Shown one piece after another: positions 1 through 35,951 of a stretch of DNA of 35,951 bases. This stretch comes from a virus, in the IMG/VR virus record IMGVR_UViG_3300028864_000059, positions 1 through 35,951 of that record, one strand, 5' to 3'. The position numbers and the translations under genes were made by a program. Each line of letters starts with the position of its first letter. Position 1 is the stretch's first letter. The notes under the pieces are model-generated. The model was given only the letters and a program-made list of their open reading frames with translations. It had not been told where the DNA came from and did not search any database.

Positions 1-198
1 GAGGAATCCCCATATAGAGGGACATATATAAACTTGGCTCGCTGGTGTAATCAGCCTTCAATGTTTAAAAAGAAGTCATACAGAGAGTTTGTAAAGGCGA
101 ATGGAGCTAATAGCAGCACTAACAAGTATTTTGAAGAAGTAGATTTTGTCGATGAAGAGTTTTACGATATGAGGCATGATCAGTTAAATAGATATTGA
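1..198 (+). CDS. C-terminal end of an unknown protein (cut by window edge)
   Basis: Frame 1 is open from the first base to a TGA at 196-198 and gives the last 65 residues of a protein. The fragment is polar and rich in Tyr, Phe, Asn and acidic residues (for example RGTYINLARWCNQPS near its start and DEEFYDMRHDQL near its end). I do not recognise a family. It lies on the plus strand, like the packaging genes downstream, but a 265-bp leader separates it from them, so it probably belongs to a different transcription unit. Its start codon is outside the window. It is called coding because the frame runs in from the edge and has ordinary composition; a chance open frame of this length is possible but less likely. 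Confidence 0.6.
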   Translation, partial: EESPYRGTYINLARWCNQPSMFKKKSYREFVKANGANSSTNKYFEEVDFVDEEFYDMRHDQLNRY

Positions 199-254
199 AT
201 CTCAAAAAAATATCCGGCAATTTTTGACCAAACTTTTCCCATGCCCACCAAAAC

Positions 255-268
255 GTGTTATATAACAC
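255..268. promoter_or_regulatory. 14-bp perfect palindrome, candidate operator
   Basis: GTGTTATATAACAC is a perfect inverted repeat. It lies just upstream of the promoter-like boxes at 278-309, a usual place for a dimeric regulator to bind. No regulator gene is visible in the window, so the operator role is inference. Confidence 0.35.
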
Positions 269-277
269 ATCCTAATA

Positions 278-309
278 TTTGGCAATTACAAATTAAATGA
301 TTTACTTTG
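278..309 (+). promoter_or_regulatory. Promoter-like boxes before the packaging region
   Basis: TTTG (278-281), a 20-bp spacer, then TTACTTTG (302-309) resembles the Bacteroidetes sigma-ABfr consensus TTTG-N19/20-TAnnTTTG, with T in place of A at the second base of the -7 box. It would produce a leader of about 145 nt ahead of the first small ORF at 464. The mismatch keeps confidence low. Confidence 0.35.
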
Positions 310-408
310 CAAAGATAAGCATCCTCGGCGTTAAAGGTAAAGATGGTCGCTGCGAATAAATAAAACCTAAAACCATACATTAATAGGACGGTGCTGCCTA
401 TTTTAATT

Positions 409-434
409 GCTTCTTTAGCTCAGCAGATAGAGCC
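409..434 (+). other. tRNA 5'-end-like fragment (acceptor strand plus D-arm)
   Basis: The sequence starts with seven bases like an acceptor strand, then TA, then AGCTCAGCAGATAGAGC, which closely matches a bacterial tRNA D-arm (GCTC paired with GAGC around an AG-rich loop). Past GAGC the match ends. No anticodon arm, T-arm (GTTCGA) or 3' acceptor strand follows, so it is not a functional tRNA. It may be a relic of recombination at a tRNA gene or a chance match. Confidence 0.4.
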
Positions 435-463
435 TGACAGGAAGCTCAAAAATTAAAGATATT

Positions 464-544
464 ATGAAAATGACTTACTACATTGGAGTTGATATTATTG
501 GTCAACCGATTTTTGTGCATCACTTTTTAAAAGAAATACTATGA
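464..544 (+). CDS. 26-aa small ORF, translationally coupled to the next gene
   Basis: ATG at 464 follows an A-rich stretch (AAATTAAAGATATT) typical of Bacteroidetes starts. It encodes 26 residues beginning MKMTYYIGVD and ending FLKEIL. Its TGA at 542-544 overlaps the ATG of the next ORF (541) as ATGA, the junction used throughout this phage, which is the main reason to accept it. No family is recognised. It could serve only as a leader peptide that brings ribosomes to the next start. Confidence 0.4.
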   Translation: MKMTYYIGVDIIGQPIFVHHFLKEIL

Positions 545-759
545 GTAATTTAGTAGAATCAATCGCCTTAATGCAGGCTGAGATATCTGAGTTGAGAAGA
601 ATACTTGGATGCTTGAATTTATTTTCTTTCGATAAGAAATATGATACATTTGTGGAGTTCTCGGATGGTACAGGAACGAGTTCCATGGTATTTGAAAACG
701 TTAAAAGGTTACATTTAAGAATAGAAGAACTTGAAAAATCAATACCTAAAAACTTATGA
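541..759 (+). CDS. 72-aa small helical protein, unknown function
   Basis: This 72-residue ORF has heptad-like segments at both ends (VESIALMQAEISELRRIL at residues 5-22 and VKRLHLRIEELEKSI near the C-terminus) around a polar middle, suggesting a short coiled-coil protein. It is coupled on both sides: its ATG overlaps the 26-aa ORF and its TGA overlaps the ATG of the GIY-YIG gene at 756. No enzyme motif is seen. A longer antisense frame over the same bases (495-767) lacks such context and was rejected. Confidence 0.6.
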   Translation: MSNLVESIALMQAEISELRRILGCLNLFSFDKKYDTFVEFSDGTGTSSMVFENVKRLHLRIEELEKSIPKNL

Positions 760-1757
760 AACCTCACGACAAACTTCAGTCCGACAATAATGCTTACGTA
801 TATTTACATATAGATATTGCAACTGATGACGTGTTTTATGTTGGAATAAGTAATAATAACGATGGAGGCAAATATAATAGGGCAAATAGAATACATAGTA
901 GGAGTAGATTTTGGAATAACTATACAAAGCTTAACGGTTTTAAAATTGAAATATACAAAGACAATATTAGTTGGAAAGAAGCTTGCAAATTAGAAAATGA
1001 ACTTATTATCAAATTTGGTAGAAGGGATATTAAAACTGGAAATTTGGTAAATCTAACTAATGGAGGAGAGGGGTTTATAGGACACTCAAAAGAAATGAAA
1101 AAATCTCTATCTATAGGGACTAAAAAATCATGGGCTGATGGGAAGATGGATATTTTACTGAAAAAAATATATAAATATTCTGATAATGGAGAGTTAGTAA
1201 GCAGTTTTAATTCAATTAAAGAAGCTGAAAAGGAAACTAAAATCTGTAGAACAGAAATATCTGCATGCGTAAATAATAAGCGACTAAGGGCTGGAGGTTA
1301 TTTTTGGTCTTTTGAAAACAGTGGAGTTAAAGTGCCAGAACTTAAACCAAGAGGGTGGAGTGGAAAGGTTGGTATAGTTGGGTATGATATAATTACAGAA
1401 AAAGTATATACATTTGCATCCGAAAAAGAGGCAGAGATTTATTTTAAAATATCGGGGTTGTCCACAAGTATATGTAAATGCATTCATGGTGAAACAGAAA
1501 GGGCAAATGATATTATATGGTACAACTCAGAACACGACAGTAATTTAGCACTGATAAAGAGAGCTTCTATTCGAGGAGAAAGAATGATTGTCAGGATTGA
1601 TAAACTTAATAATATAGAGATATTCAACAACCTTAAAGACGCCTGCTTTCTCACAAATGGAATAGATTTTAGAAACGTTTCTGCTTGTACATTTGGGAAA
1701 CAGAAAACAGCATACGGATATAAATGGAAAAAATTAAAAGATTATGAAAGAGCATGA
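756..1757 (+). CDS. GIY-YIG homing endonuclease with NUMOD-type DNA-binding repeats
   Basis: A 333-aa free-standing homing endonuclease. The GIY-YIG nuclease domain covers about residues 13-110: YVY at 14-16, YVG at 28-30, Arg-rich RANRIHSRSRFW at 42-53, acidic KLENE at 78-82 and NLTNGGEG at 99-106, the usual end of the domain. Three NUMOD1/IENR1-like repeats follow at about 138-187, 206-256 and 277-326, each with a strand, a helix containing 'KEAEK' or similar and a closing aromatic-rich strand (GGYFWSF, GYKWKKL); these should bind the target site. Residues 1-8 (MKPHDKLQ) nearly copy the start of the next gene (MKEHDTLQ). It overlaps both neighbours (ATGA at 756; 14 nt with the gene at 1744), so it was inserted without breaking the operon. 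It is lower in G+C than the packaging genes. Confidence 0.9.
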   Translation: MKPHDKLQSDNNAYVYLHIDIATDDVFYVGISNNNDGGKYNRANRIHSRSRFWNNYTKLNGFKIEIYKDNISWKEACKLENELIIKFGRRDIKTGNLVNLTNGGEGFIGHSKEMKKSLSIGTKKSWADGKMDILLKKIYKYSDNGELVSSFNSIKEAEKETKICRTEISACVNNKRLRAGGYFWSFENSGVKVPELKPRGWSGKVGIVGYDIITEKVYTFASEKEAEIYFKISGLSTSICKCIHGETERANDIIWYNSEHDSNLALIKRASIRGERMIVRIDKLNNIEIFNNLKDACFLTNGIDFRNVSACTFGKQKTAYGYKWKKLKDYERA

Positions 1758-2121
1758 TACATTGCAAGCGAAATGCTTTACTTGGATTTGGAATGAAAAA
1801 CCAGAACTACGCTACCTATGCTTTACTACCCGCAATAACCTAACCATGCAGGAAGGTGATTTGCAATCGAAAATCAAGATGGGGCAAATGAAGGCTATGG
1901 GAACTGTAAAGGGAACTACTGATTTAATCTTCTACTTTGCCGGAAGGCTTTATGGATTTGATATGAAAGTTGGAAAGGACAAGCTAAGCAAAGAACAATT
2001 AGAGTTTCTTGCTCAATTAAAGAGGAATGGTGGAAATGGAATGGATATAAGAAGTCTTGAGCAGTTTAAGGAAGAAATACAAAGTATCTTAAATAATGGG
2101 TGCCTAACTTGCGAGGACTAA
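1744..2121 (+). CDS. VRR-NUC domain nuclease
   Basis: 125 aa, the usual size of a stand-alone phage VRR-NUC protein (PD-(D/E)xK fold). The signature is GTVKGTTDLIF at 53-63 with catalytic Asp60, then GFDMKVGKDKLSKEQ at 71-85, where D73-x-K75 stands for the usual E-x-K, followed by the conserved Gln. In phages such proteins act as structure-specific DNA nucleases or Holliday-junction resolvase-like enzymes, often next to replication or packaging genes, as here. Its start lies inside the end of the homing endonuclease gene. The ATG at 1744 is preferred because the N-terminus (MKEHDTLQAKCFTWIW) resembles family starts. A promoter-like box follows its stop. Confidence 0.82.
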   Translation: MKEHDTLQAKCFTWIWNEKPELRYLCFTTRNNLTMQEGDLQSKIKMGQMKAMGTVKGTTDLIFYFAGRLYGFDMKVGKDKLSKEQLEFLAQLKRNGGNGMDIRSLEQFKEEIQSILNNGCLTCED

Positions 2122-2139
2122 AAATAATAACTATATTTG
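2109..2139 (+). promoter_or_regulatory. Promoter-like TTG-N20-TATATTTG
   Basis: TTG at 2109-2111, a 20-bp spacer and TATATTTG at 2132-2139 match the Bacteroidetes -33/-7 consensus. The start would be near 2145, just before the hairpins of the structured region upstream of the HNH gene. Confidence 0.6.
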
Positions 2140-2143
2140 TAAA

Positions 2144-2235
2144 TACATGTTGCTTCATGTAAAACTAATTTATAAGTCCCTTAGAGTAAGTCAGGAAGCA
2201 GCAATTTCCTACTGAAATTTGGGACTATTTTTTAT
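2144..2235 (+). ncRNA. Structured RNA or leader ending in a terminator-like hairpin
   Basis: Directly after the promoter-like boxes lie a small hairpin ACATG-TTGCTT-CATGT (2144-2159) and a compound hairpin. The outer stem is AGTCCC (2175-2180) with GGGACT (2221-2226). The inner stem is AGT-c-AGGAA (2189-2197) with TTCCTACT (2206-2213), with one bulged C and an eight-base loop. Six T residues follow at 2228-2233. Promoter, folded body and T-tract describe either a small RNA of about 90 nt or an attenuating leader, since the HNH gene starts at 2237. No known RNA family was recognised. Confidence 0.5.
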
Positions 2236-2236
2236 T

Positions 2237-2787
2237 ATGGAAGAAATAGAAGTTTGGAAAGATATCCCTAATTACGAGGGGTATTATCAAGTTAGTAATT
2301 TAGGCAGGGTAAAAGGGTTAAAAAGGACTGTTCCTTTAATGTATGGACGTTACAGAGTCAATAATGAGAAAATTATAAAGCTACCTATAGATAGCCACGG
2401 ATATTTAAAATGTAGTTTATGTAAAAACGGTATTGCAACCACAGAAAAAGCTCACGCCCTTGTGGCGATAGCATTTTTAGGACATATACCTAATGGTAAC
2501 ATTATAGTTATAGACCACATTAACGGATGTAAAACTGATAATATGGTTAGTAACTTGCAGATAGTAACTCATAGAGAAATACATCTACTTGTTTTAGAAA
2601 ACTAGAAGATACTTTTTCGAGTCAATATCTAGGAGTTTCTTGGGATAAGCATGCTAAAAAATGTGTTTCTAAAATTAGGGTTAATGGAGAATCAAAGTAT
2701 TTAGGTTATTTTTATACTGGAATCGAAGCATCTGATGCGTATCAAAAAGCTTTTAAAAATTTACTTAGTGTTCAAATTAAAAAATAA
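2237..2787 (+). pseudogene. HNH homing endonuclease (NUMOD4-HNH-AP2-like), frameshifted
   Basis: From ATG 2237 the frame encodes a NUMOD4 domain (EVWKDIPNYEGYYQVSNLGR) and an HNH nuclease core (AHALVAIAFLGH, then DHINGCKTDN and NLQIVTHRE), then runs into a TAG at 2603-2605. Adding one A to the AAA run at 2577-2579 restores a continuous frame reading NTSTCFRKLEDTFSSQYLGV and continues into an AP2-like DNA-binding domain (SWDKHAKKCVSKIRVNG, YLGYFYTGIEASDAY) ending at TAA 2785-2787. That order is normal for phage HNH homing endonucleases. The gene sits between the VRR-NUC and small terminase genes. The apparent single-base loss may be a true inactivating mutation or a sequence error. An upstream in-frame ATG at 2219 lies in the terminator hairpin and was rejected as the start. 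Confidence 0.85.
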
Positions 2788-2791
2788 TGTA

Positions 2792-2799
2792 TATATTTG
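2792..2799 (+). promoter_or_regulatory. -7-like box TATATTTG before the small terminase gene
   Basis: TATATTTG matches the TAnnTTTG element exactly and lies 18 bp before the ATG at 2818. No clear TTG is found at the expected -33 distance, so the promoter is possible rather than firm. It would give the packaging genes a start independent of the homing endonuclease. Confidence 0.4.
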
Positions 2800-2817
2800 C
2801 ACGATAAAATTATACTT

Positions 2818-3414
2818 ATGCCAGAAGAATCTCCAGAACAAGGAATACTCCGAATAGTTGAACCCACACGGCAAACGGTTATGCTGGATGATGTTCGAGA
2901 GACATTTTCACGTATGATTGCTGCAGGGGAAGGTATAGAAAAAAGCTACAACACTGCTTACGGAGTAACTTTGAGTGCGTACGATGCAAATAATATGGCA
3001 ATGACTTTATTGTCAAATAAATATGTAGTGGATCGCATTAATCAACTATATAAAGAACGCATGATAATGCGCAATTTAACGAAAGAAAGCGTGGTTGTCA
3101 AGTTAGCTGAAATGTTTGACGTATCACTTGTAGATTATTTTAAATCGGATATGAGCGGATTAAAAGATACGAGCGAATGGAGCGAACCAATGCGACTTTC
3201 TGCTAAAAAAATTGAGTTCGGTAAATTCGGTGTGAAATTCGAGATTGCGGACAAGCTGGCGATAGCGGACAAGATGATTAGCATGCTCGGGTATATTAAT
3301 CCAGAGCAAAAGGAAATTACTGATTCAGGACTATCGAAATATACAGATAAAGAACTTGCTGAAATGGTAGGGGTTGAAGTGGATTATAAAGAGGTGAAAA
3401 TTAAAAAGAAATGA
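2818..3414 (+). CDS. Probable terminase small subunit
   Basis: 198 aa. Residues roughly 20-75 form an arrangement typical of small terminases: LDDVRETFSRMIAAGEGIEKSYNTAYGV, where an HTH-like segment selects DNA, followed by SNKYVVDRINQLYKERM, the 'repeated visits to x-R-x-xx-L' helix seen in TerS proteins that handle genome-wide spaced substrates. The C-terminal part has KIEFGKFGVKFEIADKLAIADKMISMLGYINPEQ, a form found in phage TerS relatives. The role is to recognise phage DNA and present it to the large subunit. A TTG start at 2797 is possible, but ATG 2818 is preferred as the first standard start. Its TGA overlaps the ATG of the next small ORF. The large subunit follows 850 bp downstream. 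Confidence 0.7.
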   Translation: MPEESPEQGILRIVEPTRQTVMLDDVRETFSRMIAAGEGIEKSYNTAYGVTLSAYDANNMAMTLLSNKYVVDRINQLYKERMIMRNLTKESVVVKLAEMFDVSLVDYFKSDMSGLKDTSEWSEPMRLSAKKIEFGKFGVKFEIADKLAIADKMISMLGYINPEQKEITDSGLSKYTDKELAEMVGVEVDYKEVKIKKK

Positions 3415-3554
3415 CACTAAGCGAGGCAGTTAAAGAGCTAAAATATTATCAAGAATGGAGGACGGGCGCAGATATTACGCAGCCTAATCTAAAAGACATA
3501 ACAGAGGCTATAGATATAGCGATTCATTTAATGGAAGAATTAACTAAACACTAA
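3411..3554 (+). CDS. 47-aa small protein, unknown
   Basis: ATG 3411 overlaps the stop of the small terminase gene (ATGA). The 47 residues (MTLSEAVKELKYYQEWRTGA ... IDIAIHLMEELTKH) form two predicted helices around a polar turn. The pattern of an N-terminal SEAVKEL helix, then W-R-x-G-A, then a C-terminal helix recalls small ORFs of Bacteroidetes phages that have no known role. Coupling to the terminase genes and normal codon use support it as real. Confidence 0.65.
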   Translation: MTLSEAVKELKYYQEWRTGADITQPNLKDITEAIDIAIHLMEELTKH

Positions 3555-3559
3555 ATAAA

Positions 3560-3913
3560 ATGGACATATCACTCTCACTTGCAAAACTTGCAAAAGAAAA
3601 AGGATTTAAACCTACAACAGTTAAATTCTATTCCGACAAGAAAAACGGTTCACGTAATTCAGCAGAACCTAAAAGTTTTAATACTCTAAAAGCAGATGAG
3701 CAATACGGTGAAATGTATGCTTGTGTTGATATTGAAGTACTTAAAAAGTGGTTCAAGATTAAGGTGGATGGTGAAGAGGAGGTTGTTGAGGCGTTGAATG
3801 GACACGTTGTTGGCTCATCGTCAATTAAAGAGATACCGATTACTGCCGTAGTGGTTGATATTCCTGATGAAGAAGAAAATTCCGAAATAATATCCGAAGA
3901 AGAAAATAAATAG
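3560..3913 (+). CDS. 117-aa hypothetical protein in the packaging operon
   Basis: No family is recognised. The N-terminus (SLAKLAKEKGFKPTTVKFYSD) looks like a small helical, HTH-like segment. The middle has a Trp-containing strand region (YACVDIEVLKKWFKIKVDG), and the last 20 residues are strongly acidic (DEEENSEIISEEENK), as in proteins that bind basic partners or mimic DNA. The gene starts 5 bp after the previous stop and ends 1 bp before the next ATG, so it belongs to the same transcript. Confidence 0.7.
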   Translation: MDISLSLAKLAKEKGFKPTTVKFYSDKKNGSRNSAEPKSFNTLKADEQYGEMYACVDIEVLKKWFKIKVDGEEEVVEALNGHVVGSSSIKEIPITAVVVDIPDEEENSEIISEEENK

Positions 3914-3914
3914 C

Positions 3915-4265
3915 ATGGAAGGAAATAAAATAGTCTTTAACAACAGTTTAGACCATAAGTCGGTTGACCTTTACGTATCAGAAAATGTAAAGGTATCACT
4001 TACCAAAGAGAGATATAGTCAACTTATATCTGAAATTATACCTGACATGCAAGACGATATTCAGTCATCTATAAACAGGTTTAATAATGCAAATGCGATG
4101 CGAGAAAAATGCATTGGATTTATAAAAGACATAAGAAATATATTTTATTCTGGCGGTTCGGATAGTGATTATATGTTTAAAAATGACATTGATACCATAA
4201 AAGAAAATGAAGAAAAACTAACAGAGATGTTAGAAAAATATTCACGACTACTTGGCTTTGAATAA
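3915..4265 (+). CDS. 116-aa hypothetical helical protein in the packaging operon
   Basis: The protein starts with a short strand region (KIVFNNSLDHKSVDLYV), then is mainly helical from about residue 30 with many charged residues; the C-terminal segment NDIDTIKENEEKLTEMLEKY is coiled-coil-like. No catalytic motif is seen. Its stop directly abuts the ATG of the large terminase (4266), which suggests coupled translation and a possible packaging accessory role, though this is only context. Confidence 0.7.
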   Translation: MEGNKIVFNNSLDHKSVDLYVSENVKVSLTKERYSQLISEIIPDMQDDIQSSINRFNNANAMREKCIGFIKDIRNIFYSGGSDSDYMFKNDIDTIKENEEKLTEMLEKYSRLLGFE

Positions 4266-5732
4266 ATGGAAAACCAAACAATACTCGATAGACATTCACT
4301 CGAAATGAGGGCTGCCGCAAAGATTGAACTTCTTCGCAGGGGAACTAAGAGCGGTGATTTCTGGTCTTATTGCCTGTATTGGGATTATAAGTTTTATTCA
4401 AGACGACCTTTTTTAAAAGATATAGCAGTAATTTTACAACGTGTTTATGATTCATATAAGAATGAAGAAGTAATCAGGGTCGCTATCTCACTTCCGCCGA
4501 GAAGTGGTAAAAGTTACTGCGTATCAATGTTTTGCGCATTTATGTTAGGTCATTTCCCTGATAAATCAATCATGCGAAATACCTGTACATCCACACTATA
4601 TGAAAAGTTAAGTAAGGATGTTAGGGAAATGGTGCAAAGTGACAAATGGTACGGGCTATTTGGTGTTCGATTACGCACAAAAGGCGTTAAAACTTGGGCT
4701 TTAGAAACTGCAACTCAAAGTAGTTATTTCGGTGGTGGTACGGGTGGAACTATTATCGGTATCGGAGCTTCAATGCTTGATATATCGGATGACCTTTATA
4801 GAGGTATCACAGACGCCCTCAGTGAGTCCGTAAATCAAAAGACAATAGAATGGTCAGAATCAGCAAGAGGTTCACGTGTAGAGCGTGGATGTTGCCAAAT
4901 TGATGTAGGTACACGTTGGAGAACAAATGATATTATTGGTATCAATGAGGCTCGTGGCGATTATAAGAAAGAAAATATCATCAAGGTGTCGGCTCTCAAT
5001 AAAAAGAATAAGTCTTTTTGTGAAGATGTTCAAAGTACAGAACACTACCTCGATGTAAAAAATAAGATTGCCGAACCGATTTGGTTTGCAGAATACCAAC
5101 AAGAACCGATAGACATTAAGGGTAGACTGTTCGACCATGATGACTTAAAATGGTATGATGGCAAATTGCCTATCGATTCACACGATTCAAATTTGGGTGT
5201 ATGTGACGTTGCTGATGAAGGACATGATTATTTGTCTGCTCCTTTTGCAAAGAAATACGGAGATTTGTATTACATTTACGACTGGGTTTTTACGGATCAG
5301 CCTGTTGAGGTTACATCTCCACTTTTAAAGGGAGTATTAGACGAAAATAACGTTAACCTCATGCGCTTTGAAAGTAATAATGGTGGACGTATATTTGCAT
5401 TAGAGATTGCAAAGGACGTCGAAACTAATGTAACATGGCAGTTTACAACATCGAATAAAGAGACTCGTATCTTCACCGATAGTGCATGGATTAAGAATCA
5501 TTGTGTATTTAGAAACGACGTAAAGCCGGGAAGTCAATATGATAGAGCATTACAACAATTACTGACTTATTTGGCAAAAGTAGAAAAACAAAAAGATGAT
5601 GCTCCCGATTCTTTAAGTATGCTGCGCAGGTTTACTGACGAGATGGGATTTAACAATAAGGCGGTCGAGTCTAAAAGTGGTAGGAGTAATTGGGATAGTA
5701 TAGAGATAGGAATTAATCAGATAAATATATGA
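4266..5732 (+). CDS. terL: Terminase large subunit (packaging ATPase and nuclease)
   Basis: 488 aa, normal for TerL. It drives genome packaging through the portal and cuts the concatemer. The N-terminal ATPase shows Walker A PPRSGKS at 77-83 and Walker B LDISDDLYRG at 171-180. The C-terminal RNase H-like nuclease has acidic clusters at DVADEGHD (314-321), RFESNNGG (367-374) and KDDAPDSL (443-450), matching the expected catalytic Asp/Glu triad. The phage lysine-rich RGSRVERG segment and GTRWRTNDIIG near 215-225 fit the motor's coupling region. ATG 4266 follows the previous stop directly, and the TGA overlaps the next ATG (5729). The assignment is firm; the packaging type (cos or headful) cannot be told from this alone. 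Confidence 0.95.
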   Translation: MENQTILDRHSLEMRAAAKIELLRRGTKSGDFWSYCLYWDYKFYSRRPFLKDIAVILQRVYDSYKNEEVIRVAISLPPRSGKSYCVSMFCAFMLGHFPDKSIMRNTCTSTLYEKLSKDVREMVQSDKWYGLFGVRLRTKGVKTWALETATQSSYFGGGTGGTIIGIGASMLDISDDLYRGITDALSESVNQKTIEWSESARGSRVERGCCQIDVGTRWRTNDIIGINEARGDYKKENIIKVSALNKKNKSFCEDVQSTEHYLDVKNKIAEPIWFAEYQQEPIDIKGRLFDHDDLKWYDGKLPIDSHDSNLGVCDVADEGHDYLSAPFAKKYGDLYYIYDWVFTDQPVEVTSPLLKGVLDENNVNLMRFESNNGGRIFALEIAKDVETNVTWQFTTSNKETRIFTDSAWIKNHCVFRNDVKPGSQYDRALQQLLTYLAKVEKQKDDAPDSLSMLRRFTDEMGFNNKAVESKSGRSNWDSIEIGINQINI

Positions 5733-5866
5733 CCAACGAGGAGCGAATGAAAAGACGTGGCGAGATGTTTCGTTCACTACCTATGTCTGATTGGCATCAA
5801 ATTATTGCATTTGAAAAGATTATACGAAACTATATAAAAATGAAAGAACTTTTAAAAAGAAAATAA
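5729..5866 (+). CDS. 45-aa small basic protein between terminase and portal
   Basis: ATG 5729 overlaps the terminase stop (ATGA) and the TAA ends 1 bp before the portal ATG. The 45 residues (MTNEERMKRRGEMFRSLPMS ... KELLKRK) are basic and mostly helical. No family is recognised. Tight packing between two essential genes supports it as a real gene or at least a coupling ORF. Confidence 0.6.
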   Translation: MTNEERMKRRGEMFRSLPMSDWHQIIAFEKIIRNYIKMKELLKRK

Positions 5867-5867
5867 T

Positions 5868-7421
5868 ATGGATGGTGAAGAAGTAGTATCATTGGGATTA
5901 CCTCCAGTATTCCCAGATCATTTAGATATAGAGCAAATAAAAACTCTATCCTTTTCAGAACAGTTAACCATTCTACGCAAGAACTGTAACCGTATAACCT
6001 ATGGTCAAATTGCGAGGGATATTCGTTTCTATGAGAATCATCACCCGATACATATAGACCAAGATAAGGAGGACTATTATGTAATGGAGGATGTAGAAGC
6101 TCCAGATGGTAAGATTGAAAAGAAGTCAGTCAAAGTCCGCCAAACAAAACTTGCCCTGCCGTATCCACAACAAATAGTCGCTAACATGGTGGCTTTCCTG
6201 TATGGAAATGATATTGATTTGGTATTGAACAGAAACAGAAACGACCAAGCTATTCAAGATGCGTTTGCTAAATTTACTGATATTTGGAATAAAGATTTAC
6301 GCATGATGTCGCTAATTAAAAAAGCTACAAGAATGTGTGGAATTGAAACAAGGGCTGCAATACAGTTCATGTATGATGGAGTTAGTCTAAGAGGTAAGGT
6401 ACTATCTTTTAAAGATGGATATAAGATTTATAGACATCGGGATGATGCAAATAAAATTGATGCTGTTACGATTGAATATAAGCGTGATAAGATAGTAGAA
6501 GGAGTATTACGAATGAATGTACCAACTATTGAAATTTGGACTGATTTAGGAGTTGATAGATACGAAGGGGTTACTTTTATTGAGCATATCGACAACCCAA
6601 TGCAGACTAAAAAACTATTGTTCGCTTATCTCGAACAAGATGCTTCGGAGTTTGAATACGTAAAGGATTTGATTTCTCTTCAAGACTATTCACGCTCAAT
6701 GCACTCGGATGTAAATGTTCGTATCGGTAACCCGGCATTAGTGGTTCATGGTAAATTATCCAAAAAACCAGTTTACAATGCAACCGTAAAAATATACGAG
6801 ATTGATGGTGCGAGTGGATTTGATGCAAGTAAATCAGGTCAAGCCGACATGAAATACTTAGAGGTTACATCTGCTCCTGAATCCATTAAGCTTGAAATGC
6901 AAAATAATGAGAATGATATTTATCGCTTTACATGGCCTGACCTCAATAAGTTAATGACCGATATGAAAAATGGTAACTTGTCAACTCAATCAATGAAACT
7001 TACATTCTTACAGGCTTTTGTTAAGGTTGCAGAAAAACGTGAGATTCACGATGAGTTTATTTCAAGAATTATCAGTATAGTAAAAGATATGGCAACTGAG
7101 CTATATCCCGAACTTACAGGAATGAAGGATTTGGATATTAGTTTCAATTATAACTCTCTATTACCATCATCGGTGGATGAAACAGTTAATATGCTTGCAG
7201 TTGCTGTTGGCGCAGGGATTACATCCGTTGAGAATGCGGTTAGGATATTGACTATTAATACGCCTGAAACTATGGATGAATTAAATAAACAGAGTGCTGC
7301 GGAAGCTAAATTAAAAGCTAAGGTTGCGGCAGATGCTGCTGCTAAAGCTAAGGTTGAGGCTAACTTAAAAACTACTGCGAGTGCGGCAGAGAACGTAAGG
7401 AATCAGGGAGGGGTAAATTAA
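5868..7421 (+). CDS. Portal protein
   Basis: 517 aa, in the size range of SPP1 gp6-like portals. The protein forms the dodecameric ring at the head vertex through which DNA passes. Supporting sequence includes YYVMEDVEAPDGK and VKVRQTKLALPYPQQIVANMV near residues 63-110, FLYGNDIDL, a long central mixed region with GVTFIEHIDNPMQ (about 235-250), and YRFTWPDLNKL before a long helical stretch. The tail (about 470-517) is Ala- and Lys-rich and low in complexity (AEAKLKAKVAADAAAKAK). Position between TerL and the scaffold and capsid genes is decisive. Family assignment is by pattern and order, not by a search. Confidence 0.88.
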   Translation: MDGEEVVSLGLPPVFPDHLDIEQIKTLSFSEQLTILRKNCNRITYGQIARDIRFYENHHPIHIDQDKEDYYVMEDVEAPDGKIEKKSVKVRQTKLALPYPQQIVANMVAFLYGNDIDLVLNRNRNDQAIQDAFAKFTDIWNKDLRMMSLIKKATRMCGIETRAAIQFMYDGVSLRGKVLSFKDGYKIYRHRDDANKIDAVTIEYKRDKIVEGVLRMNVPTIEIWTDLGVDRYEGVTFIEHIDNPMQTKKLLFAYLEQDASEFEYVKDLISLQDYSRSMHSDVNVRIGNPALVVHGKLSKKPVYNATVKIYEIDGASGFDASKSGQADMKYLEVTSAPESIKLEMQNNENDIYRFTWPDLNKLMTDMKNGNLSTQSMKLTFLQAFVKVAEKREIHDEFISRIISIVKDMATELYPELTGMKDLDISFNYNSLLPSSVDETVNMLAVAVGAGITSVENAVRILTINTPETMDELNKQSAAEAKLKAKVAADAAAKAKVEANLKTTASAAENVRNQGGVN

Positions 7422-7445
7422 AAATAATATAAAAAATAAATAAAG

Positions 7446-7649
7446 ATGGAAAAAATGACGTGTAGTATGATTATTGGTAAAATAGAAGAACAAGAGGAGG
7501 TCGGAATAAGAAATATAACTCTTATATTTGATTGTCCAGATGATGTTCATTCAGGCTCTATTATAGCAAAAGAATCCATAAATGATAAATTTTATTTCTT
7601 CAGAAAAATTGGCGATAAATTTAAAGTAGAATTTGAATCTATCGAGTAA
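7446..7649 (+). CDS. 67-aa hypothetical protein
   Basis: ATG 7446 follows an AT-rich spacer of 24 bp after the portal stop. The protein (MEKMTCSMIIGKIEEQEEVG ... KFKVEFESIE) looks like a small beta-rich domain, with alternating strands ITLIFDC, FYFFRKIG and FKVEFES. No family is recognised. A longer antisense frame (7365-7550) overlaps it but has no context. Confidence 0.6.
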   Translation: MEKMTCSMIIGKIEEQEEVGIRNITLIFDCPDDVHSGSIIAKESINDKFYFFRKIGDKFKVEFESIE

Positions 7650-7715
7650 AAGTAGTTTATTTTTATTAATAACAATCTTTAACTATAAAAATACTTTTAT
7701 AAATAAAGAATTAAT

Positions 7716-7723
7716 TATATTTG
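7716..7723 (+). promoter_or_regulatory. -7-like box TATATTTG before the capsid genes
   Basis: TATATTTG is an exact TAnnTTTG match in the 94-bp AT-rich gap before the scaffold-like gene. A clear TTG at the -33 position is absent (the region reads ACTTTTATAAA), so only half of the promoter is convincing. A start here would give a separate transcript for head assembly genes, which are needed in large amounts. Confidence 0.5.
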
Positions 7724-7743
7724 CAATAAATTAAATAAACACT

Positions 7744-8367
7744 ATGATTGAAAATGAAGTAATAGTCAGTAAACTCCAATCGGAGGGGATTGATGAAAAG
7801 CTCGCAGGGGGTATTCAATTTGAAACGGTGGAGGCGTTAGATGCGTGGGTTGGTATAGCCAAAACATTCACAGCGAAACCGAGGGGCATAGAAGAATACA
7901 ACGCAGACGAGTTAAAGAAATTGGCAGACGAAGGTAAGGTAAAAGGCTTGCAGGCTCTTCTTGATAAAACAAGATCAGAAGCAAAAGGGAAACCGACTGA
8001 CCCAGCTAAGCCAGCAACAGAGGTTTCACCTGAATTAAAAGCGATACAAGACAAACTTGACTTGCTCATGGGTGATATTAAAACTACGAAAGAAACTACC
8101 GCAAAAGCTCAATTTGATGCCCACGTAGAAACAAAGACCAAAGGATTTGACCCATTAGAAGTAACTATGCTTAAAAGCTCATTGCCAATCACTGCTACAA
8201 ACGCAGAAATTGATGCTGCTGCTGATAAGTATCGTCAATTAATGGTTAGTCGAGGTCTTAAATCTTATGCAACGAGTTCGAGTTCATCTGCTCCTGCTGG
8301 TAAATTAGACGCTGATTTTTCAAGTGCAGTAAAAAGTTTTGTGACTGATAAAACAACTAAAAAATAA
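7744..8367 (+). CDS. Probable scaffolding / capsid assembly protein
   Basis: 207 aa lying just before the decoration and major capsid genes. It is strongly charged and helical, with an Ala/Lys/Glu-rich body (residues 50-130, for example PELKAIQDKLDLLMGDIKTTKE) and a low-complexity tail (SYATSSSSSAPAGK) before a short basic end (KSFVTDKTTKK). Scaffolds are typically helical proteins with charged C-termini that bind capsid subunits. The N-terminus (SKLQSEGIDEKLAGGIQFETVEALDAWV) recalls a small folded region seen in other Bacteroidetes phage proteins at this locus. Assignment rests on position and composition. Confidence 0.6.
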   Translation: MIENEVIVSKLQSEGIDEKLAGGIQFETVEALDAWVGIAKTFTAKPRGIEEYNADELKKLADEGKVKGLQALLDKTRSEAKGKPTDPAKPATEVSPELKAIQDKLDLLMGDIKTTKETTAKAQFDAHVETKTKGFDPLEVTMLKSSLPITATNAEIDAAADKYRQLMVSRGLKSYATSSSSSAPAGKLDADFSSAVKSFVTDKTTKK

Positions 8368-8373
8368 AAAACT

Positions 8374-8961
8374 ATGCCCTATTTTGTAAAAAATACCGCT
8401 CCCGCACCTGATCCAAAGATTTGGGATGAGCTTAATGCTTGTACCGATGGTTTAGGTGGTGGTGTATTGGATGTAACCGAATTGGATGCAGCTAAAAACG
8501 GTGGATACCTATTAAAAGGTGCTCCTATGTATTTGGATTACGCAACGAAAATGGCTCATGTGGTTAAAGCCGCTACCGTCATTACTGGTGGAACTACCAC
8601 TGCTCCTCGTGTAAATAAAAACCACTTATTGAAAGTAGGTGAATTTGGTTATGTATCTGGAGATGCAGTAGCTATTACTGCTATTGATACCACTAGTGCT
8701 GCTTATGATGTGATTACTTTTGGGGCTGCCGTAACAGGCGTAGCTGCTGGAGCTATCATAACCCAAGCCACTGCTGCCGGAGCTACTCCCGCTGTAAAAT
8801 ATACAGCTAATTGCTTATTGGGTAATACCACTAAGATAATTGCCGGAACTTCGGTAACGTGCATTATATGTATTGACCAATGGGTTCCAATGGCACGTAT
8901 TCCTCATTCTATTTCCGCTTTAACTGTTAGTGCTCTTAACCCTCTTATCATACTGAAATGA
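8374..8961 (+). CDS. Head decoration / head fibre-like protein
   Basis: 195 aa between scaffold and major capsid genes. The first 45 residues resemble the start of head fibre or decoration proteins of Bacteroidetes phages (PKIWDELNACTDGLGGG, then GGYLLKGAPMYLDY). The remainder is rich in Ala, Thr, Val and Gly with regular short strands (VKAATVITGGTTTAPRVNK, AITAIDTTSAAYDVITFG), as in beta-rich surface proteins. It likely coats or projects from the capsid. Its TGA overlaps the capsid gene start as ATGA. A signal peptide is absent. Function is inferred from position and composition. Confidence 0.6.
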   Translation: MPYFVKNTAPAPDPKIWDELNACTDGLGGGVLDVTELDAAKNGGYLLKGAPMYLDYATKMAHVVKAATVITGGTTTAPRVNKNHLLKVGEFGYVSGDAVAITAIDTTSAAYDVITFGAAVTGVAAGAIITQATAAGATPAVKYTANCLLGNTTKIIAGTSVTCIICIDQWVPMARIPHSISALTVSALNPLIILK

Positions 8962-10043
8962 TTTCATTTAACGAACTTATACAAGACCCTACGCAATTCC
9001 AAGATTTTGTGAGGGAATTAGCACCAGCATTTAAGACTCCTAAATTCCCTATGTACACAGAAGATGTATATTCTGAAACTCGCGAGTGGAAAGCGGTTGC
9101 TGCATTGAACGGACGAGTACCAATGGCATCATTGATTGACCCATATTCGGGTAAGCCAATTATCGGGACTGAAAAGCCTCTTGATATGTACGGTGATATG
9201 CCTACATTTGGTAATAAAGTTACTTTCACTGCAAAGGAATTTGCCAAAATTGGTCAATTAGAACGTGGCATAGCTAATAACATGGTACAACCACAGCAAC
9301 TGATTAAATTCCTTTTCAATTATTTCGAAAGGTTGTCAGTAGGTCCACTTATCTCACAAGATAAATTGTTCTTTGAAGCATTTTCTAACGGTACATCAAC
9401 AATTTTAGCAGCCGACAACTTATCGGGTTTAGGTATGTCTATTGATTGGGGAATTGATAAATCTAATGTTGGAATCACTTGGGCTACTGCTGCAACTGCA
9501 AACGGATTGGAAGATTTGAAAACTCTTTATTGGAGAATGTATAATACTTACGGTGTAATTGTGGATAATTTCACTATGAACCGTAAAACATGGTCGTTGT
9601 TGCAGGCTCAAGCTTCTACGAAAGCAGCTATGACAAGTTACTTCTCTGATGGCTCAACTACTACTAAATATATGGGTACTCCTTCTTTGGAAGCTGTAAA
9701 CAAAATTTTAGTTGATGGTATGATGTTACCTACCATTACTATTGAAGATACTATGGTATCTAAATATAATGCCGATGGTACAACCGCAGCAGCCGCAACA
9801 GCAGCATTTATTGATGGTCGTGTTACCGCTCACGTAGGGACTACAATCGCTCAATATTTGTGGACTCCATCTGACGAACAACGTAGACCGGATTCAAATG
9901 TAATTTATCAAGATGTTAATCACGTACTATTGTCTACTCGTAGCGATAGAGGTAAGGTAACCATTGAAAGTGAATTATCTTCTATCTGTGTTCCTACTTT
10001 GATGAACCAAATGAGTATATTAATCACTGATGCAACTGCATAA
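8958..10043 (+). CDS. Major capsid protein
   Basis: 361 aa. The position (after scaffold and decoration, before connector proteins), the size and the content fit an HK97-fold capsid protein. Features include an N-terminal arm (LAPAFKTPKFPMYTEDVY), a GKPIIGTEKPLDMYGDMPTFGNKV segment at about 68-92 split here for brevity, a helical spine (LIKFLFNYFERLSVGPLI) and a C-terminal domain with NRKTWSLLQ and a region ending VTIESELSSICVPTLMNQMS. It assembles into the icosahedral shell. No separate protease gene was seen, so the scaffold is probably not cleaved by a phage-encoded enzyme in this window. ATGA overlap with both neighbours. Confidence 0.85.
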   Translation: MISFNELIQDPTQFQDFVRELAPAFKTPKFPMYTEDVYSETREWKAVAALNGRVPMASLIDPYSGKPIIGTEKPLDMYGDMPTFGNKVTFTAKEFAKIGQLERGIANNMVQPQQLIKFLFNYFERLSVGPLISQDKLFFEAFSNGTSTILAADNLSGLGMSIDWGIDKSNVGITWATAATANGLEDLKTLYWRMYNTYGVIVDNFTMNRKTWSLLQAQASTKAAMTSYFSDGSTTTKYMGTPSLEAVNKILVDGMMLPTITIEDTMVSKYNADGTTAAAATAAFIDGRVTAHVGTTIAQYLWTPSDEQRRPDSNVIYQDVNHVLLSTRSDRGKVTIESELSSICVPTLMNQMSILITDATA

Positions 10044-10336
10044 TGACTAACATCCAAGCATATATGGCATATAACCCCGATGCAACGGTAGCAACTCTTG
10101 CATTGGGTTTGTATGACATTAATGTAGAAGGTACTGATAGCAATAAAGCTGCAATGGCTTTAGGAATGATTGATAAGGCGATTTCAGGAGACTATAAGCA
10201 AGGATATACATCCGAGACTACATCGAATGAATCAAGATCGTATCTTTACAATCAAGGTAAGGCTATTTTAGCTTCGGTTGGAATAATATATGTCGAGCCT
10301 AATATTGGAATTGTAGTAAATGGAAGCTCATGGTAA
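10043..10336 (+). CDS. Head-tail connector-like protein (adaptor)
   Basis: 97 aa starting on the last base of the capsid stop. The protein is predominantly helical (AYMAYNPDATVATLALGLYDI, NKAAMALGMIDKAI), ending IVVNGSSW. The position right after the capsid gene fits the adaptor ring that extends the portal in siphoviruses. No motif beyond helices is seen, so the call rests on gene order. Confidence 0.5.
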   Translation: MTNIQAYMAYNPDATVATLALGLYDINVEGTDSNKAAMALGMIDKAISGDYKQGYTSETTSNESRSYLYNQGKAILASVGIIYVEPNIGIVVNGSSW

Positions 10337-10623
10337 GATATTCCTTTCCATCAATCATAACTGGAGACCCTGTTTTAAATGAAAATGGAGACCCTATAAG
10401 TGATGGGGTTGATACTCCGTTCTTTGCTGATTATCAATTAAGGATGGGAAATGAATCAGTAAACTATGCTGGCTCTTTTGTTAGAGTTCAATATAAGATG
10501 TTCGTTCCGGTAAATTCTAAGATTGATTTTAAGTTAGGAGCAGAGGTTACTTGTAACGCAAGCAAAGGAGTAATCGTATCTATTTTCCCGACTGCAAAGA
10601 ATATCGAGATATGGGTACAATGA
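10330..10623 (+). CDS. Head completion / stopper-like protein
   Basis: 97 aa overlapping the end of the previous gene by 7 bp. The protein is strand-rich (VRVQYKMFVPVN, KLGAEVTCNASKGVIVSIF), in keeping with the small beta-barrel stoppers that follow adaptors in siphovirus gene order. Its stop overlaps the next start as ATGA. Confidence 0.5.
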   Translation: MVRYSFPSIITGDPVLNENGDPISDGVDTPFFADYQLRMGNESVNYAGSFVRVQYKMFVPVNSKIDFKLGAEVTCNASKGVIVSIFPTAKNIEIWVQ

Positions 10624-11090
10624 CGCAAAAATGGACGATGCCACAAATTGTTAGCAAACTCGATAAAAAAACTGATGTTGCTTTTGATGAAGGGAAACTT
10701 ACAGATGCGTTATTTGATATATGTCAAGAGATTGCCGCTAAGGCTCGTTCAGGACACACTTTTATGAATATAAAAGGAGAACTTGAATCATCAATTGGGG
10801 TCGTAGTATTAAAGGATAGAGAGGAAATTAAAAGATGGGATGTAAGTTCAGTTTCGGGAAAAGACCCCGCACTTGGAATTATAGACTTTCAAAATGCTCT
10901 TGAACAATTTGTACTTGGAAAATCAGAATTACCAGATGGTACTCATATTCCTGAATTTGGACTTGCTGGAATTGTATTTGCAGCAGCACCGTACGCAGGG
11001 ACGGTAGAAGCAAGAGGCAGAACGGTTTTAGATTACTTTAAACCAGATACAAATTATGTCTTTAGTATTATAAAAACGGCAATTATATGA
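10620..11090 (+). CDS. Neck protein, HK97 gp10-like position
   Basis: 156 aa from ATG 10620, which overlaps the previous TGA as ATGA and is chosen over an in-frame ATG at 10611 for that reason. It contains an N-terminal helical region (SKLDKKTDVAFDEGK), GELESSIGVVVL, and PYAGTVEARGRTVLDYF near the end. The 'Y-A-x-x-V-E-x-G' type motif (here YAGTVEARG) is typical of HK97 gp10-like proteins at the head-tail joint. Confidence 0.6.
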   Translation: MTQKWTMPQIVSKLDKKTDVAFDEGKLTDALFDICQEIAAKARSGHTFMNIKGELESSIGVVVLKDREEIKRWDVSSVSGKDPALGIIDFQNALEQFVLGKSELPDGTHIPEFGLAGIVFAAAPYAGTVEARGRTVLDYFKPDTNYVFSIIKTAII

Positions 11091-11458
11091 CCAATACTAT
11101 ATTTGATGTTCTCAATCAGCTAAAAACTTCTCTAACTTCTTTTCTTATTCCAATATATAAAGAGGTAAAAAAAGATGCTGAAACAGGAAAATGCTTTGTA
11201 TTGACATATATTCCGATAAAAAAGACGTATATTAGCAGCACGAATGATATAGTAATTTTACTCTATCTTCCAAAAATAGCTGGAATAGCGGATATGATTA
11301 GCGTGGAAACTTACTCTAATTCTATTGAAACTAAACTAAAAGCATTTAAAGCGGCTAATGGACAGATAAATTTTAATGAAAACGTTGACCCTTTTACAGA
11401 TAACTTAGACAGCAACTATACTGTCACAACTTTTAAAATAAGAACAATTAACTATTAA
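11087..11458 (+). CDS. Tail terminator-like protein
   Basis: 123 aa, overlapping the upstream stop as ATGA. An N-terminal helix (FDVLNQLKTSLTSFLIPIYKEV) precedes strands (CFVLTYIPIKKTY, DIVILLYLPK) and a late strand (YTVTTFKIRTINY). Size, fold order and position directly before the major tail protein fit the tail terminator (gpU/gp17-like). No sequence motif is decisive. Confidence 0.55.
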   Translation: MTNTIFDVLNQLKTSLTSFLIPIYKEVKKDAETGKCFVLTYIPIKKTYISSTNDIVILLYLPKIAGIADMISVETYSNSIETKLKAFKAANGQINFNENVDPFTDNLDSNYTVTTFKIRTINY

Positions 11459-11469
11459 TAAATAAAATT

Positions 11470-12021
11470 ATGGCAGCAACAAGTGGTGTTATCAATATAG
11501 TAGAGTTCGTCTCTGCTGAATACGCAGACGTAGATTTAAGCTCGTCAACAGTACCGACCACGCTTACAACTATCACTGCGGATCAATTAAAACAAGGTTC
11601 TTTTAGTTTGGATATTCCAGAAGAATCAGTTACAAACGACTATACAGAAGATGGAGAAACTTACAATGTAAGAACTACACCTTCTGCTAAAAAAGCAGTT
11701 TTAGGATTGGTTACCGCAACCGCAGAGACTATTGCTGATTTAACATCGGCAGTACTTACCGCAGGAACAGCAGGAACAACTCCAGATAAATTGAAATTTG
11801 GTACATCTGCATCGGAAACCGTAGTAAACAAATATGTAAAAATTACAGGCAAAAACTCTGATGGAAAGACTATCACTGTCGAGCTATTCAATGCTAAACC
11901 AACCTATTCATGGTCAGGTGCAGCAGGTAAGAGTACAGAACCACAACCTTTCACCGTTACATTTAATGTAATGCGTCATCGTGTTTATGGAGCTTCTTTC
12001 CAGATTAGTCCAGCATTCTAA
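11470..12021 (+). CDS. Major tail (tube) protein
   Basis: 183 aa between the tail terminator and the tail chaperone gene, the standard place for the tube subunit. It is beta-rich with Thr/Ala/Val-rich strands (TVPTTLTTITADQLKQGSF, AVLGLVTATAETIADLTSAV) and ends FTVTFNVMRHRVYGASFQI, a C-terminal strand pattern common in tube proteins. A terminator-like hairpin follows, which would lower transcription into the chaperone gene and keep tube protein in excess. Confidence 0.75.
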   Translation: MAATSGVINIVEFVSAEYADVDLSSSTVPTTLTTITADQLKQGSFSLDIPEESVTNDYTEDGETYNVRTTPSAKKAVLGLVTATAETIADLTSAVLTAGTAGTTPDKLKFGTSASETVVNKYVKITGKNSDGKTITVELFNAKPTYSWSGAAGKSTEPQPFTVTFNVMRHRVYGASFQISPAF

Positions 12022-12051
12022 AAAAAAATTTGCGTATCATTAAAAAGGTGG

Positions 12052-12081
12052 AGGGGGATAGGAATATTCCCCTTTATTTTT
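12052..12081 (+). terminator. Terminator-like hairpin after the major tail gene
   Basis: AGGGG (12052-12056) pairs with CCCCT (12069-12073), and a T-rich run (TTTATTTTT) follows to 12081. The loop contains the palindrome GGAATATTCC, giving an alternative pairing. It probably attenuates rather than stops transcription, since the tail genes continue. Confidence 0.5.
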
Positions 12082-12093
12082 AAATACTAATTT

Positions 12094-12543
12094 ATGGAAA
12101 ATCAAACGATAGAGGAATTTTTACTACAGGATTCGGAGAATATACTTCGATTGCCTTTTAAGTATAAGGCCTGGCTAATTAGACCAGTTACAATGGCACA
12201 GATGATACAAATTCATCCGTATGTAGCTAAGATAACCAAAATAGATTTGGATGGCTTACAAGATAGCATAGAGAACGGAAGAATGAGTGATTTTATTGAG
12301 TTCTTTGGTAAGTATGGTTCGGATGTAAAATACATAGTAGATACAATTGTTGGCGAAGAATTGAAAGAAGCTACATCAGATGACTACATGGCACTACTTA
12401 TCGGAACTCTATATCGCATGGGTAATAAATCTTTTCTGAAATCTATCAACTTAATCCAAAGGTTGAGCCTACAAACAAAAACGGGGTTAATAGCCGCAGA
12501 GAAAAGATATGTGACATCTATGACTTCAACAAAATCCTTGTAA
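12094..12543 (+). CDS. Tail assembly chaperone, unshifted product (gpG-like)
   Basis: 149 aa. The position between major tail protein and tape measure, and the helical acidic sequence (QDSENILRLPFKYKAWLIRPVTMAQ at 12-36, MSDFIEFFGKYGSDVKYIVD near 68-88), fit the tail assembly chaperone. These proteins bind the tape measure before tube growth. In zero frame the last 25 residues (TKTGLIAAEKRYVTSMTSTKSL) look unlike a folded domain, whereas the -1 frame over the same bases continues as a well-formed protein. This points to a programmed frameshift that yields a second, longer product. Confidence 0.72.
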   Translation: MENQTIEEFLLQDSENILRLPFKYKAWLIRPVTMAQMIQIHPYVAKITKIDLDGLQDSIENGRMSDFIEFFGKYGSDVKYIVDTIVGEELKEATSDDYMALLIGTLYRMGNKSFLKSINLIQRLSLQTKTGLIAAEKRYVTSMTSTKSL

Positions 12544-12692
12544 TTGCAAATCAAAATTTTGGATTTACTCCAGAATATACGTTATCAATGGGATGGACGT
12601 TATTGCAAAACATGATGACTGAATATAGTAGTATGAATAATACTGAAGAGAAGAAAGAAGAAATGAATATAACAGGTACAATAAGAGGATAA
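12429..12692 (+). CDS. Frameshift extension of the tail chaperone (gpGT-like)
   Basis: In the -1 frame relative to the chaperone gene the sequence is open from 12429 to a TAA at 12690-12692. It has no start of its own in a suitable place. The translation contains REKICDIYDFNKILVIANQ, FGFTPEYTLSMGWTLLQNMM and ends NITGTIRG, a convincing helical domain and close to the tape measure ATG at 12696. Joined to the upstream protein by a -1 shift between about 12429 and 12500, it gives the usual long chaperone isoform. A likely slip region is the A-run and G-run at 12477-12486 (AAAAAC then GGGG), but the exact heptamer is not standard. Confidence 0.72.
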   Translation: MFSEIYQLNPKVEPTNKNGVNSRREKICDIYDFNKILVIANQNFGFTPEYTLSMGWTLLQNMMTEYSSMNNTEEKKEEMNITGTIRG

Positions 12693-12695
12693 AAT

Positions 12696-15600
12696 ATGGA
12701 CACCAACGAACTATTTTGGGCTACAGGAATTGATAATTCAGGGCTAAGAGCTAATCAGCAAGAAGCCATACAGATATTTACTACCCTTTCTAATCGGGTC
12801 ACTGCGGCGTTAGATGAGATTACTCAAAAATACGGTAAGGTAATTGCTGCATCTAAGGTAAAGTTTGATAATCCGGTTGATGCAGGGATGATTTCAGGGA
12901 TTAAGACCCAAATAGAAACGTTGGGTAAAACCATTGACTCTGAGATTACTAAATTGGGTAATTTTACCGCCAAGTATGACCAATCAATATCAAAAATAAG
13001 TAAATCTGCCGCTAAACTACAGGTTGGCAATAATAGTCCGCTTGCTCCGATGGTCGCTGGAATACAAAAGGATGTAGCATCAAGTACAGAGCAATTATCC
13101 TTTTTAGAGCGTAGATTCAAATATGCTTTTGGGTCTATGCTTGCGTACGGCTCAGTGCGTGTTCTAAAAGACATGGCAAGCCAGATTATAGATGTAAAAA
13201 CCGAATTTGAATTTCTACAAACGGCTATAAATTCTTTTGCAGGGAGTGCTGAAAAAGGTGCTAAGATTATGCGCGAACTTACGCAATTTGCAGTTAATTC
13301 TCCATTACAGGTCAATGATATTACTGAAGCCGCTAAGCAACTGATGGCTTTTGGTGTTGGTGCTGATAACGTTGTTGGACAGATTAAAATGTTATCCGAT
13401 GTTGCAGCTGGAGCAGGTAAACCTATCAAAGAAATAGCCTACATTTACGGTAAATCATTAACTGAAGGTAAAGTTTATACCCGTACTCTTATGCAGTTTG
13501 GTAACCTCGGTATCCCTATCTATGAAGCACTTGCTAAAGTAATGGACACTACTCCCGACAAGATTAAGAAAATGACACAAATGGGCGCCATTGGATTCGA
13601 TGACATTAAGCGCGCGATAGAATCATTAACATCGGCAGGAGGACAATATTATGGATTCTCTGCTAAGATGATGGATACTACCGCAGGATTACTTTCTAAT
13701 GTAAAGGATAAATGGATTCTTGCTATGAAAGATATGGGTGAGTCAAGCGATGGGTTTATTAATGGTAGCGTTCAATTGGTCGATACTGCAATTGCTCATT
13801 GGAAAGAATTAGGAGATGCTATTGTAGTAGCAGCGACGGCTGTTGGCACTTATCAGGTAGCTAAAATGGTATCAAGTCTTGGTACTAATATTTCTACCGC
13901 AGGAGCGAATATAGCGGAAGCAAATTCATTGGCTACGTTAATTTCTGCTGAGGCTGCTCAGGGTATAGCGAAGCAAGGATTGATAATTGGTAGCGTAGAG
14001 TACCAAACGGCTATAAAGGCAGAAATAGCATTGATGTTACAAAAGGCTGAGTCATCTGTAGCAGCTGCTCAAGCCGAGGTCGTATCGGCTACCGAAGCTG
14101 TATCCGCACAAAATACACTAACTACTTCTCAAAGACTATCTACCGCTCAAATAGAATTAAACTCAGCAGAGAATATAAAAAATACTCTAACCACAAATAT
14201 TGATACGGCAGCCAAAGCAGGTGCTGTAGCTGGAACAGATTTATTAGCGGCAGCACAAGCACGATTAGTAGTTACGTTTAGGACTTTGACAGCGACTATG
14301 GCGGCAAACCCATATACCGCAATAGCCGTTGGCGTATTTACATTGGTAGCAGCTATGTGGGCTTTATCAGATAGTACGACTGAAGCAGAAAAGGCACAAA
14401 GGAAGCTAAAGATATCACTAGATGATATTCAATTGCAAGCAGACAAGAAGAATAAAATGTTTAGCGAGAATTTAGATAAGATAAAAAATAAATCATTAGA
14501 TGGTACAGTTGAACAGACTAAGGCATATCAAGTACTACATGATGTATTTGGAGCTGTCATTGGAGATATGACATTACAGCAACTAAAAGCATCTAATTCA
14601 GTAGATTTGCAAAACAAGACCGCAAAAGCAGTTAATTATAGTACGGAGCTCCTTGGTAGAGAAAATTTAGCTAATAAATTAAAGACTGAATTGCTATCAA
14701 AACAAAAGGAATTAGCAAGTCTGCCCTCCGACTTGCCTGGAAATACGAATCCAGCAAAAATGGTATTAAATGCAGATGTTAGTCAGCTAAAAATACAGTA
14801 TGGTTTAGCTTTAAATGATTATAATAAATATAAATCAGACTATGCAGCGTCTAAGAATCAAGGACAAAAAGAGGAAGAGTCAAAAAATAAAGAATACTGG
14901 ACTAAAGTAAGAAAAGAAGCAGTAGAAAATCTTGATGGAATTGCTTCAGATACTAAAAAAATATTGAATAGCGGTAGTACTGCCGGGGTTGACCCGAAAA
15001 TAGTATCCATATATAAAAAAAATAATGAATCTATAAAGCAAGCTGATAAGGAGCTAGAGGCTTACGATGAAACCAGACAGGCAAAAGCTGTTACTAAAGC
15101 CCAAGAACTCCGCAACCGAGAAGCAGCTGAGGCTGCAAAACGATTAGAACAAATACGTGCTAATAATACTGAATTAGCTAACCTTAAAAGTAAGGCAGAA
15201 ACCGACGCTACACAAGCTGCTATTGATGCTATGGATGCCGGCTATGCTAAAGAAAAAGCACAGCAACAAAATAATTTTGAAAAAAGACTTACTTCTCTAA
15301 ATTCAGAAAAAACCACTATCCTTAAAAAAGAACAGGAAAATATAGATGCTATTTTTCGGAACATGAATCCGAATACGAGCAAAACTAAAACAGTAGCTCC
15401 CGCTGCTACTAACTTAGGAGATATTAGTACTGGGTATAGTTCGCTTTTAAAGCAGTCGACTGCTGGGGGTATGACTCAAACTACAGCATTAATTAATACC
15501 TCTCTCAAAATAGCTAACGAGGCAATAGCTTCATACAATAGCGAAGTTGATTCGGCACAAAAGGATAACGATGCTAAACTTGGTATCCTACTAGAAAAGC

Positions 15601-17624
15601 AACTTTTAGAATATGGTGATTACACAGCTAAAAAGACTAAAATTGAGAAAGATTATAACTTAACTTTAACTGCATTAGAGAATGATAGAGCAAGCGAGTC
15701 TGCAAAAGGAAACACGGAACGGGTAGCGCAAATAGATGCTGCTAGAGTACAGGCACAGACAAATAAAGCAAAAGATTTAATGGCTTTATCTTTTGGTCAA
15801 CTCAAATCTACTCCTGAGTTCGCTATGGCGTTTGAGGATTTAGGTAATGTGTCAACCGCTACTATTGAGAAATTGATGAGTGAGTTAGAAAAATTCAAAC
15901 AGACTGCGGCTGGAACTCTACCACTAGCTGATTTTAAAGTTTATGCAACCGAAATAGGTAAAATAACAGATGAGTTTATTAAGAGGAACCCATTTAAGAC
16001 GTTAAAAAATAGCTTAGATGAGCTAACGGCAGCTAAAAAAGAATTGTCAGAGGCTCAGGATATAGCATCATCGGTTGCTATAGGTGGTAAAATAGAATCG
16101 GGATTTACGACAAAAAAGACCTCGACAGAATCAACCATGACCCCTAGCGGATTAGTTAAGGGACAGGATTTACTGTCCTTAGCACCTATATACTATACTA
16201 CAGCAACTGCGGCTGACAATTTAACAAAAAAGGAGAATAATTTAAAAAACGTATTAAATAATATAGGAAAAGAAATTTTAGAGTCATCAAAGGGAATATC
16301 TGACTTATCAAAAGAGATGTCATCCTTAGGCTCAGTTATAGGCGGAACTGCTGGGGAAATAATTTCATCTATTGGGGAGATTGGTTCTTTCGTATCATCT
16401 GTAGCAGATGGATATACCAAGGCATCAGAGTTAGCCGTAGGGACAATGAAAACATTAGAGACTGCATCGGTCGTTCTTATGGTTATATCAGGCGTTATTA
16501 CTATAGCTACTAAAATTGCCAATATATTCACGTCCGCTTCTAAGAAAAGACAAGAAGAGGCTCAAAAAGAGTTAGACAATATAAATGCTGTAAAAAAAGC
16601 TTACTTGGAGGCATACGCGGCTATGTCTGACAAGAGTTTTAGTAATATATTTGGAGATGATGTTTTCGGTAAGGCAGCTTCGCAAATAGGATTAATGAAT
16701 AAGGCAGTAGGTAATTTTGCTACAGCGTATACGAATATGGTAACGGCAGAATCTAAGACTCCAAGCGGGTCTAAATATTTTGATTTCATGATTTCTGACG
16801 GAATGAGTGATTTATTGAAACTTGATAAGTCTACCGCTCTTACTATTGATAATTTTGATTTAGTTGCTGCAAAGGCTGCAATTGCGGATGACATGACTAC
16901 TGGCGCTGTGAGAGATTCTCTACAAGCAATGGTCGATGAGTATGATGCCTATCAATCCTATCTAGATGAAATAGACTCATACCTATCAGGAATATTTAGC
17001 TCCCTTGGAAGTAATATGATGGATTCTCTATCTCAGAACTCAGATAACATGGTTGCTTGGGCAGACGATGTAACTGGATATATTTCTGACTCGTTTAGCA
17101 AAATGGTAAAGGATATTATCTATAATATGGATTTTGCATCGCTATTGACTACAGAGCAAGCCAAAATTAAGGAGATACTTGCTAATACGACTACTTCGGA
17201 TGCTGATAAAGAAAAAGCTATGCAGGATGAACTTACTGCGTTTAGAGCACAATTAATTACGTCAGGAAATCAAGCCGCAACAGATTGGAACTCGTTTAAT
17301 GCAGCATGGGTGGCTTCTGGGGGAAATGATTTAGCGGGAAGTACGTCTACTAAAAATAATACTACCTCCGCATTAAAATCGATGGATCAACCTACAGCCG
17401 ATATATTGACGGCTCAGTTTAGTGCATTGCGCATTCACGGAGCAAATATAGATACAAATATTAGTAGGTATTTACCAGAATTATTATTATCTTTGCAAGG
17501 ACAAGCTGGAGTTTTACAGATTGCTTTTAATGATGTTGCTGAGATTGCTAAGAATACAAGAGATTTAGCAGGTATTAAAAGTATACTATCAGATATTAAA
17601 ACCTATGGAGTGAAAGTACTATGA
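12696..17624 (+). CDS. Tape measure protein
   Basis: 1642 aa, the longest gene and so the ruler of tail length; roughly 240 nm if 1.5 angstrom per residue in helix applies. The N-terminal third has a tape-measure domain: VKTEFEFLQTAINSFAGS at about 167-184, MRELTQFAVNSPLQVNDIT, LMAFGVGADNVVGQIKMLSD and GAGKPIKEIAYIYGK. A hydrophobic segment follows (AIAVGVFTLVAAMWALSD, about 543-560), then a long charged coiled-coil region (about 600-1150), a second hydrophobic segment (VVLMVISGVITIATKIANIF, about 1258-1277) and a final helical part. The hydrophobic stretches may insert in the host membrane at DNA ejection. The stop overlaps the next ATG (17621). No peptidase or lytic domain was recognised inside it. 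Confidence 0.93.
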   Translation: MDTNELFWATGIDNSGLRANQQEAIQIFTTLSNRVTAALDEITQKYGKVIAASKVKFDNPVDAGMISGIKTQIETLGKTIDSEITKLGNFTAKYDQSISKISKSAAKLQVGNNSPLAPMVAGIQKDVASSTEQLSFLERRFKYAFGSMLAYGSVRVLKDMASQIIDVKTEFEFLQTAINSFAGSAEKGAKIMRELTQFAVNSPLQVNDITEAAKQLMAFGVGADNVVGQIKMLSDVAAGAGKPIKEIAYIYGKSLTEGKVYTRTLMQFGNLGIPIYEALAKVMDTTPDKIKKMTQMGAIGFDDIKRAIESLTSAGGQYYGFSAKMMDTTAGLLSNVKDKWILAMKDMGESSDGFINGSVQLVDTAIAHWKELGDAIVVAATAVGTYQVAKMVSSLGTNISTAGANIAEANSLATLISAEAAQGIAKQGLIIGSVEYQTAIKAEIALMLQKAESSVAAAQAEVVSATEAVSAQNTLTTSQRLSTAQIELNSAENIKNTLTTNIDTAAKAGAVAGTDLLAAAQARLVVTFRTLTATMAANPYTAIAVGVFTLVAAMWALSDSTTEAEKAQRKLKISLDDIQLQADKKNKMFSENLDKIKNKSLDGTVEQTKAYQVLHDVFGAVIGDMTLQQLKASNSVDLQNKTAKAVNYSTELLGRENLANKLKTELLSKQKELASLPSDLPGNTNPAKMVLNADVSQLKIQYGLALNDYNKYKSDYAASKNQGQKEEESKNKEYWTKVRKEAVENLDGIASDTKKILNSGSTAGVDPKIVSIYKKNNESIKQADKELEAYDETRQAKAVTKAQELRNREAAEAAKRLEQIRANNTELANLKSKAETDATQAAIDAMDAGYAKEKAQQQNNFEKRLTSLNSEKTTILKKEQENIDAIFRNMNPNTSKTKTVAPAATNLGDISTGYSSLLKQSTAGGMTQTTALINTSLKIANEAIASYNSEVDSAQKDNDAKLGILLEKQLLEYGDYTAKKTKIEKDYNLTLTALENDRASESAKGNTERVAQIDAARVQAQTNKAKDLMALSFGQLKSTPEFAMAFEDLGNVSTATIEKLMSELEKFKQTAAGTLPLADFKVYATEIGKITDEFIKRNPFKTLKNSLDELTAAKKELSEAQDIASSVAIGGKIESGFTTKKTSTESTMTPSGLVKGQDLLSLAPIYYTTATAADNLTKKENNLKNVLNNIGKEILESSKGISDLSKEMSSLGSVIGGTAGEIISSIGEIGSFVSSVADGYTKASELAVGTMKTLETASVVLMVISGVITIATKIANIFTSASKKRQEEAQKELDNINAVKKAYLEAYAAMSDKSFSNIFGDDVFGKAASQIGLMNKAVGNFATAYTNMVTAESKTPSGSKYFDFMISDGMSDLLKLDKSTALTIDNFDLVAAKAAIADDMTTGAVRDSLQAMVDEYDAYQSYLDEIDSYLSGIFSSLGSNMMDSLSQNSDNMVAWADDVTGYISDSFSKMVKDIIYNMDFASLLTTEQAKIKEILANTTTSDADKEKAMQDELTAFRAQLITSGNQAATDWNSFNAAWVASGGNDLAGSTSTKNNTTSALKSMDQPTADILTAQFSALRIHGANIDTNISRYLPELLLSLQGQAGVLQIAFNDVAEIAKNTRDLAGIKSILSDIKTYGVKVL

Positions 17625-18019
17625 TAACAGTAGATGAACAAAATATATCAGAAGTTTTCGGTATCGAGCCAGCAAAAGATGGGTACTATAACGGGCTTAT
17701 GCAATTTCCTGATATAAAGGATAGAATTGCTAATGATTGGTCTGATGCAAATGGAGCTGATGTGCTTTATAGTGCAGGGTTCTTAAAGGCAAAAGAATTT
17801 ACTATGTCTTTTCTTTGCGATACGTTCGAGCATTATATACTTTTCTTACAATATATGGTAGCCCACCCAACCGTTTCTTGGTATGACGGATTACTAAACC
17901 AAACATTCATATTGGAGTATCTTACTTGCTCTTCGTTTAACAGATATATAGGGTATAATATGTTCATAATTAAAGTTAGAGAAGCGAATCCTAGTTTAAG
18001 GCTTAATCCAGTATTATGA
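17621..18019 (+). CDS. Distal tail-like protein
   Basis: 132 aa between tape measure and the large tail-tip gene, the place of the Dit hub protein. Features include GYYNGLMQFPDIKDRIANDW, then a strand-rich middle (AKEFTMSFLCDTFEHYILFLQYMV) and FILEYLTCSSFNRYIG near the end. The protein is shorter than most Dit proteins (about 250 aa), so it may be only the core domain or another hub component. Overlaps both neighbours as ATGA. Confidence 0.55.
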   Translation: MITVDEQNISEVFGIEPAKDGYYNGLMQFPDIKDRIANDWSDANGADVLYSAGFLKAKEFTMSFLCDTFEHYILFLQYMVAHPTVSWYDGLLNQTFILEYLTCSSFNRYIGYNMFIIKVREANPSLRLNPVL

Positions 18020-21000
18020 TAATATACGACTCATCGGATGCAATACGAGTAGAGGCTCATCAATCGGAAGATTCTGAGGTTCTATTTCAGATAGCAGGAG
18101 AAGAATATGCAACTGTTAAGTTTGACCTTGATAGCTGGATAGCTTTTGCCAAAGGGGACTATGTAATGTTATTTGACAACAAATACACGCTGCTTAATCC
18201 AGCATCTCCAGTTGCTATAAATGGAAGCAATAAATATCAATACACGCTTAAATTTGAATCTCCAAGAGCTATATTAGATGAGGTAAATTTTGAACTGTTT
18301 GATGATACTTCTCTATTGGTAATTGATAAATACGATGCAAAAACAATTTACTGTAAAGGAAGCGTAGTTACTAAGTACACATACATTTGGTTGTATATTA
18401 ACGAAACTCCTGCGCTCGGAAAAGAAACCGAAGAAGGAGATTATTGGACTAAAGTTCCACAATATATCGCAGGTAATACATACATACCTAATAACTATGT
18501 TTACATATCCAATGTAGTTGCTCGATGTCTATTAGAATGTGTTAATATATATCCAGCAGAAGGAGATTATTGGACTATCGTAAACACTGCACCTGCATTT
18601 GATTTTACCACTGTGCTTAGTCCGTCAGATTACGCTGATTTATTATGCAAAAATATGAATCGTGCACGTCCTAATCAGTATTGGGTGGTAGGAAGTTGTA
18701 TTTCAGCTAATCCACTAATGCAGGCTTTTTCTAATGTTACTTGCCTAGGAGCTTTAACTACTATTTGTAACTTGTTTCAAAGTCAATCAAACGTAGCTAC
18801 TGAGCACTGGATTGATATTGATCCAGATGGAAATTTCAGAATAAATATAAATCAGTTATCATACATCGCGCCTAAGATAATTCAAGACCCTCAGATACTT
18901 AATTATACAGAAAAGGATATATTAATTCTCGAACAGGGTAAAAATAAAGGATTAACATCAATAACTAAACAAGACTCCAGCAATTCTAAAAAAATAACCA
19001 GGCTTGTTGCTTTAGGGTCTACAAAAAATCTGTACGGAACGTATAGAAACGGTTCTAATAGGTTAATGTTGCCAAATAGGTATTACCTAGATGCAACAAA
19101 TATTGATGCCAAGAATCCTTTGGAGGGCGTTATGACATGGGATAATATCTATCCCGAAATATCGCACGCAACAGAAGACTACAATCCAACTACAGCTTAT
19201 GCGATAGGGTCACAAGTATTAGATACTAATGGGCACTCATTCGACTGCATAGCCAACACTACCGGGCATGATACTGATAATACATCGTATTGGAAGTTAA
19301 GCGAGGGCACAGTAACAGCAGTGATAACGGAAAACGTTACTAATGTTTTTGAGGACGCTAACCTGTCTTTTGACCCATTAGACCCACAGCGAATAATGGC
19401 AGATGGTACAGTACCAAAAGTTAGTTTCATTACTGGTAATCTTGCTGGCTATCAATTTCCAATAACTCGCTCTATAGCATTAGCTGGGGGTGGTTATCAG
19501 TTAACCATTAGTCAAATTCAAGATTCTGTTGGTTCGTATTTACCTACATCTGTTTTTGGGTTCAATGATTTTGACCAATACGTTTTGGTTGATTTATATA
19601 TGCCACAGATATACACTGACAAGGCAGAACAGAGATTATTATCACAAGCCGAATCTTATCTTGCTCAGTATTCACTTGACCAGAACTCGTACGACTGTCC
19701 AATAGATGAAGTATGGGCTACTAATAATGAGGTTGGGTTTAAAATTGGACAGGTAGTTCATCCTATAAATGCTAATTTAGGTATAGATGATGATTATCGA
19801 ATAATTACATTAAAAAGGAATATAACCAGACCGTATAAACAATCTATTACCTTATCCAATTTACCATATATACAAAGTTCTTATCAGGAACTAAAGAATA
19901 CAGTAACTAATAACACTACTTACTTAGAACAAAGCGGAGTAACATCTGTTGGATTCAAACAAAGAACATTCAGAGGGGCGCAAGAGGCTCTTGATATGGC
20001 GTTCAATCCTGATGGCGATTATTACACTGAGGTTATAGCCCCATTAACTATAGCTACGACAGCTATATTATCAGGTACGGCTACTCAGCAATTTGTGCTT
20101 ACTGGGATTAATTTCTTAGCTAAATCACATACTCCGAACTGGATTGGTTGGAGTGCCGGAAGTATTACAGATACTAAAATGCAATCTACACCGAGAACTT
20201 GGACTATAGTAGCTGGAAACTTTACTCCAGTAGGCGATGATATTTCATACTACTGTTATATTCGCTGCGCAGTTGATATTGCGTTGACAAGCGGGGATAT
20301 TATATTCTCTCAAACCCAGTATAAGACTAAAGGTACGGATGGGTATTATTATTTCTTAGTTGGAACTCTTCAATCAGTACTTGATAACATGAGGCAGTTT
20401 TATACTTCTTATGGATTTACGTTCATTAATGGACGCTCTATAGTAACTGGTAAAGTTCAAGGATATAATAGTTCTACGTATTTTGACTTAGACAAGGACG
20501 AAATAGGTGGAAGGATAAAATTCTTAGATGGTTTAATTTCTGGGATGATAGGAATATCAGACGATGAGGGTAATATAAATGCAGGAATGCAGGGTGATTC
20601 GGCTGTAAATATTGCAGCATGGTTCGGTGGAAATTACCAGAGAGCATTGGACGGGACAGCGCAGATTATTTTTTATAAGGATGGAACTTTCCAATTTGCG
20701 GAAGGTGCGTTTAGAGGAGATGCTGCTGGGAATATAATAACAGACGTTGCTGTTTCGGCAAGCGAAGGAACTATTGGAAATTTCAATATTTTTGAAAACG
20801 CTATAGTAAATGATTCGATAGAATTTTCAGATACCGAAATTGAACCATTGGATTCATTGATAAATCCAGTAGACGAGGTCATAAATCGGGTAGCCTCATG
20901 GACTTCAGTAGGGATACATTATTCTACCGCATATACACAAGCATTAACTACCACAAAAGCCGGGGTAATTGACATTGCTGTTTTTGCAAATATAGATGGT

Positions 21001-21801
21001 GCTAGGCAGATGGATATTTTATACCCTCCTCAATCATCGGGACTGACTGGGCATTCTAACGAATTTAAGTTGACTTTATGGATTTCAGATGCTAGTAATA
21101 ACACCGTATTTTCAAAGTCCGCATTATGTGGAAACGATGGTTGTGTAAATATGTCGGTATCTCCAGTATTTCCTATGGGGGTATATGTAATTCATGCGAT
21201 AGCTGAACACTTCACATCACTTAATGTTAATGTTGAAATAATCGGAAATTATAATAATCCATCAGAAGGTATAGTAATATTCGATGGAAATCCAGATGTT
21301 ATTGGACTTTACAGACCAAATAATAATACAAAAATTGGACTTGATGGTTTTTATTCAGAGCTCGATGCACTTAGGTATTTTTATTTCAAGGCAACAACAG
21401 GGCTAAAGGCAAAAGGAGCAAAAAGGTTTTTTAATGATTCGTACAGGGGATTTATATACAGTAATAATTTAGAGCCAATAATATCGAATATTGGTAGCTA
21501 TACATCATTCATATTAGATAGATATTCAAACGATTCAACATCTTTAAGGATTATCCATTTACCAGCTCCTACTGATTTGGAAAGCGAAGTAAATAACTTT
21601 ACATTAAAGGTATTGATGGGTTCATCTAATGGTGAAATTACTCGGATAGACCAAAAAACTAATTCTCATCTATATGATGATAATGGTAATATGATAAGCT
21701 ATATAAATATGGAAATAGGTGATAGCATCGAATTAAGAGCGGTAAGAGAAGGAGCTGAGATGCGATATTTCATAATAAAAACAGGAGGTGAGATACATTA
21801 A
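18016..21801 (+). CDS. Tail-tip / tail-associated protein with carbohydrate-binding-like inserts
   Basis: 1261 aa after the Dit-like gene, as expected of the tail-associated (Tal) baseplate protein. The first 100 residues are beta-rich (EVLFQIAGEEYATVKFDLDS, YTLKFESPRAIL) like the hub domain of Tal. Two inserts at about 106-147 and 150-189 and a third near 388-432 share the pattern Y..G..V...y.....g.YW..v (KGSVVTKYTYIWLYIN, GDYWTKV, GDYWTIV, SYWKLSEG), which resembles chitin/carbohydrate-binding modules of family 5/12. The C-terminal half has repeated Asn-rich strands and ends MRYFIIKTGGEIH. It probably binds surface glycans and starts ejection. No peptidase motif was found. Confidence 0.7.
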   Translation: MIIYDSSDAIRVEAHQSEDSEVLFQIAGEEYATVKFDLDSWIAFAKGDYVMLFDNKYTLLNPASPVAINGSNKYQYTLKFESPRAILDEVNFELFDDTSLLVIDKYDAKTIYCKGSVVTKYTYIWLYINETPALGKETEEGDYWTKVPQYIAGNTYIPNNYVYISNVVARCLLECVNIYPAEGDYWTIVNTAPAFDFTTVLSPSDYADLLCKNMNRARPNQYWVVGSCISANPLMQAFSNVTCLGALTTICNLFQSQSNVATEHWIDIDPDGNFRININQLSYIAPKIIQDPQILNYTEKDILILEQGKNKGLTSITKQDSSNSKKITRLVALGSTKNLYGTYRNGSNRLMLPNRYYLDATNIDAKNPLEGVMTWDNIYPEISHATEDYNPTTAYAIGSQVLDTNGHSFDCIANTTGHDTDNTSYWKLSEGTVTAVITENVTNVFEDANLSFDPLDPQRIMADGTVPKVSFITGNLAGYQFPITRSIALAGGGYQLTISQIQDSVGSYLPTSVFGFNDFDQYVLVDLYMPQIYTDKAEQRLLSQAESYLAQYSLDQNSYDCPIDEVWATNNEVGFKIGQVVHPINANLGIDDDYRIITLKRNITRPYKQSITLSNLPYIQSSYQELKNTVTNNTTYLEQSGVTSVGFKQRTFRGAQEALDMAFNPDGDYYTEVIAPLTIATTAILSGTATQQFVLTGINFLAKSHTPNWIGWSAGSITDTKMQSTPRTWTIVAGNFTPVGDDISYYCYIRCAVDIALTSGDIIFSQTQYKTKGTDGYYYFLVGTLQSVLDNMRQFYTSYGFTFINGRSIVTGKVQGYNSSTYFDLDKDEIGGRIKFLDGLISGMIGISDDEGNINAGMQGDSAVNIAAWFGGNYQRALDGTAQIIFYKDGTFQFAEGAFRGDAAGNIITDVAVSASEGTIGNFNIFENAIVNDSIEFSDTEIEPLDSLINPVDEVINRVASWTSVGIHYSTAYTQALTTTKAGVIDIAVFANIDGARQMDILYPPQSSGLTGHSNEFKLTLWISDASNNTVFSKSALCGNDGCVNMSVSPVFPMGVYVIHAIAEHFTSLNVNVEIIGNYNNPSEGIVIFDGNPDVIGLYRPNNNTKIGLDGFYSELDALRYFYFKATTGLKAKGAKRFFNDSYRGFIYSNNLEPIISNIGSYTSFILDRYSNDSTSLRIIHLPAPTDLESEVNNFTLKVLMGSSNGEITRIDQKTNSHLYDDNGNMISYINMEIGDSIELRAVREGAEMRYFIIKTGGEIH

Positions 21802-21803
21802 TT

Positions 21804-24026
21804 ATGGCAACTGGAAATTGGTTTTACTCAGGGAAGGGAATTAAAGGAGACATTCAAAAAACTAGCGGAACTGGAGCTGCTGGAACTTATGATGTATATA
21901 CTATTTTTTATACAGACGGTAGCGCATCTCAATACTCCATATATAATGGGAAGGATGGAGCTTCTCTTCCACCTGATTTGTCAGCCTATTCTACCAAAGC
22001 GCAGGCGGACTTGTTATATAAACCTATAGGATGGACTCCCGACTTATCTGCATATATAACTAAATTGCAATCCGATGGATATTACTTGGGAATTAATGCT
22101 CAGGCTTCCGATTCTGCTAAATTAGGCGGTCATTTACCATCTTATTTTCAGATAGCATTAGGATATACACCATTAAATTCATCTCTTAAAGGAGCTGTCA
22201 ATGGACTCGCCGAATTGGGGGCTGATGGGTTTGTTTTAAATACTCAATTGCCTGCATACGTTGATAAAATTATAAACGTATCTACATACTCTTCATTACC
22301 AGCAACTGGGGTAACAGCAGCAATATACATTACAGATGACACAAATGTTACATATAGGTGGAGTGGTAGCTCATACGTTGAGATAAGTTCCTCTTTAGCG
22401 TTAGGAGAAACAAATGCTACCGCATATAGAGGGGATAGAGGAGCTATTGCGTACTCACATTCTCAATTAACTTCTGGAAACCCACATAACGTTACTAAGG
22501 CTAATGTTGGATTGGCTAACGTACCAAACTTGTCGTTTTCAGGAAGCAATACAGGAGACCAAGATTTAAGCGGATTAGTTCCTAAAACTTATACAGTTAA
22601 TGGGCACGCTCTTTCTGGAAATGTAGCTGTAACGCAGGCAGATTTAGGATTAGTAATTGGGACAAACGTTTTAGCCTATAGGACATTTGGAAGTGCCGCG
22701 AATAATAATACTAGTGATTTTGAAGTTCCTTTGACTTTTTCAACTGGGTTAACTCGAACGGGAAATACAATTACAAATAATATTACGCAATATACTGATG
22801 CGCTAGCTCGTTCAGCACAAACTAATTCAAGTATCGTAACCGCTTTAGGATATACGCCTCTTAGTAATGCGACTTCATTCAGAACTGTTAACAGCGTTTC
22901 GGTAGTCGGTAGCGGTGATATTTCAATTAATCCATTTCCCGGCTTTGGCACAGGTAACGGTGCAGCATGGGGGTATTCTGCTCATCCTACTACTATAAGT
23001 GGATATGGGATTACTGATGCCATTTTAAACCAAAATATTTCTGCTCAATCTGCTAATATATGGATTAATGGATCAGGAAAATTTGAAAATGCTGTTAGTG
23101 TCCCATCACTTGAAATATCTAATAGCTCAATATATCCAACTGTTGGCATAACTCAGGCTAGTAATTATTTAGTTGCAAAAATGGGAAGTAATGGATTTAT
23201 ACTAAGAGACCCATCTAACTCTATAGATGCAATAAGATCAAGTATTTACGGAGAAATTTCATTCGCATCAACATCTAAAGCGACAAGTTTTATAGGGGAA
23301 GATGCTCTGTCTGGTAGTTATTTGAATAATTATATAGAATTAAGGAGGGTTAGCACACTTGGAGGTTGCAGAATTCAAGCAAACAGAAATTCCGCATACG
23401 GGGGTATAGGTTTTAAATTTTTAACTACAGCATCAAACTCTGATGAAATAGCTGGTAATTATACACAAGCATTAGTAATTGATAGACTCGGAACAGCCGC
23501 CTTTGCATCAACCGTAACAGCAACCTCATTTTACGGCTCAGCCTCAAACCTTACAAACCTACCAATAAACCTAACTACCAATAATACATCGGGGGCAGCA
23601 ACTTACACGCAGGCAACTAATACGTTGAATGTGCCGAACTATACAGCTTCTAGTAGTTATATACAGAATCAATTCAGCACCGTCCAAACAGCGTCTATGA
23701 AAATAACAGGAGATGTGTATTGTCAAGGCACAGTTTCCGCTACAGATGCAAAACTTAGTGCTACTTATCAAGAGATAACAGGTAGTACATCAGGCTATTT
23801 ATATGCAAGTCAACCGTTTTCTGGAGCTTCATATAAAAAAGTTATTCTTAGGTTATCATCTCTGACTGGCACAGCTACATATACTTTCCCTGTAGGATTC
23901 TCGTTTGTCCCTGCTGTAGTATCTACAAATCAGCTTACGACCTCCACTATAGGAACATTAAACACAACAACTGTCAGCGTAGCAGGTAGTAACACATCTG
24001 GATTTTTAATTTTAGAAGGATATTAA
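21804..24026 (+). CDS. Tail fibre protein
   Basis: 740 aa. It opens with a fibre-attachment-like region (GKGIKGDIQKTSGTGAAG) and a collagen-like YNGKDGAS stretch, followed by repeats typical of Bacteroidetes phage fibres: ALGYTPLNSS and ALGYTPLSNA, SAKLGGHLPSYFQ, GETNATAYRGDRGAIAYSHS and GNPHNVTKANVGLANV. Later come SGYGITDAILNQN and TATSFYGSASNLTNLP, then a beta-rich C-terminus (SFVPAVVSTNQ ... GFLILEGY). It likely forms a trimer and contacts the host. The C-terminus carries no recognised chaperone domain. It starts 2 bp after the tail-tip stop and is followed by a 154-bp gap with only a damaged short ORF. Confidence 0.82.
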   Translation: MATGNWFYSGKGIKGDIQKTSGTGAAGTYDVYTIFYTDGSASQYSIYNGKDGASLPPDLSAYSTKAQADLLYKPIGWTPDLSAYITKLQSDGYYLGINAQASDSAKLGGHLPSYFQIALGYTPLNSSLKGAVNGLAELGADGFVLNTQLPAYVDKIINVSTYSSLPATGVTAAIYITDDTNVTYRWSGSSYVEISSSLALGETNATAYRGDRGAIAYSHSQLTSGNPHNVTKANVGLANVPNLSFSGSNTGDQDLSGLVPKTYTVNGHALSGNVAVTQADLGLVIGTNVLAYRTFGSAANNNTSDFEVPLTFSTGLTRTGNTITNNITQYTDALARSAQTNSSIVTALGYTPLSNATSFRTVNSVSVVGSGDISINPFPGFGTGNGAAWGYSAHPTTISGYGITDAILNQNISAQSANIWINGSGKFENAVSVPSLEISNSSIYPTVGITQASNYLVAKMGSNGFILRDPSNSIDAIRSSIYGEISFASTSKATSFIGEDALSGSYLNNYIELRRVSTLGGCRIQANRNSAYGGIGFKFLTTASNSDEIAGNYTQALVIDRLGTAAFASTVTATSFYGSASNLTNLPINLTTNNTSGAATYTQATNTLNVPNYTASSSYIQNQFSTVQTASMKITGDVYCQGTVSATDAKLSATYQEITGSTSGYLYASQPFSGASYKKVILRLSSLTGTATYTFPVGFSFVPAVVSTNQLTTSTIGTLNTTTVSVAGSNTSGFLILEGY

Positions 24027-24056
24027 CCGCCATCAGGCACATAAAAACAAAAAAAA

Positions 24057-24171
24057 ATGAAAAAAAACAATTTTATTATTTACATTACTACTTATCACAG
24101 TAGGGATTTTCGCACAAACAGACACGGCATCTGTAACGACAGTTACGACCATTGAATTAATAATAATATAA
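24057..24171 (+). pseudogene. Short signal-peptide ORF with a homopolymer frameshift
   Basis: ATG 24057 is followed by eight A residues (24060-24067). Read with seven A, the frame gives a perfect-looking secretion signal (KKTILLFTLLLITVGIFAQ) and then a very short tail (TDTASVTTVTTIELIII) to TAA 24169-24171. Read as given, the ATG frame ends soon in an unlikely sequence. The A8 tract may be a sequencing error, a real loss, or a site of transcriptional slippage. The predicted mature peptide is only about 18 residues, so it may be a remnant. Confidence 0.45.
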
Positions 24172-24180
24172 ACAAAAATC

Positions 24181-24684
24181 ATGAAGACAAATAGACGAAT
24201 AATTGAATTGTATTATGCACTTGAAGATGGTGCATTGAAAGGTGTATTAGAAGGTAAAATCTTGATGTTTAAAAACATTAAGCAGATTGAGGCTTATGTT
24301 TACCCAATGATAGAAAGCAAGAAAATAATCGATAAAATGCTGGCTAATTATCATAGTGAATTGATGTCACTATACCAAGAGTATAAAGTTGAATTTATCG
24401 GAAATCAACCTACTATTCCAAAGTTTGTAAAAAACGAAGATGGAACATTTGATACGAATAGAATCGACCCAAAATTCTTAGAGTTTCAAGAAAAAGATGA
24501 TAAAATTTTGGCAGATAATAAAGCTCTATTAGCCAAATATAAATCCGATATAGAATCATTTGAGGAATTGATGGATAAAATTATTGATACTGAGTTTTCT
24601 TTTGTTTCTATTCCGAAAGAACTTATTCCCGATGATATAAATTCGTTGCCTTTACTAGAATTTGGAATTATTGAAATTAATTAA
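24181..24684 (+). CDS. 167-aa hypothetical helical protein
   Basis: Predicted almost wholly helical: RIIELYYALEDGALKGVLEGK at the N-terminus, then NIKQIEAYVYPMIESKKIIDKMLANYH, a Pro-containing linker (NQPTIPKFVKNEDGTF) and a coiled-coil-like KSDIESFEELMDKIID. The last residues (SLPLLEFGIIEIN) form a hydrophobic tail. Its position after the tail fibre is where fibre-associated or tail-assembly accessory proteins are often found. No family is recognised with confidence. Confidence 0.7.
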   Translation: MKTNRRIIELYYALEDGALKGVLEGKILMFKNIKQIEAYVYPMIESKKIIDKMLANYHSELMSLYQEYKVEFIGNQPTIPKFVKNEDGTFDTNRIDPKFLEFQEKDDKILADNKALLAKYKSDIESFEELMDKIIDTEFSFVSIPKELIPDDINSLPLLEFGIIEIN

Positions 24685-24702
24685 AAATAAGTAGTAAAAT
24701 AA

Positions 24703-24733
24703 TTTGTTCTTACAAAAAGAATAATTATATTTG
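24703..24733 (+). promoter_or_regulatory. Best promoter match in the window, before the lysis block
   Basis: TTTG (24703-24706), exactly 19 bp, then TATATTTG (24726-24733) is a full match to the Bacteroidetes consensus. The spacer holds a small inverted repeat TTCTT/AAGAA (24707-24721). The predicted start near 24740 lies 15 bp before the small ORF at 24755 and would drive the lysis genes. Confidence 0.72.
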
Positions 24734-24754
24734 CGAAACTATAAAATAAATGAT

Positions 24755-24823
24755 ATGTTAAGAGAAGACGATACTATACCAAGAACTGGAGGAGCAGACC
24801 CACCACCTTGCCCATCAAAATGA
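24755..24823 (+). CDS. 22-aa Pro-rich small ORF under the lysis promoter
   Basis: ATG 24755 lies 22 bp after the -7 box and after an AT-rich leader. It encodes 22 residues, MLREDDTIPRTGG and then ADPPPCPSK, ending TGA 24821-24823. The next gene starts 6 bp later. The peptide is hydrophilic with no membrane segment. Being first behind the strongest promoter suggests it is translated; it may be a leader peptide or a small regulator of lysis. Nothing in sequence says which. Confidence 0.45.
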   Translation: MLREDDTIPRTGGADPPPCPSK

Positions 24824-24829
24824 CAAGTA

Positions 24830-25201
24830 ATGAGAACCACTCTTATTAAGTGCATAAAATTCTATCCTATAATCATAAACTTATACATATTACTAATTAT
24901 GTGTATGTCTATTTTAGGTATTAGAGTTTCTCTATATGAATTATTTGGTCAAAGCTATATGCTTAATTTTCTTCTTTTGATTAGCTCTATTGTATTTTCA
25001 TTTTGTTATTGGCATAGGATATTAATATTCTCAATGACTTTGATATTATTTTTAGAGAATTTGTATAATTTAGGAATTAGAGTTAGTTATTACCCGTACC
25101 TGTGCATTCTAATTGTTTTACTCTCGATAATATTATCTTCAATTTTGTATTATAAAAACGGATGTTGCTGTGAAAAAAAATTTAAAGGAGAAGTTGATTA
25201 G
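24830..25201 (+). CDS. 123-aa membrane protein of the lysis block
   Basis: Four hydrophobic segments are visible: FYPIIINLYILLIMCMSIL (about 11-29), MLNFLLLISSIVFSFCYW (about 44-61), ILIFSMTLILFLENLY (about 64-79) and YPYLCILIVLLSIILSSILYY (about 90-112). A short Cys-rich cytoplasmic tail (NGCCCEKKFKGEVD) ends it. A similar four-helix small membrane protein is often found near the lysis genes of Bacteroidetes phages, but with no known role; an alternative holin is possible. It overlaps the next ORF by 32 bp. Confidence 0.75.
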   Translation: MRTTLIKCIKFYPIIINLYILLIMCMSILGIRVSLYELFGQSYMLNFLLLISSIVFSFCYWHRILIFSMTLILFLENLYNLGIRVSYYPYLCILIVLLSIILSSILYYKNGCCCEKKFKGEVD

Positions 25202-25358
25202 TACTTTAAGGCGAATAGCTATAGCAGTTGAGAAAGGATGTTGTGACGAAATGACTGAACAAGAGTACGACGACTTAATCAACGCATTAGAGAAGCTAAA
25301 ACAGGCAGACGACAAATATATTAAACCTAAAAAGTCATGGATATTTTCAAGATACTAG
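25170..25358 (+). CDS. 62-aa hypothetical protein, GTG start
   Basis: The frame opens at GTG 25170 inside the previous gene and gives KEKLISTLRRIAIAVEKGCC, then EYDDLINALEKLKQADDKY and a basic tail KPKKSWIFSRY. It looks like a two-helix small protein. No family is recognised. It overlaps the next start by 22 bp. The start is uncertain as GTG is rare here. Confidence 0.6.
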   Translation: MKKNLKEKLISTLRRIAIAVEKGCCDEMTEQEYDDLINALEKLKQADDKYIKPKKSWIFSRY

Positions 25359-25738
25359 GAGCATTTCTTAATTTTCTCATACAGGCACTTCCTTATTTAG
25401 CAGGGAGTTCTGCCGTTTTATTTGGGTTTTTATTTTTTAAGCAAAAGAGATATAAATCTGAAATAGACAATATAAAAGAGTTGATGGATGCTTATGGTAA
25501 GGAGAGAGAGAAGTTGCTAGCTAGGATTGATAAGCAAGATAAGAGAATTGAGCAACTTGAAGAGCGTGACAACGAGCACCGTTACGAGATAGTAAAAAAG
25601 GATATGGAGATTGTCGACTTAGAAGGACTTCTAGTAAAATATAAAAGAGTTTTTAATCATGGTTGCGAGAAGTTTGATTCTGAATGCCCTATGGGGATTA
25701 AATATAGAGAATTATTAGAGCAACTTAAAGGCAAGTAG
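25337..25738 (+). CDS. Membrane-anchored coiled-coil protein, spanin-like
   Basis: 133 aa. An N-terminal hydrophobic segment (ILGAFLNFLIQALPYLAGSSAVLFGFLFF, roughly residues 6-34, in two parts) is followed by a long charged coiled coil (about 40-110: IDNIKELMDAYGKEREKLLAR, IDKQDKRIEQLEERDNE) and a Cys-containing end (HGCEKFDSECPMGIKYRELLEQ). The order membrane anchor, periplasmic coiled coil fits an inner-membrane spanin (Rz-like). A partner outer-membrane lipoprotein is not evident beside it, so the call stays tentative. It sits directly upstream of the endolysin gene. Confidence 0.6.
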   Translation: MDIFKILGAFLNFLIQALPYLAGSSAVLFGFLFFKQKRYKSEIDNIKELMDAYGKEREKLLARIDKQDKRIEQLEERDNEHRYEIVKKDMEIVDLEGLLVKYKRVFNHGCEKFDSECPMGIKYRELLEQLKGK

Positions 25739-25740
25739 TC

Positions 25741-26355
25741 ATGAGTGTAATAAAAGACTTTCAAACAAAATATGGGTTAACTCCAGACGGTGTTCTAGGT
25801 AAAAATACTCTTTTTAAAATTAAAGAGGTATTATCTATTAAGTCGATCGAAATGTTGGCTCACTTTATGGGTCAATGCCACGTGGAGAGCGTAGGATTTA
25901 CAAGATTAACTGAAAATTTAAATTACTCAGAAAAAGGACTGCTAACTACATTTAAAAAATACTTCACTCCTGATACTGCCCAATTATATCAACGCAACCC
26001 AGAAAAGATAGCCAACAAGGTTTATGCTAACCGTATGGGTAATGGAAGTGAATTATCGGGCGATGGATGGGAGCATAGAGGTATGGGCCTAATTCAGTTG
26101 ACTGGAAAAGACAATCAAGACTTATTCTCTAATTATATTAAAGATCCTGCAATAAAATCCGACCCGTCAATCATCGCTACAAAATATCCATTTGAATCGG
26201 CTAAGTTTTACTTTGATAATAAACACTTATGGACGTTATGCTCGGCAGTAAATGAGGTTTCAATAACTGCATTATCTTATCGGGTAAACGGTGGAACAAA
26301 TGGGTTACAAGAAAGAATCGAATGGACTAATCATTATTATAACATACTAAAATGA
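25741..26355 (+). CDS. GH19-type endolysin with N-terminal wall-binding segment
   Basis: 204 aa. Residues 5-29 (DFQTKYGLTPDGVLGKNTL) match a short peptidoglycan-binding repeat. The catalytic part is chitinase/lysozyme-like family GH19: LAHFMGQCHVESVGF (39-53, catalytic Glu49), TENLNYSEKGLL (57-68, second acid Glu58), NKVYANRMGNG, then SGDGWEHRGMGLIQLTGKDNQ. It cleaves the glycan strands of peptidoglycan. It has no signal peptide, so release should depend on a holin. The stop overlaps the holin-like gene as ATGA. Confidence 0.92.
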   Translation: MSVIKDFQTKYGLTPDGVLGKNTLFKIKEVLSIKSIEMLAHFMGQCHVESVGFTRLTENLNYSEKGLLTTFKKYFTPDTAQLYQRNPEKIANKVYANRMGNGSELSGDGWEHRGMGLIQLTGKDNQDLFSNYIKDPAIKSDPSIIATKYPFESAKFYFDNKHLWTLCSAVNEVSITALSYRVNGGTNGLQERIEWTNHYYNILK

Positions 26356-26588
26356 AAACAAAAAGAACTTTCCTAAAACGAATATTTAGTCCTACCCCTA
26401 AAAAATGGAAGAATGTAGCTAAGGTATGTGCTGGAATGGCTGTTACATTTACTACCGCTTACGGTGCGGTTGCAGCATTATCATTAAATATGCCAGAATG
26501 GTTTAGCGTTTATATCGGGTGGGTAATATTTGCTTTAACCTTAGTAGCTGGATTTGCACAACAACACGAAACAGAACCTATAAAATGA
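26352..26588 (+). CDS. Holin-like two-helix membrane protein
   Basis: 78 aa. The basic N-terminus (MKTKRTFLKRIFSPTPKKWK) is followed by two hydrophobic helices (VCAGMAVTFTTAYGAVAAL, about 25-43, and VYIGWVIFALTLVAGFAQQ, about 53-71) and a short polar tail. Size, two helices and the position right after the endolysin gene fit a holin. An anti-holin or pinholin cannot be excluded. ATGA overlap with both neighbours. Confidence 0.72.
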   Translation: MKTKRTFLKRIFSPTPKKWKNVAKVCAGMAVTFTTAYGAVAALSLNMPEWFSVYIGWVIFALTLVAGFAQQHETEPIK

Positions 26589-27145
26589 AAACAAAATATA
26601 TAATTTTAATTGGGATAGTAGCCCTGATTGTTGGCTTTTTTATTGGACGAGCAACTACTACATCGTCTATCACTACCAAATACATAAAAGGCGAAACAGT
26701 TACTAACTCGGTAAATGTTCCGACACCATACAATGTGTATGTGCCTAAAATGTTGCAGCTTCCAACTAAGCATGATACAATTACTATTAACAAAGTAAAA
26801 TACGTTGTTGAAAAAGTAGACACCGCTAAACTAATAGCTAACTACATCCAACGCAAGTATTATAAAACCCCTCTATTCGACGATAGTAACGGTAAGCTTA
26901 CAGTTACGTCAGTTGTGCAATATAATTCATTAGATAGCATCGCATACAGTTTTACGTCTATTACTAAAGAGGTAACGATAATTAAAAGTAAGATATTTAC
27001 TCCATTCCTAAACGCCTCCTATAATTCATTTGGTTATTATGGCGTAGGAGGTGGAATTTACATAAAGAATATCGGACTCGGTGCAAAATACATAACTAAT
27101 TTTAGCCAGAACGGTTATGAGGTTAGTTTTGGAATTAAGTTTTGA
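26585..27145 (+). CDS. Membrane-anchored protein with beta-rich C-terminus
   Basis: 186 aa from ATG 26585, which overlaps the holin stop (ATGA); a frame-internal ATG at 26519 in the holin gene is rejected. One N-terminal helix (YIILIGIVALIVGFFIGRAT) precedes a periplasmic region with TPYNVYVPKMLQLPTKHDTI, VDTAKLIANYIQRKYYKTP and a last part of alternating strands (YNSFGYYGVGGGIYIKNIG, GAKYITNFSQNGYEVSFGI) ending in Phe, as outer-membrane beta proteins do. It resembles DUF6808-like proteins of Bacteroidetes phages. A spanin-like link between membranes is an attractive but untested role. It is the last gene before the convergent terminator. Confidence 0.7.
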   Translation: MKTKYIILIGIVALIVGFFIGRATTTSSITTKYIKGETVTNSVNVPTPYNVYVPKMLQLPTKHDTITINKVKYVVEKVDTAKLIANYIQRKYYKTPLFDDSNGKLTVTSVVQYNSLDSIAYSFTSITKEVTIIKSKIFTPFLNASYNSFGYYGVGGGIYIKNIGLGAKYITNFSQNGYEVSFGIKF

Positions 27146-27176
27146 TTTGGCTTTTTCATAATTGGTTTGATTTGAA

Positions 27177-27218
27177 AATCCCCATCCGCTTGTGATAAGT
27201 AGATGGGGATTAGTTTTT
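27177..27218. terminator. Bidirectional terminator between convergent operons
   Basis: A perfect 10-bp stem AATCCCCATC (27177-27186) and GATGGGGATT (27202-27211) encloses a 15-base loop. TTTTT follows on the plus strand (27214-27218), and a shorter T-run (TTTT) on the minus strand. It separates the plus-strand lysis genes from the minus-strand early genes. Confidence 0.88.
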
Positions 27219-27513
27219 ATAACCAAATTATTTGTTGTTTAAAAATAAATTTTGCATGGAAGTACTCTACTATTGCTCCTTTTGAATGAATCCAATTAGG
27301 TTGCATAGCTATATGCGTACACTTTTTAAGTTGATATAAGTCTGCTGCCATATAAAATAACCATTTTTTAATGCCGAGCAAAGGAGTAATGTCGAGTGGA
27401 TTAATCCATTCACCGCCATATTTGTGGTTAATAATATCTTGGCACTCAGAGAAGTTATATTTAAATTCGGCTACTTCTAACCCTGTTATTTGTCCGCTAA
27501 TGTATGTTTTCAT
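27217..27513 (-). CDS. DUF4406-like protein (nucleoside deoxyribosyltransferase fold)
   Basis: 98 aa. It begins KTYISGQITGLEVAEF, followed by GGEWINPLDITPLLG (the 'x-x-N-P' of the family), then KKWLFYMAADLYQLKKCTHIAM and NWIHSKGAIVEYFHA near 73-87, with the S-x-G-A-x-x-E motif. DUF4406 proteins are small relatives of nucleoside 2-deoxyribosyltransferases and are frequent in phages of gut bacteria; the substrate is unknown. It is the last gene of the minus operon, and its start overlaps the stop of the 37-aa gene upstream. Confidence 0.8.
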   Translation of the reverse strand: MKTYISGQITGLEVAEFKYNFSECQDIINHKYGGEWINPLDITPLLGIKKWLFYMAADLYQLKKCTHIAMQPNWIHSKGAIVEYFHAKFIFKQQIIWL

Positions 27514-27623
27514 CTAAATATATTCCATAAAATTATTAATACTACTAAAATTAAAAGTGCGATACAATCATCTTTGAAACGATTATTCTTTTGCTGTAAG
27601 GAGCGACCTTGTTCGAGTTCCAT
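27510..27623 (-). CDS. 37-aa single-span membrane microprotein
   Basis: On the minus strand ATG 27621-27623 gives MELEQGRSLQQKNNRFKDD and then a single hydrophobic helix (CIALLILVVLIILWNIFR), ending in TGA 27510-27512. The stop overlaps the ATG of the DUF4406-like gene. The ATG lies just after the stop of the 59-aa gene upstream. The soluble N-terminus and one C-terminal helix recall small tail-anchored proteins. A membrane-directed role is likely; nothing more specific is supported. Confidence 0.55.
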   Translation of the reverse strand: MELEQGRSLQQKNNRFKDDCIALLILVVLIILWNIFR

Positions 27624-27624
27624 A

Positions 27625-27804
27625 TCATTCAGATTTTTCAAATTCAACTATCTCAAATCTATCTCCTGCTACTTCCTTTGCTTTTTCGTAATCAGAAAAG
27701 CAAGGTATTATATAGCAACCTAAAGGTAAATTGCAATCAATCTCAGTATCGGATAGCTGTAACTTGCTATCAATTCTCATTACTGCATAAATTTTCTGTT
27801 TCAT
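27625..27804 (-). CDS. 59-aa hypothetical protein
   Basis: ATG 27802-27804 overlaps the upstream stop as ATGA. The protein reads KQKIYAVMRIDSKLQLSD, EIDCNLPLGCYIIPCFSD and YEKAKEVAGDRFEIVEFE. Strand-helix-strand pattern with a KAKEVAGD helix; no family recognised. Tight overlap with both neighbours supports coding. Confidence 0.65.
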   Translation of the reverse strand: MKQKIYAVMRIDSKLQLSDTEIDCNLPLGCYIIPCFSDYEKAKEVAGDRFEIVEFEKSE

Positions 27805-27983
27805 ACCATTTCTTTTAAAGTTAATTCTTGTCCTCTAATACTCTCAAATTCATATAATCCACGAAAGAAGTACTGGCAGAATCTTCTTTTGCCATCACAT
27901 ATTGCAGCGTACTGAATTACTGTGCTATTTTCTTCCTGAATGACGTGGATGTTTTCGGGAAGAGGATTGAGGTGTTTGGTCAT
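27801..27983 (-). CDS. 60-aa hypothetical protein
   Basis: The protein (MTKHLNPLPENIHVIQEENS, then VIQYAAICDGKRRFCQYFFRG and LTLKEMV) looks like a small strand-rich domain. It starts 4 bp after the methyltransferase stop and ends overlapping the next start. No family is recognised. Confidence 0.65.
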   Translation of the reverse strand: MTKHLNPLPENIHVIQEENSTVIQYAAICDGKRRFCQYFFRGLYEFESIRGQELTLKEMV

Positions 27984-27987
27984 GGAA

Positions 27988-28738
27988 TTATTTAGTGTTA
28001 TTAATTCTTTCTTTTGCTATTTCAAAATATTTATCATCCATTTCAATACCGATAAAAGAGCGATTAAGATTTTTACAAGCTACTCCGGTAGTCCCGCTCC
28101 CCATTGTATTATCAAGAACTGTATCGCCTTCGTTAGTATAGGTTTTGATGAGATACTCTAAAAGCAATACTGGTTTTTGAGTAGGATGATGAAATTTTCC
28201 AGTCTCATGTTCTTTTGGTATTGATATTATTGAAGTAGGGAACTTCTCATCTGATACGATTGTTGGAGTTTCTACAAAACTACCATAGCAACTATTCTTT
28301 TGAGGATTCAACATATTACCCTTACTATGATTTCTTTTATGAGGTTCGCATTTAACCATTTGAGGATTATATGTGGGTAGTGATTTATAGAATATGCAAA
28401 TATCCTCATGTTGTCTAAGTTGCATTCTTTTTGAATTTAAGAATCCAGTTTTAGCAACCTTATCCCATACTAAATTATATCTCCATAATTTCTTATTACT
28501 CATTAATAGGTCTGCAGTAAACATCCCCTGACCAAATAAAACTACGATTCCATTGTCTTTAATAACTCGTTCGTAGTTCTCCCATAATCTATCAAAAGGA
28601 ATTACAGAATCCCATTTAGCTGAACTGTTTCCTTTATTTAATACCCCCATACGGCAAATCGCAAATTATTGCATCAATACTCTTATCGGGTATACTCTGC
28701 ATCTCAATCAGGCAATCGCCTTTAATTAGTTTTTTCAT
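27988..28738 (-). pseudogene. DNA N4/N6 methyltransferase, beta-class, frameshifted at DPPY
   Basis: ATG 28736-28738 overlaps the primase stop. The first frame gives KKLIKGDCLIEMQSIPDKS and IDAIICDLPYG, the catalytic DPPY-type motif (DLPY), then ends after GIK at a TAA. Removing one G from the GGGGG run (forward-strand C run 28644-28648) joins it to VLNKGNSSAKWDSVIPF and the rest, ending at 27988. Later motifs are FHHPTQKPVLLLEYLIKTY and TVLDNTMGSGTTGVACKNL (AdoMet-binding motif I after the DPPY motif, thus beta order), then FIGIEMDDKYFEIAKERI. Such enzymes methylate adenine N6 or cytosine N4 and protect phage DNA from restriction. An ATG at 28648-28650 opens the second frame, but that product would lack DLPY. 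Confidence 0.88.
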
Positions 28739-30984
28739 AAATTTATATCCGTTTCTGTCATTAATTCAATATGATAGCTCTTAATATACGTATTCATTAT
28801 TAGTCTTGTTTCAGGCTCAAATCCCATACTACCCAAAATATCCTGAATATGTGTAAGATCTGTATTTACTCTTGCATATCCTGCATAAAACGCTATGCCT
28901 TTTGAAATTTGAGTAAGTGTAAGCGTTTTATTTGGATTGTCAATAGGAGCTCTAAAATGCTCGGCCAATATTTGTTCTTCAAGTACGCTTACTTTATAAA
29001 GTAAGTTTCGTTCTTCACGTCTTTGTCTTTCCTCAATCGTCAAATCCCATTCAAAATATTCACTGTGATATTTATGCCATGCTTGACCCCAAAGTCTATG
29101 AATATCCAATTCCTTGAATAAATTCATATCAAGCATTTTTACTTTAAATATAATCCATCGGGTATTAATATCATCCTTTAAAAACTCTGTTCTGTTTGAA
29201 CTTCCAAAGAATGAACATCTACGATACATCTTTACTTTTTGTTCTCCGTAAGGCAATCTGACGTTAACCGAATACTTTGCTAACGTGCTTTTCAATTTAC
29301 CTAACCCACCAACTTTATCAAAATCATCAAGGTCATCAAGGTTATAAATAAAAGTTTCCGTTAAAGTGATTTGCGTGTCCTTATCGCCCGTTAATGTCTC
29401 TTCTGTGTAATAGTTGTCACCAAATGGATTTAAGTACCGTATAAAGCGGGATTTACCTGTTTCCTGTGCTCTATTCTCGAATACCATAACTACACGATTA
29501 TAAAAGCTATCATCTAATGCGCATTTGATGGCTCTAACAAATTGTTTTTCCATCATAGTTACAAAGAACTGCCTATCATCGGTAACTACATAATCGGCTA
29601 ATAGTTCAAAGTAGTTTACTCCATCCCACTTAGCAAGGGAATTAAAATAGGCTTCAAATGGGTTGTAATCGGGTACGTATCGAGAACCGATTAGGCATTT
29701 GATGGCGTCTTTACGAAAATCAATTCCGTTATGCTGCAAGTCAAGATATAAGTTATTCGATTCACATAATTCCCAATCATTTAAACTTCCTTTTGGTTTA
29801 TATTCAATTTTATGGGTTATTACATCTCTACGAAAATCATATAACGAGTCCAAAAAATTCATTGCGTAATCAATTCGTGGAATCTTCTTCTGTGTTTTTT
29901 CTTCACCTGTCATCCTTGAATCAATGTTCTTTATCTTATTCTCTGTTTCAAGAATAAAGTTCGGTATGTTTACATTTTCATTTTGCATCTCTGGTTTTAT
30001 AGGTGGAAATTCAACTCGCTTTATAGTTTTCATTACTTCTCTCGGTTCTTTATACGTTCCTTCTTCTTTTGCAAGCTCAATAACCGATTGAGTATAATCT
30101 CCAGCATAAGCTAAAGTAGTCCTAACCGCCAATGGTGTATAACCTCGATTCTCTTCAAATGGATGTGCGTTGGAGCTAAATACATAAAATTGTGGTATTC
30201 CGGCACGAGATACTACTTTTCCAAGCGTTGCAGATATTCCATCTGATAATTTCTTATCAGGTCTTGCGCAGTTAATACCGTCCTTTGCAAATGTCCAACC
30301 GTTTTGAATTAATAGTTGTCTACATTCATTTACTGCGTGAGATGATGAATTGTATCTATCGCCCACCTTATCGCCTACTCCGTAGTTATTAGTTTCAGCA
30401 ATACTTGCTGGCTGCTCATATTCTTTCTCAATTATCTCATTATACTTTTGGCATTCGGCAATAATAAAATCACGCTCTTCTTTGGTAATGATTGGCATCT
30501 CGGAAAAAGAACCAGCCTGCATTACATAATTATCAGATGGATTGACAATAGTATATCCACCTTCTCCTTTTGTTTCAATAAGCGAAGTAGGACGACCAGC
30601 CACGGGATCGTAAGCCATTGCTAATTTTCTGCTACCTTCAATTGGTTCTTCACAGCGATAAAACACGTGGTAGCCATCGCTCCTCGTTTTCTCCCAAGGC
30701 AGATTAAAAGTATCAATTATTGACTTAAAGTTAGAAAATAGATTTAATGCTGTATGTAAGTGATTATCAAAGTCTAAGCACTCTAAATTTCCTGATACTT
30801 TGCCAAAAATAATTGCGATATTAAAGTCACCGCAGAATGCTCTGTCTACTTCTTCATTTGTGAGCATGAAGGACTGAAGACGCTTCCAAGATTCGATTGA
30901 TGGTCGCTTTTGCTCTTTGTTTATTGGGAGGACTGAGTAGCCGAGAGAAATGTAGGATTTGGCTGTTGCGATTAAGTTTGGCAT
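28735..30984 (-). CDS. Primase-polymerase fused to a VapE-type helicase
   Basis: 749 aa. The N-terminal AEP/prim-pol domain (about 1-185) shows SLGYSVLPINKEQKRPSI, ECLDFDN with catalytic Asp71 and Asp73, DGYHVFYR with His106, and IETKGEGGYTIVNPSDNY (136-153). A linker follows to about 370. The C-terminal virulence-associated E-like, SF3-related ATPase has YFNSLAKWDGVNYFELLADY (446-465), Walker A NRAQETGKSRFI (504-515), acidic NLDDLDDFD (548-556) and the FFGSSNRTEFLKDD sensor (592-605). The protein probably primes and unwinds phage DNA. It overlaps the methyltransferase start by four bases (ATGA). Confidence 0.9.
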   Translation of the reverse strand: MPNLIATAKSYISLGYSVLPINKEQKRPSIESWKRLQSFMLTNEEVDRAFCGDFNIAIIFGKVSGNLECLDFDNHLHTALNLFSNFKSIIDTFNLPWEKTRSDGYHVFYRCEEPIEGSRKLAMAYDPVAGRPTSLIETKGEGGYTIVNPSDNYVMQAGSFSEMPIITKEERDFIIAECQKYNEIIEKEYEQPASIAETNNYGVGDKVGDRYNSSSHAVNECRQLLIQNGWTFAKDGINCARPDKKLSDGISATLGKVVSRAGIPQFYVFSSNAHPFEENRGYTPLAVRTTLAYAGDYTQSVIELAKEEGTYKEPREVMKTIKRVEFPPIKPEMQNENVNIPNFILETENKIKNIDSRMTGEEKTQKKIPRIDYAMNFLDSLYDFRRDVITHKIEYKPKGSLNDWELCESNNLYLDLQHNGIDFRKDAIKCLIGSRYVPDYNPFEAYFNSLAKWDGVNYFELLADYVVTDDRQFFVTMMEKQFVRAIKCALDDSFYNRVVMVFENRAQETGKSRFIRYLNPFGDNYYTEETLTGDKDTQITLTETFIYNLDDLDDFDKVGGLGKLKSTLAKYSVNVRLPYGEQKVKMYRRCSFFGSSNRTEFLKDDINTRWIIFKVKMLDMNLFKELDIHRLWGQAWHKYHSEYFEWDLTIEERQRREERNLLYKVSVLEEQILAEHFRAPIDNPNKTLTLTQISKGIAFYAGYARVNTDLTHIQDILGSMGFEPETRLIMNTYIKSYHIELMTETDINL

Positions 30985-30995
30985 GGTAAAAAGAT

Positions 30996-31196
30996 TTAAA
31001 ATGGTAGTGAGTCGTCGTTATCAGAGTCAGTATATTTATGCTTATTCTTACATAGCCAAAAATACTGCTTTAAATTATCTAATTCAAAGAATAGCAAATA
31101 TCTATACCAATCGTATTCGTTTCCAACTTTATATTTCTTAGCTGAGCGCATATTCTTATAATAATAAAATATGCTTTTTAACGTGTCTATAAACAT
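30996..31196 (-). CDS. 66-aa protein with SSB-like acidic C-terminal tip
   Basis: The body is aromatic and basic (SIFYYYKNMRSAKKYKVGNE, YDWYRYLLFFELDNLKQYFWL), and the C-terminus is DSDNDDSLPF, ending in Phe. That end matches the acidic tip of SSB proteins (DDDIPF type), which recruits host replication and repair proteins. It lies between helicase and primase. It has no OB-fold. A docking or decoy peptide is inferred; the sequence shows only the tip. Confidence 0.65.
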   Translation of the reverse strand: MFIDTLKSIFYYYKNMRSAKKYKVGNEYDWYRYLLFFELDNLKQYFWLCKNKHKYTDSDNDDSLPF

Positions 31197-31208
31197 AATA
31201 TTTTAGTT

Positions 31209-33689
31209 TTATGTGCGAATTCCCTGCGCCTTGTATCGAGCCATAACAACGTATGGCCAATTAGCTGCTAAATTATGCATTTTTTGATATTCAATCAACC
31301 CATCTTTACCGTATTTAATAAATACCTGACGAAACAACCAGTTTTTTGAATACCCTTTCGCTTCAGAGTAAATCTCGTAATCTTTAATTGATTCAAGTTT
31401 TTTTACCGCTTCAGAATAACTAATTTCGACCAAATCAACAATCTTCTGTTCATGTGTTACAGGAAAAACATAGCCGCAGTATTTACATATTCTTGATGAA
31501 GCATGGATTAATGCGCCACATTTAGGACAGTCCTTTACTGCACCAACTCCGCATCCTTCCTTTTTGGATTCCTCGTGAGTTAGTGACCATTCTCTTTGTT
31601 GTCTATAATATCCAAGTCTTGAACAATTATCGCCAAAGTCTAATAAATTAAAGTGAGTTTTGTTTTTAAAGATACGGCTGCCACGCCCTTCCATTTGTTG
31701 TAAAAGGTTACTCGACATTGTAGCTCTGTTTATTATTACCGTTTCAATAGGTGGATGATCAAATCCAGTGGTTGCGATTCCGGCATTTATTAGGACATGA
31801 AATTCACCATCTTTCCACTGTTGTATGACATCTTTTCTTTTACCGGAAAAGGATTCAAAGCTAACTAAATAATTCTCATATTCCAAAACTTTAATGTTAT
31901 ATTTTGCAATATCTCCTTTAGTCGCCTTTTCGTCAGGTATTTGTGGCTTTGCTAAATCTGATACAATGAACTTTGATTTTATTCCTGCATCGTTTAATGC
32001 CTTGCAAGTATTGATTGAATGCTGAATATTGCAACAGAATACCAATGTAATTGTATTCGGGCAAAGTCGCTTCCAATTGTCAATAACTCCTGAATAAAGT
32101 TCAGACTTATTATATCGGTTAAACATTTCTGATGAGTCAAATTCGCCTTTACTGACTGAAACGCCTTTCATATCAACAGGGATTGAGTAGTATTTGTCAG
32201 GGACTAAATAGCCAAGATTGATTAACTGCTGGACATCGAGACCGATAACAATATCCTCATAGTCTTGGCTAAGTTGTCTTTGCTTACCACTTCTTTCGGG
32301 AGTTGCGGTAAATCCTAATATAAACTTCTCTTTAGTCAATGGAATTTCAAATATACGATTGAATAACTGCTCATGGCAATTCCCAGATACAAAAGTAAAT
32401 CCATTGTGCCTAACAACTATTGCTCCCGATGGAACTTCTACGCAATAAACCATCCCATTGTAACTATCTTTTTTAACAGACATTAATTGTGTAGCCTTGT
32501 GAATTATGTCTCTACGCATATATAGCCTGTGCGTATCTTTATATCTTTCCTGCCTATCATCTTTTTGAATAGACATAAAACAACAAAATCCAGCAAGTGT
32601 GGCTACAGAATTATAAAAGTCTGCCTGTGTTTTATCTGTAGATGAATAATACAACATTGTTTTATTTGGAGTATGACCATCCCATAAAGCGCATTCTTCA
32701 ATTACTTGCTTTGCTTTAGTAGCAGACATTGGGTACGGAATGTGATTTCTAATGTCTTTAGTTGTTCCAATTGGCATTCTTGCCATGTATCTTTCACCGT
32801 GATTACACTCTACTTTTACAACCTCAATATCGCAGCTTTTGCATAGAGATAAAAACCTATCAATTTTCCTTTTTTTACTAAATGCAAAAGCTATTATAGT
32901 ATGGTTTATTGCTTTGTAATGCATACTTCCATCGGCTTGTGTGGCTATATATAATCTTTCTAAATCAGTCAATTCATCGCATTCAATATTAGAAAGTCCA
33001 GAGACAGGAAGTAGTTTTGTATAATTGAATTTAATCTCTGATATTTTATTTTTATAGTACCCATTTTTACGGCTATACAACAACTGTTCGTGACCGCAAG
33101 TCATTGGAACATCAATACCGTGTTTAACGTGGAATATACTCATTTCTCCTGTATGCTCCTTCTGTATGTATCTCGTAGGGTTTACAAAAGAAATATTTCC
33201 ATTATCGAATTGAGCTACTTTTTTAGATTTATCCAATCTATCGAATTTAATAAACCCATTCTCTGTCAGTAATTCTGTATCGGCTGTAAAGCATTCATCA
33301 TTTATAACCAAGTTTACCGACTTATACCATTCAATCCACTCTGGTTGCTTTAATCGTCTAATGACTGTCTCAATCATGCCTACTACTAATTTATCTTTAG
33401 GTGGGTGTTTTACATCTCTAGTAACAAGTGAGGGGAATAGTCCAATTTCAACAAGAGAACCTCCAGTTTGTGACAATAATTCCTCTCTGTGTGTAAGAAT
33501 AAGTACAGTTGATCCTTTTTTTTCTGCTTTATTTGCTATATCACTGAAAATTCGGGTCTTACCTGAACCCGTTGGAGATTGAACTAATATACTTTTTTTA
33601 TTCCCATCTAAGCGATTTGATTTTTCATTCCACTTTTTATATATTTGGGTTTCAATTTCTTTCTGATAATCACGAAGTATGATAGACAT
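31209..33689 (-). CDS. DECH-box DNA helicase interrupted by an intein
   Basis: 826 aa from ATG 33689 (an 11-codon TTG extension to 33722 is less likely). The exteins form an SF2 helicase of about 521 aa: Walker A SPTGSGKTRIF, LILTHREELLSQTG (motif Ia), VNLVINDE|CHEQLF (motif II, DECH), GFTATPERSGK (motif III region), VLINAGIATTGFDHPP and LLQQMEGRGSRIFKNK (motif VI). A zinc ribbon CPKCGALIH and CKYCGYVF ends the protein. The 305-aa intein splits motif II between Glu and Cys. It likely unwinds or remodels DNA in replication or recombination. A structured leader precedes it. Confidence 0.92.
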   Translation of the reverse strand: MSIILRDYQKEIETQIYKKWNEKSNRLDGNKKSILVQSPTGSGKTRIFSDIANKAEKKGSTVLILTHREELLSQTGGSLVEIGLFPSLVTRDVKHPPKDKLVVGMIETVIRRLKQPEWIEWYKSVNLVINDECFTADTELLTENGFIKFDRLDKSKKVAQFDNGNISFVNPTRYIQKEHTGEMSIFHVKHGIDVPMTCGHEQLLYSRKNGYYKNKISEIKFNYTKLLPVSGLSNIECDELTDLERLYIATQADGSMHYKAINHTIIAFAFSKKRKIDRFLSLCKSCDIEVVKVECNHGERYMARMPIGTTKDIRNHIPYPMSATKAKQVIEECALWDGHTPNKTMLYYSSTDKTQADFYNSVATLAGFCCFMSIQKDDRQERYKDTHRLYMRRDIIHKATQLMSVKKDSYNGMVYCVEVPSGAIVVRHNGFTFVSGNCHEQLFNRIFEIPLTKEKFILGFTATPERSGKQRQLSQDYEDIVIGLDVQQLINLGYLVPDKYYSIPVDMKGVSVSKGEFDSSEMFNRYNKSELYSGVIDNWKRLCPNTITLVFCCNIQHSINTCKALNDAGIKSKFIVSDLAKPQIPDEKATKGDIAKYNIKVLEYENYLVSFESFSGKRKDVIQQWKDGEFHVLINAGIATTGFDHPPIETVIINRATMSSNLLQQMEGRGSRIFKNKTHFNLLDFGDNCSRLGYYRQQREWSLTHEESKKEGCGVGAVKDCPKCGALIHASSRICKYCGYVFPVTHEQKIVDLVEISYSEAVKKLESIKDYEIYSEAKGYSKNWLFRQVFIKYGKDGLIEYQKMHNLAANWPYVVMARYKAQGIRT
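32379..33293 (-). mobile_element. Intein with LAGLIDADG-type homing domain in the helicase DECH box
   Basis: 305 aa from Cys (after NDE) to Asn (before CH). Block A is CFTADTELLTENGF; block B is VPMTCGHEQLLYS with the T-x-x-H form; the DOD endonuclease block C-like motif is LYIATQADGS; blocks F and G read VYCVEVPSGAIVVRHNGF and TFVSGN. Penultimate residue is Gly instead of the usual His, which some active inteins also have. The first downstream residue is Cys. Splicing would restore NDECH exactly. Only one clear DOD motif is seen, so the endonuclease may be reduced. Confidence 0.9.
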
Positions 33690-33824
33690 TGGCGAAGTTT
33701 TACAGATAAAAATAGCCCTCAAACTTAGTCACTGAGGTTCAACGTTCAGATCAAAGAAAGGGGGCTTATAAGTCTTAATTGCTTTAAGTTGAACCGCAAT
33801 TATGTAAGCACAAAGATAGTAAAA
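33690..33824 (-). promoter_or_regulatory. Helicase leader with -7-like box and inverted repeat
   Basis: On the minus strand TATCTTTG (33818 to 33811) is a perfect TAnnTTTG, without a clear -33 box. It would start RNA near 33804, about 115 nt before the helicase ATG. In the leader GGTTCAAC and GTTGAACC (33736-33743 and 33788-33795) form an 8-bp stem around 44 bases that hold smaller hairpins (CTTAA/TTAAG and the palindrome CTTATAAG). Confidence 0.45.
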
Positions 33825-33968
33825 TTATTTGATGTTTGCTACTATTTTTCTACAATTAACAATACTATGATTCCAACTTCCATCAACCTTACATTCAACG
33901 AGAAAGTTTTTTATTTCTCCGCCGTTAGGACAGAATTTGCAGTAGGTTATTCCGATTGATTTTGCCAT
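33825..33968 (-). CDS. 47-aa Cys-rich small protein
   Basis: ATG 33966-33968 lies inside the end of the previous gene (overlap 22 nt). The protein reads MAKSIGITYCKFCPNGGEIK, then NFLVECKVDGSWNHSIVNC and a basic end. Cys residues are at 10, 13, 26 and 39 (C-x2-C ... C ... C), which resembles a small zinc ribbon. No family was recognised. Not among the longer ORFs; called from overlap and cysteine pattern. Confidence 0.6.
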   Translation of the reverse strand: MAKSIGITYCKFCPNGGEIKNFLVECKVDGSWNHSIVNCRKIVANIK

Positions 33969-34396
33969 TCTTCATAAATTTTATCATTACCAATCGTTTC
34001 TAAATGACATTCAGCAAGTTTCTTTTTAATTAGAATCTGATTTGATTCTGATAGTATCATATCATAATAAAGATAATCACCAACAAAATTAATCTTTTCA
34101 ACACAAGGTTTGCATTTAACTATCTTAGTCATTACAGCAATAGGGTAGTGATTGCATTGCTCAATTAACTCACGGAGAATACATACTTTTTGATATGAAA
34201 TTGCATCTGAATTTTCAAAACGTGGTAACGATTCAATATCATATAACTCTTTCTTGTATTGCCTTCTGATACTTGCACGTTCTTTTGTTCTTGATTTCCA
34301 ATCGGTAGATGTTGCCTGCTTGCCTGTAATTTTATAAATTATATGGTCAATGTCAAGATCGAGAAGTTTGGCTATAGATTGCGGGCTTAGTTTCAT
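33947..34396 (-). CDS. 149-aa hypothetical protein behind a double hairpin
   Basis: The first 25 residues (LSPQSIAKLLDLDIDHIIYKI) look like an HTH. The middle is charged and helical (SRTKERASIRRQYKKELYDIE), then VCILRELIEQCNHYPIAVM and a late helix ending EEWQNQSE. No family is recognised; a DNA-binding or regulatory role is suggested only by the N-terminus. Its ATG follows directly after CCCC of a hairpin (see 34397-34433). Confidence 0.65.
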   Translation of the reverse strand: MKLSPQSIAKLLDLDIDHIIYKITGKQATSTDWKSRTKERASIRRQYKKELYDIESLPRFENSDAISYQKVCILRELIEQCNHYPIAVMTKIVKCKPCVEKINFVGDYLYYDMILSESNQILIKKKLAECHLETIGNDKIYEEWQNQSE

Positions 34397-34433
34397 GGGG
34401 TTTAAATTTACCCCGAACCATTACGATTCGGGG
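34397..34433 (-). promoter_or_regulatory. Mutually exclusive hairpins at the start of the 149-aa gene
   Basis: On the minus-strand RNA the order is CCCCGAA, a loop of nine, UUCGGGG, then UAAAUUUAA, then ACCCC and AUG. Hairpin A pairs CCCCGAA with UUCGGGG (7 bp). Hairpin B pairs GGGGU with ACCCC (5 bp) next to the start codon. Both use the same GGGG, so only one can form. There is no T-tract, so a translational switch fits better than a terminator. Confidence 0.5.
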
Positions 34434-34443
34434 ATTGATTAAT

Positions 34444-34857
34444 TTATTCAGTAAATACATCAATAATCTTAGTTTCAGTCACAGATACTATTATCCATTC
34501 CTGAACAGACTTTTTAAGTTGCGTCATAACAAAATTTTCCGCATCCTTTACTTCTGTAGCCTTAACGTATATCAAAACCGGAAACTTCTTTTCATTTCCT
34601 TTTTCGTCTATTGATAAAGCGTATAATCTACATGCATACCATTTACCTTCTACGTCTCGTTGAAATAATTCAGCGATTTTTGTTTCACGTATATTGCAAA
34701 CTTTAAAGCTATCAGTACTGAAAGGTTGAACTTCTGTTATTCCAATTGCTTCAGCTTCTGTGCAGCTCAAAGCGTCAACTAAAAAAGATTCAGTTACTTT
34801 TTTAGGCTGACCATCTTCCCCAAGTTTATTATATTGGGTTTTAATTTCGTAGTACAT
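34444..34857 (-). CDS. DUF4494-like protein
   Basis: 137 aa. The N-terminus (YYEIKTQYNKLGEDGQPKK) and VTESFLVDALSCTEAEAIG match the DUF4494 pattern (W/YxxKxxYxKxxEDG, then YLVDALSFTEAE). Later parts are ICNIRETKIAELFQRD-like strands and KFPVLIYVKATEVKDAENF. Its function is unknown; it is found in Bacteroidetes and their phages and sits here with DNA-binding proteins. Confidence 0.8.
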   Translation of the reverse strand: MYYEIKTQYNKLGEDGQPKKVTESFLVDALSCTEAEAIGITEVQPFSTDSFKVCNIRETKIAELFQRDVEGKWYACRLYALSIDEKGNEKKFPVLIYVKATEVKDAENFVMTQLKKSVQEWIIVSVTETKIIDVFTE

Positions 34858-34869
34858 AGTTAATGAATG

Positions 34870-35208
34870 TTAAAAAGGGAGATCAGATTCTTCGGGTGGT
34901 GTTGGTGCTTGTGGAGTAGCAGTTGGTGCTTGTGGAGTAACAGATCCTACCACCGTAACTTTCCATGCATTCACATTATTAAAATACTTACCTTGATACT
35001 CTCTTGCCTTTGTATCAAAGTAAACTTCTACCTGTTGACCGACTGTCAATGGAACGATTTTGTCTTTGAACATGTCGAATGCCAAACTTTGAGGATATTG
35101 ACCTTCTGATTCTTCTACTACTGCTGTTTGTTTACTCCATGCAGTTCCTGTTGCATTTGTTCCTTCTTGTAATGGAAGGACTACTGTAATTATACCTGAG
35201 ATTTTCAT
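34870..35208 (-). CDS. DUF3127-like ssDNA-binding protein with SSB-type tail
   Basis: 112 aa. The OB-fold-like core (KISGIITVVLPLQEGTNATG, AWSKQTAVVEESEGQYPQSL, FDMFKDKIVPLTVGQQVEVYF and GKYFNNVNAWKVTVVG) fits DUF3127, a Bacteroidetes family related to single-strand binding proteins. A Pro/Ala/Thr-rich linker with a repeated heptad (TPQAPTA) leads to the acidic tip EESDLPF, as in SSB. It probably coats ssDNA and recruits partner proteins. The ATG at 35208 follows an A-rich leader typical for the host group. Confidence 0.82.
   Translation of the reverse strand: MKISGIITVVLPLQEGTNATGTAWSKQTAVVEESEGQYPQSLAFDMFKDKIVPLTVGQQVEVYFDTKAREYQGKYFNNVNAWKVTVVGSVTPQAPTATPQAPTPPEESDLPF
34901..34939 (-). 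repeat. Two-copy 21-bp tandem repeat in the SSB-like linker
   Basis: Two 18-bp identical copies (forward GTTGGTGCTTGTGGAGTA at 34901-34918 and 34922-34939) with a 21-bp period encode two TPQAPTA units. The period keeps the reading frame, so linker length could vary between relatives by whole units. Confidence 0.8.
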
Positions 35209-35240
35209 TTTTGATTTGTTTTTAAATTGTTTTTATTTAT

Positions 35241-35333
35241 TTATCTGTAAATTGCGCATCTTATACATATATAGGACTTTCCATAATTTGCGCACTTATC
35301 ACAATTTGCTTTATATCCTTCTGTATATTCCAT
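35241..35333 (-). CDS. 30-aa zinc-finger-like microprotein
   Basis: On the minus strand ATG 35331-35333 gives MEYTEGYKANCDKCANYG and KSYICIRCAIYR, ending TAA 35241-35243. It has C-x2-C-x8-C-x2-C spacing, a compact zinc knuckle. It starts 12 bp after the exonuclease stop and ends 32 bp before the DUF3127 gene. Too short for standard ORF calls, but the paired cysteines make chance unlikely. Function unknown; a nucleic-acid-binding or protein-binding knuckle is the obvious guess. Confidence 0.6.
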   Translation of the reverse strand: MEYTEGYKANCDKCANYGKSYICIRCAIYR

Positions 35334-35344
35334 TGTCTTTACTA

Positions 35345-35951
35345 TTAAAATTCATTTTCCTTACTCAATTTATCTAAATCCTCCTTGATACACATCTCTA
35401 ATTCATTTAGTCTTTTAGTAGCTAACTCGACCAAATATGATATTGGATAGCATTCTTTTTTTGATATTTGAATCAAAGTGTCTTTTGTGGTTGGAATAAC
35501 AAGCATTGGCTTTATTTTATTCTCCGGTCGATAAGAAATACCGTCTACTGAATTAACTCCAATTACTAAGAAGTTATGAACAATTTGCCAACAATACTCC
35601 TCTAAAAATGCAGCAGGATTAAGCATATACATTACATGAGTATTATCCGATGGGCACTTAATTTCGATTGCTTTTTCAAGTGAAGGAATATGACCATCAG
35701 GAGATATACCAGCTATCTTGATTTCATCGCTTTGAATCCAGCCGTACTGCTCAACTGTTACTCCGTATATCCTCTCGTATTCTTTTCGGGCTAATGGTTC
35801 AAATTCATTACCACGAGCCATAGCTACACTCTGAAAATTAACTTCAAATGGGTCAAAATCTTCCATGTGTTCGGCAAGTATAGCATAATATTCAGAACAT
35901 TCACGGACTGATTTGTCTAACTTTGTCATTATTTTGGCAAGTCTTGATCCG
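35345..35951 (-). CDS. YqaJ-type recombination exonuclease (partial, cut by window edge)
   Basis: An internal ATG at 35929 gives 194 residues, but the frame stays open to the window edge with GSRLAKI before that Met, which matches the TGSrlxxI motif at the start of YqaJ/lambda-exonuclease proteins. So the real start is outside. Seen motifs are ARGNEFEPLARKEYERIYG, AGISPDGHIP with the catalytic Asp, and KAIEIKCPSDNTHV (E-x-K), followed by CWQIVHNFLVIG (Q-x-x helix). It degrades one strand from DNA ends in phage recombination, next to an SSB-like partner. Confidence 0.88.
   Translation of the reverse strand, partial: GSRLAKIMTKLDKSVRECSEYYAILAEHMEDFDPFEVNFQSVAMARGNEFEPLARKEYERIYGVTVEQYGWIQSDEIKIAGISPDGHIPSLEKAIEIKCPSDNTHVMYMLNPAAFLEEYCWQIVHNFLVIGVNSVDGISYRPENKIKPMLVIPTTKDTLIQISKKECYPISYLVELATKRLNELEMCIKEDLDKLSKENEF

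Follow-up and report, generated by a model that had tools for sequence, protein, structure and literature searches.

The insertion in the helicase gene of this phage is very probably a mobile intein that is able to splice and whose LAGLIDADG homing endonuclease is intact, situated at the Walker B DE|CH site of a RadD-like SF2 helicase in a Bacteroidota phage; the assignment draws on sequence comparison and on predicted structures. The window, an entire IMG/VR record of 35,951 bases, had been described in an earlier note as carrying an intein that splits motif II and could act as a switch for replication. The intein and its position stand. The switch is not supported, since the host is RadD-like, the penultimate Gly is the norm of the family and a primase-helicase gene adjoins the host gene.

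Insertion site, Hint fold and endonuclease

The host gene is a single open frame on the minus strand (31,209–33,722, 837 amino acids from a TTG), and its homologues align starting at an in-frame ATG at 33,689. Counted from this ATG, the N-extein has 132 amino acids (33,294–33,689, minus strand) and runs from the Walker A sequence PTGSGKT through the NDE of motif II. The intein follows (32,379–33,293, minus strand) with 305 amino acids, or 915 bp, from Cys1 to Asn305; it occupies residues 144–448 of the 837-residue frame, in frame, and ends in Ser-Gly-Asn. The C-extein (31,209–32,378, minus strand) starts with CHEQ and holds the helicase C domain and a C-terminal zinc ribbon, the latter a weak Pfam match. 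The junction codons, AAT GAT GAA | TGC ... GGG AAT | TGC CAT GAG, and the translation place the intein to the base between Glu and Cys of NDE|CH, exactly where the earlier note had put it. Once the intein is taken out NDECHEQ remains, which aligns with the DEAH/DECH motif II of 82 insert-free phage helicases. All splice residues are present (Cys1, T65-C-G-H68, Gly304, Asn305 and Cys+1), in agreement with the Cys1, T-x-x-H block, penultimate Gly and terminal Asn reported before. Chance is excluded because full-length alignments to relatives in more than 100 phage records put the junctions at identical residues, and because an exact empty site exists. At 34% G+C, the intein hardly differs from the exteins (35%) or the window (36%). 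Based on the role of motif II (Walker B), the unspliced precursor should lack ATPase activity, which supports the earlier suggestion that the helicase is inactive before splicing.

An AlphaFold model of the intein, from a run built on 39 window and locus sequences (pLDDT 96.7, pTM 0.93), has a Hint splicing domain interrupted by a two-motif LAGLIDADG endonuclease. The two Hint halves are joined at Cys1 and the C-terminal Asn. The N-terminal half (residues ~1–98; 33,000–33,293, minus strand) carries Cys1 and T65xxH68, while the C-terminal half (residues 268–305; 32,379–32,492, minus strand) carries blocks F and G. In the latter, block F Cys284 (32,442–32,444, minus strand) lies at F:4, the position of the class 3 nucleophile, and the penultimate Gly304 and terminal Asn305 occupy 32,379–32,384 (minus strand). 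The endonuclease domain spans residues ~108–262 (32,508–32,972, minus strand). Its first DOD motif is RLYIATQADG (residues 113–122; 32,928–32,957, minus strand) with acid D121, and its second is VIEECALWDG (residues 197–206; 32,676–32,705, minus strand) with acid D205, both within the endonuclease fold. Only one DOD motif had been thought plain. The second, EECALWDG, bears little resemblance to LAGLIDADG and was overlooked for that reason, yet its acid is kept in 107 of 109 scorable relatives. A degenerate endonuclease was considered and rejected, as the fold and both motifs are intact, the second in the form ExxxWD.

Close folds in the PDB are those of the TliVMA intein (7qss, Z 21.6) and PI-PfuI (Z 20.2), while the AceL NrdHF intein matches over the Hint part (Z 20.4) and dozens of inteins match at Z 14–21. 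The endonuclease resembles I-DmoI and PI-SceI. Matches to curated models fall below their cut-offs (22.3 against 35.8 bits for Pfam Intein_splicing, 18.4 against 24.5 bits for NCBIfam intein_Nterm), which are naming thresholds applied here to a divergent family. Because of this divergence, it is the fold and the junctions that decide the identity of the intein. Since a phmmer search of the intein against the PDB gave no match, profile and fold were used for that comparison.

The host helicase and its neighbourhood

Pfam finds ResIII, Helicase_C and the weak zinc ribbon in the host protein. The best NCBIfam model is RadD (NF053632), and because the score of 88.9 bits is far under the strict equivalog cut-off of 720 bits, the protein is called RadD-like only. 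An intein-free relative (L006) matches RadD of the PDB in a sequence search (E 2.9e-22). In the model of this relative (pLDDT 83.4), two RecA-like domains carry motifs I, II, III and VI. RadD is also the best fold match of this model, with Z 28.7 over 336 residues; the next fold scores about 3 lower. The best structural and sequence match of the host is thus E. coli RadD (YejH; PDB 6jde, 7r7j), at 27% identity over 336 residues, from which the phage version differs in carrying an intein and in scoring far below the RadD equivalog cut-off. By family and modelled fold, the host protein belongs with the RadD-like SF2 helicases, which are of the type that acts in repair and recombination.

The earlier note had called it a replicative helicase, a reading now rejected on the grounds of family, fold and the neighbouring gene. 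This neighbour (28,735–30,984, minus strand) encodes an uninterrupted Prim-Pol/VapE primase-helicase, has a VapE-type relative with a solved structure (7pds) and appears the likelier replicative helicase. No DnaB_C domain is found within the 35,951-base record, the ends of which are possibly incomplete, so that further helicases may be encoded outside it. A second helicase in the genome, which the earlier note had itself proposed to look for as evidence against its view, is therefore present next door.

The primase-helicase and the host helicase belong to an early block on the minus strand that also holds a YqaJ exonuclease, an SSB-like protein and an N6/N4 methylase; terminase, portal and tape measure genes are on the plus strand. 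Two homing-endonuclease-like genes lie beside the terminase genes, one of the NUMOD1/I-HmuI-like type (756–1,757, plus strand) and one of the NUMOD4-HNH type (2,219–2,605, plus strand). Named relatives of the helicase come from phages of Cellulophaga, Parabacteroides and Flavobacterium, and judged by these hosts the phage would belong to the Bacteroidota group. About 120 bases upstream of the helicase ATG, the sequence TATCTTTG (33,818–33,811, minus strand) fits the Bacteroidota -7 box consensus TAnnTTTG, and the match is in line with a Bacteroidota host. Compared with named phages at the DNA level, the right-hand 11 kb gave no match.

Splicing residues and mechanism across the family

The family alignment comprises 111 distinct inteins, and the counts that follow are over the sequences that could be scored at each position. 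Cys1 and His68 are each present in 110 of 110, the block F Cys at F:4 in 110 of 111 and the penultimate Gly in 108 of 108, while the first DOD acid (Asp or Glu) is found in 109 of 111 and the second DOD Asp in 107 of 109. An alignment of 13 sequences (A1) was too divergent for the collection scan, and narrower ones (A3, A4) worked; the Tenacibaculum phage PTm1 NrdB intein, used as a search seed, found two loci only. This intein, those of Staphylococcus phage NrdA and NAMPT and that of Pectobacterium phage phiTE NrdB are homologous end to end, at 27–33% identity. Like the window intein they have Cys1, the block F Cys, an ExxxWD second DOD motif and a terminal Gly-Asn, but they sit in other host genes at other sites, and some have Ser or Thr at +1. 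Mycobacteriophage TOPRIM inteins (Kelley et al. 2016, PMC5050341) are members of the same family (L024) at different insertion sites.

Other relatives extend the range of host genes. By eye, six of them (L240, L241, L248, L252, L256 and L262) are in DNA-polymerase-like frames, and several of these end in Gly-Gln, not Gly-Asn. Inteins of the ribonucleotide reductase (RNR) small subunit in PTm1 (L017), PA-SR01 (L018), L163, L219 and L237 are located at DE(N/A/S/T)|CH. This RNR site lies between two metal-ligand residues, and its context resembles the DE|CH of the helicase.

The invariance of the penultimate Gly bears directly on the rate of splicing. Penultimate His, a common but not universal class 1 feature, is replaced by Gly304 in the window intein, and slow splicing had been expected from this. 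The mycobacteriophage Bethlehem RDF intein, compared here through its published description, also has a penultimate Gly, at a different site; it is fully spliced at time zero with its native Gly, while the Gly-to-His mutant needs more than 5 h to reach about 50% splicing (PMC5050341). The AceL NrdHF intein, which lacks both the block F His and the penultimate His, splices within minutes (PMC7891396); its relation to the window family is distant (profile E 1.8e-9). Since Gly is the rule of the family and these two inteins behave as they do, Gly304 is no ground for expecting splicing to be slow or conditional.

It is thus most improbable that the phage times the helicase through a penultimate residue other than His, by way of splicing that is slow or that responds to redox state, metal or temperature. 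The insertion is inside a catalytic motif, several Cys residues could be redox-sensitive, and conditional splicing is documented in other inteins, for example that of mycobacterial DnaB (PMC6195587). Against these points stand not only the family norm, the faster splicing of native Gly than of His in the one phage intein tested (PMC5050341) and the rapid splicing of AceL NrdHF without either C-terminal His (PMC7891396), but also the repair-type host with an uninterrupted primase-helicase beside it, and near relatives that manage without the intein. The same host and neighbour speak against the post-translational switch for replication that had been proposed. Splicing would instead be constitutive. 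Cys1 and/or block F Cys284 would act as the first nucleophile and Cys+1 as the second, and Asn305 would cyclise without a penultimate His to restore NDECHEQ.

An intein counts as class 3 when it lacks Cys1 and has Cys at the fourth position of block F (PMC7891396); the typical triplet is Trp-Cys-Thr, at B:12, F:4 and G:5. In the window intein Cys1 is present and, as in its family, invariant, with the F:4 Cys alongside. Because the triplet is Gln70-Cys284-Ser303, the intein is not filed as class 3, although it is not certain from these residues that it is plain class 1. A class 3 route, in which Cys284 starts splicing and Cys1 is dispensable, appears somewhat unlikely. In its favour, the block F Cys is near-invariant (110 of 111), and AceL NrdHF, linked by its profile match (E 1.8e-9), is a class 3 intein that uses the block F Cys with an MCT triplet; a relative in the RNR of Corynebacterium phage Darwin has Ala at position 1. 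However, all 110 scorable relatives keep Cys1, B:12 is Gln70 rather than Trp and G:5 is Ser rather than Thr. The Darwin intein (L292, in RNR beta) combines Ala at position 1 with the block F Cys and a Ser-Gly-Asn end, and is possibly class 3-like. AceL NrdHF (PDB 6zgq, PMC7891396) shares the Hint fold, the block F Cys and the lack of a penultimate His with the window intein and splices fast, but it is split, has no endonuclease and no Cys1, and resides in another host gene. It has been argued that class 3 could not derive directly from class 1 (PMC7664689). A family in which both nucleophiles are fixed, as the alignment suggests, offers a possible route to class 3. Inteins with mixed class signatures were reportedly described earlier by Tori and Perler in 2011.

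Mobility and the Walker B clade

Two relatives (L006 and L007) have the helicase gene without an intein and with DEAH at the site, and DECH is found in 14 of the 82 intein-free relatives. Since the +1 Cys, which is required for splicing, is missing from these two empty alleles, it must have come with a transferred block or from a DECH ancestor. Four occupied contigs of the window helicase were found, two of which are identical to the window over the overlap, bar one gap. The other two match the window without a mismatch for about 1,300 bp, from the N-extein through to bp 834 of the intein, and differ from it by 9–13% in the C-extein. The zero-mismatch block common to the occupied alleles L004/L011 and L005/L009 spans 32,460–33,772 of the window. 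Its flanks differ by 8–16%, on both sides in L011 (upstream genes included) and on the C-extein side in L005. By eye, the gene that directly follows the helicase in L009 (5,131–6,087) resembles a cytosine DNA methyltransferase; the window has no such gene.

Occupied and empty alleles differ by 33% of nucleotides in the N-extein and by 23% over codons 1–80 of the C-extein, and by 7% thereafter. This peak around the insertion site is of the kind that co-conversion from a diverged donor would leave, and it shows that a block with the intein in it was transferred. We infer that the endonuclease drove this transfer. One breakpoint between the window and L005 falls inside the 3′ end of the intein, so two intein-bearing parents are needed there, and mosaic blocks can also arise by general phage recombination. 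It is nevertheless rather improbable that the intein is a passenger with an endonuclease no longer active, spread by ordinary mosaic recombination alone. The neighbouring genes are mosaic as well, one breakpoint is within the intein and empty alleles are common. However, the endonuclease retains both DOD acids and the entire fold is preserved, the identical block corresponds to N-extein plus intein amid mosaic backgrounds, and divergence from empty alleles is highest around the insertion site. With an active endonuclease, intein-free alleles would be cut at the GAY GAR|TGY CAY codons, and repair would copy the intein allele and its flanks into the gap; entry into a different ATPase gene bearing the same motif would be rare.

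Phylogeny places the window intein among others at the same motif. In a first tree of 44 family members it groups with four others (support 98/99), all at Walker B DE|CH. In a tree of 63 inteins the clade has 23 members (98/94), all at DE|CH or DE|CQ, although the sequence fetch was seeded with DE|CH inteins and is enriched for them, and many inner branches are only moderately supported. Hosts, assigned by Pfam, PHROGs and PDB, include RadD-like helicases (window, L204), UvsW with its N-terminal domain (L198, L206), RecQ (L203, PDB E 9.4e-55), SNF2 (L201), a Helicase_C_2 protein of the DinG/XPD kind (L216), other ResIII helicases, a phage AAA+ clamp loader (L195, on the contig of L115) and a DnaX-like protein on a Clostridium sp. 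MAG contig (L270). The best starred subclade (100/96) mixes SF2 and AAA+ hosts. The inteins of the two RadD-like hosts are rejected as sisters (AU p 0.014, one of several pairs and uncorrected), while for the two UvsW hosts the AU p is 0.057; the addition of L222 to the clade of 23 is not rejected (AU p 0.243). The Walker B label changes 4 times on the tree, against a mean of 20.9 when shuffled. At the site only the codon-forced nucleotides, GAY GAR|TGY CA, are fixed, and the wobble bases are free. Because the clade spans host families, the RadD-like inteins are not sisters and only codon-forced bases are fixed, the lineage appears to follow the motif and not the gene. The site may be set either by DNA recognition or by what the exteins tolerate.

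These patterns lead us to a tentative proposal, to which we give a little less than an even chance. The endonuclease may recognise the Walker B codons GAY GAR|TGY CAY, so that one lineage could have colonised non-orthologous ATPases (RadD-, UvsW-, RecQ- and SNF2-like helicases and clamp loaders), and the family, in which neither Cys1 nor the block F Cys varies, may be a living intermediate between class 1 and class 3. That the Walker B inteins are instead independent insertions, kept where functional constraint lets few sites tolerate imprecise loss, seems distinctly improbable. In favour of independence, three or more further Walker B groups (L141/L158, PhoH L225/L233 and DE|CD) branch outside the clade, and inteins generally favour active sites (PMC5050341). 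Yet a single clade (98/94) unites 23 Walker B inteins from several host families and leaves other-site inteins outside, and the 4 label changes and the separation of the two RadD-like inteins (AU p 0.014) also argue for a lineage that follows the DECH codons. The tree did not unite all Walker B inteins in a single clade, as the 4 changes and the position of L141/L158 and the PhoH inteins outside show; a DE|CD intein in a ClpX-like protein is also elsewhere in the tree. In Prevotella phage Lak-A1 (L023), an intein of the same family sits at the Walker B of a ClpX-like AAA+ protein, LDE|CDKIA.

Inteins are enriched at the P-loop and active sites of ATPases (review PMC5874633; phage TerL, PMC5050341). 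Known ATPase active-site inteins likewise lie next to invariant catalytic residues, but, unlike this general enrichment, one clade here recurs at the same Walker B codons in both SF2 helicases and AAA+ clamp loaders. The phage clamp loader gene on the contig of L195 (L115, 1,010–4,066) is interrupted by two inteins: the P-loop region holds one, which has a LAGLIDADG_3 domain, and Walker B the other. A ResIII helicase (L213) likewise carries two.

What would keep the window intein at its site is the conserved motif, in which imprecise loss would destroy the enzyme, and not a role as a switch. By its sequence features the window intein itself is of an ordinary mobile kind, in a repair-type helicase, and its interest lies in the clade and in the active-site signature. 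Since Cys1 and the block F Cys are both kept, point mutants could be used to examine how class 3 splicing arose. If a selfish element follows a universal ATPase motif, jumps between unrelated genes become possible, and these would account for the way in which inteins reach new insertion sites.
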